From assembly GCA_947503885.1 (NCBI GenBank), contig CANNFD010000001.1:62001-126000 (forward strand): a stretch of DNA of 64,000 nt, in the 5' to 3' direction. The position numbers were made by a program, and so were the translations under genes. Position 1 is the first letter of the stretch, and the number at the start of each line of letters is the position of its first letter. This stretch comes from an uncultured Olleya sp. GTDB lineage: Bacteria > Bacteroidota > Bacteroidia > Flavobacteriales > Flavobacteriaceae. Below the pieces are notes generated by a model that saw only the letters and a list, made by a program, of their open reading frames with translations, made no database searches and was not told the DNA's origin. Shown here one piece after another: positions 1 to 64,000 of this stretch.

Positions 1-360
1 ATCACAATGTACTACTGTTTTTATTTTTTTTGAAAAATAAAAACTATCAACACCATAACCACCTGTTAAATCTATTAATGAATTGCCGGAAACTAAATTA
101 GCTTTGTATTGCGCTGTAGTTTCGGATGATGTTTGCTCAATATTAAGTTTTGAGGGATAATATATTTTATTAGTATTAAACCACGTTGGTAGTTTTTTTA
201 TACATTTTTGCTTAGCTTCAATTTGTGTAAATATATCTTGATGTAAATTTTTATTAAAAGGGATGCCTTTTAATGCTAAATCAGAGACGTTTAAATTAAT
301 ATTATCATTTATAAATTTCTGAATATTATTATTTAATATTTCTTTATTAAAATTAGTCAT
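1..360 (-). CDS. Class I SAM-dependent methyltransferase, THUMP-like family (N-terminal 120 residues, runs off the window)
   Basis: The reverse strand opens with ATG at 358-360 and stays open to the window edge, giving 120 residues without a stop. The visible part ends with the sequence SLIDLTGGYGVDSFYFS, which looks like SAM-binding motif I (DLTGG.G.D). The preceding LPTW and SSEtTA-type stretch resembles the helical N-terminus of the THUMP-like methyltransferases common in Flavobacteriaceae. It probably methylates RNA, but the substrate cannot be read here because the catalytic part lies outside. Its start overlaps the stop of the upstream AI-2E permease gene by 8 bp, so the two are translationally coupled at the end of a long minus-strand run. 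Confidence 0.75.
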   Translation of the reverse strand, partial: MTNFNKEILNNNIQKFINDNINLNVSDLALKGIPFNKNLHQDIFTQIEAKQKCIKKLPTWFNTNKIYYPSKLNIEQTSSETTAQYKANLVSGNSLIDLTGGYGVDSFYFSKKIKTVVHCD

Positions 361-1447
361 TTAGTCCTTTTGTCAATTTACTTACGACTCTATATTCTGA
401 TAAAAATTCCTTAGAAATAACTTTTAAAGCTGTATAAGTTGGGATTGCTAAAATCATTCCTACAATACCAAATAACAATCCTGCTATAATTATTATTAAA
501 AATATCTCTAATGGATGTGACTTTACACTCTTAGAAAAAATAAATGGTTGACTGATAAAATTATCTACAAGTTGAGCTATAATAAATCCTAGCATTACAT
601 ATAAAGTTTTAGGTAATATTACATCACTAAAATTTTGGCCTAGATTACTAGACATGCTTAGAAGAATAAGTAAAAAAGCACTTATTATGGGTCCTACATA
701 AGGAATAATATTTAAAAGTGCACATAATGTTGCTATAATTACTGCATTTTGGATACCAAAAATTAATAATACAATAGAATAAATAACAAATAAAATTATC
801 AACTGTAATAATAATCCTCCAAAATATCTGGTTAATAAATCACGAATTGTAACAAATGATTTTCTTAATCTTTTTTCATGTTTTTTTGGTAGGATTGTAA
901 TGATACCCGTACTCATTAATTTACTGTCTTTTAAGAAGAAAAAAGAAATAAATAATACTGAAAACAAGCCTATACTAAAACTACCAAAACCGGCAATTAC
1001 ATAGTTTAAAAACTCAGGAATTACACCAAAATTAATTTTTGACATAAATTTAGAATCTTTAATAGACTCTTCGACATCAGTAGAATTTAACCCAAAATGA
1101 CTAATGACTTCAGTATATAAGTTTTCAATATTATTTTGAAGCAAATCAATGTCTAACAGTGCTAAATTTTGACCTTGTTCTATAATTAAAGGTATAAATA
1201 AGCTGATAAGACCAAAAATTATTGCTAAAAAAACAATCATAGTAGTTACTACAGCAAAAGTGTCTGTAAACTTTAATTTAGTTTTTAAAAATCTAACTAA
1301 TGGTCGCCCTAATAAGGATACAATACTTGCTAAGACTACATAAATTATAACGGATTGTATTTTATAAATAAACCATAATAAAACAGCAATACCTATAAGA
1401 GTAGCTATTGCTTTTAATATTCCGTTTGCTATAATTTTTGATGTCAT
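353..1447 (-). CDS. AI-2E family transporter (UPF0118/PerM-like membrane protein)
   Basis: A 364-residue polytopic membrane protein. N-terminal hydrophobic helices (residues about 10-80) are followed by a soluble stretch (about 110-165) and a C-terminal bundle with the family-typical segments IPYVGPIISAFLLIL, FISQPFIFSKSVKSHPLEI and GILGMILAIP-like text (here GIVGMILAIPTYTALK). The family includes the putative AI-2 exporter TqsA and PerM; the substrate is unknown for this member. I chose ATG at 1447 (MTSKIIANG). A longer frame to 1513 would overlap the upstream methylase gene by 41 bp and adds a non-family N-terminus. Upstream gap 25 bp, downstream overlap 8 bp, consistent with one transcript. 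Confidence 0.88.
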   Translation of the reverse strand: MTSKIIANGILKAIATLIGIAVLLWFIYKIQSVIIYVVLASIVSLLGRPLVRFLKTKLKFTDTFAVVTTMIVFLAIIFGLISLFIPLIIEQGQNLALLDIDLLQNNIENLYTEVISHFGLNSTDVEESIKDSKFMSKINFGVIPEFLNYVIAGFGSFSIGLFSVLFISFFFLKDSKLMSTGIITILPKKHEKRLRKSFVTIRDLLTRYFGGLLLQLIILFVIYSIVLLIFGIQNAVIIATLCALLNIIPYVGPIISAFLLILLSMSSNLGQNFSDVILPKTLYVMLGFIIAQLVDNFISQPFIFSKSVKSHPLEIFLIIIIAGLLFGIVGMILAIPTYTALKVISKEFLSEYRVVSKLTKGLND

Positions 1448-1472
1448 GTTGTAAATATAATTTTTTTGAAAT

Positions 1473-1979
1473 CTATTTTGACAAAATTTGCTTTGTAATT
1501 TCAAAAAGAGCAATACTTGTTGCTTGAACTACATTCATACTACTATTTTGTCCAAACATATCAATATGAACAATTGCATCACATAATTTTAGAATATTTT
1601 CTGAAACGCCGAAGTTTTCATCACCAATTACTAAAGCAATGGGTTTATTAGTATCAAAATTAAATTGATGTAAGGCTTTGCTATTTGTGGTGATTTCTAA
1701 TGCTATTATAGAATATCCGTTTTGTTTAAGGTTAGTGACCACATCTAATGCAGAGTCTTTTACTTCAAAGTTTACAACTTTTTCTGTGGCACGAGACGTT
1801 TTTGTCATTTTACGTCCCAATGGAATATCTGTTCCGCAAAATACTAATTTTTCAACCCCAAAAGCATCACAAGCTCTGAACAAACTACCAATATTTGGTG
1901 CATTTGTAACGTTTTGGCAAATTATAGTTAAAGGGAACTGTTGCTGCTTAAAATTTGTGTTATAATGGGTAAGTTGCAA
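1473..1979 (-). CDS. TrmH/SpoU-family RNA 2'-O-methyltransferase
   Basis: A 168-residue SPOUT methylase lacking any extra N-terminal RNA-binding domain. All three SpoU motifs are visible: NVTNAPNIGSLFRACDAFG near residues 24-42, VIGDENFGVSE near 116-126, and SSMNVVQATSIALFE near 146-160, which form the knotted SAM site. It transfers a methyl group to a ribose 2'-OH of tRNA or rRNA; the exact position is not predictable. The start is TTG at 1979; no in-frame ATG exists nearby and family members begin with a similar QLTHY stretch, so TTG looks genuine. Lies between a DUF4159 gene and an AI-2E permease on the same strand. Confidence 0.88.
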   Translation of the reverse strand: MQLTHYNTNFKQQQFPLTIICQNVTNAPNIGSLFRACDAFGVEKLVFCGTDIPLGRKMTKTSRATEKVVNFEVKDSALDVVTNLKQNGYSIIALEITTNSKALHQFNFDTNKPIALVIGDENFGVSENILKLCDAIVHIDMFGQNSSMNVVQATSIALFEITKQILSK

Positions 1980-2058
1980 TTGAAAGTTATGTTTAAAAGA
2001 TGAAACTATTGAAAGTAAAAATAGTATAAGAATTACTAATTAAATTATTTTTATAATT

Positions 2059-2700
2059 TTAATTTTCAAAAACATATTTAACAATATTTGCTCCCATTTT
2101 TAAAGCTTTTAACCGTATGTCTTCTGGATCATTATGTACTTCTTGATCTTCCCAACCATCACCTAAATCACTTTCAAATGTAAATAAAACAACTAAACGT
2201 TGTTTATGATATAGTCCAAAAGCTTGTGGTCTTTTACCATCGTGTTCATGTATTTTAGGTAAGCCATCCTTAAACGGGAAAGCTGAACTAAAAATAGGGT
2301 GGGTAGTAGGCAACTCTTCTAGTTCTTGATTTGGAAATATTTTTTTAAGTTCTTTAATTATATATGGTTGCATTCCGTAATTATCATCAATATGTAAAAA
2401 ACCTCCAGATACTAAATAGTTGCGAATGTTTAGGACCTCGTCATCATCAAAAAGCACATTACCGTGACCTGTCATGTGTATAAAAGGAAATCTAAATATA
2501 TCAATACTACTAGCTTCAACCGTTTCTGGTTTTGCGTTAATTTGTGTATCAATATTGTCATTACAAAATTTAATAAGGTTTGGTAAAGCTGTTGGATTAC
2601 TATACCAATCACCACCACCTTTATATTTTAAAACAGCTAAATCTTGACTATATGAAATTATAGAAAGTAGTACAAAACAAAGGGATAGTTTAAATTTCAT
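2059..2700 (-). CDS. DUF4159 domain-containing secreted protein
   Basis: A 213-residue protein with a clear signal peptide (MKFKLSLCFVLLSIISYS, cleavage before QD). The mature part matches the DUF4159 pattern: a Gly-rich stretch (KGGGDWYSNP), then a flavodoxin-like or GATase-like core with HMTGHGNVLF, a GGFLHIDDNYG loop and a late FESDLGDGWED loop. Function is unknown; the family is common in Bacteroidota and some members are annotated as glutamine amidotransferase-like. It starts 4 bp after the rsmE stop, so it is expressed with rsmE. The export signal means it does not act together with the neighbouring RNA methylases. Confidence 0.85.
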   Translation of the reverse strand: MKFKLSLCFVLLSIISYSQDLAVLKYKGGGDWYSNPTALPNLIKFCNDNIDTQINAKPETVEASSIDIFRFPFIHMTGHGNVLFDDDEVLNIRNYLVSGGFLHIDDNYGMQPYIIKELKKIFPNQELEELPTTHPIFSSAFPFKDGLPKIHEHDGKRPQAFGLYHKQRLVVLFTFESDLGDGWEDQEVHNDPEDIRLKALKMGANIVKYVFEN

Positions 2701-2704
2701 AATA

Positions 2705-3409
2705 TTATTGATTTATAAACGCGACGCTATGACAGGCTACAATTGCAGCAGTTTCTGTGCGTAAACGTGTATCACCCAAAGTTACAGGAATAAATTTATT
2801 TTTAATTGCCAATTCTATTTCTTTAATAGAAAAGTCTCCTTCTGGTCCAATTAAAATTGTAATTTCTTGCTTTTTATTAACTTGAGATTTTAGTGATTTT
2901 TTATCAGTTTCTTCGCAATGAGCTACAAATAAATCTCCCGTAAAGTCTTGAATAATATAGTCTTTAAAGTTAATTGGTGGATTTAAAATAGGGTAGTAGC
3001 AATTTAGCGATTGCTTCATGGCCGACTGAATTATTTTTTCATACCGTTCTATTTTTACAGTTTTTCTTTCGCTATGATCACAGATTATTGGGGTAATAGT
3101 TGTTATGCCAATCTCTGTAGCTTTTTCTAAAAACCATTCGTAACGATCATTCATTTTTGTTGGAGCAACAGCTAAATGCAATGTATAGTCTAATGGTTGT
3201 TGCAGAGTAGTTTCTAAAACATTAACCACACAGTTTTTTTGATCTGCAATTGATAATTCTGCTTTAAACAAATACCCTTTACCATTAGTAATGTGTAGTA
3301 AGTCTCCAACATTTTTTCTTAAAACCTTAATAATATGCCTGCTCTCATCTTTAGGGAATGAGAATTGCTTGGAGTCTGCTTCTATATTTGGATTGTAAAA
3401 TAATTGCAT
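2705..3409 (-). CDS. rsmE: 16S rRNA (uracil(1498)-N(3))-methyltransferase RsmE
   Basis: A 234-residue SPOUT methylase with the RsmE layout: an N-terminal PUA-like barrel (residues 1-70, with FPKDESRHIIKVLR) and a C-terminal knot with EKATEIGITTITPIICDHSERK, LIGPEGDFS, and LGDTRLRTETAAI. It methylates N3 of U1498 in 16S rRNA. I use the ATG at 3409 (MQLFYNPNI), which matches the usual family start; an ATG six codons upstream is possible. A strong terminator (3437-3470) separates it from the small secreted gene upstream, so rsmE probably has its own promoter, and DUF4159 follows after 4 bp. Confidence 0.95.
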   Translation of the reverse strand: MQLFYNPNIEADSKQFSFPKDESRHIIKVLRKNVGDLLHITNGKGYLFKAELSIADQKNCVVNVLETTLQQPLDYTLHLAVAPTKMNDRYEWFLEKATEIGITTITPIICDHSERKTVKIERYEKIIQSAMKQSLNCYYPILNPPINFKDYIIQDFTGDLFVAHCEETDKKSLKSQVNKKQEITILIGPEGDFSIKEIELAIKNKFIPVTLGDTRLRTETAAIVACHSVAFINQ

Positions 3410-3436
3410 AAAAAATAGTTGATACAAATCTAAAAA

Positions 3437-3470
3437 AAAAGTGCTTTCTAATTAATTAGAAAGCACTTTT
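3437..3470 (-). terminator. Rho-independent terminator of the small secreted protein gene
   Basis: A near-perfect hairpin: AAAGTGCTTTCT and AGAAAGCACTTT arms around AATTAATT. On the minus strand the stem is followed by a run of nine T. It ends the 3492-3719 gene before rsmE. On the plus strand the tail is weaker. Confidence 0.9.
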
Positions 3471-3491
3471 AATTATTTTTTTTAAATAATA

Positions 3492-3719
3492 TTAATCAGG
3501 GGTACCACAAAAAATATCTCCATGATCTAAATGTGTTTGTAAAGCATTTAAGCTAATTGTAATTTCATGCATATTTGCTGGATTACCTGGTGGTATATGG
3601 CAAATAGTTATTTTGTGGTTGTGATTATTTCCTTTATTTTTATTTTGATTTACTGTATCTGTATTAGATGAAAAAAATGACATCACTAGTGTAAATAAAA
3701 CAACTTCTATAACTTTCAT
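3492..3719 (-). CDS. Small secreted protein with CHIPPGNP Cys/His motif
   Basis: A 75-residue product with a signal peptide (MKVIEVVLFTLVMSFFSS), an Asn/Lys/His-rich linker, and a C-terminal domain ICHIPPGNPANMHEI...HLDHGDIFC. I recognise the CHIPPGNP..H.I...A...HL.HGD signature: it normally occurs as a small domain inside or at the end of large secreted proteins of Bacteroidota and other phyla. Here it is almost the entire protein. Two Cys and several His could form a disulfide or bind metal, but that is inference. An ATG six codons upstream (3737) is possible; the chosen start gives the canonical signal peptide. It is monocistronic, with its own terminator. Confidence 0.75.
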   Translation of the reverse strand: MKVIEVVLFTLVMSFFSSNTDTVNQNKNKGNNHNHKITICHIPPGNPANMHEITISLNALQTHLDHGDIFCGTPD

Positions 3720-3849
3720 AATTATTGATTTTAACAATTGGATATTGTAAACTTACAATCAATAAGTAGTATTACACAAAAATTATGTTAAACAACTAAA
3801 ATTCTCTTTATATTGTAACAGTAAGCAGATATTATCGATGAAATGCACT

Positions 3850-4479
3850 TTATTTATCAATAACTTTAAGTACTTTAATTTCTTTTATCTTTTTAATTCG
3901 TTCTGTTTTTAATATAACATAATAGCTATTAGTTTCAGGGACTCTAACGGTGTAAATAGTATTTAATTTGTTGTCTAAATTAAACGCTTGCTCTTCAACT
4001 TCTGTAGGCATACTACCTTCTTTTAACCATCCAGAATCACCACCTCGTTTTGCATTTCTGTCCATGGAGTATCGTTTTGCTAAATCATCAAAGCTAATTC
4101 CTTCTTCATAAGACTTTAAGATTTCATTTTTATATTCTACAATTTTTGACACTTCTAATTTATTACCGTCAAAATAAATGTAACTAATACGGTAATGTCT
4201 TTCGTCTGTTTTATCTATTACTTTGTAATGTGTCGTATTAAATTCTGATTTAATAACTTCGGTATTTCCTACACTTGTACTAAATAATTTTGTTGCCAAT
4301 TTTGTTTTATGCTTAGCTTCATTAAATACTAAAATTTTATTTTTTCTTGATTTTTTAGTTTCTAAAAACTTTTCTGCTTGTTCAATTGTAACTATAGTAT
4401 CAAGTTCTTTTTCTAAACCTTTTTGAGCAAAAGAGAATAGAGTAATTAAGCAAAATGTAAGGTTAAGTAGGGTTTTCAT
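3850..4479 (-). CDS. Periplasmic PpiC-type (parvulin) peptidylprolyl isomerase
   Basis: A 209-residue protein with a signal peptide (MKTLLNLTFCLITLFSFA). Residues about 120-205 carry the parvulin core: a region starting near YEEGISFDDLAKRYSMDRN, the hallmark GGDSGWLKEGSMPTEVEEQAF, and a final strand ending in VILKTERI. Parvulins catalyse cis-trans isomerisation of Xaa-Pro bonds in periplasmic proteins, often outer-membrane clients. The first about 95 residues show no domain I recognise. It lies 77 bp downstream of tsaD on the same strand. The fold is complete, but the N-terminal extension is too short for a SurA-like chaperone domain. Confidence 0.85.
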   Translation of the reverse strand: MKTLLNLTFCLITLFSFAQKGLEKELDTIVTIEQAEKFLETKKSRKNKILVFNEAKHKTKLATKLFSTSVGNTEVIKSEFNTTHYKVIDKTDERHYRISYIYFDGNKLEVSKIVEYKNEILKSYEEGISFDDLAKRYSMDRNAKRGGDSGWLKEGSMPTEVEEQAFNLDNKLNTIYTVRVPETNSYYVILKTERIKKIKEIKVLKVIDK

Positions 4480-4556
4480 TTTAAATAGAATTTATTTAGA
4501 CAAAAAAACAAAAAATAAAGCTTAAATGAAGAAAATTTAGTGGCTTTTAAAAACTA

Positions 4557-5579
4557 TTAAATTTTCAATCTTGAATTAGCCATTACATTTTGTTGAGCAA
4601 AATCACCCTCCAAATATTTTAAATAGCCAACAATAGCTATCATAGCAGCATTATCTGTTGTAAATTCAAATTTAGGGACGTATGTTTCCCAACCATGTTT
4701 TGATTGACCATCTTTTAAAGCATGTCTTATACCACTATTTGCTGACACACCACCACCAATAGCAATATGTTTAATTCCGGTTTGCTTAACTGCTTTTTTA
4801 AGTTTATCAGTTAAAATACCTATAATGGTATATTGGATAGAAGCACAGATATCGTTTAAGTTGTCTTCAATAAAATTTGGATTAAGTTTTACTTGTTTTT
4901 GTATAAAATATAATACTGCTGTTTTAAATCCAGAAAAACTAAAATTAAGACCATCTACTTTTGGTTTTGTAAACGGATAGGCTTTAGGATTACCTAATTT
5001 AGCAAGTTTATCTATTTGAGGACCTGCAGGATAACCTAAACCTAATAGTTTACCACTTTTATCAAATGCTTCTCCAACAGCATCGTCAATAGTCTCTCCG
5101 ATAACCTCCATATCAAAATAATGGTTGACTTTTACAATTTGTGTGTGCCCACCAGAAATTGTCATTGCTAAAAACGGAAATGGCGGTTTTTTAAAACCAT
5201 CCTCATCTATAAAATGAGCTAAAATATGTGCTTGCATATGATTAACATCAATTAAAGGGATGTCTAACCCATATGCTAATGACTTAGCAAACGATGTACC
5301 CACTAACAAACTACCCATTAATCCTGGACCTTTAGTAAATGCTACTGCGTTAAGCTGATCTTTAGTAATTCCAGCTTTTTTTAATGCTTGGTCAACTACG
5401 GGTACAATATTTTGCTGATGAGCTCTAGAAGCTAATTCTGGAACCACACCACCATATTCTTCGTGTATTTTTTGACTCGCAATTACATTACTTAATATCT
5501 TTCCGTTATGGATTACAGATGCTGCTGTGTCGTCACAAGAACTTTCAATTCCGAGTATATAAATATTTTGTGAAGTCAT
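4557..5579 (-). CDS. tsaD: tRNA N6-adenosine threonylcarbamoyltransferase TsaD
   Basis: 340 residues, usual for TsaD. It transfers the threonylcarbamoyl group from TC-AMP to A37 of ANN-decoding tRNAs, working with TsaB and TsaE. Visible features: the ASKHA N-terminus GIESSCDDTA (residues 10-19), the metal-binding pair H114 and H118 in HMQAHILAHF, and the phosphate-binding GGGVSANSGIR loop in the C-terminal half. It is divergently transcribed from tamB across a 180-bp spacer, an arrangement I associate with Flavobacteriaceae. A minus-strand -7 element lies at 5656-5663. Confidence 0.97.
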   Translation of the reverse strand: MTSQNIYILGIESSCDDTAASVIHNGKILSNVIASQKIHEEYGGVVPELASRAHQQNIVPVVDQALKKAGITKDQLNAVAFTKGPGLMGSLLVGTSFAKSLAYGLDIPLIDVNHMQAHILAHFIDEDGFKKPPFPFLAMTISGGHTQIVKVNHYFDMEVIGETIDDAVGEAFDKSGKLLGLGYPAGPQIDKLAKLGNPKAYPFTKPKVDGLNFSFSGFKTAVLYFIQKQVKLNPNFIEDNLNDICASIQYTIIGILTDKLKKAVKQTGIKHIAIGGGVSANSGIRHALKDGQSKHGWETYVPKFEFTTDNAAMIAIVGYLKYLEGDFAQQNVMANSRLKI

Positions 5580-5655
5580 TAGTTATTTTTAGGCATAATA
5601 ATTGTTAATTTTGATGAATTGATTAACAACTAAATTACATTTGTTTAATTATTTG

Positions 5656-5663
5656 CAAAAGTA
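5656..5663 (-). promoter_or_regulatory. tsaD: Possible -7 element for tsaD
   Basis: On the minus strand the octamer reads TACTTTTG, an exact match to the Bacteroidota -7 consensus TAnnTTTG, about 77 bp before the tsaD ATG. No convincing -33 TTTG is seen at the right distance, so the call rests on the -7 alone. Confidence 0.4.
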
Positions 5664-5761
5664 AGATATTCCGTATAATTTTTAACTTAAAAAGAAGTAT
5701 CAAAAAAATTCTTAAAATAATAGGTAAATTAATAGCCATTCTGCTATTATTATTCATCATA

Positions 5762-8700
5762 TTGGTGTTGATTCTATCTATTCCAGCAGTTCAAACAGGT
5801 TTGGGTAGATACGCAACAGATTGGGTAAATGAGCAATATAAAACTAATATTAATATAGAAAAAGTAGGACTTCAATACAATGGAGATGTCCAAATTAAAG
5901 GTGTTTTAATTAGAGATTACACCAAAGACACACTAATTAGTGCTTCAGAATTAAATACCTCTATAATTAGTTTTAAAAAACTTTATAATGGCAAGTTAAA
6001 TTTTGGTGATATAAATTTGCAAGATTTAGTTTTTAATATTGTCACTTACAAAAATAAAACAGATACAAATTTAGATGTTTTTGTAGCCAGATTTGATGAC
6101 GATAATCCTAGAAAAGATAAAAGCGATTTTTTACTTTCATCAAGCGATGTTACCATATCCAACGGTACCTTTAATTTTGTAAATTACAATAAAGAAACCC
6201 CACACATACTTCAGTTTAATAAAATTAACTTAAACGGTACTAATTTTTTGATTGATGGAAGTGACGTAAAAACTAGAATAAATACTATGCAATTTGTAGA
6301 TAGTAGAGGTTTGAAATTAGAAAATCTAACTTCTAATTTTTCTTATTCACTATCAGAAATGCGTTTTGATGACTTAGACTTAAAAACTCCTGAATCTTAT
6401 CTAAAAGGAGATTTGACCTTTAGTTACGACAGAGAGGATTTTAAAGAGTTTGAAGACAAAGTAAAAGTCTCTGCTAATTTTACAGAAGGAAGTATTTTGT
6501 TAGATGAATTAAATGTGTTTTATAATGAATTTGGTAAAAATCAACGCGCAAATTTTTCTACAAATTTATCAGGTACTTTAAATAATTTAACAACAAATAA
6601 TTTAAAATTAGAAACTAGCAGAAACACTAAAATCTATGGTACAATAAATTTTAAAAACCTATTTAATGCTGAAGCTAATAACTTTGCAATGCAAGGTGAT
6701 TTTGATAATTTGTCGTCTAATTACAAGGATTTAAAAGCATTGCTACCAAATGTTCTAGGGGAGTCAATTCCTTCTGTTTTTGATAAATTAGGAAATTTTA
6801 AAATAACAGGTTATACAAATATTACACCTAATAAAATTAAAGCTAAATTAGAAATTAACACCTCTTTAGGGTTTGTGAATTCTGATTTAGAAATGTCAAA
6901 TATAGATAATATTGATTACGCCTCATATAAAGGTAATGTGATTTTAGATGAGTTTGATTTAGGTAAAATGCTTAGCGATCCAAAATTAGGTAAAACCTCT
7001 TTAAATGTTGATGTCGACGGTGTTGGATTTAAAAAAGAAAACCTTTCTACTCAATTAAAAGGTGATATTTATGGTATTAATTATAATACATATAATTATC
7101 AAAATATTGAAGTTAATGGACAATACAAACAAAGTAAATTTAACGGTAAGTTACTGTCCAATGATAAAAATTTAAAACTAGAATTTAATGGTTTAGCAGA
7201 TTTATCAAAAGATGCTAGAACCTTTGACTTTGTTGCTAAAGTAGATTACGCAAACCTTAAAGCTCTTAATTTTTATAATAGAGATGAACAGTCGGAATTT
7301 ACAGGTGTTGTGGACATGAAAATGGTTGCAAATAATATTGATGATGCTGTTGGAAGTATTAATTTTAAAAATACAGTCTATAAAAACGAAAACGATACAT
7401 ATACATTCAAGGATTTTGCTATAAGTTCTGAGTTTTCAGCTAACGAAAGACTTATAAAAGTAAACTCGCCAGAAATAGTTGAAGGTCAATTAAGCGGTAA
7501 TTTTAAATTTAAAGACTTAGAATTGCTTTTTGAAAACTCATTAAAAAGCATGTATACTAATTATGTGCCAAATACTATTGAAGGAAATCAATATGTTGAT
7601 TTTAATTTTAAAATTTATAATAAAATTATCGAAGTCTTCTTACCAGAAGTAGAAGTCGGTCAAAATACTTTTATTAGAGGTCGGGTTGAAAGTAATGAAA
7701 AAGCATTTAAGCTAACCTTTAAATCTCCAAAAATCAAGCTATTAGATTACTTTGCTAATGCTATTGAAGTGCAAGTAGATAATAACAACCCTTTATTTAA
7801 TACTTATGTAGAGGTTGACAGTGTTTACACTAATCATTACAATATATCAAAATTTAACTTAATTAATGTTACCATAAATGACACGCTATTTATGCGATCA
7901 GAGTTTAAAGGCGGTAAGCGTAATGATGATATTTATAACCTTAGTTTTTACCATACCATAAATGAAGAAAACATGTCTGTTTTTGGGTTTAAAAAAAGTG
8001 ACGTGACTTTTAAAGGTAATAAGTGGTACGTTAATGAAGATAAAAACAAGTTTAATAAACTAATTTTTGATAGAGATTTTAACAATTTTAAAATCGAAGA
8101 ATTAGTCATGAATCATCAAGATGAAGAGATTAAACTTGCAGGAGTAGTTAGAGATTCCACTTACAAAGACTTAAAATTAAATTTTAAGGATGTAGATCTA
8201 AATAAAATTGTTCCAAATGTAAAAGGACTAACGCTAGCTGGTAACATTAATGGTAATTTAGATGTTTTACAACAAAATGGTAACTATCTACCAAACTCTT
8301 CGATTACAATCGATGATTTAGAAGTAAACCAAACTTTTTTAGGGTCTTTTGACGCTAAAATTAAAGGTAATGCTACACTGTCTAATTACATAGTTGATGC
8401 TAAAATCAAAGACGATGACACTAACTCTTTTACAGCAAAAGGAGATATAAATATAGTTGATGATCAGGCAAATATTGATGTAGATTTAAACTTTAATAAG
8501 TTTAATCTTAACCTTTTAAATCCATTTTTAGAAGGCGTATTAAGTGATATTAGGGGTGATGTTTTTGGTACAACAAAAGTGATTGGTAATTTAAATAAAC
8601 CTAATTTTAATGGAGAATTAAAGATAGATAATGGTGGGTTAGGTGTGCCATATTTAAATGTAGATTATGGTTTTCAGGACAATGCATCTGTAACACTTAA

Positions 8701-10150
8701 AGACCAAAGCTTTATTTTTAATACTATTAATATCACAGATACTAAACATAACTCTAAAGGGGTTTTAAATGGAAGTATAAGTCATACAAATTTTTCAAAG
8801 TGGAAATTAAACTTAGACTTAGAGACTCCAAGGCTTTTAGTTTTAGATACTAAAGAAAATGAAGACTCATTATACTATGGTACAGGATTTATAGGTGGTT
8901 CTGCTTCGATATTTGGACCTACTGAAAGCTTAAGTATTAATGTTATTGGAGAAACTAAAAAGGGAACATTTTTTAAAATTCCTTTAAATGATAACGAATC
9001 GTTTGGTGATAATTCAATTATTCATTTTTTAAGTCCAGAAGAAAAACAAGCTAAAAAAGATGGTATTGTCCTTGAAAACGAAGTCGATTCTGGTTTAGAT
9101 CTTAATTTTGAATTAGATGTTACTGAAGAAGCAGAGATAGAAATACTAATTGATAAAACATCTGGTAGTACAATTAAAGGTAGAGGAGTTGGTGGTTTAC
9201 TAATAGAAATTAACACCAATAACAAATTTGATATGTATGGCGACTTTGTGGTTTATGAAGGGGTATATAACTTCTTATATGGTGGTGTAGTCCAGAAAAA
9301 ATTTGTTGTAGAGCCTTACGTTAGTAATTTAGCTTGGAACGGAAAACCTATGGATGCTATCATTAATATTAAAGCAAAATATGAAACTCGTGCCAATCCT
9401 TCGCCTTTATTAGATAACCCAATTAGTAGAAGCATCCCGGTAGAGTTAATTTTAAAATTATCAGATAAATTAGAACGTCCAGATATTGATTACGAGTTTG
9501 CATTTCCAACTACAGAATCGACCATAAAATCAGAGTTAAATTACAGGTTAGATTCTAAAGAAGATCGTGAAAGCCAAGCATTATATTTATTAATGACCGG
9601 TGCATTTAGTAGTGGTCTTAACGATATTAACTTTACAGGAACATTGACCGAAAGATTAAATGGATTAGTTAATAGTCTATTATCTAGTGGTGATGGTAAA
9701 TTTAATGTAGGTGTTAATTTTGAAGCTGGTACAAATAATCCAGAATACCAAACAGACAATCGTGTAGGTCTAACTTTAGAAACCAAAATATCAGACCGTG
9801 TGTTAATTAATGGTAAAGTTGGTGTACCCGTAGGTGGCTTAGGTGATTCTGTTATTGCAGGAGATGTACAAGTGGATTTACTTTTAAACGAAGAAGGTAC
9901 ACTCACAGCCAAAATATTTAATCGTGAAAATAGCATCAGAAACTTTGGAGAAGAGATTGGATATACTCAAGGATTAGGTATATCCTATAGCGTGTCATTT
10001 GACACTTTTGGAGAGCTGCTTCGTAAGATATTTAATCCTAAAAAGGAGGAAGAAAACACAGACACACCAAAAGAAGAAAAAACTCCAGAACCAGATCCAA
10101 AAATCAACTCTACATTACTGGATGACAAGAAGCTGAAAAAAGACAATTAA
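5762..10150 (+). CDS. tamB: TamB-like translocation/assembly module protein
   Basis: A protein of about 1460 residues made almost entirely of alternating beta-strand text, ending in the DUF490/TamB C-terminal domain (roughly the last 400 residues, with DMYGDFVVYEGVYNFLYGG and RPDIDYEF). TamB-like proteins are inner-membrane-anchored beta-taco proteins that span the periplasm; they are linked to outer-membrane protein insertion and to phospholipid transport. The last about 30 residues are Lys/Glu/Pro-rich. The start is unresolved: TTG at 5762 cuts through the membrane anchor. The same frame is open from 5627 and encodes the rest of a hydrophobic helix (KLIAILLLLFIILVLIL), but contains no ATG, GTG or TTG upstream of 5762. 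The true start is therefore probably a rarer codon upstream (CTG 5741, or an ATT/ATA near 5678-5708). Confidence 0.9.
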   Translation: MVLILSIPAVQTGLGRYATDWVNEQYKTNINIEKVGLQYNGDVQIKGVLIRDYTKDTLISASELNTSIISFKKLYNGKLNFGDINLQDLVFNIVTYKNKTDTNLDVFVARFDDDNPRKDKSDFLLSSSDVTISNGTFNFVNYNKETPHILQFNKINLNGTNFLIDGSDVKTRINTMQFVDSRGLKLENLTSNFSYSLSEMRFDDLDLKTPESYLKGDLTFSYDREDFKEFEDKVKVSANFTEGSILLDELNVFYNEFGKNQRANFSTNLSGTLNNLTTNNLKLETSRNTKIYGTINFKNLFNAEANNFAMQGDFDNLSSNYKDLKALLPNVLGESIPSVFDKLGNFKITGYTNITPNKIKAKLEINTSLGFVNSDLEMSNIDNIDYASYKGNVILDEFDLGKMLSDPKLGKTSLNVDVDGVGFKKENLSTQLKGDIYGINYNTYNYQNIEVNGQYKQSKFNGKLLSNDKNLKLEFNGLADLSKDARTFDFVAKVDYANLKALNFYNRDEQSEFTGVVDMKMVANNIDDAVGSINFKNTVYKNENDTYTFKDFAISSEFSANERLIKVNSPEIVEGQLSGNFKFKDLELLFENSLKSMYTNYVPNTIEGNQYVDFNFKIYNKIIEVFLPEVEVGQNTFIRGRVESNEKAFKLTFKSPKIKLLDYFANAIEVQVDNNNPLFNTYVEVDSVYTNHYNISKFNLINVTINDTLFMRSEFKGGKRNDDIYNLSFYHTINEENMSVFGFKKSDVTFKGNKWYVNEDKNKFNKLIFDRDFNNFKIEELVMNHQDEEIKLAGVVRDSTYKDLKLNFKDVDLNKIVPNVKGLTLAGNINGNLDVLQQNGNYLPNSSITIDDLEVNQTFLGSFDAKIKGNATLSNYIVDAKIKDDDTNSFTAKGDINIVDDQANIDVDLNFNKFNLNLLNPFLEGVLSDIRGDVFGTTKVIGNLNKPNFNGELKIDNGGLGVPYLNVDYGFQDNASVTLKDQSFIFNTINITDTKHNSKGVLNGSISHTNFSKWKLNLDLETPRLLVLDTKENEDSLYYGTGFIGGSASIFGPTESLSINVIGETKKGTFFKIPLNDNESFGDNSIIHFLSPEEKQAKKDGIVLENEVDSGLDLNFELDVTEEAEIEILIDKTSGSTIKGRGVGGLLIEINTNNKFDMYGDFVVYEGVYNFLYGGVVQKKFVVEPYVSNLAWNGKPMDAIINIKAKYETRANPSPLLDNPISRSIPVELILKLSDKLERPDIDYEFAFPTTESTIKSELNYRLDSKEDRESQALYLLMTGAFSSGLNDINFTGTLTERLNGLVNSLLSSGDGKFNVGVNFEAGTNNPEYQTDNRVGLTLETKISDRVLINGKVGVPVGGLGDSVIAGDVQVDLLLNEEGTLTAKIFNRENSIRNFGEEIGYTQGLGISYSVSFDTFGELLRKIFNPKKEEENTDTPKEEKTPEPDPKINSTLLDDKKLKKDN

Positions 10151-10205
10151 TAACAGTTATTGTCTATAAATCTGACTGATTTCACTCTAAATTTTTATTA
10201 AGTTA

Positions 10206-10220
10206 TTAACGAAAACGTTA
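10206..10220. promoter_or_regulatory. Inverted repeat upstream of pfkA
   Basis: TAACG-aaaa-CGTTA, a short palindrome in the 158-bp spacer between tamB and pfkA, followed at 10232 by a related TTATCGTTAA. It could be an operator controlling the glycolytic block, but there is no second line of evidence. Confidence 0.25.
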
Positions 10221-10308
10221 TAGTTTTAAGGTTATCGTTAAATTTTAGTAAAAGCAATGTAATATCTAACATTTGTTTAGTAGCTTTACTTTATTAAGCA
10301 AAAATTAC

Positions 10309-11295
10309 ATGTCAAAAACTATAAAAAAAATAGCAGTAATGACTTCCGGTGGAGATGCTCCAGGGATGAATGCAGCTATCCGTTCTGTTGCCAGAACTTG
10401 TGCCTATTATAATATAGAATGTGCAGGAATATATCGTGGTTATGAAGGAATGATTGAAGGCGATTTTAAAGAATTAACTGCTCGTAACGTTAAAGGTATA
10501 ATCAACAAAGGTGGGACTATATTAAAATCGGCAAGATCTAAAGAGTTTCAAACTAAAGAAGGACGCCAAAAAGCCTATGATGCATTAAAAGCAGCAAACA
10601 TTGATGCTTTAGTTGTAATTGGTGGTGACGGTACATTTACTGGTGCTTTAATCTTTAATCAAGAATTTAATTTCCCAGTAATGGGTATTCCTGGAACTAT
10701 TGATAACGATATTTTTGGTACCTCGCATACTCTAGGATATGACACTGCCTTAAACACTGTGGTTGAAGTTATTGATAAAATTAGAGATACAGCAAGTTCG
10801 CATAATAGATTATTTTTTGTTGAAGTAATGGGACGTGATGTGGGGCATATTGCCTTAAATGTAGGTGTTGGAGCTGGAGCTGAAGAAATTTTAATTCCGG
10901 AAGAAGACCTTGGACTGGATCGATTATTAGAGTCTTTAAGACGAAGTAAATTATCGGGTAAATCCTCAAGTATAGTAGTTGTAGCTGAAGGAGATAAAAT
11001 AGGTAAAAACGTTTTTGAGCTAAAAGACTACGTTGAAGAAAACATGACAGAATATGAAGTGCGTGTCTCGGTTTTAGGTCATATGCAACGTGGTGGATCA
11101 CCATCATGCTTTGACCGCGTATTAGCAAGTAGAATGGGGGTTAAAGCTGTAGAAAGTCTCCTAGAAGGTAACTCTAACTATATGGTTGGGTTATTAAGTG
11201 ACAAAATCCAATTAACCCCATTAGAACAGGCGGTTAAAGGAAAATCAAAAATTAATCAAGAATTGCTACGTGTGTCAGATATTATGACCACTTAA
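10309..11295 (+). CDS. pfkA: ATP-dependent 6-phosphofructokinase
   Basis: 328 residues, the standard length for bacterial PfkA. It phosphorylates fructose 6-phosphate to fructose 1,6-bisphosphate. Motifs: SGGDAPGMNAAIR (13-25), GGDGTFTGA for ATP binding, the catalytic loop PGTIDNDI (T-I-D-N-D), and MGRDVGHIA. Gly at the position after GGDG is consistent with an ATP-dependent rather than PPi-dependent enzyme. I use ATG at 10309 (MSKTIKKIAV); a TTG 36 bp upstream adds residues with no family counterpart. gapA follows after 28 bp, so the two are co-transcribed. Confidence 0.96.
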   Translation: MSKTIKKIAVMTSGGDAPGMNAAIRSVARTCAYYNIECAGIYRGYEGMIEGDFKELTARNVKGIINKGGTILKSARSKEFQTKEGRQKAYDALKAANIDALVVIGGDGTFTGALIFNQEFNFPVMGIPGTIDNDIFGTSHTLGYDTALNTVVEVIDKIRDTASSHNRLFFVEVMGRDVGHIALNVGVGAGAEEILIPEEDLGLDRLLESLRRSKLSGKSSSIVVVAEGDKIGKNVFELKDYVEENMTEYEVRVSVLGHMQRGGSPSCFDRVLASRMGVKAVESLLEGNSNYMVGLLSDKIQLTPLEQAVKGKSKINQELLRVSDIMTT

Positions 11296-11314
11296 TATTA
11301 ATAGAAAAAAATAA

Positions 11315-12325
<1,011 letters not shown>

Positions 12326-12345
12326 ACCAAGTAATTAATAGTAGT

Positions 12346-12393
12346 AAGCACAGTAATATGTAATAATTTATACATTTTACTGTGCTTTTTTTT
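12346..12393 (+). terminator. Terminator of the pfkA-gapA operon
   Basis: Arms AAGCACAGTAA and TTACTGTGCTT pair across a loop of about 20 nt that can itself pair partly (ATGTA/TACAT), followed by a run of eight T on the plus strand. Confidence 0.88.
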
Positions 12394-12415
12394 ATCTTTC
12401 CTTAAAATTTAATTT

Positions 12416-13279
12416 ATGATTTTAGTTGTTGATAGTGGTTCTACAAAATGCGATTGGATTGCAGTAGATAGAAATGGAAACCAATTGCTTGAAAAAATCC
12501 GCACAAAAGGACTAAATCCAGCGATACTTAGTGAAAAGAAAATTAAAAAAATCTTAAAAAAAAGCGTCCCTTTAAAAGATAATAAAGACACAGTTACATA
12601 TGTCTATTTTTATGGAGCTGGTTGCGGTACTGAAAACCCTAGAACAATGCTAAAAGAAGCATTAGAGCTCTTTTTTTCAAATGCAGAAGTCTTTGTTGAA
12701 GAAGATACTATGGCTGCTGTATATGCGACAATTAATAACCCAACCGAAGCTGCAGTAGTTTGTATTTTAGGTACAGGTTCCAATTGTAGTTATTATGATG
12801 GCAAAAAGTTGCACCAACGGGTAAAATCGCTTGGGTATACTATTATGGATGATGCTTCAGGTAATTATTATGGTAAGGAGTTACTACGTGATTATTACTT
12901 TAATCATATGCCAGAAGATATTAGAGTAGCTTTTGGAGATAAATATAACCTTGATGCAGACTATATAAAATACAATCTTTATAAACAACCTAACCCAAAT
13001 GCTTATTTAGCGCAGTTTGCAGAGTTTATGATACTAAATAAAGACTCAACTTATATAGTAGAGTTGATTAAGTCAGGTATTAAACGTTTTGCAAAAAATA
13101 TGATTCTGCAATATAAAGAAGAGATTAAAACAGTTCCAGTACATTTTGCTGGATCTATTGCGTTTTTCTTTCAAGATGAAATTAAAGCAGTAGCTAAAGA
13201 ACTTGATTTTAAAGTAGGAAACTTTGAAAGAAGACCAATTGAAGGTTTAGTAGCTTTTCATACTAATACAACAAAATAA
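12416..13279 (+). CDS. BadF/BadG/BcrA/BcrD-type sugar kinase (probable N-acetylglucosamine kinase)
   Basis: 287-residue ASKHA-fold kinase. Phosphate loop 1 is DSGSTKCDWIAVD (6-18), and phosphate loop 2 is CILGTGSNCSYYDG near 119-132. The GAGCG near residue 63 and the TIMDDASGNYYGKELL segment are typical of the Bacteroidota branch annotated as N-acetylglucosamine kinase. It probably phosphorylates an amino sugar salvaged from peptidoglycan; substrate is inferred from family only. Its start follows a terminator, and a near-consensus -7 (TATCTTTC, 12393-12400) lies just upstream. The mgsA ATG follows its stop with no gap. Confidence 0.82.
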   Translation: MILVVDSGSTKCDWIAVDRNGNQLLEKIRTKGLNPAILSEKKIKKILKKSVPLKDNKDTVTYVYFYGAGCGTENPRTMLKEALELFFSNAEVFVEEDTMAAVYATINNPTEAAVVCILGTGSNCSYYDGKKLHQRVKSLGYTIMDDASGNYYGKELLRDYYFNHMPEDIRVAFGDKYNLDADYIKYNLYKQPNPNAYLAQFAEFMILNKDSTYIVELIKSGIKRFAKNMILQYKEEIKTVPVHFAGSIAFFFQDEIKAVAKELDFKVGNFERRPIEGLVAFHTNTTK

Positions 13280-13642
13280 ATGGAAATAGCAATAATTGCA
13301 CACGATGGTAAAAAAGCAGAAATGGTTCAGTTTTTAAATGAGCATAAAGCTATTTTTCATCAAAAAAATATCACTTTAGTTTCTACCGGTACTACTGGAA
13401 AAAAAGTGAAAAAAGCCGGTTTTGAAGTGCTTAGAATGTTATCTGGTCCTTTAGGTGGCGATGCACAAATAGCTGCAAGAGTAGCAGAGGGCAAATGCAA
13501 TATGGTTATCTTTTTTAGAGACCCTTTAGAAAAGCACCCACATGAGCCTGACGTATTAATGCTAATGCGTTTGTGTGATGTACATGACGTACCTCTTGCT
13601 ACAAATTTAGCTAGTGCTGAGTTATTTGTAAAAGCTATTTAA
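13280..13642 (+). CDS. mgsA: Methylglyoxal synthase
   Basis: 120 residues. It eliminates phosphate from dihydroxyacetone phosphate to give methylglyoxal, a bypass of lower glycolysis when phosphate is limiting. Visible features: IAHDGKK at the start with His8, the phosphate site STGTTG (35-40), SGPLGGDAQIA with the catalytic Asp61, and HPHEPDV with His88 and Asp91. It begins directly after the kinase stop codon, so it is coupled to that gene. Its last 8 bp overlap convergent ridA. Proximity to pfkA-gapA suggests coordinated handling of triose phosphates. Confidence 0.95.
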   Translation: MEIAIIAHDGKKAEMVQFLNEHKAIFHQKNITLVSTGTTGKKVKKAGFEVLRMLSGPLGGDAQIAARVAEGKCNMVIFFRDPLEKHPHEPDVLMLMRLCDVHDVPLATNLASAELFVKAI

Positions 13643-14015
13643 CAGCAATTAAACTAATTTCTACATTTACAAATTTAGGTAAGTTGGCAACTTCTACAGT
13701 TTCTCTAGCAGGAGCTGTATCGTCTTTAAAATACATACCATACACTTCATTAATTTGCGCAAAGTTATGCATGTCACTAATAAAGATTGACGTTTTAATC
13801 ACGTTTTCAAAAGTCATATCTGCAGCTTCTAGTACTGCTTTTATGTTTTCCATGACTTGCTTGGTTTCAGTTTTAATATCATCCATTACTAATTCACCTG
13901 TCTCTGGGTGTAAAGCAATCTGACCTGAAGTATATAATGTGTTTCCGCTTAAAACTGCTTGGTTATATGGTCCGATAGGAGCAGGAGCTTTAGTGGTAGT
14001 AATTATTTTTTTCAT
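13635..14015 (-). CDS. ridA: RidA family enamine/imine deaminase
   Basis: 126-residue YjgF/YER057c/UK114 protein. RidA hydrolyses reactive 2-aminoacrylate and related enamines released by PLP enzymes. Family signatures: APAPIGPYNQAV (11-22), LYTSGQIALHPETGEL, and the C-terminal ARETVEVANLPKFVNVEI, in which the Arg that binds the substrate carboxylate is kept. It starts 45 bp after lptD stops on the same strand, so it probably rides on the lptD transcript. The 3' end overlaps mgsA by 8 bp. Confidence 0.93.
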   Translation of the reverse strand: MKKIITTTKAPAPIGPYNQAVLSGNTLYTSGQIALHPETGELVMDDIKTETKQVMENIKAVLEAADMTFENVIKTSIFISDMHNFAQINEVYGMYFKDDTAPARETVEVANLPKFVNVEISLIAVK

Positions 14016-14060
14016 GTGATACTATTTTTAATTTCAGCGTAAGCGCTATAATAAACTATT

Positions 14061-16832
14061 TTATAAACCTTCATCAGGTTTTCTGCGTTGTTCGTATTTT
14101 AAATCTTGTAATATACTTGATTTAATTCCTATAAAGAAGTTCCAACGGTTATAAGTACCAAACGGAACCCAAGTAAAATTCATACGCCAACTTAATAAAT
14201 CTCTTTGAAAACGTAATTGTGTTAATCCAAATCCTTTGTTTTTAAAGTCATAACTTGAAGAGCCTCCAATTGACCAGCGTGGTGCAATATCTAGATCTCC
14301 AGAAAACATTAGAGAGTGTGATGATATTTCGTTTTCTCTTCGGTTATTAGAGTAATTTATAGCGTATGCCAATCTAAAATTCCATGGAATGGAGTAGTTG
14401 TATAACTCGCTTTCCTCTTCTTCTTTATCATCATCCTTGTCATTATCTAAAAACCTTGAGTCTGCAAAATCTTGAGAGACTCCAAATAAATCATCATCAC
14501 GTCCACCGCTTAATAAACGCTCGTTTCTAGAGTTTTCATTTTCACTTCTTGCGCTTAATCCTTTACTATCAAAACTATAACCTAATGTTAAATTTGCACT
14601 TGTCATTCTAAACAAGCTTCCGTTATTATCAATATTATAAGTATTGATTCTAACATTATTGTTATCTAAAGCATAAGGATCTAAGGTTGCCCCAAAGTTT
14701 ATATTCATTTTATTATTAAATAACTGTGTTCCTCCAGTTACTCTAACAGGACTCCAGTTTAAAGAGTCTCCTGCGACATTGTAAGAAGTTGTAAAATTTA
14801 AGTTATTTAATAATACTATCTTTTTTGCCTCTACTACTGTTGTGTCTTTGTCACGGACTTTGGCTTCAAAATTATTAGAAAGACCAATACCTATTGAACT
14901 TGAAAAGTTGTTATTAGGTCTTCCAAACAAATTGTTTTCAAATCTTGTATATTCTGACTGTGTGGTACCGTCTGCATCGATAACCTCTACAGTGTCATAA
15001 TAATTATCAAATGCAGGGTTGATATTGTAACTTAAAGACGGTCTAATAACGTGTCTTATAGCTTGAATTTTTTTACCTTCTTTTTTCTTATCAAAATTAA
15101 ACATACCGTAAATAGTAGTTCCAACGCTTGTTGAAAAATTGTATGTCCTAAAGGCATCAAAACCGTTAACTTCTTCAGTTACTATCTCTTCAGTATCTGC
15201 ATCAAAATACTTATTGACTGTTTTTAAAGTCCAAACTTCATTAAAGTTTGCACTTGCACTCATGCTAAAATGTTTAAACACTTTAAAGTTTGTAGACAAA
15301 GGTATGCTGTGCTGTGCGCCAAGTTTAGCCTCTTCAAACATTTCACTTTTAAAGAAAAACTCGTCTGTAGTTTCAATTCTATTTTCTGCTCTTAAACTAT
15401 ATTGTAAATTAATATTTTGTAATAATCCTTTTTTTGTACCTCCTTTAGGAGCAAAAGGATAGATACGACCAAGACTACCTTGAAAAGTAGGTAAAGTCAT
15501 ATTTATATTACCCGTTTGGGTGTTTTGAGAGTGGGAAGCGGTTAAGCTTATGTTTGCTTGTGGCTCTCCTTGAAATGTTTTTGAATATGAAATAGAAGAT
15601 GCTAAAGTGTTGTTTTGTGTACTTGGTAAGTTAATCTGATTAATAGATTGTTGGTAATAATTTTGACTACCTAAGTTTACATTAGCAGAAAATCTAGCGT
15701 TTGGATTTGCTTTTGCATCTTGCTGGTGCGACCAACGTAAATTATATATTGTTGTTTTTGCATAATCAGGAAATCCACGCTCGCTAGCAATTAAATTTTC
15801 ATACCTAAAAGCTAGATTACCTCTAAATTTATATCGTCGTGCATATTTGTTTTCTACCCTTAAACCGTAACTACCATTAGTATAATAGTCTCCTAAAAGT
15901 GCTAAATCAAAGTAATCACTAATTGCAAAATAATACCCTCCATTTTGTAAAAAATACCCACGATTACCATCTTCTCCAAAACTAGGAAATATAACTCCTG
16001 ATGTTTGTTTTTTTGTTAACGGAAAAAAGGCAAATGGCAATCCTATTGGGGTTGGTACATCGTATATAAAAAGGTTAGTTAATCCTGTTATAACTTTACT
16101 TCCCGGAACTAATTTACCTGTTCTAATTAAAAAATAGTATTCTGGGTCTTCTAAATTTTCAGCAGTAGTAAATTTTGAGTTTTTTATATAATAAACAGAG
16201 TCGTTAACTTTTTTTGTGGTTTCTGTAATTAATGTTCCACCATTTTGTTCTGTAACAGAATTATATATCAAACCTTGTTTTGTCACTGTATTAAAGACAA
16301 TCGAGTCTGGTTTTATAACATTCTCTCCTTGTTTAAATACTGGTCTTTGTGTGTAAGTATTAGTAGAATCCTCAACAATACCTTTAGCATAAATTAAATC
16401 TTTATTAAAATCTAATATTATATGTCCGGCAGTAACTTCCATATCCTCGTAAAGGACTTCTGCTTCATTATAAAGATGCATTTTGGATTCCTTTTTCTTG
16501 TAAGACATGTAGTCTTTAGCTTTGTAGGATACTGTGCTACTTAATAAAGGTTTTATTTTTATAGTATCTGTTTTAGTACTATCACTAGCTTTTTCAGATA
16601 GTATAGGCTTACTAATATCAGTTGTAGTAGTGTCAATTATTGTATTTACAGGTAATTCGGTAGTTTTTACTGCAGGTAATTCTTCGCCTTTTTTAGGAAT
16701 ATCACCTTGCGCGAAGCCTAGAGTGTTAATAAACACTGTAAAACTCAGGGTAAAAAGTATGTTAAGACTATGTGTACGCAACGCTTTTAAATGTATTTTT
16801 GTAAAAGTATGGCTCGGTATTTGAATTGACAA
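14061..16832 (-). CDS. lptD: LPS-assembly outer-membrane protein LptD
   Basis: Up to 923 residues. It has a signal segment (NILFTLSFTVFINTLGFA), a Thr/Pro-rich linker, an OstA/LptA-like domain (about 100-230, with MHLYNEAEVLYEDMEVTAG), and a long beta-barrel domain. LptD with LptE inserts LPS into the outer leaflet of the outer membrane. The start is uncertain: the longest frame begins with TTG at 16832. A second in-frame TTG at 16781 gives MRTHSLNILFTLSF, a cleaner signal peptide. A -7 promoter match at 16830-16837 overlaps the first TTG, which favours the shorter form. There is no in-frame ATG. Divergent from the amidase gene. Confidence 0.88.
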   Translation of the reverse strand: MSIQIPSHTFTKIHLKALRTHSLNILFTLSFTVFINTLGFAQGDIPKKGEELPAVKTTELPVNTIIDTTTTDISKPILSEKASDSTKTDTIKIKPLLSSTVSYKAKDYMSYKKKESKMHLYNEAEVLYEDMEVTAGHIILDFNKDLIYAKGIVEDSTNTYTQRPVFKQGENVIKPDSIVFNTVTKQGLIYNSVTEQNGGTLITETTKKVNDSVYYIKNSKFTTAENLEDPEYYFLIRTGKLVPGSKVITGLTNLFIYDVPTPIGLPFAFFPLTKKQTSGVIFPSFGEDGNRGYFLQNGGYYFAISDYFDLALLGDYYTNGSYGLRVENKYARRYKFRGNLAFRYENLIASERGFPDYAKTTIYNLRWSHQQDAKANPNARFSANVNLGSQNYYQQSINQINLPSTQNNTLASSISYSKTFQGEPQANISLTASHSQNTQTGNINMTLPTFQGSLGRIYPFAPKGGTKKGLLQNINLQYSLRAENRIETTDEFFFKSEMFEEAKLGAQHSIPLSTNFKVFKHFSMSASANFNEVWTLKTVNKYFDADTEEIVTEEVNGFDAFRTYNFSTSVGTTIYGMFNFDKKKEGKKIQAIRHVIRPSLSYNINPAFDNYYDTVEVIDADGTTQSEYTRFENNLFGRPNNNFSSSIGIGLSNNFEAKVRDKDTTVVEAKKIVLLNNLNFTTSYNVAGDSLNWSPVRVTGGTQLFNNKMNINFGATLDPYALDNNNVRINTYNIDNNGSLFRMTSANLTLGYSFDSKGLSARSENENSRNERLLSGGRDDDLFGVSQDFADSRFLDNDKDDDKEEEESELYNYSIPWNFRLAYAINYSNNRRENEISSHSLMFSGDLDIAPRWSIGGSSSYDFKNKGFGLTQLRFQRDLLSWRMNFTWVPFGTYNRWNFFIGIKSSILQDLKYEQRRKPDEGL

Positions 16833-16837
16833 AACTA
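16830..16837 (-). promoter_or_regulatory. lptD: Possible -7 element for lptD
   Basis: Minus-strand TAGTTTTG, an exact TAnnTTTG match. If used, transcription would begin near 16823, downstream of the first candidate lptD start, and the TTG at 16781 would be the translated start. No clear -33 box. Confidence 0.4.
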
Positions 16838-16919
16838 CATATATTTTTTTGTGAATGTTTTAATATTCGTTAAAATTTGCAAATCATACTAAACGTAATA
16901 TAAATTGGTTATAACATCT

Positions 16920-18032
16920 ATGCAAACGTACATTTTTAAACTTATAGTATCCTTTATAATAGTATTAACATTTAATAGCTATCAAACTATCAATGCGCAA
17001 TCTAATAATGGTAAATTTATTGTCGTATTAGATGCAGGTCATGGAGGTAAAGACCCTGGTAAACATGCAAAATCAGGTATTAAAGAAAAAGATATTGCAT
17101 TAAAAATTGTTTTAAACGTTGGAAAAATATTAGAAAAAAACGCTGACATTAAAGTTGTCTACACTAGAAAAACAGATGTTTTTGTCGATTTATTTAAACG
17201 TGGTAAAATAGCAAATGAAGCTGATGCAGACTTATTTGTATCTGTACATTGTAATGCACACAACACTCAAGCTTCTGGATCTGAGACATATGTTTTAGGA
17301 ATACATAGAAATGACACTAATTTTAATGTAGCTAAAGCAGAAAACGAAGTAATTTTTCTAGAAGATAATCACGAAGAAAACTATAAAGGTTTTGACCCAA
17401 ACTCGCCAGAGTCTTTTATTGGACTATCGTTAATGCAGGAAGAATATTTAGATCAAAGTATTAAACTAGCTTCTTTAATTCAGGAGTCTTTTACCAATAA
17501 GTTAAAAAGAAAAAATAGAGGAGTAAAACAAGCAGGTTTTATTGTGTTACATCAAACAGTAATGCCTAGCGTTTTAATAGAAACTGGTTTTGTAACTAAT
17601 ACTGCAGAAGGTAACTACCTAAACTCTTCTAAAGGACAAAAAGAATTATCAAAATCAATATCAGATGCTATTTTAGACTATAAAGCAGAAGTTGATAAAA
17701 ATGTTGGTAGCATAGTTGCAGAAGACATAATTGAAGACAATATCTCTAACGAAGAAAATACCTTTAAAAACATTGTTTTTAAAATTCAAATAGCAGCAAG
17801 CTCTAAAGCATTAGAGCCTAAAGCCTATAATTTTAAGGGGTTAAGAGACATATCAAGAGAAAAACAAGGCAACCTTTACAAATACTATTATGGGTATACT
17901 TCAGACTATAATAAAGCTAAAAAACTACATATAGAAGCCAAAAATAAAGGCTATAAAGACGCTTATATTGTTGCTTTAAGGGATGGAAAAAAGATTAAAC
18001 TTTCCGAAGCCTTAAAAACCGAGGTTAATTAG
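16920..18032 (+). CDS. N-acetylmuramoyl-L-alanine amidase with C-terminal SPOR-like domain
   Basis: 370 residues: signal peptide (MQTYIFKLIVSFIIVLTFNS), an Amidase_3 domain from about residue 33 to 250, a spacer, and a C-terminal segment from about 283 (FKIQIAASSKALEP, YYYGYTSDYNKAK, KGYKDAYIVALRDG) that matches a SPOR peptidoglycan-binding repeat. The zinc-site motifs VVLDAGHGGKDPG, SVHCNAHN and VLIETGFVTN are intact. It cleaves the amide bond between MurNAc and L-Ala; SPOR domains bind glycans stripped of stem peptides, so a role at the division site is likely. I use ATG at 16920; a TTG 15 bp upstream is less likely. Confidence 0.93.
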   Translation: MQTYIFKLIVSFIIVLTFNSYQTINAQSNNGKFIVVLDAGHGGKDPGKHAKSGIKEKDIALKIVLNVGKILEKNADIKVVYTRKTDVFVDLFKRGKIANEADADLFVSVHCNAHNTQASGSETYVLGIHRNDTNFNVAKAENEVIFLEDNHEENYKGFDPNSPESFIGLSLMQEEYLDQSIKLASLIQESFTNKLKRKNRGVKQAGFIVLHQTVMPSVLIETGFVTNTAEGNYLNSSKGQKELSKSISDAILDYKAEVDKNVGSIVAEDIIEDNISNEENTFKNIVFKIQIAASSKALEPKAYNFKGLRDISREKQGNLYKYYYGYTSDYNKAKKLHIEAKNKGYKDAYIVALRDGKKIKLSEALKTEVN

Positions 18033-18056
18033 ACCCATTCTTTTATAATTTATTTC

Positions 18057-18064
18057 TAATTTTG
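18057..18064 (+). promoter_or_regulatory. Possible -7 element upstream of the MlaD gene
   Basis: TAATTTTG, an exact match to TAnnTTTG in the 54-bp gap between the amidase stop and the TTG start of the MCE protein. It would give a very short leader. No -33 element is obvious. Confidence 0.35.
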
Positions 18065-18086
18065 TTACCAATCTAAATTTAGCAAT

Positions 18087-19040
18087 TTGAAACTATCACT
18101 AGAAGTTAAAACAGCCATATTAGTTATACTTGGAATAATTTTTTTCATTTTTGGATTTAGTTATTTAAAAGGTAATAACATATTTGATTCTAATAACATT
18201 TATTACACAGAGTTTGATTACAATTCGTTAGCTGTATCTGCACCTGTGTCTATTAAAGGAAACACCGTTGGAAAAGTTAAAGACATTAAATATGACTTCG
18301 AAACAGGTAAAACCAGAGTCTCATTTTCTGTAGACAAACAGTTACAGTTTTCAAAAAACAGTACAATTCGTTTATTTCAAACAGGATTAATGGGGGGTAA
18401 TGCGTTAGCTATAATCCCTGCAGAGGATAATCAAATAGCAAAAGATGGTGACCTTATTAAATCAGAAGTTAAAAAAGGCTTAGTTAATAGTCTAACAAGT
18501 GACTTTTCTCAATTAAGTAATAATCTAGACGGAACCCTTCAAACAGTAGATTCCTTAATGGGTAATTTAAATAGTTTAGTAGAAGATAATTCTGAAAACG
18601 GTTTAAAAAATACTTTAGCAGAATTAAATGCGACATTAAAATCTTATAAAGGCTTAGCGTATTCGATAAATTCTATAGTAAAAAAGAATGACGAAAACGT
18701 CACTGCAATGGTTGATAACTTTAACAAAACTAGCGTTAACCTAAATCAGATGAGTGAGAAGTTAAACCAAGTCGACATCTCTAAAACTGTTGCAGCACTG
18801 GAAGCAACACTTGGTAGTGTAAATACAATGCTTGCTGGGGTTAAAAATGGTGAAGGCTCTATCGGAAAACTACTAAACGACGATAAATTATACACAAATT
18901 TAGAAGGTGCAGCATTACAAATGGAGCAGCTTTTAGAAGACATGAAACTAAATCCTAAACGTTATGTACATTTTTCATTATTCGGAAAAAAGCCAAAGCG
19001 TTATGATGCAGAAGGAAATGAAATTGACGATAAAAACTAA
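18087..19040 (+). CDS. MlaD/MCE family lipid-transport protein
   Basis: 317 residues. One N-terminal membrane helix (TAILVILGIIFFIFGFSYL, residues 9-27) is followed by a single MCE domain (about 38-115: VSIKGNTVGKVKDIKYDFETG), then a long coiled-coil-like helical region (about 130-290), the usual Bacteroidota design. It carries lipids across the periplasm as part of an Mla-type ABC system; the permease and ATPase are not in this window. The start is TTG at 18087: the conserved family N-terminus K.S.EVKTAILVI begins immediately and there is no ATG in frame. Confidence 0.9.
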   Translation: MKLSLEVKTAILVILGIIFFIFGFSYLKGNNIFDSNNIYYTEFDYNSLAVSAPVSIKGNTVGKVKDIKYDFETGKTRVSFSVDKQLQFSKNSTIRLFQTGLMGGNALAIIPAEDNQIAKDGDLIKSEVKKGLVNSLTSDFSQLSNNLDGTLQTVDSLMGNLNSLVEDNSENGLKNTLAELNATLKSYKGLAYSINSIVKKNDENVTAMVDNFNKTSVNLNQMSEKLNQVDISKTVAALEATLGSVNTMLAGVKNGEGSIGKLLNDDKLYTNLEGAALQMEQLLEDMKLNPKRYVHFSLFGKKPKRYDAEGNEIDDKN

Positions 19041-19067
19041 AGATTAAAGATTAAAACTAACTAACCA

Positions 19068-20381
19068 ATGGAATATATACCAAACATAATTTTTGCAATA
19101 CTACTAACAGTCGGTATTGGTTTTTTTGCAAATAATGTCAGAAAACTAGTAAGAAACATTAAACTAGGTAAAGATGTAGACGTATCAGACAATAAACCAC
19201 AACGTTGGAAAAACATGGCTTATATTGCTTTAGGACAAAGCAAAATGGTTAAGCGTCCAATTTCAGGATTTTTACATGTAGTAGTATATATTGGATTTGT
19301 AATTATTAACATCGAGGTTTTAGAAATTATCATCGATGGTTTATTTGGTACACATAGGATAGGACAACAACTATTACCAGGAGCCATTTACGGTTTTTTA
19401 ATTGGGACTTTTGAGGTGCTTGCAGTATTAGTTTTAGCAGCAGTAATCATCTTTTGGATAAGACGTAATGTTATAAAACTTAAACGTTTCATGAAGTCAG
19501 AGATGAAAGGTTGGCCAAAATCAGACGGTAACATTATTCTTTATTTTGAAGTTGTTTTAATGTGCTTATTTTTAGTGATGAATGCTACAGACACAGTATT
19601 TCAAAACTTAGAATCTGGTAACATAATCAGTCAATTTATAGCACCTTTATTTAGTGGCTTATCAGAAGCATTAAAACATACTATAGAGCGTGCTGCATGG
19701 TGGCTACACATAGTAGGTATATTATGCTTTTTAAATTACCTATACTTTTCTAAGCATTTACACATCCTATTAGCATTTCCAAACACCTATTATGGAAAAC
19801 TAACCCCAAAAGGACAATTTAAAAACAATCCAACAGTAACTAAAGAAGTTAAGTTAATGATGGATCCAGATGCAGATCCATTTGCAGCAGCACCAGAAAC
19901 AGAAGAGGACGCAGTACCAGAAAAATTTGGAGCAAGCGATGTGCAAGATTTATCTTGGGTTAACTTACTTAACGCATACACGTGTACAGAATGTGGACGT
20001 TGTACAAGCGAGTGTCCAGCAAACCTAACAGGTAAAAAATTATCACCACGTAAAATAATGATGGATACCAGAGACCGTCTGGAGGAAGTTGGTAAAAATA
20101 TAGATGCTAATAAAGGGGCATTTGTAGACGATGGTAAACAATTATTAGGCGATTATATAACCACAGAAGAGCTTTGGGCTTGTACAAGTTGTAATGCCTG
20201 TGTAGAAGCCTGCCCAGTAAGTATCGACCCATTAAATATAATTATGGAAATGCGTCAATATTTAGTAATGGAGCAAAGTGCAGCACCTACAGAGCTTAAT
20301 AATATGATGAGTAATATAGAAAACAACGGTGCACCTTGGCCTTACAACCAAATGGACCGTTTAAACTGGAAAGACGAGTAA
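19068..20381 (+). CDS. Membrane-bound 4Fe-4S oxidoreductase subunit (HdrC/DsrK-like)
   Basis: 437 residues. The N-terminal half has several membrane helices (near 5-22, 65-90, 105-130, 160-180, 215-232), resembling a cytochrome b/NarI-type anchor. The C-terminal half has two ferredoxin-type clusters, CTECGRCTSECP near 305-316 and CTSCNACVEACP near 368-379. This matches the HdrC-like half of a heterodisulfide-reductase-like complex; the HdrB-like half is encoded at 21007. In Bacteroidota this pair is widely conserved, and the electron donor and acceptor are unknown. I infer that it passes electrons between quinone and a cytoplasmic partner. Confidence 0.88.
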   Translation: MEYIPNIIFAILLTVGIGFFANNVRKLVRNIKLGKDVDVSDNKPQRWKNMAYIALGQSKMVKRPISGFLHVVVYIGFVIINIEVLEIIIDGLFGTHRIGQQLLPGAIYGFLIGTFEVLAVLVLAAVIIFWIRRNVIKLKRFMKSEMKGWPKSDGNIILYFEVVLMCLFLVMNATDTVFQNLESGNIISQFIAPLFSGLSEALKHTIERAAWWLHIVGILCFLNYLYFSKHLHILLAFPNTYYGKLTPKGQFKNNPTVTKEVKLMMDPDADPFAAAPETEEDAVPEKFGASDVQDLSWVNLLNAYTCTECGRCTSECPANLTGKKLSPRKIMMDTRDRLEEVGKNIDANKGAFVDDGKQLLGDYITTEELWACTSCNACVEACPVSIDPLNIIMEMRQYLVMEQSAAPTELNNMMSNIENNGAPWPYNQMDRLNWKDE

Positions 20382-20389
20382 TATAATTT

Positions 20390-20478
20390 GGGCGTTACCA
20401 CAAGGGTCGCGCTATCCATTATATCTTTTTTTGCCATATATGGAAGCAAAAAAAGGATGCCATTACTATCGCTAACGC
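20390..20478. repeat. Palindromic intergenic repeat element of Flavobacteriaceae type
   Basis: An 89-bp element between the Fe-S subunit and the small membrane gene. Outer ends GCGTTA (20391) and TAACGC (20473) are inverted. An inner perfect 10-bp stem CTTTTTTTGC/GCAAAAAAAG (20425-20434, 20446-20455) surrounds CATATATGGAA. The local text GGGTCGCGCTATCC is much more GC-rich than the surroundings. I recall similar GGGCGTT..GGGTCG.GCTATCC..CTAACGC elements as dispersed repeats in this family. It is folded, non-coding DNA; the frame reading through it belongs to no gene. Confidence 0.7.
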
Positions 20479-20489
20479 AAAACAAAAAC

Positions 20490-20684
20490 ATGAGCTTTAT
20501 ATTAAATATACCATCAAAAACAAGACTAATAATAGGAGTAATAGTAACAATATTATCACTATTATCATTTTTTGTTTTAGATAAATATAGCGTTGGTTTT
20601 TTAGGAGGCATGTTGTCAGGAATGCTTTTAGGTATAGGTGTTGGATTATTAGTAACACATAAAAAAATAAATTTTAAAAATTGA
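20490..20684 (+). CDS. Small two-helix membrane protein
   Basis: 64 residues from ATG at 20490 (MSFILNIPSKTRLIIG). Two hydrophobic segments (about 12-30 and 36-54) flank a short loop with a Gly-rich second helix (GGMLSGMLLGIGVGLL). No family recognised. A longer frame starts with TTG at 20388 but runs through the palindromic repeat, so I reject it. It is immediately followed by the next small gene, whose TTG start overlaps its TGA stop. The position between two halves of an iron-sulfur oxidoreductase suggests co-transcription but not necessarily a shared function. Confidence 0.6.
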   Translation: MSFILNIPSKTRLIIGVIVTILSLLSFFVLDKYSVGFLGGMLSGMLLGIGVGLLVTHKKINFKN

Positions 20685-20998
20685 AATTAAATGTTCTTAT
20701 TTTTATAATCATAATATTTAGTATAACACAACTAAAAGCACAAGACTATAAAAAAGACTCACTTCAATTTAAAATAGTAACACAGATTAAATATAAATCT
20801 GGAACAGTACAAAACATAAAATTAAAAAAAGTACTCTGTGATTATTGCACAGTACAACAAACAAAACAATTAGGGTTGCAAGCCTTAAAACTAGCAGAAT
20901 TAGAGCAAGACGACCCAAAAAATAAAAAGGAAAACGGTATTAAAATTTTATCAATTTATATAAGATTAGCTAAAACCGATTTTTCAGCAATTAAATAA
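20681..20998 (+). CDS. Small secreted hypothetical protein
   Basis: 105 residues starting with TTG at 20681, overlapping the preceding stop by 4 bp. A signal peptide is clear (MKLNVLIFIIIIFSITQLKA, cleavage before QD). The mature part is Lys/Gln-rich with a LCDYCTVQQ motif in which two Cys are spaced C-X2-C, possibly redox-active or haem/metal-related, then a helical tail. I do not recognise the family. It ends 8 bp before the HdrB-like gene. Confidence 0.6.
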   Translation: MKLNVLIFIIIIFSITQLKAQDYKKDSLQFKIVTQIKYKSGTVQNIKLKKVLCDYCTVQQTKQLGLQALKLAELEQDDPKNKKENGIKILSIYIRLAKTDFSAIK

Positions 20999-21006
20999 AA
21001 CAGATT

Positions 21007-21798
21007 ATGAGCGAACAACTTATAGTGCCAACTATGGCAGAAATGATGAGCCAAGGTAAAACTCCAGATATTTTATTCTGGGTTGGATCTGCAGGAAGTT
21101 ACGATGATAGAGCTAAAAAAATCACAAAAGCTTTTGTTAAAATACTTAACAAAGCAAATGTAAATTTTGCTGTTTTAGGAACCGAAGAAAGCTCAACAGG
21201 AGATGTAGCTAAACGTGCCGGAAACGAGTTTTTATTTCAAATGCAAGCGGTTATGAATATAGAATTATTAAATTCTTATAACATCAAACGCATTGTAACC
21301 TGTGATCCTCATTCATTTAACTGTTTAAAAAATGAATACCCAGGATTAGGTGGTAATTATGAGGTGTTACACCATACTCAATTTATAAAACAATTAATAG
21401 ACTCTAAAGTCATTCAAATAGAAGACAATAGCTTTAACGGTAAACGTATTACATTTCATGACCCTTGTTATTTAGGTCGTGCAAACTCAGAGTATTTAGC
21501 ACCAAGAGAAGTATTATCTGTGTTAAATGCCAACTTGATAGAAATGAAACGCAATAAAGCAACAGCATTATGTTGTGGAGCAGGAGGTGCACAAATGTTT
21601 AAAGAACCTGAAAAAGGTGACAAAGACATTAATGAGTTAAGAACTGAAGATGCTTTGGAGACTAATCCAGATATAATCGCAACAGGTTGTCCTTATTGTA
21701 TGACAATGATGTCTGATGGTGTAAAAGTTAAAGAAAAAGAAAACGAAATTAAGGTTATGGATATAGCCGAGTTAATTGCTAACGCACAAAATTTATAA
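21007..21798 (+). CDS. CCG-domain (Fe-S)-binding oxidoreductase subunit (HdrB-like)
   Basis: 263 residues with two cysteine-rich CCG domains. The first carries TCDPHSFNCLKNEYPG (98-113) and the second HDPCYLGR (151-158) with CCGAGGAQMF (189-198) and a final TGCPYC. Such domains bind a non-cubane or a 4Fe-4S cluster in HdrB, GlpC and LutA. It is the soluble partner of the membrane subunit at 19068, from which it is separated by a repeat and two tiny genes. The next gene overlaps its stop by 1 bp. Confidence 0.88.
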   Translation: MSEQLIVPTMAEMMSQGKTPDILFWVGSAGSYDDRAKKITKAFVKILNKANVNFAVLGTEESSTGDVAKRAGNEFLFQMQAVMNIELLNSYNIKRIVTCDPHSFNCLKNEYPGLGGNYEVLHHTQFIKQLIDSKVIQIEDNSFNGKRITFHDPCYLGRANSEYLAPREVLSVLNANLIEMKRNKATALCCGAGGAQMFKEPEKGDKDINELRTEDALETNPDIIATGCPYCMTMMSDGVKVKEKENEIKVMDIAELIANAQNL

Positions 21799-21986
21799 TG
21801 GATACCAAAAAATTTATTTTAACAGGATTAGTTTCAGGATTAGTTTTTGCAATTTTAATGGCAGGATGGGATTATTATCAAGACCGCCCATTTTCGGTTT
21901 TAAAATTTGTACTTCATTTAGTTTTATTTGCATTATTTAATGGATACATGTCTTATAGATCAGCTAAAAAGAGGCTTGATAAATAA
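21798..21986 (+). CDS. Small membrane protein, 62 residues
   Basis: Two membrane helices (ILTGLVSGLVFAILMAGWDY and LKFVLHLVLFALFNGYMSY) linked by a short polar loop, with a basic tail. The ATG uses the last base of the upstream stop (TAATG), so it is coupled to the HdrB-like gene. No named family recognised, though similar short genes are common in this family of bacteria. Function unknown. Confidence 0.7.
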   Translation: MDTKKFILTGLVSGLVFAILMAGWDYYQDRPFSVLKFVLHLVLFALFNGYMSYRSAKKRLDK

Positions 21987-22014
21987 AAGTAGCTTTTAAA
22001 ACTTAATTGTTATA

Positions 22015-23238
22015 ATGACCAACGAGATATTTATACTTAACATATCTGGACAAGACAAACCTGGGTTAACCTCTAGTTTAACTAATGTTTTATCACAGTA
22101 TGGTGCCAAGATATTAGATATTGGTCAGGCCAATATACATGACACATTATCGTTGGGTTTTATGTTTGAAATCGAAGCGGGTAACAACTCGGCTTCCGTT
22201 TTAAAAGACTTATTATTTAAAGCATATGAGCTTGGTGTACAAGCTAAATTCACCCCAATTTCTCTAGAAGATTACGAAAAATGGGTAAATCTTCAAGGTA
22301 AAGACAGATATATTGTTACTGTTCTTGGGGACAAGCTAACTGCAGAGCAAATATCTGAAGTTACTAAGGTCATTTCAGAAAAAAACTTAAATATTGATGC
22401 TATCAAACGCTTAACAGGTCGTACTTCTTTAGTAAAAAAAGAAGCATATCCTAGAGCATCAATACAATTATCTATTAGAGGTAAAATTGAGAATAAAGCA
22501 GAGTTTACAAAAAAATTCATGCAGATATCACACGATTTAGACGTAGATATTGCCTTTCAGGAAGATAATATTTATAGACGTAACAGGCGTTTGGTGTGTT
22601 TTGATATGGACTCTACACTTATCCAAACAGAAGTTATTGATAAATTAGCAGAATTAGCTGGAGTAGGAGATCAAGTAAAAGCTATAACTGAATCTGCAAT
22701 GCAAGGCGAAATTGATTTTAACGAAAGTTTTATACGTCGTATGAAACTTTTAAAAGGGTTAAGTGAAGATGTATTACATGATGTAGCTGTAAATTTACCA
22801 ATTACAAAAGGCGCAAGACGATTAATAGACACTTTAAAAAAATACGGATTTAAAACTGCTATTTTATCTGGAGGGTTTACTTACTTTGGACATTATTTGC
22901 AAAAAGAACTAGGTATTGATTATGTATATGCCAACCAATTAGAAATTAAGGATGGAGTACTAACAGGTGGTTACATTGGAGAAATTGTAAATGGCGAAAA
23001 AAAAGCAGATTATTTAAAAGAAATAGCAATAAAAGAAGGTATTGATATTAGCCAAACTATAGCAGTTGGTGACGGTGCAAATGATTTGCCCATGCTTAAC
23101 CTTGCAGGTTTAGGAATTGCTTTTCATGCTAAACCAAAAGTAAAAAACAATGCACAAAGTGCTATATCTAGCATAGGATTAGATGGTGTATTGTATTTAT
23201 TAGGATATCATGACAGACATATAGATTTAATAGAATAA
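22015..23238 (+). CDS. serB: Phosphoserine phosphatase SerB with N-terminal ACT domains
   Basis: 407 residues. The first about 180 residues form two ACT-like domains (ILNISGQDKPGLTSSLTNVL; YIVTVLGDKLTAEQISEV). The HAD phosphatase core begins with the nucleophile motif CFDMDSTLIQTEVIDKLAE (about 195-213) and includes LSGGFTYFG and GDGANDLPML. It dephosphorylates L-phosphoserine in the last step of serine synthesis; ACT domains usually bind amino acids, so feedback by serine is plausible. The length matches the ACT-fused form. It starts 28 bp after the small membrane gene. Confidence 0.94.
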   Translation: MTNEIFILNISGQDKPGLTSSLTNVLSQYGAKILDIGQANIHDTLSLGFMFEIEAGNNSASVLKDLLFKAYELGVQAKFTPISLEDYEKWVNLQGKDRYIVTVLGDKLTAEQISEVTKVISEKNLNIDAIKRLTGRTSLVKKEAYPRASIQLSIRGKIENKAEFTKKFMQISHDLDVDIAFQEDNIYRRNRRLVCFDMDSTLIQTEVIDKLAELAGVGDQVKAITESAMQGEIDFNESFIRRMKLLKGLSEDVLHDVAVNLPITKGARRLIDTLKKYGFKTAILSGGFTYFGHYLQKELGIDYVYANQLEIKDGVLTGGYIGEIVNGEKKADYLKEIAIKEGIDISQTIAVGDGANDLPMLNLAGLGIAFHAKPKVKNNAQSAISSIGLDGVLYLLGYHDRHIDLIE

Positions 23239-23251
23239 CAATAATTATAAC

Positions 23252-23737
23252 ATGTTAGTAGATTTTAAAACATTACCAGAAACTTCAAGAGTATGGATTT
23301 ACCAATCTAATCGCTCTTTTTCAGATACAGAATTAGAAGAAATTACTTCTAAATTAGATGTGTTTATAGAAAATTGGACTGCGCATGGTAGCGACTTAAA
23401 AGCCGGTTATGATATTAGATATAAGCGTTTTATAATACTTGCTTTAGACCAAGAACTTAATAAAGCAACTGGTTGTAGTATAGATGCTTCTGTAACTTTT
23501 ATTCAGCAATTAGAAAAAGAATACAACGTGGATTTATTAGACAAAATGAATGTGTCTTATAAACAAGGGGAGTTTGTTGCACACAAAACATTAACTGATT
23601 TTAGAAAAATGGCTAAACAAAAAGCAGTTTCTAAAAACACAATCGTATTTAATAATTTAGTAACTAATATTGAAGAGTTAAATGAGAGTTGGGAAGTACC
23701 TGCAAGCGAAAGTTGGCACAACCGTTTTTTAAATTAA
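23252..23737 (+). CDS. Conserved hypothetical protein (Bacteroidota family often mislabelled as ABC transporter ATPase)
   Basis: 161 residues, soluble, no signal peptide, ending in SWHNRFL. The pattern VWIYQSNR...FIENWTAHGSDLKAGYDIRYKRFIIL is strongly conserved in Bacteroidota proteins. Databases often name them ABC transporter ATPase, but I see no Walker A, Walker B or signature motif, so that name is not supported. The conserved W, H, C and D residues suggest an enzyme or binding protein. It is 13 bp downstream of serB and probably in the same transcript. Confidence 0.8.
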   Translation: MLVDFKTLPETSRVWIYQSNRSFSDTELEEITSKLDVFIENWTAHGSDLKAGYDIRYKRFIILALDQELNKATGCSIDASVTFIQQLEKEYNVDLLDKMNVSYKQGEFVAHKTLTDFRKMAKQKAVSKNTIVFNNLVTNIEELNESWEVPASESWHNRFLN

Positions 23738-23858
23738 ATTATTTAAAAATCAGTTATAAATCTATCTTAAAGTCCTTTATTAATACTAAGAAATGTACTA
23801 ATTTGGCATAGTTTTTAGTTGTATATTAATGTGCAACATAAATAGCTTAATTTAGTAT

Positions 23859-26780
23859 ATGCGATATTTTAAAACCCTCATCTTATTTTTAGTGTTTACA
23901 AGTGTATTTTACGCTCAAGATACTCCAAATCCTTTATTAGACAAAAACCCAGTAGCCCAACAAAAATGGGTGGATAGCGTCTACAATTCTTTTTCTTTAG
24001 AAGAAAAAATTGGGCAATTATACATGGTCCAGGTTTTTTCTAGTCAGTCAGAACAAGCAAAAAACAATGTTGTTAATTTAATTAGAGACAACAAAATTGG
24101 AGGTATAATTTACTCTAAAGGAGGACCTGTAAGACAAGCAAAACTAAATAACGAGCTGCAAGCTGTAGCAAAAACACCTTTATTGATTGGTATGGATGCG
24201 GAATGGGGTTTAAGCATGCGTTTAGATTCTACTTATGCCTTCCCTTGGAATATGACACTTGGAGCTATAAAAAACAACCAATTAATAGAGCAAACTGGTC
24301 GACAATTAGGCGAACATTGCAAGCGTATTGGTGTGCATTTTAATTTTGCTCCAGTAGTAGATATCAATACTAATCCAGATAATCCAATTATTGGAAACCG
24401 ATCTTTTGGAGAGGATAAATATAATGTCACTGAAAAAGCTTTGGCTTTTATGAAAGGCATGCAAAGCGCGGGTGTATTAGCCAATGCAAAGCATTTTCCT
24501 GGTCATGGAGATACCGATACAGATTCTCATAAAACCTTACCAACAGTAAATTTTGATGAAAAACGAATTTATTCGGTAGAGTTATATCCATACAAAACAC
24601 TTATTAAAGAAGGTTTATCAAGTGTTATGGTCGCGCACCTTAATATCCCAAGTTTAGAGCCACGTGATGGCTATCCTTCTACTTTGTCAGAAAATATTGT
24701 AACTACAATTTTAAAAGAGAGACTAGGTTTTAAAGGAATTATTTTTACTGATGCGTTAACAATGAAAGGGGCTTCAAATTTTAGTGCGCCTGGAGATATC
24801 GATTTAGCTGCTTTTAAAGCTGGTAACGATGTGATGTTAATGTCAAGTGATGTACCAACTGCAATCGCTAAATTTATTGAAGCTTATAATAGAAATGAAA
24901 TTTCTGAAGCGCGTTTAGCACACTCGGTTAAAAAAATACTAATGGCTAAGTATAAAGTAGGTTTAAACAACTATAAACCAGTAGGAAGCTACAATATAGT
25001 ATCTGATTTAAACCGTATAAAAGACGATGCATTGTATGAAATGCTAATGGAAAACGCTATTACTATTGCTAGAGACACAACAAATCAATTACCTTTTAGA
25101 AACCTAGAAACTAAAAAAATAGCGTACGTAAAATTAGGTGATGATGATGGTACTGTTTTTTATGAAGAGTTAAAAAAATATACTAAAGTACATGAGATTT
25201 CAGCTGATAATTTAGATGAGTTAATCACTAAGCTTCAACCATATAATACAGTGATTGTTGGATTTCATAAATCTAATGATAGCCCATGGAAAGGTTATAA
25301 TTTTACTAATAAAGAGTTAGTTTGGCTACAAGAAATAGCAAGAACCAATAACGTAATTCTTAATGTATTTGCTAAACCTTATGCTTTATTAGACATTAAA
25401 AGTGTTACAAATATTGAAAGTGTAATTGTTAGTTACCAAAATAGTAAAATAGCACAAGAAAAATCTGCACAGCTTATTTTTGGAGCAATACCTGCTAAAG
25501 GGACATTACCTGTATCTGCAGGAGATTTTTTTAAGGTTGGTGACGGTAAACAAGTAAACTCATTAGAAAGGTTGGGATACACAATACCCGAGCGTGTTGG
25601 TATGTCTAGTTATGCTTTAAAAAAAGTAGACTCAATAGCTAATTATGCTGTAGACGGTAAAATGACACCGGGAATACAGCTATTAATTGCAAGAAGAGGA
25701 AAGGTGATTTACAATAAAAATTTTGGCAAGCATACTTATGAAGGTTCAGAAGAAGTTAAATTTGATGATATTTATGATATTGCTTCTTTAACAAAAATAG
25801 TTGCAACTCTACCATTGTTAATGGAGTTAGAAGAACAAGGAATCGTTTCGTTAGATACAAAGCTTTCAGAAATTATTCCTGCTTATAAAAACTCCAATAA
25901 AAAAAATGTGACATTAAAAAAAATGCTTTCACATTACGCTCAATTAAAACCTTGGGTACCATTTTATTACAAAACGCTTGATTCAGTAACCAAAAGACCT
26001 TCTGATAAGTATTACAGAAAAAGTAAAACAAAAGGATTTACAGTTAAAGTAGCACCGGAGTTATATATGAGAGACGACTACAAAGACTCTATTAACACCA
26101 TAATTAAGGATACAGAGTTGTTGTCTAGACTGCGTTACCGATATAGTGATTTACCATATTATATATTAAAACAATATATAGAATCGCATTATAACAAACC
26201 TTTAGATCAGTTAACAGCTGATCATTTTTATAAATCTTTGGGTGCAAACAATACTATGTATAATCCCTATAACAAGGTTAGTAACACTAAAATAGTACCT
26301 TCAGAAAATGATGATTATTATCGCTACCAAAAAGTACAGGGCTACGTACATGATATGGGGGCAGCAATGCAAGACGGAGTTGGAGGACATGCAGGTGTAT
26401 TTAGCAATGCAAACGATATTGCTAAAATTATGCAACTGTATTTACAAAAAGGATTTTATGGTGGAAAACGGTATTTTAAAAGTGAAACTTTAGACAAGTT
26501 TAATACCTGCTATTATTGCGAGAGCAACAATAGAAGAGGTATTGGTTTTGATAAACCGCAATTAGGGGATTCTGGTCCAACCTGTGGTTGTGTTAGTATG
26601 ACAAGTTTTGGTCACTCTGGCTTTACAGGGACTTATGCTTGGGCAGATCCTGAACAAGAAATAATATATGTGTTTATGGCTAATAGGACCTATCCAACGT
26701 CTAAAGGACCAAATACCTTATTAAGAAAAGATATAAGAACAAATATTCAAGAAGCAATTTACGAAGCAATTATAGATTAA
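23859..26780 (+). CDS. Bifunctional exported protein: GH3 beta-N-acetylhexosaminidase (NagZ-like) fused to a serine beta-lactamase-fold hydrolase
   Basis: 973 residues: signal peptide (MRYFKTLILFLVFTSVFYA), a GH3 domain (about 45-365), a GH3 C-terminal-like alpha/beta region (about 385-560), and a penicillin-binding/class C beta-lactamase-like domain (about 585-970). The GH3 part has the NagZ histidine loop KHFPGHGDTDTDSH (211-224) and probable nucleophile D298 in FTDALTMKG. The second part has S643-L-T-K646 (SxxK), Y762-S-D as the YxN-like motif, and GHSGFTGT as the third motif. This predicts removal of GlcNAc from muropeptides plus an esterase, amidase or D-peptidase activity in one periplasmic protein, likely in wall recycling or remodelling. 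bshA lies 53 bp downstream. Confidence 0.92.
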   Translation: MRYFKTLILFLVFTSVFYAQDTPNPLLDKNPVAQQKWVDSVYNSFSLEEKIGQLYMVQVFSSQSEQAKNNVVNLIRDNKIGGIIYSKGGPVRQAKLNNELQAVAKTPLLIGMDAEWGLSMRLDSTYAFPWNMTLGAIKNNQLIEQTGRQLGEHCKRIGVHFNFAPVVDINTNPDNPIIGNRSFGEDKYNVTEKALAFMKGMQSAGVLANAKHFPGHGDTDTDSHKTLPTVNFDEKRIYSVELYPYKTLIKEGLSSVMVAHLNIPSLEPRDGYPSTLSENIVTTILKERLGFKGIIFTDALTMKGASNFSAPGDIDLAAFKAGNDVMLMSSDVPTAIAKFIEAYNRNEISEARLAHSVKKILMAKYKVGLNNYKPVGSYNIVSDLNRIKDDALYEMLMENAITIARDTTNQLPFRNLETKKIAYVKLGDDDGTVFYEELKKYTKVHEISADNLDELITKLQPYNTVIVGFHKSNDSPWKGYNFTNKELVWLQEIARTNNVILNVFAKPYALLDIKSVTNIESVIVSYQNSKIAQEKSAQLIFGAIPAKGTLPVSAGDFFKVGDGKQVNSLERLGYTIPERVGMSSYALKKVDSIANYAVDGKMTPGIQLLIARRGKVIYNKNFGKHTYEGSEEVKFDDIYDIASLTKIVATLPLLMELEEQGIVSLDTKLSEIIPAYKNSNKKNVTLKKMLSHYAQLKPWVPFYYKTLDSVTKRPSDKYYRKSKTKGFTVKVAPELYMRDDYKDSINTIIKDTELLSRLRYRYSDLPYYILKQYIESHYNKPLDQLTADHFYKSLGANNTMYNPYNKVSNTKIVPSENDDYYRYQKVQGYVHDMGAAMQDGVGGHAGVFSNANDIAKIMQLYLQKGFYGGKRYFKSETLDKFNTCYYCESNNRRGIGFDKPQLGDSGPTCGCVSMTSFGHSGFTGTYAWADPEQEIIYVFMANRTYPTSKGPNTLLRKDIRTNIQEAIYEAIID

Positions 26781-26833
26781 TTTGTAATGTTTCATAAATT
26801 AATTAGACCAAGTTATTAAATTATAAAGTTTAA

Positions 26834-27973
26834 ATGAAAATAGGAATTGTTTGTTATCCAACATTTGGAGGAAGCGGAGTAGTAGCAACAGAATTAGGAT
26901 TAGCACTATCCAAACGCGGTCACGAAATTCATTTTATAACTTATAACCAACCCGTTAGATTAGAATTATTAGGCAATAATGTTCATTTTCATGAAGTAAA
27001 CGTTCCAGAATATCCTCTGTTTCATTATCAGCCCTATGAATTAGCTTTATCAAGCAAATTAGTTGATATGGTTAAGCTTCATCAAATAGAACTATTACAT
27101 GTGCATTACGCTATACCACATGCTTATGCAGCGTATATGGCTCAAAAGATGCTACAAGAAGAAGGGATTTATATTCCTATAGTTACAACACTTCACGGTA
27201 CAGATATTACCCTAGTAGGTAGTCATCCGTTTTACAAACCAGCAGTAACTTTTAGTATAAATAAGTCTGATGCTGTTACAGCAGTTTCACAAAGTTTAAA
27301 AGACGATACCTTACGTTTATTTGATATAAAAAATAAAATTAATGTGGTTACAAACTTTATTGACACTACTAAATTTAATCATGATTTTACAGACTGTCAA
27401 CGTGCAATGATGGCAAATGATGACGAAAAAATTATTACTCACATTAGTAATATGCGTGAAGTAAAACGTATTCCTGATGTCATTAATATCTTTAATAATA
27501 TTCAAAAAGAAATTCCTGCTAAATTAATGATGGTTGGCGAAGGTCCAGAACGTGAACCTGCAGAGCGTTTATGTGAAAAATTAGGAATTAGCGATAAAGT
27601 AGTCTTTTTTGGAAACAGTAATGAAATTGATAGAATATTATGCTTTTCTGATTTATTTCTATTACCAAGTAAAACTGAAAGTTTTGGATTATCAGCTCTA
27701 GAAGCTATGGCATCAGGAGTACCTGTAATATCTAGTAATACCGGTGGTATACCAGAAGTTAATAAAGAAGGGTTTTCAGGTTACCTTAGTACAGTTGGTG
27801 ATGTAGATAGTATGAGTAAAAATGCAATCCATATTTTAAAAAACGAAGCTATTTTAAAGCAATTTAAAATAAACGCTAAAGAACAAGCAAAAACGTTTGA
27901 TATACATCAAATTGTCCCACAATACGAAGCAATATATCAGGATACACTTAACAAGTGTAAGATTTTGAAATAA
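26834..27973 (+). CDS. bshA: N-acetyl-alpha-D-glucosaminyl L-malate synthase BshA
   Basis: 379-residue GT4 glycosyltransferase. N-terminal KIGIVCYPTFGGSGVVATELG is diagnostic of BshA, which joins UDP-GlcNAc and L-malate in the first step of bacillithiol synthesis. HGTDITLVGSHP and the C-terminal nucleotide-sugar site SKTESFGLSALEAMASGVPVI-type text (S-F-G-L-S-x-L-E-A-M) are intact. The organism thus probably uses bacillithiol as its low-molecular-weight thiol; the other bsh genes are outside this window. A bidirectional terminator follows at 27975-28001. Confidence 0.95.
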   Translation: MKIGIVCYPTFGGSGVVATELGLALSKRGHEIHFITYNQPVRLELLGNNVHFHEVNVPEYPLFHYQPYELALSSKLVDMVKLHQIELLHVHYAIPHAYAAYMAQKMLQEEGIYIPIVTTLHGTDITLVGSHPFYKPAVTFSINKSDAVTAVSQSLKDDTLRLFDIKNKINVVTNFIDTTKFNHDFTDCQRAMMANDDEKIITHISNMREVKRIPDVINIFNNIQKEIPAKLMMVGEGPEREPAERLCEKLGISDKVVFFGNSNEIDRILCFSDLFLLPSKTESFGLSALEAMASGVPVISSNTGGIPEVNKEGFSGYLSTVGDVDSMSKNAIHILKNEAILKQFKINAKEQAKTFDIHQIVPQYEAIYQDTLNKCKILK

Positions 27974-27974
27974 A

Positions 27975-28001
27975 AAAAACCACCTATCTAGGTGGTTTTT
28001 C
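27975..28001. terminator. Bidirectional terminator between bshA and the beta-barrel gene
   Basis: Stem ACCACC/GGTGGT extended by flanking A and T runs, with T-rich sequence on the plus strand and A-rich (T on minus) on the other side. It lies between convergent genes and serves both. Confidence 0.88.
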
Positions 28002-28022
28002 TTTTATGTAATAAATAGTGAT

Positions 28023-28517
28023 TTAAAATCTATAACGGATCCCTAAAGCAATATCAAAATCTAAATCGTCATTCTTATAGTTTTCATCTCCAAAACCAAT
28101 TTCAGGTCTAAAGTCTAAAGATAATTGTAATGGGATATCAAAATTGTATTCTATACCAATATCTCCAGCAGCAAAAACAAAAGTTTCGCTATCATCATAC
28201 CCTTTTGGTACTTTATCAAAGCTATAAGAAGCAAGACCACCACCGACACCAGCGTACCAGTTAAAAGCACCATCTAAAACCCAAACCCATTGGTATAAAC
28301 CAGCTAATTTAAATCCATCATAGTTGTTACCACTTCTTAAACCTAAGTCTAATTCTAACCTATTGTTTTCACCTAAAGCACGTTGGTAAGAGATTTCAGC
28401 TCCAAAGCCATCACTATCTCCTAAGCGAAGACCAATTGCATTCTCAGAAATAGTCTGAGCATTAGAAAATGTTGCAAATCCAAAAATTGCAAAACCAAAT
28501 AAAAATAGTTTTTTCAT
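28023..28517 (-). CDS. Small outer-membrane beta-barrel protein
   Basis: 164 residues with a signal peptide (MKKLFLFGFAIFGFATFSNA). The rest is alternating hydrophobic strands with aromatic girdles (LGLRSGNNYDGFKLAGLYQW, VGGGLASYSF) and a terminal strand ending in IALGIRYRF, the C-terminal Phe typical of outer-membrane barrels recognised by BamA. About eight strands, OmpX/OmpA-size. Function unknown. It has its own promoter region with an inverted repeat in the leader (28552-28570). Confidence 0.85.
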   Translation of the reverse strand: MKKLFLFGFAIFGFATFSNAQTISENAIGLRLGDSDGFGAEISYQRALGENNRLELDLGLRSGNNYDGFKLAGLYQWVWVLDGAFNWYAGVGGGLASYSFDKVPKGYDDSETFVFAAGDIGIEYNFDIPLQLSLDFRPEIGFGDENYKNDDLDFDIALGIRYRF

Positions 28518-28551
28518 GTTAATTAAATTATTAGTTAATGTATTTACGTTT

Positions 28552-28570
28552 AAATCTAAGATTTAGATTT
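28552..28570. repeat. Inverted repeat in the leader of the beta-barrel gene
   Basis: AAATCTAA-GAT-TTAGATTT, a perfect 8-bp inverted repeat with a 3-bp centre, lying 35-53 bp before the ATG and just downstream of a -7 match. The placement fits either an operator blocking transcription or a 5'-UTR hairpin. Confidence 0.55.
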
Positions 28571-28577
28571 TACTCGT

Positions 28578-28585
28578 CAAATATA
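28578..28585 (-). promoter_or_regulatory. Possible -7 element for the beta-barrel gene
   Basis: Minus-strand TATATTTG, exact to TAnnTTTG, about 60 bp before the ATG. The inverted repeat sits immediately downstream, near the expected transcription start. No clear -33. Confidence 0.45.
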
Positions 28586-28769
28586 CAAGTAAGATAAGAC
28601 ATTTTTTCTTAATAAAATCTAAAATTAATTCAATCTACAAATTAAACTAACTCTTATAAATCAGCTGTTTAAGCGCTTTTTAAAGATTAATAATAACAAT
28701 TAATAATTTATTGTTATTAAGACATCTAATTTGATGCCTATCTCAAAGTAAAAATCTAATAATCTTTAC

Positions 28770-28777
28770 TATTTTTG
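28770..28777 (+). promoter_or_regulatory. Possible -7 element for the FAD/Fe-S dehydrogenase gene
   Basis: TATTTTTG, exact to TAnnTTTG, 90 bp before the ATG at 28867. No good -33 box. Confidence 0.4.
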
Positions 28778-28866
28778 TTAAGCACTACTTATTTAAACAC
28801 GATTTAATCGTAGCATAAAATGGTATAAAAAAGCTTCTTTAATTTATTTTAAAGACTACTAAACTA

Positions 28867-31755
28867 ATGGATTTAAACAAACTTAAACAAAGCTTACTTG
28901 GTCAGTTACATACAGAGGAGCTTATTAGAACTATCTATGCTACTGATGCTTCGGTATACAGGATGCTACCATTAGCTGTGGCTTACCCAAAAAATGCTGA
29001 GGATATAAAAAAACTAATACACTTTGCAAAACATAATAATACTTCTTTAATACCAAGAACAGCCGGAACATCATTAGCTGGTCAATGTGTTGGAACAGGG
29101 ATTGTTGTTGATGTTTCAAAATATTTTAATAAAATAATTTCATTAGATAAAAATAATAAAACAGTTACTGTACAACCAGGCGTTGTCAGAGATCAATTAA
29201 ATAACTTCTTAAAACCTCATGGTTTGTTTTTTGGACCTAATACATCTACTTCTAATCGCTGTATGATTGGTGGAATGGTAGGCAACAACTCCTCCGGTAC
29301 AACTTCAATTAAATATGGCGTTACTAGAGATAAAGTTGTCCAATTAGAAACTATTTTAAGCGATGGTAATGTTGCTGTTTTTAATAACTTATCTAAAGAT
29401 GAATTTAATCAGAAAACAAAACTAGAGTCTTTAGAAGGTCAAATTTACAGACAAATTAATAACGAAGTTTTTACAGAAGAGGCTAAAACCGAAATATTAA
29501 AACACTTTCCAAAACCAGAAATCCACAGACGAAGCACAGGTTATGCAATTGACGAGCTAGTTGATGATAAAGGGATTAACCTTTGCAAATTATTAACTGG
29601 TAGCGAAGGGACTTTAGCTTTTACTACCCAAATCACCTTAAAGTTAGACGATGTACCGCTAAAAAGTAGAGTTATGGTTGCAATGCACTTTAAAACCATT
29701 GAAGACTGCTTAAAAGCTGTTGTGCCAGCAATGGAACATGATTTGTATACCTGTGAAATGATGGATAAAACCATTTTAGATTTAACAAAATACAACAAAA
29801 CACAACAAGACAACAGGTTTTTTATTCAAGACGATCCTGAAGCTATTTTAATGTGCGAAGTTCGTGGTAATACATTAGAAGAAGCTAAGCTTAAAGCAAA
29901 CGATTTAATTGCTAAAGCAGAAAATAAAACACAAAGCTACGCTAATCCTATTTTAATTGAAGATCAAATAGATAAAGCTAATAACCTAAGAAGTGCAGGT
30001 TTAGGGCTTTTAGGAAACATGATTGGTGATAAAAAAGCGGTAGCTTGTATTGAAGATACTGCTGTTACATTACCTGACTTAGCAAATTATATCACGGATT
30101 TTACAGCTTTGATGAAAGGGTATAACCAAAAAGCAGTGTATTATGCACATGCTGGTGCTGGAGAGCTGCATTTACGTCCCATTTTAGATTTAAAAAAGAG
30201 TGAGGATGTTAAATTGTTTAGACAAATCACTACAGACGTAGCACATTTAGTAAAAAAATATAATGGGTCTTTTAGTGGAGAACATGGTGATGGGATCGTG
30301 CGTGGTGAGTTTGTAAAGTTTATGATTGGTAACAAAAACTATCAATTATTAAAGCAAATAAAGTCAACATTTGATCCTAATAATATCTTTAATCCTGGAA
30401 AAATAGTCGATGCTTTTCCGATGGATAAAAATTTACGTTACCAAACAGATAGAGAAGAACCTGTTATTAAAACCATTTTAGATTTTTCTAAATCTGAGGG
30501 TATACTACGTGAAGCAGAAAAATGTAATGGTTCTGGTGATTGCAGGAAACTCCCAGAATTTGGAGGCACTATGTGCCCAAGTTACAGAGCAACAAAAAAC
30601 GAAAAAGATACCACCAGAGCTAGAGCAAATGCGTTAAGAGAGTACCTAACTAACTCTGATAAAGCAAACAAGTTTAATCATACCCAGTTAAAAGATGTTT
30701 TTGATTTATGTTTGAGTTGCAAAGCCTGTTCTAGTGAGTGCCCAAGTAGTGTTGATGTTGCTAGCTTAAAAGCTGAATTTTTATATCAATACCAAAAAGA
30801 AAATGGTACTAGTTTGCGTACTAAAATGTTTGCTTATAACAACAAGTTAAACGTTTTAGGAAGACCTGCAAAAGGTATAGTCAACTTTATGTTTTCTAAC
30901 TCCATAACAGCGTCATTAATTAAAAATAGTTTAGGTGTAGCTAAAGAAAGAAGTCTACCTTTGTTATCTAGTAATACTTTAACTAAACACTACAAAGAGT
31001 TTAAAAACAAGCTAGTTACAAATAATTATATCAAAAAAGTGTATTTGTTTAATGATGAGTTTACCAATCAATTAGATTCTGAAATTGGTAGGGATGCAAT
31101 TGAGTTGTTAACACGTCTAAATTACAAAGTAGAGCTTATAAATAGTGTAGAATCTGGTCGAGCATTCATCTCTAAAGGTTTGCTTGATCAAGCTAAAAAA
31201 ATGGCTGATAAAAATGTTTCTATTTATAAAAATTTAATTTCGGAAAACACACCATTAATCGGGATAGAACCTTCTGCGATATTAACGTTTAAGGATGAAT
31301 ATCCACGATTGGTCGAGGATAAATTTTCCGCAAAAGCGATTGCAAGTCACACCTATTTAATTGAAGAATTTTTATCAAATGAGATTGCGATAGGAAACAT
31401 TACTGCTGCTCAATTTTCTGATAAAGAAAAAGTAATTAAATTTCATGGACATTGCCACCAAAAAGCACAATCAAATCAAATCCATAGCTTTAATGTTTTA
31501 AATCTACCAAAAAATTATAAAGTAACATTAATACCAAGCGGTTGTTGTGGTATGGCAGGTAGTTTTGGATACGAAAAAGAACATTATAAAGTTAGTATGC
31601 AAGTGGGGGAGCAAACTTTATTTCCGGCAGTTAGAAAAGCTCCAGAAACAACCATTATTAGTGCCAATGGAACTAGCTGTAGGCACCAAATAAAAGATGG
31701 AACACAACGTATTGCATTCCATCCTATAAGTATTTTAAAAGAAGCTTTACTTTAA
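28867..31755 (+). CDS. FAD-linked oxidase / (Fe-S) / CCG-domain fusion dehydrogenase (GlcD-GlpC-like, probable D-2-hydroxyacid dehydrogenase)
   Basis: 962 residues, three modules. Residues about 30-230 are a FAD_binding_4 domain (PRTAGTSLAGQCVG, GGMVGNNSSGTTSIKYG). About 260-520 is the FAD-oxidase C domain with HAGAGELHLRP and SGEHGDGIVRGEFV. From about 550 come cysteine clusters (CNGSGDCRKL...MCPSY and CLSCKACSSECPS), ending in a CCG domain (HGHCHQKAQ, PSGCCGMAGSFGYEKEHY). This architecture oxidises D-lactate, D-2-hydroxyglutarate or glycolate and passes electrons via Fe-S clusters to the respiratory chain; the substrate cannot be decided from sequence. One near-copy of the repeated 14-mer lies inside (31326-31339). 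Confidence 0.9.
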   Translation: MDLNKLKQSLLGQLHTEELIRTIYATDASVYRMLPLAVAYPKNAEDIKKLIHFAKHNNTSLIPRTAGTSLAGQCVGTGIVVDVSKYFNKIISLDKNNKTVTVQPGVVRDQLNNFLKPHGLFFGPNTSTSNRCMIGGMVGNNSSGTTSIKYGVTRDKVVQLETILSDGNVAVFNNLSKDEFNQKTKLESLEGQIYRQINNEVFTEEAKTEILKHFPKPEIHRRSTGYAIDELVDDKGINLCKLLTGSEGTLAFTTQITLKLDDVPLKSRVMVAMHFKTIEDCLKAVVPAMEHDLYTCEMMDKTILDLTKYNKTQQDNRFFIQDDPEAILMCEVRGNTLEEAKLKANDLIAKAENKTQSYANPILIEDQIDKANNLRSAGLGLLGNMIGDKKAVACIEDTAVTLPDLANYITDFTALMKGYNQKAVYYAHAGAGELHLRPILDLKKSEDVKLFRQITTDVAHLVKKYNGSFSGEHGDGIVRGEFVKFMIGNKNYQLLKQIKSTFDPNNIFNPGKIVDAFPMDKNLRYQTDREEPVIKTILDFSKSEGILREAEKCNGSGDCRKLPEFGGTMCPSYRATKNEKDTTRARANALREYLTNSDKANKFNHTQLKDVFDLCLSCKACSSECPSSVDVASLKAEFLYQYQKENGTSLRTKMFAYNNKLNVLGRPAKGIVNFMFSNSITASLIKNSLGVAKERSLPLLSSNTLTKHYKEFKNKLVTNNYIKKVYLFNDEFTNQLDSEIGRDAIELLTRLNYKVELINSVESGRAFISKGLLDQAKKMADKNVSIYKNLISENTPLIGIEPSAILTFKDEYPRLVEDKFSAKAIASHTYLIEEFLSNEIAIGNITAAQFSDKEKVIKFHGHCHQKAQSNQIHSFNVLNLPKNYKVTLIPSGCCGMAGSFGYEKEHYKVSMQVGEQTLFPAVRKAPETTIISANGTSCRHQIKDGTQRIAFHPISILKEALL

Positions 31756-32592
31756 TTATTCTGCAACAGTATAACTTGTTAATGTCTGAATATTAGTTAC
31801 AGATAATGAGGTTGGAAACATGCTTAAATCAACACCTGCTTGCTGTAAAAGCGTTACCGTAGTTGGATTTAAAAAATATCCTGAATCTGATTCTGCTGTA
31901 ATTAATCCTATGTTTTCAGCATAAAAACTAGTGACAGATAGCACTTCTTGTGTATCAACTATTGATAGCGTACCTATAATTGGAACTTGTGTTGAAACAG
32001 AAAGATCTAAACTGATATTTGCTGATGTAACTGTATTATAAGTTGTCCCATCAACAGTTAAACTGCTTAAGTTTTCTAATTGCGTACTTGTTAAAGTATA
32101 ATTAATAGTTACTGGAAACCCTTGTAAATCCTGAGTAAAAGTCCCCGATTTAGTAGATAATTGTGCTCCATTATTGGCTTGTGTATTATACAATAATGCA
32201 TTATCTAGTTGTATTTGATAATCAAAACCATCAACCGGTAAACCTATAGTTCCATTAGCTGCTAAAGTCGTTTCTGTACGTGTTAATTCTCCACTTGATA
32301 AAATGCCACTCATAGTTCCATTAGCAACTCCACCTTGATTTACAGATAGTGTATATCCGTTAGTGGTTTGACTTTCTACAGTTAAAACATCTTGACTTAG
32401 TGTTACTTCATTAGTATCATTATCTGTGTTTTCTACATCATAATTCCAAGAATCTTGAACTGTTAAAGGAAAGAAGTTACCACTATATTCTTGCTGTTGC
32501 TGTGTTCCGCCTGTATCATCATTATTATCGTCAGAGCAACTGATTAATACTAAGCTTAAAAATAAAATTGTAGTTAGTTTTGGGAGTTTCAT
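31756..32592 (-). CDS. Hypothetical lipoprotein
   Basis: 278 residues with a lipoprotein signal (LTTILFLSLVLISC, lipid on Cys20 or so), then the Asp/Asn/Gln-rich tether SDDNNDDTGGTQQQQ typical of surface-exposed Bacteroidota lipoproteins. The mature domain begins YSGNFFPLTVQDSWNYDVE and is Thr/Ser/Leu-rich beta text. I do not recognise a named family. Its stop codon directly abuts that of the convergent dehydrogenase gene with no space for a terminator. Confidence 0.78.
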   Translation of the reverse strand: MKLPKLTTILFLSLVLISCSDDNNDDTGGTQQQQEYSGNFFPLTVQDSWNYDVENTDNDTNEVTLSQDVLTVESQTTNGYTLSVNQGGVANGTMSGILSSGELTRTETTLAANGTIGLPVDGFDYQIQLDNALLYNTQANNGAQLSTKSGTFTQDLQGFPVTINYTLTSTQLENLSSLTVDGTTYNTVTSANISLDLSVSTQVPIIGTLSIVDTQEVLSVTSFYAENIGLITAESDSGYFLNPTTVTLLQQAGVDLSMFPTSLSVTNIQTLTSYTVAE

Positions 32593-32768
32593 ATTGGTTT
32601 GTTTTTAACAAATAAACATAAACTATAACAAACCACAAAAATTAATAGTTAAATAACTAGTTATAAGCTATTTGTTTAACAGACCAAAGTGTATTTTGCT
32701 AACTTGTTGTAGCGATGCTTTTGTTTCACTATAATTTTATGATTACATTAGCGTAAATAAATGTATTT

Positions 32769-33830
32769 ATGGCAGGTAATAGCTTCGGAAACTTATTTAA
32801 ATTAACAACTTTTGGCGAGTCACATGGTGTCGCAATTGGCGGAACTATTGATGGATGCCCTCCAGGAATCCAATTGGATTTAGAGGCTATTCAGTTAGAA
32901 ATGAATAGACGTAAACCCGGTCAATCTGCTATAGTAACACAACGCAAAGAGCCAGACGAAGTTAAGTTTTTATCAGGTATTTTTGAAGGTGTAACTACCG
33001 GAACGCCAATTGGTTTTATTATTGAAAATGCCAATCAAAAATCCAAAGATTACTCGCATATAAAAGATAGTTACAGACCTAGTCACGCAGATTATGTCTA
33101 TGATAAAAAGTACGGACTAAGAGACTACAGAGGTGGAGGGCGTAGTTCTGCACGCGAAACCGCAAGTCGTGTAGTTGCTGGTGCAATTGCAAAACAAGTC
33201 TTGAAAAATATTAAGATTAACGCTTTTACATCTTCGGTTGGAGATATATTTATTGACAAACCGTATCAAGATTTAGATTTTTCTAAAATTGAAAACAATG
33301 ATGTGCGTTGTCCAGATTCAGCTACAGCTGAAAAAATGATAGACCGCATTAAGCAAATACGTAAAGAAGGCGACACCATTGGAGGGACGGTAACCTGTGT
33401 ACTTCAAAATGTTCCGATAGGTTTAGGAGAGCCCGTATTTGATAAACTACATGCCGAATTAGGTAAAGCGATGTTATCCATTAACGCTGTAAAAGGTTTT
33501 GAATATGGTAGCGGATTTTGTGGTGCAAAAATGAAAGGCAGTGAACATAACGACCTATTTAATATAGATGGTAGTACAAAAACTAACTTATCTGGAGGTA
33601 TACAAGGTGGAATAAGTAACGGAATGGACATTTATTTTCGTGTCGCATTCAAACCTGTAGCTACCATTATGCAAAATCAAGAAACAATAAATAAAGATGG
33701 AGAAAGTGTCGAGATACAAGGTAAAGGACGACACGACCCTTGTGTAGTACCAAGAGCTGTACCTATCGTTGAGGCTATGGCTGCATTGGTTTTAGCAGAC
33801 TATTTATTGATAAATAAAACCTACTCGTAA
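32769..33830 (+). CDS. aroC: Chorismate synthase
   Basis: 353 residues. It converts EPSP to chorismate using reduced FMN. Family signatures: [18 protein letters not shown] (3-20), [12 protein letters not shown] (basic, phosphate-binding loop), and the C-terminal [16 protein letters not shown]. Complete, standard length. The hypothetical gene at 33849 follows after 18 bp and may be co-transcribed. Confidence 0.97.
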
Positions 33831-33848
33831 ACCTTTATTGGATTTAAA

Positions 33849-34418
33849 ATGAAACCTAATATTTACTATACCGCTTTACAAACTTATGATTCTGATCATA
33901 AGCATGGGTTTAGTTGGAATGAATATTTAGAGTTTTCGCAATTATTCCACTTAAAAGAACTCGTTTCATTAGACGGTATTTTAAATAGGCTAATTTTTAC
34001 CCCAGATTTAGATGCTGCTGAAGATTGGGATCACATTATCACTGATCAAGGCATGGTGATGTTTTATTTTAACTCACTAGATTATGTGTTAGAAAAAGCT
34101 AAAGACGTCGCCTATTTTAATTTATTAGCTGTAGTAAAACAACCTAATAAAGAAAAAGCAGACTTAGCAACACATTTTGATTTTATTGGTTATGATTTAA
34201 TTGATAAAGGTGGTGATACTAGCGCTTTAACTAATTGCGGTGGTTTTGACGAAACCTTTTTACCAAAAGATTTAAATAATTATGGCTTAATTTCTGACTA
34301 CGATAAAGCAAAAACAATTGTAGCAGAATTACAAATACATAATCCAGACCATCCACATTCGGATTGCTACCTTTTTGAAGTCTGGAGACACAAAACAATA
34401 GGACGAAAAACTAACTAA
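33849..34418 (+). CDS. Conserved hypothetical protein, 189 residues
   Basis: Soluble, no signal peptide. The visible pattern is acidic and aromatic, with HGFSWNEYLEFSQLFHL, HIITDQGMVMFYFNSLDYV and a C-terminal HPDHPHSDCYLFEVWRHKT-like tail (H-x-D-x-P-H). Similar proteins occur in Flavobacteriaceae but I know no function. It sits 18 bp after aroC and 48 bp before a symporter gene. Confidence 0.72.
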   Translation: MKPNIYYTALQTYDSDHKHGFSWNEYLEFSQLFHLKELVSLDGILNRLIFTPDLDAAEDWDHIITDQGMVMFYFNSLDYVLEKAKDVAYFNLLAVVKQPNKEKADLATHFDFIGYDLIDKGGDTSALTNCGGFDETFLPKDLNNYGLISDYDKAKTIVAELQIHNPDHPHSDCYLFEVWRHKTIGRKTN

Positions 34419-34465
34419 ACAACTAATTTAAATTTCTTTTAAACAGAAATAACAACAAATTGAAT

Positions 34466-35788
34466 ATGAAAAAACTTGCATTACACTGGAAAATAATAAT
34501 AGGAATGGTCTTAGGGATTATTTTTGGATTTTTAATGAATAGCGTTGATGGAGGTAGAGGTTTTGTAACAGATTGGATTGCTCCTTTTGGAACTATTTTT
34601 ATAAACCTTTTAAAACTGATAGCTGTCCCTTTAATCCTTGCATCATTAATTAAAGGAATTTCTGATCTAAAAGACATTTCTAAAATTAAATCTATGGGAT
34701 TACGTACCATAGGTATTTATATTGGTACAACGGTAGTCGCAATAGTAATTGGTTTAAGCATCGTTAATATAATTAAACCAGGAGAGGGGATGCCTCAAGA
34801 AACTATAGAAAATATTAAAACTACATATCAAGGTAATGCAGATATAATGATTGGTAAAGCCAAAGTAACTAAAGAAGCGGGTCCTTTACAGGCTTTAGTT
34901 GATATTTTTCCAAGTAATATTTTTAAATCATTTTCTGAGCCCGCAATGCTTCAAGTGATTTTTTTCGCATTATTTGTAGGGATTTGTTTATTATTAATTC
35001 CTGAGAAAAAAGCAAAACCGTTAGTTGATTTCTTTGATTCACTAAATGAAGTGGTCATGAAAATGGTCGATTTAATTATGTTATTTGCTCCTTATGCTGT
35101 TTTTGCTTTAATGGCTAATGTTATTATCGCTTTTGACGATACCACAATACTTGTAAAACTATTAGGCTATGCTGCATGTGTCGTATTTGGATTATTTTTA
35201 ATGATTTGCTTTTATCTATTATTAATTAAAGTTGTTACTAAAAAATCGCCGCTATGGTTTTTAAAAGAGTTTAGCCCAGCACAATTATTAGCGTTTTCTA
35301 CTAGCAGTAGTGCTGCAACATTACCAGTAACTATGGAGCGTGTGGAAGAGCATTTAGGAGTTGACAAAGAAGTTTCTGGATTTGTATTACCCGTTGGAGC
35401 AACAGTTAATATGGATGGAACTAGTTTATATCAAGGTATTGCAGCGGTTTTTATCATGCAGGTTATTTGGCCAGAAGGATTAACATTTACTAACCAATTA
35501 GTTATTGTAGGTACAGCATTATTAGCCTCAATTGGTAGTGCTGCAGTACCAAGTGCAGGAATGGTAATGTTAGTTATTGTATTAGAAGCTATTGGTTTTC
35601 CGCCAGAATTACTACCAATTGGATTAGCGTTAATTTTTGCTGTAGATAGACCTTTAGACATGTGTAGAACTGTTGTTAACGTTACTGGAGATGCTACTGT
35701 GTCTATGATTGTAGCAAAATCTTTAGGTAAATTACATGATAATCCAAAGCCTAAGGAATGGGATGATAACTACGATAAAGTAAAATAA
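34466..35788 (+). CDS. Dicarboxylate/amino acid:cation symporter (DAACS family)
   Basis: 440 residues with eight membrane helices and two re-entrant loops as in GltPh. Signature regions: serine-rich hairpin FSTSSSAATLPVTMERVE, the transport core VNMDGTSLYQGIAAVFIMQ, HP2 ASIGSAAVPSAGMVML, and DRPLDMCRTVVNVTGDA with the Asp and Arg that bind substrate amino and side-chain carboxyl groups. It couples uptake of glutamate, aspartate or C4-dicarboxylates to Na+ or H+. ATG at 34466 preferred over a TTG 6 bp upstream. The sulfurtransferase gene starts 6 bp later. Confidence 0.93.
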   Translation: MKKLALHWKIIIGMVLGIIFGFLMNSVDGGRGFVTDWIAPFGTIFINLLKLIAVPLILASLIKGISDLKDISKIKSMGLRTIGIYIGTTVVAIVIGLSIVNIIKPGEGMPQETIENIKTTYQGNADIMIGKAKVTKEAGPLQALVDIFPSNIFKSFSEPAMLQVIFFALFVGICLLLIPEKKAKPLVDFFDSLNEVVMKMVDLIMLFAPYAVFALMANVIIAFDDTTILVKLLGYAACVVFGLFLMICFYLLLIKVVTKKSPLWFLKEFSPAQLLAFSTSSSAATLPVTMERVEEHLGVDKEVSGFVLPVGATVNMDGTSLYQGIAAVFIMQVIWPEGLTFTNQLVIVGTALLASIGSAAVPSAGMVMLVIVLEAIGFPPELLPIGLALIFAVDRPLDMCRTVVNVTGDATVSMIVAKSLGKLHDNPKPKEWDDNYDKVK

Positions 35789-35794
35789 TACATC

Positions 35795-36946
35795 ATGAAA
35801 GGATTTGACAATATAGTATCTGCGCAATGGCTAAAAGATAATTTTAACCATCCTAAGCTTATTATTTTGGATGCAAGTATTAATAAAGTAACTAGTAATG
35901 CTTCAAATAACAATCAAAGTCAAATCCCAAACTCTCGTTTTTTTGATATTAAAAATAACTTTAGTAATACTACTGCTAAGTTTCCTAATACAATTCCATC
36001 AGAAATTCAATTTGAACAATCTGCACAACAATTAGGAATCAACAAAGACAGTTATATTGTGGTTTACGATGCTTTGGGGATCTATTCAAGTCCTAGAGCT
36101 TGGTGGTTATTTAAAACCTTTGGTCACGATAATGTAGCTGTTTTAGACGGTGGCTTACCAGAGTGGACCGCAAAAGGTTTTAAAACGGTGCATAAAACCG
36201 AAAAAGAAATTTTAAAAGGAAATTTTATAGCTAAATACAATCCAAGTCATGTTATATATTATGAAAATTTAGAAGCGATTAGTAATAATGAAAATTTTAA
36301 AATTATCGATGCTAGATCAAGCGATAGATTTACTTGCAAAGTAGCCGAACCTAGAGCAGGTTTGCCTTCTGGAACTATTCCAAATTCAGTTAATTTACCT
36401 CATGATACAATTTTAGAGCAACATAAGCTAAAACCTATCGAAGCTTTACAACCACTTTTCCAAGATTTAGCAAACCCAAATCAACATTTAGTATTTAGTT
36501 GTGGTTCTGGTATAACCGCTTCGGTTTTAAGTCTAGCAGCAACAATTTTAGGATACAAAAATAGTGTTTACGATGGTTCGTGGACAGAATACGCAACTTT
36601 AAAAAAAGCAATTATGAAAGAACCAAATACATGGTCTAAAGACGAGTTATTAGCTTACATACTAATATTTATAGCTCATTCTGATTTAGATGAAAGTAAA
36701 AAAGAAAAGAAATATATCTTATCAAGAGTAGACTCTAAAGTATACAAACGTGTGCATGAAAGATTTGAAGAAGATAACGACTACCAAAGTATTCAAAACA
36801 TAATTGAAGGTGTAAAAACACATGACTATTATCGTAATGATTTAGCAGATTTATTTGCTGACATAAAACTTATGGCTTTTGCAGATGGCGGTATGGACCA
36901 AATGGAAAAAGTAGCTTATAATTTATTGAAAAAGATATTAATGTAA
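35795..36946 (+). CDS. Two-domain rhodanese sulfurtransferase with C-terminal TerB-like domain
   Basis: 383 residues. The first about 270 residues are a tandem rhodanese of 3-mercaptopyruvate sulfurtransferase type: inactive domain 1 (IILDASINK, RFFDIKNNFS, YDALGIYSSPRAWWLFKTFGH) and active domain 2 with Cys236 in FSCGSGITAS. The CGSG(I/V)TA loop favours 3-mercaptopyruvate as sulfur donor. Residues 276-383 are a helical extension (LLAYILIFIAHSDLD..., LFADIKLMAFADGGMDQMEK) that looks like the TerB-like all-helical fold, usually a separate protein. The fusion is unusual. Metal binding by the acidic loops of this part is possible but unproven. Confidence 0.85.
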   Translation: MKGFDNIVSAQWLKDNFNHPKLIILDASINKVTSNASNNNQSQIPNSRFFDIKNNFSNTTAKFPNTIPSEIQFEQSAQQLGINKDSYIVVYDALGIYSSPRAWWLFKTFGHDNVAVLDGGLPEWTAKGFKTVHKTEKEILKGNFIAKYNPSHVIYYENLEAISNNENFKIIDARSSDRFTCKVAEPRAGLPSGTIPNSVNLPHDTILEQHKLKPIEALQPLFQDLANPNQHLVFSCGSGITASVLSLAATILGYKNSVYDGSWTEYATLKKAIMKEPNTWSKDELLAYILIFIAHSDLDESKKEKKYILSRVDSKVYKRVHERFEEDNDYQSIQNIIEGVKTHDYYRNDLADLFADIKLMAFADGGMDQMEKVAYNLLKKILM

Positions 36947-37251
36947 AATAAAATTGCTTTGACTATAAAAGCCTCAAAGCAACTATTATGTCCAATAGTA
37001 AATTACTATGCTAATAAAAGGGTAGACATTCCTATTATTAAAACCTAATCTATTCCCAACTAACAGAAGTAAGGCTTAGGTTAACTTAATTGCTTTGAGG
37101 CTATAACCAAATCTCATACTCAAAGCTATGCAACAAATAGCTGTTATAAAATCAATATTGAGTAAACAGTAAGTTTGAACAAGTAAACACTGCTTTTTAA
37201 TTAGTGTAGTGCTATTTAAGTAAGTTTAACTTAATAGAGAAGCAAATAATC
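36947..37251. other. 305-bp intergenic region with competing inverted repeats (possible structured RNA or 3'-end element)
   Basis: No open frame of note. TTGCTTTGA (36954-36962) can pair with TCAAAGCAA (36974-36982). The longer AGCCTCAAAGCAA (36970-36982) can instead pair over about 107 nt with TTGCTTTGAGGCT (37090-37102), a perfect 13-bp stem. Inside are AACCTAA/TTAGGTT (37043, 37076) and an ATAGTA-aa-TTACTAT-type palindrome; outside is AGCTAT/ATAGCT (37124-37142). The pattern suggests structure, and the two main stems are mutually exclusive. I could not match it to tmRNA, RNase P, SRP RNA or 6S RNA. Confidence 0.45.
36954..36982 (-). terminator. Possible terminator for the DCC-protein gene
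   Basis: TTGCTTTGA/TCAAAGCAA stem of 9 bp with an 11-nt loop. Read on the minus strand, it is followed by TTTTATTTTA. It lies about 270 bp past the stop of the gene at 37252, so the transcript would carry a long structured 3' UTR. Confidence 0.4.
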
Positions 37252-37668
37252 TTAATCTAAAAACTTTGATTGTAATTCCGGAGTAGGAATCATACAAGAC
37301 TCCTTTTTACCATACCATTTATAACGGTTTTTGGCTATATAATCATACACCCAATCTCTAACAAAACGGGGTATAACTAAAAATTGTGACAACACATTTA
37401 TAGGAAAACCTAAGTCTTTAGCGATATGCAATGCTGCAGTAGACTTAATTTTTAAGCCTTTATCTTTAGAGTAGAGTAGTATCGAGTCTACTTTAGTAGT
37501 ATCTAAATTATAAGCCTTAATAACTTGCTGACCAATTTTACTTTGCAAAGGTGTAAATAAGTACTTGTTTGCTTTGTCATGCTTAATCACAAACTGAACC
37601 GAGGTATTGCAAAGGTTGCAAACACCATCAAATAATATTAAAGATTTGTCACTTTGTATATTTAGCAT
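37252..37668 (-). CDS. Thiol-disulfide oxidoreductase-like DCC family protein
   Basis: 138 residues. The family signature is FDGVCNLCNTSVQFVIKHD, a D-x-x-C-x-x-C at residues about 15-20 resembling a thioredoxin-type redox pair. Later elements YLFTPLQSKIGQ and GLKIKSTAALHIAKDLG are conserved in DUF393/DCC proteins. Substrates are unknown. I chose ATG at 37668 (MLNIQSDKS), because the upstream frame to 37704 encodes a low-complexity hydrophobic stretch and would overlap the divergent promoter region of the Mpo1-like gene. Confidence 0.88.
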   Translation of the reverse strand: MLNIQSDKSLILFDGVCNLCNTSVQFVIKHDKANKYLFTPLQSKIGQQVIKAYNLDTTKVDSILLYSKDKGLKIKSTAALHIAKDLGFPINVLSQFLVIPRFVRDWVYDYIAKNRYKWYGKKESCMIPTPELQSKFLD

Positions 37669-37708
37669 ATCACAAAAATAAATTAATATATTTACAAAAA
37701 TCAATTAT

Positions 37709-38167
37709 ATGAAAACTTTACAACAATGGTTTGATAGTTATGCAGTCAGCCATCAAAATCCAACTAATATTACAATTCATTATATATGTGTTCCTGTAAT
37801 ATTTTTTAGTGCTGTAGGGTTGTTTATGTCAATCCCTAGTGGGTTTTTAACCACTTTTTTACCACATCCTATAATTGCTAATTGGGCTTTTGTGGTATTA
37901 TCAATAATCTTAGTTTTATTTTATTTTAGACTCTCAGTAAAAGTGGGGATTCAAATGTTGTTTTTTTCAGCGTTTTGCTTACTTCTTAATTATTATATTT
38001 CTATTTACCTTCCGTTAGTATATTTTTCTTTAGCTTTATTTATAATAGCTTGGATTGGTCAGTTTTATGGTCATAAAATTGAAGGTCAAAAACCTAGTTT
38101 TATTGACGATTTACAGTTTTTATTAGTTGGTCCTGCTTGGGTGATTTACAAACTATTTGGAAAGTAA
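37709..38167 (+). CDS. Mpo1-like (DUF962) membrane protein
   Basis: 152 residues, four membrane helices. Conserved His motifs are YAVSHQNPTNITIHYICVP-like near the N-terminus (H15, H24) and WIGQFYGHKIEGQKPS near 112-128. This is the DUF962/YGL010w pattern. The yeast member Mpo1 is an Fe(II)-dependent dioxygenase that shortens 2-hydroxy fatty acids during alpha-oxidation. A similar role on membrane hydroxy fatty acids is plausible, since Bacteroidota make 2-hydroxy and iso-fatty acids, but that is inference. Confidence 0.85.
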   Translation: MKTLQQWFDSYAVSHQNPTNITIHYICVPVIFFSAVGLFMSIPSGFLTTFLPHPIIANWAFVVLSIILVLFYFRLSVKVGIQMLFFSAFCLLLNYYISIYLPLVYFSLALFIIAWIGQFYGHKIEGQKPSFIDDLQFLLVGPAWVIYKLFGK

Positions 38168-38178
38168 AAAGCATTTAA

Positions 38179-38436
38179 ATGAATATAAAATATAATAAGA
38201 TTGAAAAATCAATCGAAATTAAAGATGCATTATATAATCATTATTTAATATTAAAATCTGTAATGATTTTAAATTTGATAAGTTCAGTTTTGCAATTGCT
38301 TGATGTTGATAAAGTTCAAATAGGGTTTAAAGAAATTTTATTAAGTATTGTGGCAATAATATCTTTAGTTGCTTTATATGTTTTCTTTTTTAAAAGAACA
38401 ACATTAAATAAAATTCCAATAGAAAACATTATATAA
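38179..38436 (+). CDS. N-terminal fragment of a broken small membrane protein
   Basis: 85 residues with two membrane helices (LILKSVMILNLISSVLQLL and EILLSIVAIISLVALYVFFF), then KRTTLNKIPIENII and a TAA. The ending IPIENI normally continues into a basic beta-hairpin region in proteins of this type that I recall from Flavobacteriaceae. That continuation is present downstream in another frame (38441-38578). This piece may still be translated, but is probably not a complete protein. It is 11 bp after the Mpo1-like gene. Confidence 0.6.
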   Translation: MNIKYNKIEKSIEIKDALYNHYLILKSVMILNLISSVLQLLDVDKVQIGFKEILLSIVAIISLVALYVFFFKRTTLNKIPIENII

Positions 38437-38440
38437 TTGA

Positions 38441-38578
38441 ATCAAAAAACGATTTTCAAAAAAGTATCACTTCTCTTTACTATTAACAAATGGTAAAAAA
38501 CGAGACTTAAAAGAATTAAATACAGAAGAAATTATTGAGTTAAAAAAAATATTTTCAGAATTAGGGATAACGCACTAA
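38441..38578 (+). pseudogene. C-terminal remnant of the gene beginning at 38179
   Basis: In the +1 frame relative to 38179 the DNA encodes RFSKKYHFSLLLTNGKKRD, then LKELNTEEIIELKKIFSELG and a stop at 38576-38578. This reads as a real PH-like hairpin and helix. The first frame continues as LNQKTIF after its stop, so at least two lesions are needed: a nonsense codon at 38434-38436 and a frameshift around 38450-38463. The remnant has no start codon of its own. Confidence 0.65.
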
Positions 38579-38663
38579 AATTTAACTAATTAAAAATCAA
38601 GTGTATTTAGAGTCATAAATTTAAAAATTTGGGGCTTTTTAAAGTGCAAAACAACTTTATAGC

Positions 38664-39476
38664 ATGTATTATAAATTATCAATTATTATTTTATCTCTTT
38701 TTTTTCTGCAATGCAAAGAAAAAGAACCTGTAATAACAGAAACTACTGAAGCTAAAAGAATAAGACAAGATTCAATAATTACAAAGTATCTCTACAATTG
38801 TGCTACAAGCTATAATTATAGAGTCCAAATGCAAGAGTGGCAAAACTGTTTAGATCAAGGTTTAAAAGTAGATAGTACAGTTGCTTATTTATGGCAACAA
38901 AAGGCAATGCCATACTTTAAAGCAAAAAAATATGAAGTTGGTATGCAATATTTGGATAAAGCGGTTAATTACAAGCCTGAACGCTGGTTAAGTTATCGTG
39001 CTTTTATAAAATGTATTTTTGCAAAAACCTATAAGGACGCAATTAAAGACTTCGAGATTTGTAAAAAAAGAGAAGGTAATACCTATGTTATGGATCATAC
39101 CTATAATTTTTATATTGCGTTATCTTATTTACAGCTCAACCAGTTTAAAAAAGCTGAAAACCTCCTTAAAATAGATATAGCAGAACAAGAGGAGGAATGG
39201 GGAGAAGCACATTTTGTAGATTTATTTTATTTCGGAATTTCAAAATTTGAACAAGGACAATGGGAGGACGCAATTGTACAGTTTGACAAAGCTTTAGCTA
39301 TATATCCTACTTTTTCGGATGCAGAATATTATAAAGCCACTTGTTTAATGCGTTTAAATAAAGATGAAGAAGCTAATGACTTATATGCTAAAGCAAGATT
39401 AGATGCGGTAAATGGTAATTCTATAAATGAAGCTAATTCTATTTACGAAACCTATCCTTACCAAGTACGTTGGTAA
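38664..39476 (+). CDS. TPR-repeat lipoprotein
   Basis: 270 residues. Lipoprotein signal MYYKLSIIILSLFFLQC with lipid-accepting Cys17, then a KEKEP tether. The rest is tetratricopeptide-like helices: AYLWQQKAMPYFKAKKYEVG, YLDKAVNYKPERWLSYRAF, YFGISKFEQGQWEDAIVQF and DKALAIYPTFSDAEYYKA. Such repeats make protein contacts; the partner is unknown. It is convergent with mutS2. Confidence 0.85.
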   Translation: MYYKLSIIILSLFFLQCKEKEPVITETTEAKRIRQDSIITKYLYNCATSYNYRVQMQEWQNCLDQGLKVDSTVAYLWQQKAMPYFKAKKYEVGMQYLDKAVNYKPERWLSYRAFIKCIFAKTYKDAIKDFEICKKREGNTYVMDHTYNFYIALSYLQLNQFKKAENLLKIDIAEQEEEWGEAHFVDLFYFGISKFEQGQWEDAIVQFDKALAIYPTFSDAEYYKATCLMRLNKDEEANDLYAKARLDAVNGNSINEANSIYETYPYQVRW

Positions 39477-39493
39477 AATACATAAACAACTAT

Positions 39494-39539
39494 TAGTTTT
39501 AGTGTTTTGTTAGGCACTAGCAAAACTTATCAAAAACTA
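39494..39539. terminator. Imperfect hairpin between convergent TPR and mutS2 genes
   Basis: TAGTTTT.GTTTTG arms pair with CAAAAC..AAAACTA in a long imperfect stem. It may end both transcripts, though the T-run is weak. Confidence 0.35.
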
Positions 39540-39553
39540 CAATTAAATAAAAT

Positions 39554-41728
39554 CTACTTTTTCTTGACAGCTTCTACTAGCTCCAAGCTATCCACATTTA
39601 CATTAGTAGTAAACATACCATAATTAACAATAGCTTTATTTTTTTCAAACTTATCAATTGTTCCAACAGCACGTCCATCATTCATCCTTACACGATCACC
39701 TACTTTTAAAATAGGTTTTGGTGGTGCAGGTTTGTTTTTTTCTATAAGCTTAGCGTCTTTTTTCTTTTTACGGATAACTTCCACCTTTTTCTCGGCTTCT
39801 TGTTTGACTTTGGTGACTTTAGCTTTTTCGGCTTTAGCCTGTTTTGCAGTAACTTTTTTACGCTTAGAGTTTTCTATTTGTACCAAACGGAACAACTCTG
39901 CCATCAGTTCTCGTTTTTTATTATCGTTAAAGTATTTTTCCGAAATATCATTAACCTTCTGTCCTAAATAAATTAAGCGTTGGTTACTATCATACAACTC
40001 TTGATAGTTTTCTAATTTTTTCTGAACCTTAGCATTTATCTCTTCTAATTTATCTGCTTCGGTTTGTTTTTTCTTTTCGTTTACCTTTAGCGATTCGCTA
40101 GTTTTTTCAAGCTTAGCACGTTGTTTTTGCAATTTGGCTATCGTTGCATCAAAACGGACTTTACTACGCTCAATCTTCTTTTTAGAACGGTTAATTAAGC
40201 TATACGGAATCCCGTTTTTCTGTGCCACCTCAAAAGTAAAACTACTACCTGCTTGTCCTAAAGCTAATTTGTACATTGGCTCCAAGGTACGCTCGTCAAA
40301 CATCATGTTTGCATTAATCATTTCGTCTTTTTCATTAGCTAACATTTTTAGATTAGCATAATGCGTCGTAATAATTCCAAATGCTTTTCTGGCATAAAAC
40401 TCTTCCAAAAAGGTTTCGGCTAAAGCACCTCCTAATTCTGGATCAGATCCAGTTCCAAACTCGTCAATTAAAAACAGGGTATTCTTGTTAATTTTTTTCA
40501 AGAAATAATTCATCTGTTTAAGACGGTAACTATAAGTACTTAAATGGTTCTCTATAGATTGATTATCTCCAATATCACTAACAATACGATCAAACAAAAA
40601 AGCTTTACTACGCTCGTGTACCGGAATTAAAAACCCAGATTGCAACATGACTTGCAATAACCCTACGGTTTTTAATGTAATGGATTTACCACCTGCATTA
40701 GGCCCAGAAATCACGATAATGCGACTGTCTTCTTTTAGTCCTATGGTTTGCGGAAACGTTTTTTCTTTTTTCTCTAAATTGTTTAAATAGAGTAGTGGGT
40801 GGTAGGCATCACGCAAGTATAACTCTCTGTCCTCGCTAATTTCTGGTAAAATAGCGTTCATGGATTTGGCGTATTTCGCTTTCGCGGAAATCACATCCAT
40901 TTCGGTTAAAAAAGTTTGATACAACTCTAATAATGGTAGATAATGACGAATATAATTGGTCACTTCTTTTAAAATACGAACCACTTCTTCGCTTTCTTCG
41001 TATTCTAAATTATTTAGCTCACGACTATGATGTAAAGTCGTTTCTGGCTCGATATATACAATGCTTCCTGTTTTACTTCCACCCATAATAGCACCTTTAA
41101 CCTTACGTCTGTACATAGCTTTTACCGCTAACACACGTTTGTTATCTACTACAGATTCTCGGATATCATCCAAATACTCTAAATTATGGTATTGGTTTAG
41201 AGCAGATGTAAAGCTAGAGTTAATCTTACCTTTTAGGATATTAATTTGTTGTCTAATGTCTTGTAATAGGGCAGATGCAGTATCTTTTACATCTCCAAAA
41301 CGGTCTACCACATTATCTATTTTTTCAATAATAGCTGTGGTAACTTCAATTTGTGTACTGTGTTGGTGTAATCCTGGGTAATACGTTTCAAACTTTTTTA
41401 AAAACTTAACAATCTCGTTAGCAGTTAAGGATATTGAAATTAGCTTTTTAAGACTGTGCGTTTCTAAATAGGTGTTTTCTATTTTTAATAACTGAAGCTC
41501 TTTAGCGATAGTATCAAAACCATGATTAGGTATGCGGTTGTCGTTATAAAAAGACGACAGATACTCGTTAGTTAATTGTAACGCATTAAGTAAAGTCTCT
41601 TTGTCTTTATAGGGTAAAATGCTTAGCGCTTTTTGGTTACCTAAAGCAGTAACACAATACTCGCTAACTTGCTCTAAAACCGTTGAAAACTCTAAATCTT
41701 GTAATGTCTTTTCGTGAATGTTTATCAT
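39554..41728 (-). CDS. mutS2: MutS2-type DNA mismatch/recombination ATPase lacking the Smr domain
   Basis: 724 residues. A lever/clamp-like N-terminal half leads to the MutS ATPase: Walker A SGPNAGGKS (341-349), the signature around DEFGTGSDPELGGALAETFL, and ITTHYANLK. A long Lys/Glu-rich coiled coil follows (about 515-650), and the protein ends in a short KOW-like beta segment (LKVGDRVRMNDGRAVGTIDK). MutS2 suppresses homologous recombination and, in Bacillus, helps resolve collided ribosomes. The C-terminal Smr nuclease domain of about 80 residues found in Firmicutes MutS2 is absent. An exact copy of the 14-mer CGCTTTCGCGGAAA overlaps codons 281-284 (Ser-Ala-Lys-Ala). Confidence 0.9.
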   Translation of the reverse strand: MINIHEKTLQDLEFSTVLEQVSEYCVTALGNQKALSILPYKDKETLLNALQLTNEYLSSFYNDNRIPNHGFDTIAKELQLLKIENTYLETHSLKKLISISLTANEIVKFLKKFETYYPGLHQHSTQIEVTTAIIEKIDNVVDRFGDVKDTASALLQDIRQQINILKGKINSSFTSALNQYHNLEYLDDIRESVVDNKRVLAVKAMYRRKVKGAIMGGSKTGSIVYIEPETTLHHSRELNNLEYEESEEVVRILKEVTNYIRHYLPLLELYQTFLTEMDVISAKAKYAKSMNAILPEISEDRELYLRDAYHPLLYLNNLEKKEKTFPQTIGLKEDSRIIVISGPNAGGKSITLKTVGLLQVMLQSGFLIPVHERSKAFLFDRIVSDIGDNQSIENHLSTYSYRLKQMNYFLKKINKNTLFLIDEFGTGSDPELGGALAETFLEEFYARKAFGIITTHYANLKMLANEKDEMINANMMFDERTLEPMYKLALGQAGSSFTFEVAQKNGIPYSLINRSKKKIERSKVRFDATIAKLQKQRAKLEKTSESLKVNEKKKQTEADKLEEINAKVQKKLENYQELYDSNQRLIYLGQKVNDISEKYFNDNKKRELMAELFRLVQIENSKRKKVTAKQAKAEKAKVTKVKQEAEKKVEVIRKKKKDAKLIEKNKPAPPKPILKVGDRVRMNDGRAVGTIDKFEKNKAIVNYGMFTTNVNVDSLELVEAVKKK

Positions 41729-41735
41729 GTTTGTT

Positions 41736-41755
41736 ATTCCTGCATTTGCAGAAAT
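41736..41755. repeat. Short palindrome in the mutS2 leader
   Basis: ATTCCTGCATTTGCAGAAAT pairs CTGCA with TGCAG. It sits directly upstream of the mutS2 ATG and resembles the short ATTCCTGC...GCAGGAAT repeats I recall from related genomes. Role unknown. Confidence 0.35.
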
Positions 41756-41792
41756 CTTGTCAATTCTTGTAAGTATTCTTTTTTTAGCAGTA

Positions 41793-41800
41793 CAAATTTA
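41793..41800 (-). promoter_or_regulatory. mutS2: Possible -7 element for mutS2
   Basis: Minus-strand TAAATTTG, exact to TAnnTTTG, about 65 bp before the ATG. No clear -33. Confidence 0.4.
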
Positions 41801-41903
41801 CGGAATTGGGTTGGATTTAGGAATTTTAGTTTTTTATGACTGTTTTTAAGAAAAGGTTTGAGTGGGTTGCTAATGTTTTTGGTTGTTGTTACGCGTGTTA
41901 TTT

Positions 41904-42371
41904 TTATAATTTTTTCTCTAAAATAACCATGTGCTTACATTGAATACCGTTTTCAAAAATTGGTTTAGTATAGTTATTAAGAAAAAAGTTTTTTTCTATT
42001 CTATCAATTTCAAACCCTTCTTTTTGATAAAGTGCAAGCTGTCCTATACTCGAGTTTCCTGTACCAATAATCAACTTTTCGAATCCTAATTCTTGACTAA
42101 TTTTTTCGGAATATTTTAATAGCGCTTTCCCAAAACCCTTTCCTTGTTCAGTGTCTTTAACTGCTATGTTTTTAATTTCGATAACTGTCGAGCTTATCTT
42201 GTTTAAAACTAATACTCCAACTGTTTTTGATTCCACACACCCTATAAAGCAAAATCCTTTATTTAAATATGAGTTAATTTGACTTCTAGATGGGTCTGCC
42301 AATTCAAGTAAGTCAAACGGAATTTCTTCTTTGTTTGCTATTGGTTTGATATGCAACTTTAGTTTAGTCAA
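41904..42371 (-). CDS. GNAT family N-acetyltransferase
   Basis: 155 residues. The acetyl-CoA site is at IAVKDTEQGKGFGKALLKYSEK (motif A, Q/R-x-x-G-x-G/A as QGKGFG), with LALYQKEGFEIDRIEKNFF as motif B. Acceptor unknown. The start is TTG at 42371; no in-frame ATG is near, and the frame gives a complete fold from there. It stands alone between mutS2 and a small gene, in an accessory-looking stretch. Confidence 0.82.
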   Translation of the reverse strand: MTKLKLHIKPIANKEEIPFDLLELADPSRSQINSYLNKGFCFIGCVESKTVGVLVLNKISSTVIEIKNIAVKDTEQGKGFGKALLKYSEKISQELGFEKLIIGTGNSSIGQLALYQKEGFEIDRIEKNFFLNNYTKPIFENGIQCKHMVILEKKL

Positions 42372-42484
42372 TTGTTTTTTTTTAATTGTATTTATTGTTT
42401 GTCCTGTTTTATAATATAAAACAAAGGTTTGTAATTAAACACGTTTAAACTTAAGGTGTTTTAATAAATGAGTGGAGTGTTATT

Positions 42485-42718
42485 TTATTGTTTTTGTAAC
42501 CACAGTCTAATTTCTTTACGTAAAGAAACTTCAGGTTTTGGTAACGGAATGGTTTGTCCAAATTGTTTACTTCTATTAAATTTTGAAAACGTAGCTTTAT
42601 GTTTTTTCCAAACTTTAGGATACAATTCTAAGAACTTATTAAAAAAACTTTGTTCATTAATTTTCCCTTCTATTTTAGAAAGTACTTCTTTAAATTTTTG
42701 TTCTTGTTCTATAATCAT
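42485..42718 (-). CDS. Conserved small hypothetical protein, 77 residues
   Basis: Soluble, strongly basic, helical: IIEQEQKFKEVLSKIEG, FFNKFLELYPKVWKKHKATF and EVSLRKEIRLWLQKQ. No domain recognised. It resembles short DUF-type proteins of Bacteroidota. The charge pattern would suit nucleic-acid or ribosome contact, which is only a guess. Confidence 0.6.
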   Translation of the reverse strand: MIIEQEQKFKEVLSKIEGKINEQSFFNKFLELYPKVWKKHKATFSKFNRSKQFGQTIPLPKPEVSLRKEIRLWLQKQ

Positions 42719-42864
42719 TTTGTTATTTTATTGTAATAAATAAGACTATTCTTAGTCTCTGTTTTTATGCTTTTTGCTGTGTTATTGGTTTAGGGTTTAA
42801 GTCACAAGGCTTCGGTTGGTGTGGTATGTTTGTGGCTTTATTTCCGCGAAAGCGTTATACTATT

Positions 42865-43575
42865 TTAACTTATTACATATTTAAATAGTAGTCCAACTAT
42901 TATTGCTATACCAAAGCTTAGTAGTGTCCCTATTAAAACATACTCGGTTAATTTACGGTTTTTAGATTTTGATAAATCGCCAAATCTAAACACTGATTTT
43001 GCTGTTATTAGTAATCCAATTGCACTCCATTGATCCAGTATTATAAACCCAAAGACAAATAAACGCTCTAGGATACCAATATATTTTCCTGCTTTTTCTA
43101 ACGAGTGGTCTTCGTTGTCTTCCTGGATTACCCATTGACTCATAATTAATCGCATAATTATTGCAGTTATTGAGGTTATTGCTATTAGTGATAGGGCTAA
43201 AGCTAGTACGATTTTTGATAATAGTATTGAAAAATCAATGGTGTACGAGCTGTAAAGCATTACTACTACTGCTATTACAGTAAGGTGTGCGATTTGGTCT
43301 AATATAAATAACCATCTTGGGTTTACTTTTTGGGTTAGATTAAGTTTTATTAAATCTATTATGTAATGTGACACTACAATTACGCTTATGCCTAGCCAAT
43401 ATTTGGTGTTAAATTGTAGTAATACTAATACAGCTATTGCGTGGATTAGCACATGAAAATATAGGTATTTGGATTTGTGTTTTTTAAGTTGTTTGTCTTT
43501 TACCCATTGGTCTGGTTGTAAGACAAAGTCTCCGATAGCATGCGCTAACACTAACTTAAGGACTAATAACATCAT
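42865..43575 (-). CDS. DUF3307 membrane protein (YdjM-like; partner of SatD)
   Basis: 236 residues with about seven membrane segments. Four His/Asp pairs with i/i+4 spacing are visible: H12/D16 (HAIGD), H41/H45, H70/D74 (HYIID), and D93/H97. All lie in or next to helices, the pattern of a membrane metal site, as in YdjM/DUF457-type putative metal hydrolases. The metal site is inferred from sequence alone. The ATG overlaps the SatD stop by 4 bp (ATGA), so the two are translationally coupled. An exact 14-mer repeat copy lies just after the stop (42841-42854). Confidence 0.85.
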   Translation of the reverse strand: MMLLVLKLVLAHAIGDFVLQPDQWVKDKQLKKHKSKYLYFHVLIHAIAVLVLLQFNTKYWLGISVIVVSHYIIDLIKLNLTQKVNPRWLFILDQIAHLTVIAVVVMLYSSYTIDFSILLSKIVLALALSLIAITSITAIIMRLIMSQWVIQEDNEDHSLEKAGKYIGILERLFVFGFIILDQWSAIGLLITAKSVFRFGDLSKSKNRKLTEYVLIGTLLSFGIAIIVGLLFKYVIS

Positions 43576-44171
43576 AATTTTATAATTTGTTGTTTGTAGT
43601 AGGTGTTAAGTTGCATGATCTCGTCATAGCCACCACGTGTTAAAGCTTCGCTAATATTACTTTGCGATTTACCTAATAGCTTTGCGATGTCTTTTTGGTT
43701 TTTTGTTGGATGCTCTATTACCCTTACTATAACTGTTGCAACTGTGCTGCTCCAATTATTTGCGGTTAATAAGGCTAAGTTTAGCATTATATTTAAAGGT
43801 TGGTCTAAATCCGGTATGTTTGTTTTTAGGGCTAGTGTGTCTTTTTTTAATCCTTCAAACGCTAATCCAGAATTGACGTAGGCAGGACCATTGGATTCGG
43901 TTATTTTTTGAGCCTTATAGGTTTGTTTACCCAAACCTATTGCTATTCTGACATCGTATTGCTTACTTGCTTTAATTGCTGCTTTTATGTGTATTGCTGC
44001 TAATAATGCTTTGTCTGGTGTGGTTACTAATTGAAAACTATCGCCTCTAAACACTTCCCAGTCTTTTGACTCTTGCCCATATTGGTTTAAGGTGTTTTTT
44101 AATATATCCAACCATTGTAAGACATTACCTTGTCTTGAATTAATGATGTCTCCTGTTAAAACTGCTACCAT
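43572..44171 (-). CDS. SatD family protein: nucleotide-cyclase-like fold plus winged-helix DNA-binding domain
   Basis: 199 residues from ATG at 44171 (MVAVLTGDIINSR). Residues 1-110 have VLTGDIINSR (Asp8), VFRGDSFQLV (Asp44), VRIAIGLG (74-81) and GPAYVNSGLAF (95-105). The order mirrors class III nucleotide cyclases, where two Asp bind metals, although the later Arg of that family is not evident. Residues about 135-199 contain a helix-turn-helix (NQKDIAKLLGKSQSNISEAL). SatD is named after an acid-tolerance locus of Streptococcus. Three operator-like repeats lie upstream, which suggests autoregulation. It heads a two-gene operon with a DUF3307 protein. Confidence 0.85.
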   Translation of the reverse strand: MVAVLTGDIINSRQGNVLQWLDILKNTLNQYGQESKDWEVFRGDSFQLVTTPDKALLAAIHIKAAIKASKQYDVRIAIGLGKQTYKAQKITESNGPAYVNSGLAFEGLKKDTLALKTNIPDLDQPLNIMLNLALLTANNWSSTVATVIVRVIEHPTKNQKDIAKLLGKSQSNISEALTRGGYDEIMQLNTYYKQQIIKL

Positions 44172-44193
44172 TTTATTATTTCTTTTTATAAAG

Positions 44194-44272
44194 ATATCGG
44201 TTTTTAAGGCGATATACAAATATATCTGCTTATAATAGGATAATTTGTAATATCTGCTTTAAAACGGATAAT
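44194..44272. promoter_or_regulatory. Three tandem 23-bp operator-like palindromes, 28-bp period, upstream of satD
   Basis: Copies start at 44194, 44222 and 44250, each opening ATATC and closing GATA(A/T)(T/A), with 5-bp spacers. The first has ATATCG and CGATAT as symmetric ends; all share G, TT and AA at matching inner positions. The set lies 23-101 bp before the SatD ATG and brackets a -7 match, so a repressor bound here would cover the promoter. The SatD helix-turn-helix is the obvious candidate ligand. Confidence 0.75.
44217..44224 (-). promoter_or_regulatory. Possible -7 element for the SatD operon
   Basis: Minus-strand TATATTTG, exact to TAnnTTTG, between operator copies 1 and 2, about 46 bp before the ATG. 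Confidence 0.5.
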
Positions 44273-44297
44273 AATAGTAACTGCAAAAAAAACACTA

Positions 44298-45791
44298 TTA
44301 CATATAGCTAGTAACCGTCATAACTACTAACGTTAATACTATTAGCATAACAAATAAAGGCATAACAAATTTTAGCCATTTGTTAAACCCAACTTTAACA
44401 ACAGCTAAAGAGGCTAAAATTAAACCTGTTGGGTTAATAAAATAGAATAACCCCATACCAAATTGGTAGGCATTAACAACGATTTCTCTACCAATACCTA
44501 CGCTATCTGCTAATGGAGACATGATAGGCATTGTTAATACTGCCATACCAGAACTACTAGGTATAAAAAAGGAAAGTCCCGCGTAAATGGCTGTCATAGC
44601 ACTTGCAAAAACACCTTTATTCATCCCTTCTGTCATTGAGCTTGCGTAATGTAAAAGTGTATCGCTAATTAACCCGTCTGCCATTATTACCGTTACACCA
44701 CGTGCAATACCAATGATTAAGGCAACACCCAATAAATCACCAGCACCTTTTACAAAAATGTCTATAAAATTGGCTTCTTTAATTTTTGCTACAATACCAA
44801 TTAATATGGCGCCCACTAAAAAGGTAGTAGTCATTTCTATAAACCACCATTCTAAAGCCACAACACCATAAATCATGATTATAAAACACAATGCAAATAG
44901 GATTAATGACAATCTAAGTCTACTTGTAAACTTGATTACCTCTGTATTAGACTGTGTAAACAATGCAGCAATCTGTTGTTGTTGATCGTAAATAATAGAT
45001 TTGGTTGGGTCTTTTTGGACACGTTTACCATAACGGATAATGTAGATTAACGAGATAATTAAACACGCTGCTAACATAAAAATACGGATCCAAAGTCCTG
45101 TAGTCCAACTTATACCAGCAGCATCACTTGCTATAATAGTGCTAAATGGGTTTATGGTAGAACACATAGTACCAATGGAGCTTCCTAAAAAGATACAGGC
45201 TATTCCAACCATTGCATCATATTTTGCAGCTAAAAACACTGGTATTAGAATAGGGAAGAAGGCAATAGTCTCTTCAGCAAAACCAAACGTAGTTCCTCCT
45301 GCTGCAACTAACACAGTAACAAGGATAATTAAGATAAATTCGCGACCTTTTAATGCATTGGCTAACCAACCAATACCAGCATCAAAAGCACCTGTACTAT
45401 TAATAATACCTATTAAACCACCAATAATTAACACTAGAAAAATAATGTCGGCTGCTTCTATAATCCCTTTAATTGGCGACTTAACAAAGTCGTAAAAATT
45501 TTGTGGTTTAGCTTCTAATTGCTGATAGGTATTAGGGATATTAATTGGCTTGTAAATATCGCCATTAGTAAACTTGTCTAACGGTATTTTTATATTTAAA
45601 GTTTCCAACGTTTGCTGTGTTGCTGGTAGGGTAACAGTGTTATCTATACCAACTCTTGTAAATTGGTTATCGTCTTTGTTATAGCCTAAGGTTTCGTATT
45701 TACCAGCTGGAACCAACCAAGTTAAAAGCGTTACTAATCCTGCTATAATTAGTAAAATGGTTTGTGCGGAAGGAAATTTTATGTTTTTCAT
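44298..45791 (-). CDS. YfcC/DcuC-type anion permease
   Basis: 497 residues, about 12 membrane helices, from ATG at 45791 (MKNIKFPSAQTILLIIAG). A family-typical LTWLVPAGKYET follows the first helix, then periplasmic text to about residue 100. Re-entrant-loop-type segments include GGTTFGFAEETIAFFPILIPVF, GSSIGTMCSTINPFSTIIAS and FIPSSSGMAVLTMPIMSPLAD. Relatives include C4-dicarboxylate and basic-amino-acid transporters; substrate not predictable. No strong terminator separates it from satD, so read-through into that operon is possible. Confidence 0.9.
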   Translation of the reverse strand: MKNIKFPSAQTILLIIAGLVTLLTWLVPAGKYETLGYNKDDNQFTRVGIDNTVTLPATQQTLETLNIKIPLDKFTNGDIYKPINIPNTYQQLEAKPQNFYDFVKSPIKGIIEAADIIFLVLIIGGLIGIINSTGAFDAGIGWLANALKGREFILIILVTVLVAAGGTTFGFAEETIAFFPILIPVFLAAKYDAMVGIACIFLGSSIGTMCSTINPFSTIIASDAAGISWTTGLWIRIFMLAACLIISLIYIIRYGKRVQKDPTKSIIYDQQQQIAALFTQSNTEVIKFTSRLRLSLILFALCFIIMIYGVVALEWWFIEMTTTFLVGAILIGIVAKIKEANFIDIFVKGAGDLLGVALIIGIARGVTVIMADGLISDTLLHYASSMTEGMNKGVFASAMTAIYAGLSFFIPSSSGMAVLTMPIMSPLADSVGIGREIVVNAYQFGMGLFYFINPTGLILASLAVVKVGFNKWLKFVMPLFVMLIVLTLVVMTVTSYM

Positions 45792-45980
45792 TAGTGTTAT
45801 TTTTGTAATTGTATTTACACCAGTCAAGCTGAATTTAATAAGGGTTTATTCTACCTTTACTTTAAAAACCATGCTTTGGATAGCTACTTAAAATTTTTAA
45901 ATATTGGTTTATAATTATTAAAGATAGTATTATTTTTAACGTTCTGTATTAGAATTAATGGCAGCAAAAATAAACAAGAA

Positions 45981-46646
45981 ATGAATGTGACTCTACATCA
46001 AAGTTGGAAAAAATATTTACAAACTGAATTTGACAAACCATATTTTAAAAATTTACTGCAATTTGTATCTGAAGACTATAAACAACAACAATGTTTTCCG
46101 CCAGAAAATCAAATTTTTAATGCTTTTAAAACCTGTCCATTAAACGACCTAAAAGTAGTTATCATTGGTCAAGATCCTTATCATAATTATAACCAAGCTA
46201 ACGGGCTTTGTTTTAGTGTAAATGAAGGTGTAAAACATCCACCTTCACTAATTAATATTTTTAAAGAGTTAGAAACTGATATAGGAAAAACATATCCGTC
46301 AAGCGGAAATTTAGAGCATTGGGCTAAACAAGGTGTGTTTTTACTAAACGCTACGTTGACAGTTAGAGCACACGAAGCAGGAAGCCATCAAAAGCAAGGT
46401 TGGGAAACTTTTACCGATGTTGTAATACAAACAATTAGCCAACAAAAGGACAATGTTGTGTTTTTGCTTTGGGGCGGTTTTGCTAAGAAAAAAGCTAAAT
46501 TGATTGATGCTAAAAAACACCATATTTTAACCTCAGGACATCCTTCGCCATTAAGCGCAAATCGAGGGTATTGGTTTGGAAATAAACATTTTAGTAAAAC
46601 TAATACATTATTAGAACGCAATGGTATGGAAAAAGTGGAGTGGTAG
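45981..46646 (+). CDS. ung: Uracil-DNA glycosylase
   Basis: 221 residues, family-1 UDG. It removes uracil from DNA. The catalytic water-activating loop is IGQDPYHNYNQANGLCFSV, the Asn-containing FLLWGGFAKKK is normal, and the minor-groove loop is GHPSPLSANRGYWFGNKHFSKTN with the catalytic His. Complete, standard length. Monocistronic. Confidence 0.97.
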   Translation: MNVTLHQSWKKYLQTEFDKPYFKNLLQFVSEDYKQQQCFPPENQIFNAFKTCPLNDLKVVIIGQDPYHNYNQANGLCFSVNEGVKHPPSLINIFKELETDIGKTYPSSGNLEHWAKQGVFLLNATLTVRAHEAGSHQKQGWETFTDVVIQTISQQKDNVVFLLWGGFAKKKAKLIDAKKHHILTSGHPSPLSANRGYWFGNKHFSKTNTLLERNGMEKVEW

Positions 46647-46744
46647 ATAGGTTTTAAAATTGCTTCGCGTTTATCATAAACTCTCACATTTTTTTAACTT
46701 ATAATAAGTGCTAGATGTTAGCCTGTTTGTTGGTGAGTCTTTGA

Positions 46745-46775
46745 CAAAAAAAACCTCTCGTTATTAAAGAGAGGT
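46745..46775 (-). terminator. Terminator of the SUI1-DUF1835-phosphorylase-SBP operon
   Basis: ACCTCTC/GAGAGGT stem with a 9-nt loop. Read on the minus strand, it is followed by eight T. Confidence 0.9.
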
Positions 46776-46785
46776 GTTTTAAAAA

Positions 46786-47640
46786 TTATAAGTCTGCAAC
46801 CAAATCTTCATATTTCCATTTCTCAGGAATAATATTAAGTGCAAATAAATCGTCTTGTACTTTTTTAATAGTTTGTTTAGAGATGTTTTTTTGAGACCAT
46901 TCCGTTAAGCTCAACCATTCTTGTACATCTTCTAATTCTTGCTCATAACGATTAGCAATCATACGGTCAATACTTGGTATCTCTTTAAACTCGGCAGTAG
47001 TAGCATTAACAATATCTAATATCGCTTTGACATCGTCTTTGTTAGTTTTTAAAAACTCTTCGCTAACAGCAATCACAAAACAAGGCCAAGGAGAAGGGCA
47101 GTCGCCAATGCGTCTAAACTTACCATTGTCCACTAATGGTTTTGTGGTAAATTTTTCCCACATAAAATAATCTGCTTTACCTTCGGTTAAACCTTCAACT
47201 GCACCATCAAGATTTTTTATGACTTCAAAATTTAAATCTTTTTCTAAGTCCCATCCATTATTTTCAGCATTGATATATGCCATTAAGTGTGACCCTGAAC
47301 CGTATCTACTTATAGCAGCTTTGGTTCCTTTTAGATCTTCAATTGTTTTAAAATCTGATTTTTCAGCAACATGGATTCCCCAAATTAAAGGTGTTTCCAC
47401 AAAAACCTGAACAATTTTAGATTTATTACCATCAATAATATCTTTAACAATACCTTCTGTTAATATTACTGCCATGTCAATATCTCCATCGCGCAGCCCT
47501 TTAGTCATTGCACCAGTACCTCCAAAATAGTCTTTCCAACGTAAATTTATACCTGCATCTTTAAACTCGCCATTTTTTAAACCTAAATACCAAGCTAGGT
47601 TGAAATGTTCTGGAACTCCTCCAATATTAATCTGCTTCAT
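46786..47640 (-). CDS. Substrate-binding-like protein (SsuA/THI5 fold) without signal peptide
   Basis: 284 residues with a periplasmic-binding-protein type II fold: INIGGVPEHFNLAWYLGLKNGEFKDAG at the N-terminus, DIDMAVILTEG, DLKGTKAAISRYGSGSHL, and ADYFMWEKFTTKPLV. It resembles NMT1/THI5-like or SsuA-like binding proteins, but starts straight into the first strand with no signal or lipobox, and no permease or ATPase is nearby. It is therefore probably cytoplasmic, perhaps a ligand sensor or an enzyme built on this fold. Last gene of a four-gene operon, 1 bp after the phosphorylase. Confidence 0.82.
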   Translation of the reverse strand: MKQINIGGVPEHFNLAWYLGLKNGEFKDAGINLRWKDYFGGTGAMTKGLRDGDIDMAVILTEGIVKDIIDGNKSKIVQVFVETPLIWGIHVAEKSDFKTIEDLKGTKAAISRYGSGSHLMAYINAENNGWDLEKDLNFEVIKNLDGAVEGLTEGKADYFMWEKFTTKPLVDNGKFRRIGDCPSPWPCFVIAVSEEFLKTNKDDVKAILDIVNATTAEFKEIPSIDRMIANRYEQELEDVQEWLSLTEWSQKNISKQTIKKVQDDLFALNIIPEKWKYEDLVADL

Positions 47641-47641
47641 G

Positions 47642-48511
47642 TTATTCTGCTAATTTATCTAACGTATATTTTATTAAGTTTTCAACCACTTTTTTAGGGT
47701 TTTTACTAAAAGTCCCATTTGCTCTGTTTGCAATAATAGCGTTTAAAGACAAAGCATTATGACCTAATAATTTTGATAAACCATAAATAGCAGAGGTTTC
47801 CATTTCTAAATTTGTAATTCTAAAATCTTTATAAGAAAACGTATCTAATTTATTATTTAAAGTAGCATCTGCTAACGGTAAGCGTAAGACACGTCCTTGT
47901 GGTGCATAAAAACCTCCTGCTGTTGCAGTCATGCCTTTAAACATTAAAGGTCCGGCAAAATGCATTTCTAATGATTTGCTGTTTTCTATAACAATTGGTC
48001 TTGCTTTGTTTTTATCCCAATTAGTGAATTTAATAAAAGCATTTTCTACCTCATTATTACTAATCTTATCAATTTGATAAAAATGAAGCATACCGTTTAA
48101 ATCTAAACCATGAGAACTCATAACAAAAGAGTCCACAGGAATATCTTTTTGTAATGAACCTGAAGTCCCTACGCGGACTATATTTAAAGATGTTAATGAC
48201 TTTTTAGGCTGTCTTGTTTTTAAATCAATATTAACTAAAGCGTCTAATTCATTTAAAACAATATCAATATTATCAGGTCCAATCCCTGTAGAAATTACAG
48301 ATAGCCTTTTGCCTTTATAAGTACCTGTTTCTGTTTTAAATTCTCTTTTTTGAGTTGTAAACTCGATAGTATCAAAGTGAGCTGTTATTTTTCCTACTCG
48401 GTCTTGATCTCCAACAAATATGATAGTATCTGATATGTTTTCAGGTAGTAAATTAAGATGGTAAACGCTACCATCTGGATTTAATATTAATTCTGAGTCT
48501 TTTATAGCCAT
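47642..48511 (-). CDS. Nucleoside phosphorylase (PNP/UDP superfamily)
   Basis: 289 residues. Phosphorylase superfamily signs: IIFVGDQDRVGKI, VISTGIGPDNIDIVLNEL, RVGTSGSLQKDIPVDSFV, and LEMETSAIYGLSKLLGHN with the conserved Met-Glu that binds the ribose. It phosphorolyses a nucleoside to a base and (deoxy)ribose 1-phosphate; whether it prefers uridine or a purine is not clear. It abuts the DUF1835 gene without any gap and precedes the substrate-binding-like gene by 1 bp. Confidence 0.87.
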   Translation of the reverse strand: MAIKDSELILNPDGSVYHLNLLPENISDTIIFVGDQDRVGKITAHFDTIEFTTQKREFKTETGTYKGKRLSVISTGIGPDNIDIVLNELDALVNIDLKTRQPKKSLTSLNIVRVGTSGSLQKDIPVDSFVMSSHGLDLNGMLHFYQIDKISNNEVENAFIKFTNWDKNKARPIVIENSKSLEMHFAGPLMFKGMTATAGGFYAPQGRVLRLPLADATLNNKLDTFSYKDFRITNLEMETSAIYGLSKLLGHNALSLNAIIANRANGTFSKNPKKVVENLIKYTLDKLAE

Positions 48512-49441
48512 TTAAATGGATTGTATTAATTTGTTCTCTTTTTTATCGTATTGAAAATCCGCTTTGTTTACACCACCAAACTGAAAGTTAGTTTCAATTT
48601 TTTTTGAAAAGTTTTTTTGATGTTCTAAAGCTAAATATCCATTTCTGTTTAGCGTTAATGTGTCTTCTGTTTCGTCATAAAACAACTCCAATCTATCAAT
48701 CATTCGTATTAATTGTAAGTCTCCAAAGCCATAGTAGCCTTGATAGTGCAAACAATATCCTAGTAAATGATGACGCGATTTAATGTCATGTTCTTTTATT
48801 AACACTAGTGTATTATACTCTAATGTGTTTAATCCACTTCTAGTATCTGGAAAGCGTCTTAAGTGTGCTTTTAAACAATTACTTAAATATTTAAAATTTG
48901 ACGGTCTAACAATAAGCTCTTTTAATAAATTGTGATCATTTTCGCAGTATATACGCCATGCTTTTTGGGCAGTAGCAACATCATCTACATCTAAATGTAT
49001 TTTGTCATCATAATGGATTAAAAGTTGTTTTTCAGTCAATTTGTTTAAGCTTTTTAACTCTTTTTCACCTTCAATACGACCACTGCAAACTAAATATAAA
49101 GGTAATTTGATTCCTTTTTGTTTAATTAAACTAATAGCAGCAATTAAATTAATGTGGCAAAATAAGTCGTATTCAAACCACAAAACTATTTGTGAGTAAT
49201 TAGAAACGTCGTTTAATTTATCAAATTCGTTTTTAATACTGTCTTCGTCGTATTCTAGATTGTAAAGCTCTTCTAAAAAGGTTTTTCTAGCCTCAAAAAA
49301 TTGTGGTGTGTCTATCTGTTTAAAAGTAGGACCTTCACATAACATTTCATGCCATGTTAATAAATCACCTTCAAAATTAATTTTTTTAAGATAATCTGTT
49401 AACGCAGTACCGTTAGTTATATGAAGCGTCTTATCTGCCAT
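48512..49441 (-). CDS. DUF1835 domain-containing protein
   Basis: 309 residues, soluble. DUF1835 occupies about 5-125 (LHITNGTALTDYLKK, LLTWHEMLCEGPT, SQIVLWFEYDLFCHINLI); a helical C-terminal part (about 190-300) has RFPDTRSGLNTLEYNTLVLI and HYQGYYGFGDLQLIRMID. Function unknown; in other bacteria DUF1835 sits with regulators or nucleotide genes. It is 3 bp after the SUI1 gene and abuts the phosphorylase, so it is in the heart of this operon. Confidence 0.87.
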   Translation of the reverse strand: MADKTLHITNGTALTDYLKKINFEGDLLTWHEMLCEGPTFKQIDTPQFFEARKTFLEELYNLEYDEDSIKNEFDKLNDVSNYSQIVLWFEYDLFCHINLIAAISLIKQKGIKLPLYLVCSGRIEGEKELKSLNKLTEKQLLIHYDDKIHLDVDDVATAQKAWRIYCENDHNLLKELIVRPSNFKYLSNCLKAHLRRFPDTRSGLNTLEYNTLVLIKEHDIKSRHHLLGYCLHYQGYYGFGDLQLIRMIDRLELFYDETEDTLTLNRNGYLALEHQKNFSKKIETNFQFGGVNKADFQYDKKENKLIQSI

Positions 49442-49444
49442 AAA

Positions 49445-49771
49445 TTAGCCACCTACACGTTTAACATTAAATCCTTTTTCTTTTAAAATAGCCATTATCT
49501 TATCACGATAATCACCTTGTATAATTATTTTATCATCTTTAAAACTACCACCAACACTTAGCGTTTGTTTTAACTCTTTAGCTAATAGTTTAAAATCTTC
49601 AGTTGCACCAGTATACCCATCTAAAATGGTAATGGGCTTTCCTTTACGTTTTTCGTATTTGCAAAGTATTGGGTCGTCTTGTAACCAGATATCACTTTTA
49701 TCTTCTTGTTTTTCAACATTTTCGGACACGTGTTCTGGAAAAAGATTTTTTAATTGATCTTTTAAATCCAT
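49445..49771 (-). CDS. SUI1/YciH family translation factor
   Basis: 108 residues. The SUI1/eIF1 core is CKYEKRKGKPITILDGYTG (37-55), then LAKELKQTLSVGGSFKDD and IIIQGDYRDKIMAILKEKGF. Bacterial YciH can discriminate initiation codons and tRNA in vitro, like eIF1. The N-terminal 30 residues are a flexible acidic leader. First gene of a four-gene operon, separated from the 2OG oxygenase gene by a terminator. Confidence 0.92.
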   Translation of the reverse strand: MDLKDQLKNLFPEHVSENVEKQEDKSDIWLQDDPILCKYEKRKGKPITILDGYTGATEDFKLLAKELKQTLSVGGSFKDDKIIIQGDYRDKIMAILKEKGFNVKRVGG

Positions 49772-49785
49772 TTTTTAAAGTATTA

Positions 49786-49841
49786 AGTAAAAAATATATA
49801 GTGTAAAGCAGATAAAAAACTTACTATCGACTTTACACTAT
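49786..49841 (-). terminator. Terminator of the 2OG-Fe(II) oxygenase gene
   Basis: A perfect 11-bp stem ATAGTGTAAAG/CTTTACACTAT (49798-49808, 49831-49841) with a 22-nt loop, followed on the minus strand by TATATTTTTT. The long loop makes it less canonical than others here. Confidence 0.7.
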
Positions 49842-49848
49842 TGAATGA

Positions 49849-50796
49849 TTACTTTTTTAAACCAAGTTCTTTTAAACGCTCGTCTAAAAACTCGCCAGCA
49901 GTTATATCGTCAAATTGTTTTGGATTGTTATCGTCGATGCAACTCTCTAAAACATCTAATTTCATTTCGCTAATAGGGTGCATAAAAAAAGGAATTGAGT
50001 AACGTGATGTACCCCAAAGCTCTCTTGGCGGATTAATTACCCTGTGTATAGTAGATTTTAATTTGTTGTTAGTATGTCTAGATAACATATCACCCACATT
50101 AATCATTAATTCATCTGGTTCTGCAATAGCATCAATCCATTCGCCTTTATGGTTTTGTACCTGTAATCCACGTCCTTGAGCACCCATTAACAAAGTAATT
50201 AAGTTAATATCACCGTGTGCGGCTGCACGAACAGCATTATCAGGCTCTTGTGTAATTGGTGGATAGTGGATTGGGCGTAAAATTGAGTTTCCGTTATGGA
50301 TATAATTATCAAAATACGTTTCTTCTAAACCTAAGTATAACGCTAATGCACGTAAGACATATTTAGCAGTCTCTTCTAAAGTTTCATATGCTTTTTTACC
50401 CACTTCATTAAACGCCGGTAATTCTTCTACGATTACGTTCTCAGGGTATTCTTTTGCTCGTTCAGCATCATCTTCAACATATTGACCAAAGTGCCAAAAC
50501 TCTTTTAAATCTCCTTCTTTTTTGCCTTTAGCACTTTCTTTACCAAAAGACACATAACCACGTTGACCACCAATACCTGGTATTTCGTATTTATGTTTAG
50601 TTTCTAATGGAAGAGAAAAAAAGTTCTTTATTTCTTTATATAAGTTATCAACTAAAGCTTCGTCTAAAAAATGTCCTTTTAAAGCCACAAATCCAATTTC
50701 CTCATAGGCTTTCCCTATTTCATCAACAAATTTTTGCTTTCTTACAGGATCTCCAGATGTAAAATCCTTTAAATTAACGCTAGGTATACTATTCAT
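49849..50796 (-). CDS. Isopenicillin-N-synthase-like 2OG-Fe(II) oxygenase
   Basis: 315 residues with the N-terminal DIOX_N half (IPSVNLKDFTSGDP, IGFVALKGHFLD) and the C-terminal 2OG-Fe(II) core. The metal triad is visible as HGD in RAAAHGDINLITLLMG and His in LSRHTNNKLKSTIHRVINPP; the 2-oxoglutarate Arg is in RYSIPFFMHP. The substrate is not predictable: relatives act on amino acids, hormones or beta-lactam precursors. No biosynthetic genes lie nearby. It has its own promoter match (50825) and terminator. Confidence 0.9.
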   Translation of the reverse strand: MNSIPSVNLKDFTSGDPVRKQKFVDEIGKAYEEIGFVALKGHFLDEALVDNLYKEIKNFFSLPLETKHKYEIPGIGGQRGYVSFGKESAKGKKEGDLKEFWHFGQYVEDDAERAKEYPENVIVEELPAFNEVGKKAYETLEETAKYVLRALALYLGLEETYFDNYIHNGNSILRPIHYPPITQEPDNAVRAAAHGDINLITLLMGAQGRGLQVQNHKGEWIDAIAEPDELMINVGDMLSRHTNNKLKSTIHRVINPPRELWGTSRYSIPFFMHPISEMKLDVLESCIDDNNPKQFDDITAGEFLDERLKELGLKK

Positions 50797-50824
50797 CTTT
50801 AAATTTTTATAAGTGTAATATATA

Positions 50825-50832
50825 CAAATGTA
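50825..50832 (-). promoter_or_regulatory. Possible -7 element for the 2OG oxygenase gene
   Basis: Minus-strand TACATTTG, exact to TAnnTTTG, about 29 bp before the ATG. Confidence 0.45.
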
Positions 50833-50900
50833 GCGAAAACATTGGAAAAATGATAGTCATATTTTTTTTAAAGTACTCATTTAATTTTGAGCAATTATTC

Positions 50901-50908
50901 TATATTTG
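50901..50908 (+). promoter_or_regulatory. Possible -7 element for the BCKDH E1 gene
   Basis: TATATTTG, exact to TAnnTTTG, 14 bp before the ATG at 50922. A TTTG lies 11 bp upstream, closer than the usual 17-23, so the -33 is doubtful. The short leader fits the lack of a Shine-Dalgarno sequence. Confidence 0.45.
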
Positions 50909-50921
50909 ACAAACGCATTTT

Positions 50922-52928
50922 ATGAAAACTGCAACATTAGAAAAAACAACAATGACTTTTGATAAAAAATCTCTAGATAATACCACGCTTTTAAATCTTT
51001 ATAAGCGTATGTTAAAACCAAGATTAATTGAAGAAAAAATGTTAATCTTATTGCGCCAAGGTAAGGTTAGTAAATGGTTTTCTGGGATAGGACAAGAAGC
51101 TATTTCTGTGGGGGTTACCTCAGTAATGGACCGTGAAGAATACATCCTGCCAATGCACAGAAACTTAGGTGTATTTACAACTAGAGACATCCCTTTACAC
51201 CGCTTATTTTCGCAGTGGCAAGGTAAGGCTAATGGATTTACAAAAGGACGTGATAGAAGCTTCCATTTTGGTACTCAAGAATATAATATTGTTGGAATGA
51301 TTAGCCATTTAGGACCACAATTTGGTGTTGCGGATGGTATTGCTTTAGCGTCTAAATTAAAAAACAAAAATCAAGTTACCGCAGTTTTTACTGGCGAGGG
51401 TGGTACAAGTGAGGGTGATATACATGAAGCCCTTAACGTAGCATCCGTTTGGCAATTACCTGTGTTATTTTGCATTGAAAATAATGGTTACGGATTATCA
51501 ACACCAACTACCGAGCAATACAATTGTAAAGATTTAGCTGATAGAGCTTTAGGCTATGGCATGGAAAGCCATATTATTGATGGAAATAACATTTTAGAAG
51601 TTTATAATAAACTTACAGAAATTACCGATAGTATTAGAAAAAATCCACGTCCTGTATTAATAGAGTTTAAAACCTTTAGGATGCGTGGACATGAAGAGGC
51701 TAGTGGTACAAAGTATGTCCCACAAGACTTAATGGATGAATGGGGTAAAAAAGATCCTTTAGAAAACTATCAAGAATTTCTTAGAAATGAAGGTGTCTTA
51801 ACAGAAGAAGATGAAGTTAAACTTAAGGAGACAATTGTACACGAAATTAATGAGAATTTAGATATCGCTTACGCGGAAACCCCAATAACACCTTCTGAAA
51901 GTGAAGAGTTAAATGATGTATACCAATTATTTACATATCAAGAGGTTAAACCAAATAATAAAACAGAAGAATTGCGCTTAATTGACGCGATTTCTGAAGG
52001 TTTAAAACAATCTATGCAGCGTCATGAAGACTTAGTTATTATGGGTCAAGATGTCGCAGAATATGGTGGTGTTTTTAAAATTACGGATGGCTTTGTCGAA
52101 CAGTTTGGAAAAGACAGAGTGCGCAATACTCCAATTTGCGAGTCTGCTATTATTGAAACTGCTATGGGACTAAGTATTTCGGGTATTAAAAGTGTTGTCG
52201 AGCTTCAATTTAGTGATTTTGTAACCTCTGGTTTTAATCCTGTAGTTAACTATTTAGCTAAATCGCATTACAGATGGAATCAAAATGCAGATGTTGTATT
52301 ACGTATGCCATGTGGCGCTGGGGTAGCAGCAGGACCTTTTCATAGTCAAACCAACGAAGCTTGGTTTACAAAAACACCAGGTTTAAAAGTCATATATCCA
52401 GCGTTTCCATATGATGCAAAAGGGCTTTTAGCTACTGCTATTAATGATCCAAATCCAGTATTGTTTTTCGAACATAAAGCATTATACAGAAGTATCAGAC
52501 AAGAAGTGCCAACAGATTATTTTACTATCCCATTTGGTAAAGCATCATTACTAAAAGAAGGTAATGACGTTACAATTATAGCTTATGGTGCTGCTGTACA
52601 TTGGGCATTAAACACATTGGATAAACACCCTAATATTAATGCTGATGTTATTGATTTAAGATCATTACAACCTTTAGATACTGAAACTATTTACGCTTCT
52701 GTTAAAAAGACAGGAAAAGCAATCATATTACAAGAAGACTCTCTGTTTGGTGGTATTGCAAGTGATATATCTGCTTTAATAATGGAACATTGTTTTGAAC
52801 AGTTAGATGCACCTGTAAAGCGCGTAGCCAGTTTAGATACGCCAATCCCTTTTATAAACCAATTAGAAGATCAATACCTGTCTAGAGACAAATTTGAAGG
52901 TGAATTACTAAAATTATTAGAGTATTAA
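50922..52928 (+). CDS. Branched-chain 2-oxoacid dehydrogenase E1, alpha and beta subunits fused
   Basis: 668 residues in one chain: residues about 20-330 match E1-alpha (thiamine diphosphate motif TGEGGTSEGDIHEALN...ENNGYGLSTP), and about 345-668 match E1-beta (LVIMGQDVAEYGGVFKITDG, RVRNTPICESAIIETAMGLS, LRMPCGAG). It decarboxylates branched-chain 2-oxoacids and transfers the acyl group to lipoyl E2, supplying branched acyl-CoA primers for iso-fatty acids. E2 and E3 are not in this window. A near-copy of the repeated 14-mer lies at 51866-51879 in the linker. Confidence 0.93.
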   Translation: MKTATLEKTTMTFDKKSLDNTTLLNLYKRMLKPRLIEEKMLILLRQGKVSKWFSGIGQEAISVGVTSVMDREEYILPMHRNLGVFTTRDIPLHRLFSQWQGKANGFTKGRDRSFHFGTQEYNIVGMISHLGPQFGVADGIALASKLKNKNQVTAVFTGEGGTSEGDIHEALNVASVWQLPVLFCIENNGYGLSTPTTEQYNCKDLADRALGYGMESHIIDGNNILEVYNKLTEITDSIRKNPRPVLIEFKTFRMRGHEEASGTKYVPQDLMDEWGKKDPLENYQEFLRNEGVLTEEDEVKLKETIVHEINENLDIAYAETPITPSESEELNDVYQLFTYQEVKPNNKTEELRLIDAISEGLKQSMQRHEDLVIMGQDVAEYGGVFKITDGFVEQFGKDRVRNTPICESAIIETAMGLSISGIKSVVELQFSDFVTSGFNPVVNYLAKSHYRWNQNADVVLRMPCGAGVAAGPFHSQTNEAWFTKTPGLKVIYPAFPYDAKGLLATAINDPNPVLFFEHKALYRSIRQEVPTDYFTIPFGKASLLKEGNDVTIIAYGAAVHWALNTLDKHPNINADVIDLRSLQPLDTETIYASVKKTGKAIILQEDSLFGGIASDISALIMEHCFEQLDAPVKRVASLDTPIPFINQLEDQYLSRDKFEGELLKLLEY

Positions 52929-52991
52929 TATTTTTTTAGCATTTAGGTATGGTTTTTGGTTTATTTTCGATTAATAATTGATAATAATACC

Positions 52992-53750
52992 ATGAAATTT
53001 TATATTTCTTTTTTAATACTATTCAGTTGCACTCTAATAGGCTATGCCCAAATAGATAGTAAAAACAACGGTTTTGCTATTCCTGCTATTGAAACTGAAG
53101 ATCCTAAAGAGGACCCAGAATTAATTATTGAGCCTGCTCCAGAAGCTGCAGAAATTAAACCTGATGACACTAAAAACAATCAGGTTGTAGCTCCAAAAGT
53201 GACAACTGTTAAGCCTAAAAAAGAATTCTCGATGATTGAAGAAGATAATAACTTTAGAAATCCAGCAGAATTATTTAATAAACAGCTAAAAAGACAACTT
53301 AAGTTTAAGGAAGATGCCGAAAACTCTAATAACGGAAGTTTAGTTAATCAATTTTTAGGGGAGTATAAAACATCTGCTAAAGTCGTAAATATTATTTACA
53401 GAGACCACCAATATCCAGATGGAGATGCTATTAGAGTGTTTTTAAATGAAGATATAATGGTACCAAGCATCACATTAACTTCTAGTTATAATGGGTTATT
53501 AATTACTTTGGATGAAGGAATTAATAAAATAGATTTTCAAGCATTAAACCAAGGGACTTCAGGACCAAACACTGCAGAGTTCCAAGTTTTAGACCAAGCG
53601 GGTAATGTTATTGTCGCAAACCAATGGAACTTAGCAACCGGTGTTAAAGCTTCAATTGTTGTTGTAAAAGAAGAAGGTGCTTTGTTAAAACTTAAATCTC
53701 AAACAGAAGACAAGTCTCAAGCAGATCCAAATCCTAAAAACGACGAATAA
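52992..53750 (+). CDS. Secreted hypothetical protein
   Basis: 252 residues from ATG at 52992 (MKFYISFLILFSCTLIGYA, signal peptide, cleavage before QID). An acidic Pro/Glu-rich linker follows (about 30-85), then a beta-rich domain (about 110-225: KVVNIIYRDHQYPDGDAIRVFLNED, INKIDFQALNQGTSGPNTAEF), ending in a charged tail. No named family recognised; the second half looks like a carbohydrate- or C2-like sandwich. The frame extends 12 codons upstream, but the internal ATG gives the proper signal peptide. Confidence 0.78.
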   Translation: MKFYISFLILFSCTLIGYAQIDSKNNGFAIPAIETEDPKEDPELIIEPAPEAAEIKPDDTKNNQVVAPKVTTVKPKKEFSMIEEDNNFRNPAELFNKQLKRQLKFKEDAENSNNGSLVNQFLGEYKTSAKVVNIIYRDHQYPDGDAIRVFLNEDIMVPSITLTSSYNGLLITLDEGINKIDFQALNQGTSGPNTAEFQVLDQAGNVIVANQWNLATGVKASIVVVKEEGALLKLKSQTEDKSQADPNPKNDE

Positions 53751-53760
53751 TTACCAGAAG

Positions 53761-55005
53761 CTACTCAAAAGTACTACTACTTGGTAGCTCAAACAACTCT
53801 AAGTCAAAATATGGTGCTGCTGCTAAAAAGTGGTCAAATAAGTCACTCATAACATATTCGTAATTTTCCCAACGCTTATCTTTACTAAAACAATAAATCT
53901 CTAAAGGCACCCCTTGAGACGTAGGTTGTAATTGTCTAGCCATTAACAACATATCATTATTAATAGCCGAATGTTGCTCTAAATAAGTCTGAATAAACTT
54001 TCTAAACACACCAACATTAGTTAAGTTTCTACCATTAATCAATAATGATTTATCCACTCCGTGTGATGTATTAAAATTATTTATTTTGTCTTGCATAGTG
54101 TTTAAATACACCGAAATTATTTCAATTTGTTTTAAACGCTCAATATCATCATCATTTAAATACTTGATAGACGTTTGCTTAATTAACATATGTCTTTTAA
54201 TACGTCTACCATCAGAGTTTGTCATTCCTCTCCAGTTTTTAAACGAATCTGAAATCAAAGCATAGGTTGGGATTGTAGTAATAGTATTATCCCAGTTTTG
54301 GACTTTTACTGTCGCCAAATTAATTTCGGTAACATCACCATCTGCACCAAACTTTTCAAAAGTAATCCAGTCACCAATACGGACCATATCATTAATAGAC
54401 ACTTGCATACTAGCTACAAATCCTAATATAGTGTCTTTAAAAATCAATAAAATTACAGCAGATGCTGCACCAAAACCAGTTAAAACTTGCCATAAAGAGC
54501 CTTTACCTATAATAACAGTCAATGCCAAACCTGCACCTAAAACCCAAGCAAAGATCATAAACACTTGGATATAACTATCAATAGGTTTATCCTTTAACCT
54601 TGGTAAGGTTTTAAAATAATTTTTAATTGTATTTAATAAACTTCTTACAATCCACAAGCCTAAAATTATCCCTGCTATTTCCATTGTTTTTTCAAAAAAC
54701 AAATGCAAGTTTTTAAAATCATTAAATACTAACGGGATACTTGTTATCGCAAGATATAAAGCGGGTATATGGGCAACGTTTCTGGGCACACGATTAGAGA
54801 TTAATAAATCGTCAAAATTAGATTTAGTTTTTGCAGCAATCCTTGCAGAAATTAACCTTAAAACTTTTCTAACAACAAGGTCAACAATTAATATAACAAC
54901 AATTGTTAGTATTAATAAAACCAACATATTAAGGTATTTTGCAGACAGCCTGGTCAACCCTAAATCTCTAAAATAATCGTAAAAAAAATGTCCGTATTGC
55001 GTCAT
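53761..55005 (-). CDS. MscS-family mechanosensitive ion channel (YbdG-like)
   Basis: 414 residues with about five membrane segments in the first 190 residues. The pore-like helix is GAASAVILLIFKDTILGFVASMQVSINDMV (near 180-208), and the beta domain has VRIGDWITFEKFGADGDVTEINLATVKV, an MscS hallmark. The long C-terminal domain (about 260-414) matches the larger YbdG/MscM group rather than MscS itself. It releases solutes on hypo-osmotic shock. A -7 match lies upstream at 55027. Confidence 0.9.
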   Translation of the reverse strand: MTQYGHFFYDYFRDLGLTRLSAKYLNMLVLLILTIVVILIVDLVVRKVLRLISARIAAKTKSNFDDLLISNRVPRNVAHIPALYLAITSIPLVFNDFKNLHLFFEKTMEIAGIILGLWIVRSLLNTIKNYFKTLPRLKDKPIDSYIQVFMIFAWVLGAGLALTVIIGKGSLWQVLTGFGAASAVILLIFKDTILGFVASMQVSINDMVRIGDWITFEKFGADGDVTEINLATVKVQNWDNTITTIPTYALISDSFKNWRGMTNSDGRRIKRHMLIKQTSIKYLNDDDIERLKQIEIISVYLNTMQDKINNFNTSHGVDKSLLINGRNLTNVGVFRKFIQTYLEQHSAINNDMLLMARQLQPTSQGVPLEIYCFSKDKRWENYEYVMSDLFDHFLAAAPYFDLELFELPSSSTFE

Positions 55006-55026
55006 AAAACATATTACTATTTACAG

Positions 55027-55034
55027 CAAAAGTA
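55027..55034 (-). promoter_or_regulatory. Possible -7 element for the mechanosensitive channel gene
   Basis: Minus-strand TACTTTTG, exact to TAnnTTTG, about 22 bp before the ATG. Confidence 0.45.
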
Positions 55035-55078
55035 ATGTGTTTTTAATTATTACTATAGCTATAAAAACTAAAGATTAG

Positions 55079-55666
55079 TTAAAGTATAGTTTTTAAATCT
55101 TTTATAGGTATTACTGATGCAATTGGCATAGTATCCAAAAACACATTACCAATCCTAACCCTTACTAATCTTAAGGTTGGACAATTTACAGCGCTAGTCA
55201 TTTTGCGGACTTGTCTAAACTTCCCTTCTGTTAAAGTTATAGATATCCATGTTGTTGGACCATGTCTAGCATCTCTAATTTTTTTGGAACGTTCAGGCAA
55301 ATTAGGTAACTGCTCTAATTTAAAGACTTTACAAGGTTTTGTTATATATTTTTTACCATTAAAACCAATTTCTACACCATCGCATAATTGCTGTATTGCT
55401 GTCGCGGAAATATCGCCATCAACAAGCGCATAATATTCCTTCTCAATCGCGGATTGATTAACATAGTCACTTAATTTTCCGTCTGTGGTTAGCAGGAGTA
55501 GGCCTTCACTTTTTTCGTCCAGACGCCCAATTGGCATAATGCCTTCCGGAAAATCACCCAACTGGCTTAAAAAACGTTTTTTCTGTTCTTTTACAGCATT
55601 GCTAGAAAACTGACTTAGCATCCTGTAGGGTTTGTAGATTTTAAAGTGTTTATGGTTAGTTTCCAT
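55079..55666 (-). CDS. 23S rRNA pseudouridine synthase, RsuA/RluE family
   Basis: 195 residues. RsuA/RluE type without an S4 domain: the start is directly FKIYKPYRMLSQFSSN, the catalytic motif GRLDEKSEGLLLLTTDG holds the essential Asp, and KFRQVRKMTSAVNCPTLRLVRVRIG is standard. It isomerises a uridine in 23S rRNA, probably the RluE site U2457. ATG at 55666 (METNHKHF) is preferred; the longer frame to 55708 runs further into topB. Even so, its first 11 bp overlap the topB 3' end, so it is coupled to topB. It carries a two-mismatch copy of the repeated 14-mer (55397). Confidence 0.9.
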   Translation of the reverse strand: METNHKHFKIYKPYRMLSQFSSNAVKEQKKRFLSQLGDFPEGIMPIGRLDEKSEGLLLLTTDGKLSDYVNQSAIEKEYYALVDGDISATAIQQLCDGVEIGFNGKKYITKPCKVFKLEQLPNLPERSKKIRDARHGPTTWISITLTEGKFRQVRKMTSAVNCPTLRLVRVRIGNVFLDTMPIASVIPIKDLKTIL

Positions 55667-57962
55667 ATAAAATTTTGAAGACCAAATCCTTAGTAAGTTG
55701 TTGCCCATTTGCTTTTTGACGAATCAAATCGTAACTAAATCTAAAATCGCAACCGTTTTTATAAGCACTACAACCGTAAGCCGTTTTTCCTTTAATAATG
55801 GTACCTTTTTTACATTTAGGACATGGATTGTCGTCTGATGTTGTTTTTGCTTTCGCAGAAACTTTTTGCTTAGGTTCTAATTTTAATTTAAAACTATCAT
55901 CAAATCGAAGCAAGCCTTCAACCGAGGCTCCTTCAACTTTAAATCCTTTTAAATTTACTGTAGATCCTTTGTCTAATAACCGTTTGTATTGGTTTTCAGA
56001 AATAGTTTTATCAGCAAAACTAAAAGGCAATACAAAATCACATGTTTTACCGTAATTTGTACAACCGTAGGCAGTTTTTCCTTTTAAAAGTTGTCCTTTT
56101 TTACATTTTGGACAGGTTTTACCAACAATACCTTTACTAGATTTTTTGGATTTAGCTTTAGATTTTGACGCTTTTTCTGACTTATTATTAGTGTAACTAA
56201 TTTTAGCTTCAACTTTTTCGCTTCGCACCTCGTACACCAATTGATCTACCATGTGCTTCATGTTTTTAATAAACGCTGAAGCGGAATATTCGCCTTTTTC
56301 TATATCTTTTAATTGCTTTTCCCAGAGTCCAGTTAACTCGGCAGATTTAAGTAAATCGTTTCTTATAATATCAATTAACTGAATACCTGTAACGGTGGGT
56401 AATACTTGTTTTTTGTTTCGTTTTATATACTTACGCCTAAACAGGGTTTCAATTATGTTGGCACGCGTAGATGGACGACCAATTCCGTTTTCTTTCATTA
56501 AATCACGCAGCTCATCATCATCTACTTGCTTACCTGCAGTTTCCATTGCACGTAGGAGGGTAGCTTCGGTAAATTGATTTGGTGGTTTGGTTTGTTTTTC
56601 TAAAAAACTAGGCTCGTGTGGTCCTTTTTCGCCTTTTACAAATGTTGGCAATAATCCAGCTTCTTTTGTTGGACTGTCTTTAGTTTCAAACACAACGCGC
56701 CACCCTTTTTCTAATATTTCTTTTCCTGTGGTTTTAAAGTTTACACTTTCTGCTTTACCAATAACTGTAGTATTTGCCACTTTACAATCGTCATAAAAAA
56801 CAGCTATAAAACGTCTAGTAATGATGTCATAGACTTGTTGCTGATTGTATTGCAAATTACTTTGCACACCTGTTGGTATAATGGCATGGTGATCGGTAAC
56901 CTTAGCATCATCAAAAACCTTTTTAGATTTTTTAATTTTCTTTTCTAAAACTGGTGCAGTTAGTGTAGCGTATTTAGTCAAGTTTTTTAATATCCCTGGG
57001 ACTTTAGGGTAAATATCGTTTGGTAAATAGGTAGTGTCTACTCTTGGGTAAGTGACAACTTTCATTTCGTACAGTTTTTGTACAATTTTTAAAGTCTCGT
57101 CTGCTGAAAACCCAAATTTGGTATTACAATACACTTGCAAACCTGTTAAATCAAAAAGCTTTGGTGCATATTCGTTACCTTTCTTTTTGGTGATAGAAAC
57201 GATTTCAAAGTCGTGTTCTTTGACAATATTAGCAAGTTTCTCTCCATCTTCCATTTTTAAAAAACGCCCCTCTTCGTAACTAAATAAAGTGTCACGATAC
57301 AAGGTTTGCAACTCCCAATAGGGTTGTGGTTTAAAATTTTCAATCTCTTTCCATCGGTTAACCACCATTGCTAAGGTTGGTGTTTGTACACGTCCAACAC
57401 TTAACACTTGCTTGTATCCACCATATTTAACAGTGTATAGACGTGTAGCATTCATACCTAGTAGCCAATCGCCTATAGCGCGCGAAAATCCTGCGTAATA
57501 TAAATTGTCATATTTTTTACTTGGCTCTAGTTTTTCAAACCCTTCTTTGATAGCTTCTGTGGTTAACGAGCTAATCCAAAGTCGTTGTACTTCTCCTTTA
57601 TATTTTGCTTGATCAATTACCCAGCGTTGTATTAACTCTCCTTCTGTACCTGCATCACCACAGTTTATTACCACATTGGCTTTATCAAAAAGACTTTTTA
57701 CAATTTTAAATTGTTTTTGTATTCCAGAATCTTTGGTGACTTTAGTCTCAAATTTTTCTGGTAACATGGGTAAGTTATTTAAGTCCCAACTTTTCCAATA
57801 CGGTTTATAATCGTGGGGCTCTTTTAATGTACAAAGATGTCCAAAGGTGTAAGTTACCGCATAACCATTACCTTCAAAGTAACCATCACGTTTGGTGTTG
57901 GCACCTAATACTTGGGCTATTTCTCTTGCTACACTTGGTTTTTCGGCAATACAGACTTTCAT
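55656..57962 (-). CDS. topB: DNA topoisomerase III
   Basis: 768 residues, a type IA enzyme. TOPRIM start MKVCIAEKPSVAREIAQVLGA, acid triplet in INCGDAGTEGELIQRWV, and the catalytic Tyr in VTYPRVDTTYLP. The GRPSTRANIIETLFRRKYI region is canonical. The C-terminus carries a basic spacer and two four-Cys zinc-ribbon-like segments (CPKCKKGQLLKG...C, CPKCKKGTIIKG...C) flanking a repeat domain. It decatenates DNA and works with RecQ-type helicases. ATG at 57962 is preferred to GTG 6 bp upstream. A two-mismatch 14-mer copy lies at 55848-55861. Confidence 0.94.
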   Translation of the reverse strand: MKVCIAEKPSVAREIAQVLGANTKRDGYFEGNGYAVTYTFGHLCTLKEPHDYKPYWKSWDLNNLPMLPEKFETKVTKDSGIQKQFKIVKSLFDKANVVINCGDAGTEGELIQRWVIDQAKYKGEVQRLWISSLTTEAIKEGFEKLEPSKKYDNLYYAGFSRAIGDWLLGMNATRLYTVKYGGYKQVLSVGRVQTPTLAMVVNRWKEIENFKPQPYWELQTLYRDTLFSYEEGRFLKMEDGEKLANIVKEHDFEIVSITKKKGNEYAPKLFDLTGLQVYCNTKFGFSADETLKIVQKLYEMKVVTYPRVDTTYLPNDIYPKVPGILKNLTKYATLTAPVLEKKIKKSKKVFDDAKVTDHHAIIPTGVQSNLQYNQQQVYDIITRRFIAVFYDDCKVANTTVIGKAESVNFKTTGKEILEKGWRVVFETKDSPTKEAGLLPTFVKGEKGPHEPSFLEKQTKPPNQFTEATLLRAMETAGKQVDDDELRDLMKENGIGRPSTRANIIETLFRRKYIKRNKKQVLPTVTGIQLIDIIRNDLLKSAELTGLWEKQLKDIEKGEYSASAFIKNMKHMVDQLVYEVRSEKVEAKISYTNNKSEKASKSKAKSKKSSKGIVGKTCPKCKKGQLLKGKTAYGCTNYGKTCDFVLPFSFADKTISENQYKRLLDKGSTVNLKGFKVEGASVEGLLRFDDSFKLKLEPKQKVSAKAKTTSDDNPCPKCKKGTIIKGKTAYGCSAYKNGCDFRFSYDLIRQKANGQQLTKDLVFKILYGN

Positions 57963-58034
57963 TATCACTTACAACTTTAGAATTGCAAAATAAGTGAATT
58001 AGTTAAGTTAAGGAAAGGGTTTTGTTAGTAGTTA

Positions 58035-58700
58035 TTAACTATTATTAAGCCTTTTAGTTGTTGCTAAAATTTCAGAATAATTATATTCGCCAAATCTACT
58101 AGTAAACTGGCCATCTTTTGAGATTACTAAAAAACTAGCACATGGATAATGGTATTCAAAAAATAAAGATTCAATTAGTCCATCAGGATCTTTGCGCCAT
58201 TTAGACAGGTCATTTTTATCCGCCAAACCTTCATTAGTTTTATATAGATAAATGGGTTTAATTTGTGCTAATTGATACAATTTATCTTCAAAATCTTGTT
58301 GTGCTTTTACTCTTGTTTCTTTTGTAGCAGAACCACTAGAGTTGCAAGGGTCTTTTCCAGGATAGTAAAGGATTACTAAAGGTTTGTCGTTAGCAATATC
58401 TATTTTTAATTTTTCTTTTAATAGCTTAACTATAATAGCTTTGTTTGCTATTTTACCATGTTTTTGACCTGCTACTATTTTTTTATCAAATTTAGTTTTA
58501 TTAGAGACGTAAGCCCATGATAAATCTTGATTGTTTAATAGTTGATCGTAAAATTTTGATTGGCTAATTTTATTATTTTCTTGATCGTATAAATAGGATT
58601 TACGATAGTTAACTTTAGCACTATTACTATTTGTATTTTGATTTGTTTTGCAAGAGCATAACAACAGTAGTGCAATTGATAACAATAATAATTTTTTCAT
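58035..58700 (-). CDS. Hypothetical lipoprotein
   Basis: 221 residues from ATG at 58700: a lipoprotein signal (MKKLLLLSIALLLLCSC), Asn-rich tether, then a soluble domain with LVILYYPGKDPCNSSGSAT, YHYPCASFLVISKDGQFTSRFGEYN. The GKDPCNS segment and late YPC might form a disulfide. No family recognised; a thioredoxin-like fold is conceivable but unsupported. The frame extends 28 codons upstream into the DUF1853 gene, but that part lacks a lipobox and is not used. Confidence 0.75.
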   Translation of the reverse strand: MKKLLLLSIALLLLCSCKTNQNTNSNSAKVNYRKSYLYDQENNKISQSKFYDQLLNNQDLSWAYVSNKTKFDKKIVAGQKHGKIANKAIIVKLLKEKLKIDIANDKPLVILYYPGKDPCNSSGSATKETRVKAQQDFEDKLYQLAQIKPIYLYKTNEGLADKNDLSKWRKDPDGLIESLFFEYHYPCASFLVISKDGQFTSRFGEYNYSEILATTKRLNNS

Positions 58701-58762
58701 TTTAAAAAGGTGAATTTTTAATAAAATCGGGACGAATATAGTAAAAATAAAAGTATAGTAAT

Positions 58763-59575
58763 TTACCAAGCTACAACAAAACATTTGGTCATTTCACCGT
58801 TTGGAAATTTTAACCAGAGTAAAGGTGAGTAGTTTTCAGACTGATAAATTGCTAATTGTGGTTTAATTTGTTCAAAAGTTAACCAATCTACATAAGTATC
58901 TAAATCTAACAACCAATCTACTTTTTGTGGATTGTAAAATTTACAGTCTTTAAACTTTGGCAACTCTTTATAATTAAAATAGAAACCATAAATACAGTCG
59001 TTATTTAAAGTTTTAAAGGAGAGGTTACTTCCATAAGGCACAAAAATTTGAGCTTTAAAATAAATTTGTTGTTGTATCGTTTCAGCTTGTAATTGCAGAC
59101 GCTCTAATAAAGGTTTGGTTGACTTATTATAGAGTAGTGGAAGCTGCTTGTTTTTTAGTTTATTTAATTTTTGGATTAAACTATCACGACGCATAGGTCC
59201 GATTAAGCACTCAATTTCGGTATCCCCTAAACTATCATCAAATAGATAGTATTTAAACTGAATTTCTAAATGTACCGGTTGTGTTTTATTTAAAAACAAA
59301 CAATCCAACTCGCCAATGGTATGCTTAACGTTTTCTTGAATTTGAATGTTTTCAGCTAAAATAGTAATGTCTTCAAATTGCTTTAATTCCTCAAAGACAA
59401 ATTGCTCTACACGTTGCCCTAATCTGATGTTAGACCTAACTTCTTTATTAAACAAAAACGATTTATCTAACTGCAAAACAAAAGGTTGCATTGTTTTTAT
59501 TTCAGAAAAAAATAAATGCGGTGTATTAAAAAAGCCACTAAATTGGGCTTGAAAAGGATCTGATTTATGACTCAT
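58763..59575 (-). CDS. DUF1853 family protein
   Basis: 270 residues, soluble. Recognised by the pattern RLGQRVEQFVFEELKQ, ILAENIQIQENVKHTIGELDCLFL and PVHLEIQFKYYLFDD, with the E-L-D and H-x-E-x-Q-x-K residues resembling a PD-(D/E)xK nuclease-like core. The family is annotated DUF1853; nuclease activity is only inferred from that pattern. It is divergent from the RadD-like helicase across 110 bp, which is compatible with a shared DNA role. Confidence 0.82.
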   Translation of the reverse strand: MSHKSDPFQAQFSGFFNTPHLFFSEIKTMQPFVLQLDKSFLFNKEVRSNIRLGQRVEQFVFEELKQFEDITILAENIQIQENVKHTIGELDCLFLNKTQPVHLEIQFKYYLFDDSLGDTEIECLIGPMRRDSLIQKLNKLKNKQLPLLYNKSTKPLLERLQLQAETIQQQIYFKAQIFVPYGSNLSFKTLNNDCIYGFYFNYKELPKFKDCKFYNPQKVDWLLDLDTYVDWLTFEQIKPQLAIYQSENYSPLLWLKFPNGEMTKCFVVAW

Positions 59576-59644
59576 AATTATTAAGTAAAAATAGGCATAA
59601 TATTTTTTTTTAAAGAATAGTCGTTGAAACCCTTTAATTCGTTG

Positions 59645-59652
59645 TATTTTTG
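59645..59652 (+). promoter_or_regulatory. Promoter -7 element for the RadD-like helicase gene
   Basis: TATTTTTG, exact to TAnnTTTG, 33 bp before the ATG. A TTG at 59624-59626 lies 18 bp upstream, so both Bacteroidota promoter elements are present at usual spacing. This is the best promoter in the window. Confidence 0.55.
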
Positions 59653-59685
59653 CACATCTTAAAATTTAAAAATTGCAATTAATTA

Positions 59686-61239
59686 ATGTCTACTAAAACT
59701 ATAGAATTACAAGAACGTACAGAAGGAAAAAGTCTTTATAGCTACCAAAAAGGTGCTATTGATAAGATTTTTAAATGTTTTGAAGAAGCGCCAGAAGATT
59801 ACCATTTATTATATCAATTACCGACTGGAGGTGGTAAAACAGTTATTTTTTCTGAAATTGTAAGGCAATATTTAAAGCATCACAAAAAGCAGGTGCTAGT
59901 AATGACACACAGAATAGAATTATGTAAGCAGACCTCTAACATGCTTACAGAGTTTGGTGTAACAAATAAAATTGTAGATAGTAAAGCTGATTTAAGTGAT
60001 CAAAAAGATTTTAATTGCTTTGTTGCAATGGTGGAGACACTTAATAACCGTTTAAATGATGATAAACTAGATATTTCTGACATTGGACTAGTAATTATTG
60101 ATGAGGCGCATTATAATAGTTTTACTAAACTATTTAAATTTTTTGAAAAGTCGTTTATTTTAGGTGTAACTGCAACGCCATTAAGTAGTAATATTAACCT
60201 TCCAATGAAGGATAATTATAACGAGCTTATTGTTGGAGAAACCATCCAATCATTAATTGAAAATGAATTTTTAGCACGTGCCGAAATTTTTTCATATAAT
60301 GTTGGATTAACCTCTTTAGTTGTAGGTGCAAATGGTGATTATACTGTAAAATCTTCTGAAGATTTATATACTAATACAGACATGCTTACTAAGCTAATCC
60401 AAGCTTATGAGGAGCGTTGTAAAGGTAAAAAAACATTAATCTTTAATAATGGTATTAACACCTCTTTACATGTGTATGACACCTTTAGACGTGCAGGATA
60501 TCCTGTAGCACATTTAGATAATAACAATACAAAAAAAGAACGTAAAGCCATATTAAAATGGTTTAAAGAAACACCTGATGCTATTTTAACGTCTGTAAGT
60601 ATTTTAACTACAGGTTTTGATGAGCCTACAGTAGATTGTATTATGCTTAACAGAGCTACCAAGTCATTAACATTATACTACCAAATGATTGGTCGTGGGT
60701 CGCGTATCTTAAAAAATAAAAATAAATTTGTTGTTATTGATTTAGGTAACAACCTACATAGATTTGGACCTTGGGGAAGTGATTTAGATTGGCATAAAAT
60801 TTTCCGTTCGCCTAATTATTATCTTGATGGTATTTTAAGTGATGAAGAGCTTGAAAACAACTTTAGATATGAGATGCCGGATGATTTGCGTGAGCAATTT
60901 AAAAAATCTGATCAAGTCTATTTTGATATTAAAAAATGCTATATAGATAGTATTAGAGCAGGAGAGAGCTCTAAAGTAGTTTTAGAACGTTCTATCCACC
61001 ATCATGCTTATATCTGTACAGAAAATAGCGAGGACCTTTGGGATGCGTTAGGTTTAGCTAAATTATTAGGTGATGATATTGATTATCGTATTTCTCGTTA
61101 TACAAAATGTATAAGTAAAAGCACATACAACTTTGTAGAATGGCTTAAGGATGACTATCGTAAAAAATTAAATGCATATTTACGTACTAATTTTGACGAG
61201 ATTTTTGAAGACATCAATGGTTTTCCGCCTGAAGATTAG
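59686..61239 (+). CDS. SF2 DEAD/DEAH-box DNA helicase, RadD-like
   Basis: 517 residues. Motif I is LPTGGGKTVIFSEI (about 44-57), motif II IIDEAHYNSF, motif III GVTATP, motif V SVSILTTGFDEPTVD, and motif VI YYQMIGRGSRIL. The layout matches YejH/RadD and related type-III-restriction-like helicases, which act in double-strand break repair. The C-terminal about 130 residues have no recognised domain; RadD's usual zinc-finger Cys cluster is not evident. The RNA helicase gene follows after 83 bp. Confidence 0.9.
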   Translation: MSTKTIELQERTEGKSLYSYQKGAIDKIFKCFEEAPEDYHLLYQLPTGGGKTVIFSEIVRQYLKHHKKQVLVMTHRIELCKQTSNMLTEFGVTNKIVDSKADLSDQKDFNCFVAMVETLNNRLNDDKLDISDIGLVIIDEAHYNSFTKLFKFFEKSFILGVTATPLSSNINLPMKDNYNELIVGETIQSLIENEFLARAEIFSYNVGLTSLVVGANGDYTVKSSEDLYTNTDMLTKLIQAYEERCKGKKTLIFNNGINTSLHVYDTFRRAGYPVAHLDNNNTKKERKAILKWFKETPDAILTSVSILTTGFDEPTVDCIMLNRATKSLTLYYQMIGRGSRILKNKNKFVVIDLGNNLHRFGPWGSDLDWHKIFRSPNYYLDGILSDEELENNFRYEMPDDLREQFKKSDQVYFDIKKCYIDSIRAGESSKVVLERSIHHHAYICTENSEDLWDALGLAKLLGDDIDYRISRYTKCISKSTYNFVEWLKDDYRKKLNAYLRTNFDEIFEDINGFPPED

Positions 61240-61322
61240 TATTTAATTTGTAATAAGTTATCTGTAAATGATAACACATATAAATTTACTAATTATATTT
61301 ACTAACATCTAATTACATTAAC

Positions 61323-62438
61323 ATGACTTTTAAAGACCTTGGTTTAGACAAAAACTATATAAAATCACTAAAAGAATTAGGCATTAAAACACCAACCGAG
61401 ATACAGTCTCAGGCTATTCCTATGTTATTAAAGTCCTCAACCGATTTTATCGGTTTAGCACAAACTGGTACTGGAAAAACAGCAGCATTTGGCCTACCTT
61501 TATTACATAAAGTTAATCCTAAAAAAGATGCAGTACAAGCCTTAATTATTGCGCCTACTAGAGAGTTAGTACAACAAATAAAAAAGCAACTTTTTAAGTT
61601 TACAAAATATAACACTACTAAAATATTTTTAGAAGGTGTCTATGGTGGCGAAAAAATTGACATTCAGCTTAAAAACGTAGCAAGAACAACACACGTTATT
61701 GTTGCAACTCCTGGTCGTTTAGTAGATTTAATGACACGTGAGGCTATAGACTTGTCTCATGTAAAAACTATTGTTTTAGACGAAGCTGATGAAATGCTAA
61801 GCATGGGATTTAAAAATGATTTAACTACCATTTTAAAAGGTGTAAAGGGTCAAAAAAACACATGGTTGTTTAGCGCAACAATGTCTGACGATTTAAAAGA
61901 TATTGTTAAACGTTATATTGCTGATGAAGCTATCCGGTTAGAAATAGACAGAAACAGTGTTGTTAATCAAAACATCAGTCACTTTTTTGTAGAAACTTCG
62001 CTTCATGAAAAATCTTCAACTTTAATTAGATTATTAGAAGACAGAGAAGACCAAAGAGGTATTATATTTACAAGAACTAAAGCTGGAGCACAAGCTTTAA
62101 GACATCAATTAGAAACCGAAGGTTTTAATGTTGGTGCTTTAGAGGGTGATATGCAACAAAAAGAACGTGATAAAGTAATGCGCGCCTTTAAAAACACCAC
62201 TTTACAGTTGTTAATTTCTACAGATGTATCTGCTAGAGGTATTGATGTTAACGATTTAGCTTTTGTAATTCATCATCAATTACCAGAACATACAGAGTAT
62301 TATACGCACAGAAGTGGACGTACAGCAAGAGCTGGTAAAAAAGGAGAGTCTATTGCTCTTATTTTAAGTAACGAGCATAGTGACCTTAAAAAGGTAGAAT
62401 CCACATTAGGTATTAAATTTAAACAATTAACTGTTTAA
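61323..62438 (+). CDS. DEAD-box ATP-dependent RNA helicase, minimal form
   Basis: 371 residues, only the two RecA-like domains. Q motif FKDLGLDKNYIKSLKELGIKTPTEIQ; motif I AQTGTGKT; motif Ia PTRELVQQ; motif II DEAD; motif III SAT; motif V SARGIDV; motif VI HRSGRTARAGKKG. There is no RNA-binding or basic C-terminal extension, unlike DbpA or DeaD. It probably remodels RNA structure in ribosome assembly or decay. A bidirectional terminator follows. Confidence 0.93.
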   Translation: MTFKDLGLDKNYIKSLKELGIKTPTEIQSQAIPMLLKSSTDFIGLAQTGTGKTAAFGLPLLHKVNPKKDAVQALIIAPTRELVQQIKKQLFKFTKYNTTKIFLEGVYGGEKIDIQLKNVARTTHVIVATPGRLVDLMTREAIDLSHVKTIVLDEADEMLSMGFKNDLTTILKGVKGQKNTWLFSATMSDDLKDIVKRYIADEAIRLEIDRNSVVNQNISHFFVETSLHEKSSTLIRLLEDREDQRGIIFTRTKAGAQALRHQLETEGFNVGALEGDMQQKERDKVMRAFKNTTLQLLISTDVSARGIDVNDLAFVIHHQLPEHTEYYTHRSGRTARAGKKGESIALILSNEHSDLKKVESTLGIKFKQLTV

Positions 62439-62543
62439 GTTATTTATCCTACAATATATAACATCCAATTTGACAACTTTTTTATTAAGTTTTTTATTGG
62501 GTGTTTTTAATTGGTATTATTTGCTTACTAATAATGTTTAAAA

Positions 62544-62575
62544 CAAAAAAAAACGACTTTTTCAAGTCGTTTTTT
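62544..62575. terminator. Bidirectional terminator between RNA helicase and HPF genes
   Basis: AAACGACTT/AAGTCGTTT stem with loop TTTC. A-run on the left and T-run on the right serve both convergent genes. Confidence 0.93.
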
Positions 62576-62598
62576 AATACTTATAATTCAGCATCAAT

Positions 62599-62901
62599 TT
62601 AATGCGTTTTCATTTTTCCTTTACGTTTAGCTAATTGTCGTTCTAACTGTGTTATAACTTCACTAACACTTTTATGAAAAGTGTCTTTACTATCTTCAGC
62701 AAATAATCTAGGTCCTGGGGCACTTAATCTAATACCTGCAACTTTACCGGATTTATCATCGTTTGTGTTTTCTAGTTTTAAAAATACATCTGCACGTACT
62801 ATAAATTCATATTTATTAAAAAGTTTTTGGATTTTTTCAGTAGTAAATTCCTCTAAAGCTTCACTAGCTTTTACCTTGTCATATTCAAAATTGATATCCA
62901 T
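62599..62901 (-). CDS. Short-form ribosome hibernation-promoting factor (HPF/RaiA)
   Basis: 100 residues, the short HPF type without the C-terminal dimerisation domain. The fold is beta-alpha-beta-beta-beta-alpha: INFEYDKVKASEALEEFTTEKIQKL, IVRADVFLKLENTN, GKVAGIRLSAPGPRLFAE and FHKSVSEVITQLERQLAKRKGK. It binds the decoding centre of the 30S subunit in stationary phase. Confidence 0.92.
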   Translation of the reverse strand: MDINFEYDKVKASEALEEFTTEKIQKLFNKYEFIVRADVFLKLENTNDDKSGKVAGIRLSAPGPRLFAEDSKDTFHKSVSEVITQLERQLAKRKGKMKTH

Positions 62902-63109
62902 ATGTATAAAATTTAAGATTACTTAAAGATAAATAAAATCAAATTCATTTCCACCTATTTTATTAAAAATTTATGACAAAAAACCTAATCAATTAAATAC
63001 GAATAAGTGTAAATTTTGTAAAGGACTCAAATAATTATATAATGCTTTAAACGGTGTTTGTTTGCATCTTTGTATTAAAGATATTACTAACCATTAAAAC
63101 ACTACAATT

Positions 63110-63433
63110 ATGAAAATTACAAGTATATTATTCAGTCTGTTTTTTACCTTAATAATAGGTAATAACTCTAATTTTGAAAATAAATTGGAAGAAAGAGGTG
63201 TGGTTAAGCAAGTGGTCTTTGATGGGTATGAAGGTCAAATCTATTTCTTCACAGATAGCAATGATAATATTATTATAATTGAAGATATTAACGTAAGTAA
63301 AGCGTTAAACAATTACAAATTACAAGAAAACAAAAATGTTGGTAAAGCTTTTGATTTAAAATTAAAGCAAACCAAAAAAGATAATATTTATAGCGAGATA
63401 GAAGTGTTATCAATTAACCTATTAAAACATTAA
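63110..63433 (+). CDS. Small secreted hypothetical protein, 107 residues
   Basis: N-terminal hydrophobic signal (KITSILFSLFFTLIIGN), then a mixed charged domain: LEERGVVKQVVFDGYEGQIYFF, DSNDNIIIIEDI, NYKLQENKNVGKAFDLKLKQT. No family recognised. The next gene starts 3 bp after its stop, so it is co-transcribed with the PepSY-like lipoprotein, and the two together may form a small envelope unit. Confidence 0.65.
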   Translation: MKITSILFSLFFTLIIGNNSNFENKLEERGVVKQVVFDGYEGQIYFFTDSNDNIIIIEDINVSKALNNYKLQENKNVGKAFDLKLKQTKKDNIYSEIEVLSINLLKH

Positions 63434-63436
63434 TAA

Positions 63437-63868
63437 ATGAAAGTATTACAAAATATCAAATATCTTTTTATAGCATTAATAGTATTTAGTTGTCAAAACA
63501 ATGCCAAAGGACAAGTACCAGAAAGTGTACAACAAGCATTTGAAGCTAAATATCCTAACGAGAACACCCCTGATTGGGAAACTGATGCTAATGGTAATTT
63601 TGAAGCGCAATTTAAAAAAGATGGAGAAAAGTACAGAGCAGATTTTAGTCCAGAAGGGCATTGGATTGAAACAGAATCTAGTATAAAAAAAGATAAATTA
63701 CCTAAGGCTATAAAAGAGGTTATTAAAGCAAAATATGATGACGAGGATATTACTGAAGTAGAATTTGTTAAAAGCGCCACTAAAGGTACCTTTTATGATG
63801 TCGAATTTAAGAAAAAAGGGAAAAATATGGATGTAGAGTTTAGAGCTAACGGAGAAATAATTAATTAA
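63437..63868 (+). CDS. PepSY-like (DUF2874) lipoprotein
   Basis: 143 residues. Lipoprotein signal NIKYLFIALIVFSC, then two repeats of the PepSY-like unit: VPESVQQAFEAKYP...KYRADFSPEGHWIE and LPKAIKEVIKAKYD...DVEFRANGEIIN. In Bacteroidota such proteins are called PepSY-like or beta-lactamase-inhibitor-like. The role may be binding of peptide or protease inhibition; unproven. It is 3 bp after the previous gene and ends at a strong terminator. Confidence 0.85.
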   Translation: MKVLQNIKYLFIALIVFSCQNNAKGQVPESVQQAFEAKYPNENTPDWETDANGNFEAQFKKDGEKYRADFSPEGHWIETESSIKKDKLPKAIKEVIKAKYDDEDITEVEFVKSATKGTFYDVEFKKKGKNMDVEFRANGEIIN

Positions 63869-63884
63869 TAGCATTTATAATATT

Positions 63885-63917
63885 AAAAGCCCAACATTTA
63901 CTGTTGGGCTTTTTTTT
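63885..63917 (+). terminator. Terminator after the PepSY-like gene
   Basis: AGCCCAACA/TGTTGGGCT perfect 9-bp stem with a 5-nt loop, followed by eight T. Confidence 0.95.
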
Positions 63918-63955
63918 ATGTTTTAAATTTAGTGTCTATGTATAGTATTATAAAA

Positions 63956-64000
63956 ATGACAAAAAGGGTGACGTTATTAATCAATAAAACCAATCTAAAA
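63956..64000 (+). CDS. Possible start of a gene running off the window
   Basis: ATG at 63956 opens a frame of 15 codons (MTKRVTLLINKTNLK) to the end. It follows a terminator, so a new gene could start here, but 45 bp is too little to support it on its own. Confidence 0.25.
   Translation, partial: MTKRVTLLINKTNLK

Follow-up and report, generated by a model that had tools for sequence, protein, structure and literature searches.

The window, a stretch of 64,000 nucleotides from an uncultured Olleya sp., carries two overlapping genes on its minus strand. satD (43572..44171) encodes a 199-residue protein of the Pfam SatD family (PF16264), which is predicted to combine a cyclase/Cas10-palm-like N-terminal domain with a C-terminal helix-turn-helix (HTH). 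A gene for a DUF3307 (PF11750) membrane protein (42865..43575) overlaps the end of satD by 4 bp, and by position the two genes form one operon. The upstream neighbor of satD (44298-45827, same strand) encodes a DcuC-type carrier (E 2e-114), and in several relatives from the genus DNA similarity stops upstream of satD. The DNA upstream of satD (22% G+C over 44173-44300) holds three imperfect dyads with a start-to-start distance of exactly 28 bp: copy 1, nearest satD, at 44195..44214; copy 2 at 44223..44242; and the distal copy 3 at 44251..44270, none of them assigned to a strand. The initial annotation had described 23-bp palindromic operators beginning at 44194, 44222 and 44250 and separated by 5 bp. 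The positions and the exact 28-bp phasing were found again, so the repeat stands, but the unit is better given as a 20-bp symmetric core (TATC-N12-GATA) with 8-bp spacers, and the palindromes are dyads of imperfect symmetry, with 7, 7 and 8 of 10 pairs complementary in copies 1, 2 and 3. A candidate -7 element, TATATTTG, lies on the minus strand at 44217..44224, between copies 1 and 2, and starts 2 bp inside copy 2; it fits TAnnTTTG, which we take to be the Bacteroidetes-type -7 consensus. This confirms the -7 match seen earlier between these copies, now placed at 44224-44217 on the minus strand, which means that the box points at satD (ATG at 44171-44169). By eye, there is no TTG at the -33 distance from the box.

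The closest matches to the operator patterns in the Olleya genome fall at the satD locus. A two-operator pattern (TATC-N12-GATA-N8-TATC-N12-GATA, at most one mismatch allowed) matched the 3.04-Mb genome only at two overlapping places at satD, both without mismatch, and the reversed pattern, used as a control, gave 0 matches in the same 3.04 Mb. The single-operator pattern, which was drawn from these sites, has three zero-mismatch matches on the plus strand genome-wide, all at the satD array; with up to two mismatches it shows no genome-wide excess (49/58 versus 60/43 for the control). When an array score (described below) was computed over 510 overlapping 250-bp segments of the 64 kb, the best value, 25.4, came from all three copies, the second, 23.3, from copies 1 and 2, and the third, 21.8, from a segment at 4126. 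Olleya aquimaris was identified as a relative with 77% identity. Among 10 genomes of the genus, two-operator matches with at most one mismatch occurred only upstream of satD, in 7 of the 7 satD-bearing genomes. The three genomes in which SatD was not found, one of them 75% complete, had no two-operator match, and the reversed-pattern control matched in one of the 10 genomes.

In wider searches, SatD matches were obtained in 28 of the 60 relatives, in 236 of 397 genomes from the family and in 100 of 395 from the phylum. The loci sampled were those given by the searches plus 98 family regions and 40 phylum regions, among the matches listed; only part of the SatD places was fetched, so high-scoring homologues are over-represented in the sample. 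A SatD frame was recovered from 219 loci, corresponding to 215 distinct proteins (210 once further duplicates were removed; locus L029 duplicates L007 and was excluded from counts), and the 201 sequences with a profile score of at least 90 form the protein alignment. Self-identity of the upstream DNA was highest at a lag of 28 (0.461), with every other lag from 15 to 44 at or below 0.342. The best dyad pair at lags 20-40 had a lag of 28 in 169.0 of the 201 SatD loci and 29 in 19.8 (ties split). The array score uses similarity between copies and also rewards TA...TA ends, which the dyad-pair lag test does not. Of 210 regions upstream of satD, 193 scored at least 20 and 172 at least 24; the corresponding numbers for 683 control windows, taken from loci longer than 3 kb, were 7 and 0. 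In these controls lag 28 was best in 25.2, near the chance value of 1 in 21. After the 10 of 201 arrays scoring below 20 were dropped, the 191 that were kept contained two to seven sites each (three in 118), spaced by 28 bp in 400 cases, 29 bp in 50 and 27 bp in three. A chain detector that used palindromes alone lacked power and was set aside: its score exceeded all 100 shuffles at 102 of 210 loci, and at the Olleya locus it gave p 0.03 with spurious extra sites. The conserved 28-bp arrays that the initial annotation suggested looking for upstream of satD orthologues are therefore present, and, to judge by these comparisons, the 28-bp array is a trait of the SatD family whose spelling varies by lineage.

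The -7 element recurs in these regions as well. The 191 loci hold 185 TAnnTTTG matches, versus 42 expected by shuffling, and 118 of the 185 start at one of two offsets within a site (97 at 18 and 21 at 16), which means that the box repeatedly grows from the operator into the spacer. The match begins in a site or in the 8 bp after it at 96 of the 191 loci, and 72 of the 191 have no match in 250 bp. For 120 matches the position relative to the array could be assigned by spacer: in 50 the box comes right after the last site, so that the array precedes it, and in 70, as at the Olleya locus, at least one site lies downstream of the box. The overlap of array and box suggests autorepression, which is favored by the position of the Olleya box between copies 1 and 2; the 50 boxes that come after the last site are compatible with activation in some lineages.

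SatD passes the curated cut-off of PF16264 by hmmscan (34.4 bits versus 29, residues 5-178), although a six-frame search of its own genome with the Pfam SatD family returned no match. The AF2 model of SatD (pLDDT 81) has five PDB matches at E <= 0.001: four Cas10-type subunits and the adenylyl cyclase MA1120, with TM-scores by query length of 0.38-0.43 and an rmsd of 4.7 for MA1120 and 12.9-15.3 for Cas10. A bacterial cUMP synthase, 7r65, is among the weaker matches (E 3.2e-3), and a sequence search of the PDB with the SatD alignment gave weak matches only (best E 0.082). On the model, the N-terminal domain is assigned to the nucleotidyl cyclase/GGDEF/Cas10 palm superfamily fold. D8 and D44, presumably the equivalents of the palm metal-binding aspartates (a motif reading), are found in 199 and 200 of the 201 SatD sequences, respectively, and their retention together with the cyclase/Cas10-like fold makes a nucleotide ligand or product of SatD plausible. 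SatD was credited with a helix-turn-helix in the initial annotation, and its C-terminus is indeed modeled as a three-helix HTH, with a mean pLDDT of 95 for blocks 161-180; curated HTH models match SatD below their cut-offs only.

A DUF3307 homologue lies directly downstream of satD on the same strand in all 76 of 76 loci longer than 3 kb. DUF3307 had no match among PADLOC models at E up to 0.1, and SatD had weak matches in the HTH region only (best E 0.002), which do not place it in a known defence family. The structure model of DUF3307 was poor (pLDDT 51) and was left out of the fold search. DUF3307 also matches the phage protein family phrog_2470 (E 1.8e-17), which is labeled membrane protein and grouped under morons and host takeover.

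Operator sites located from DNA alone were compared with the SatD alignment. The outer TAT of the half-site is near-constant and positions 4-7 form classes (TCTG, TCGG, TCGT, TTAG, TAAG, TTCC, TTAC, TCAC and others). Weighted mutual information over 199 columns (effective number 31.5) gave residue 175 the top rank at half-site positions 4, 5 and 6; residue 171 was second at position 4 and residue 172 second at position 5. All three residues belong to the third HTH helix of the AF2 model (residues 170-179). For half-site positions 7-10, the top columns fall outside this recognition helix. A paired test on 94 disjoint nearest-neighbor SatD pairs points to the same residues: column 172 changed in 18 pairs, with a half-site change in 18 of 18 (p 2.2e-8, rank 1 of 199), and column 175 changed in 26, with a half-site change in 23 of 26 (p 4.6e-8, rank 2 of 199), while column 171 was weak (p 0.015). 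Two columns of the N-terminal domain, outside the HTH, are likewise associated with site change (88, 5.6e-7; 119, 6.4e-6), and in 14 of the 41 site changes residues 171, 172 and 175 all stayed the same. Particular letters go with particular residues: E or D at 175 with C at half-site position 4 (46/48 versus 22/143 otherwise), Q175 with AG at positions 5-6 (60/68 versus 4/123 otherwise) and K175 with CC at positions 5-6 (24/33 versus 1/158 otherwise).

Transfer of these rules between protein backbones was less successful. The residue-175 rule drawn from the 176 G/A backbone and tried on the R176 backbone gave positions 4-5 correctly in 15 of 92 cases, against a permuted mean of 17.5; the reverse transfer, from R176 to 176 G/A, was modest (13 of 65 versus a permuted 6.2, maximum 11). 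With 172 and 175 together, cross-backbone transfer gave 13/16 and 10/12 versus permuted values of 11.4 and 9.2. Tree-based independent pairs on well-supported branches numbered 3-4 only and were not significant among the tests listed, a comparison that is underpowered. Because the half-site letters covary with SatD residues 172 and 175, SatD very probably binds the array. The original proposal that SatD binds these sites and regulates itself thus draws support, at the level of sequence, from the conserved array, the covariation of half-site and helix, and the co-occurrence of array and satD in the genus.

The SatD-DUF3307 pair also occurs on three viral-collection contigs and on plasmids. Nine plasmid records were matched and eight examined: an annotated DUF3307 adjoins satD in seven of the eight (Vibrio, Pseudomonas, two Salinivibrio, Enterobacter, Segatella and Sphingomonas), and the eighth, from Pseudoalteromonas, is a record without annotation beside satD. 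In nine of these 11 distant loci (three viral-collection, eight plasmid), the DNA upstream of satD gave 28 or 29 as its best lag, and 28- or 29-bp arrays were found in the plasmid relatives of Vibrio, Pseudoalteromonas, Salinivibrio and Enterobacter. No array was found upstream of satD in the Pseudomonas plasmid relative (L246), and the best lag there on the Sphingomonas plasmid is neither 28 nor 29. Among 142 control windows from the same distant loci, 11 had a best lag of 28 or 29 and three scored at least 22, two of which proved on inspection to be further dyad arrays (Sphingomonas and Salinivibrio); the score for distant loci tries seven site lengths, and a few of the arrays (L245, L250) are only partly convincing. 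The further Sphingomonas array is a 28-bp dyad pair of the GTCAACC..GGTTGAC type between satD and DUF3307 (L251:2168-2215), and the Salinivibrio one is a second 28-bp dyad pair just past DUF3307 and before an S9 peptidase gene (L247:2877-2922). Upstream of its satD, one viral-collection contig (L242:2170-2333) has six sites that start with GGCCGG exactly 29 bp apart, and in five of them TGGCCA follows. On a Sphingomonas insulae plasmid (L252; NZ_CP048421.1, 67000-79000), satD-DUF3307 is arranged tail to tail with three genes, which encode an adenylate/guanylate cyclase, a Cys-rich protein and a Pycsar effector, and a TIR-domain gene lies nearby. A tblastn search of phage records gave no match to SatD or DUF3307, and blastn with the Enterobacter satD-DUF3307 pair found none in E. 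coli genomes.

The array is likely to be the operator of the satD-DUF3307 operon, bound by SatD, which would repress its own operon. Computed support for this reading comes from the site, its pitch, its conservation, the helix covariation, the fold and the gene pair; contacts between dimers, repression rather than activation, and a nucleotide ligand are what we infer. SatD dimers would bind each 20-bp dyad through the HTH, with the inner half-site bases read by recognition-helix residues 172 and 175, and perhaps 171, and the outer TAT/ATA near-invariant. The pitch would be set by contact between neighboring SatD dimers: 28 bp corresponds to 2.67 turns (at 10.5 bp per turn), which would place successive dimers about 120 degrees apart around the DNA and therefore not on one face, and a fixed pitch between neighbors off a shared face suggests that they touch directly. 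A filled array would then cover the -7 box and silence both satD and the membrane-protein gene that follows. The lattice is probably loosened by a nucleotide that the cyclase-like domain at the N-terminus either senses or produces.

Repression is one of two actions that SatD might have at these sites: bound to the array, it could instead activate its own operon, with RNA polymerase brought in by the sites that precede the -7 box. The -33 element missing by eye would fit a promoter that needs help, and in 50 of the 120 placed matches of relatives the array lies upstream of the box. However, at the Olleya locus and in the other 70 at least one site is downstream of the box, and box starts recur at one offset within a site (97 at 18), so that a filled array would overlap it; activation is thus unlikely. 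Use of the array by a regulator other than SatD is much less likely still. Binding by SatD is predicted and the prediction of half-sites across backbones is weak, but the inner half-site letters change with SatD residues 172 and 175 in both the phylogeny-weighted and the paired tests, and the three of the 10 genus genomes that yielded no SatD have no two-operator match.

It is harder to credit that the dyads are RNA hairpins in the leader, or a DNA structure, rather than protein sites. If the -7 box has been assigned correctly, the transcript would include part of copy 1, but copies 2 and 3 lie upstream of the box or overlap it, and the dyads are A/T-rich and imperfect, with arms that covary with a protein helix. 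The low G+C content of the region would also invite chance periodicity in A/T-rich DNA, an explanation that is refuted by the dyad-pair lag test and by the control windows, none of which attains the score of at least 24 seen in most satD upstream regions. Autorepression by SatD through the array therefore stays the preferred reading.

Regulation of this kind has parallels. Phage repressors and toxin-antitoxin operons are autorepressed through cooperative operator arrays, and satD resembles them in having dyads at its own promoter that overlap a promoter element and in its two-gene operon. It differs in that the pitch of 28 or 29 bp is kept in two phyla while the half-site spelling diverges, and in that the regulator, SatD, has a cyclase-like fold in its model. 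Pycsar systems consist of a pyrimidine cyclase and a membrane effector; SatD-DUF3307 likewise pairs a putative cyclase-fold protein with a membrane-protein gene, the weaker fold matches include a cUMP synthase, and one Sphingomonas plasmid neighborhood puts the pair beside cyclase and Pycsar-effector genes. SatD is set apart from Pycsar by its C-terminal HTH and its operator array, and DUF3307 has no PADLOC match at E up to 0.1. The SatD of the Streptococcus mutans sat operon (cluster SatCDE, Ffh, YlxM) shares PF16264 with Olleya SatD. The sat genes have been linked to acid tolerance, translocation or acid resistance, and the available excerpts of these accounts contain no DNA binding, operator array or cyclase fold (PMC11323703, PMC10326533, PMC12077213). 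No description of a SatD operator array was found in literature on SatD (PF16264), the sat operon, DUF3307, cyclase-HTH or Pycsar autoregulation, or 28-bp palindromic operators, among the matches listed. Regulation of such a kind is known, while the SatD family, with its fold and fixed pitch, was not found described in the literature searched.

A broader reading can be offered tentatively, as possible and rather doubtful: SatD-DUF3307 may be an undescribed, horizontally moving signaling or defence/addiction module, in which a repressor with a cyclase fold polymerizes on a DNA lattice of fixed pitch and monitors a nucleotide, dissolution of the lattice sets a membrane effector free, and the code between helix and operator insulates each lineage's module. 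In S. pyogenes, satD is accessory (178 of 249 genomes) yet essential in the strains tested, according to the excerpts available (PMC11323703), and loss of a repressor of a harmful partner could explain this combination. A gene pair annotated as hypothetical or DUF in plasmid records gains a concrete regulatory anatomy, and the retention of pitch while the letters change makes protein-protein contact along the DNA directly testable. The 191 natural arrays, with their matching recognition helices, provide one HTH family with a specificity code that can be read in part, and the finding extends from one promoter to a family-wide operator lattice.
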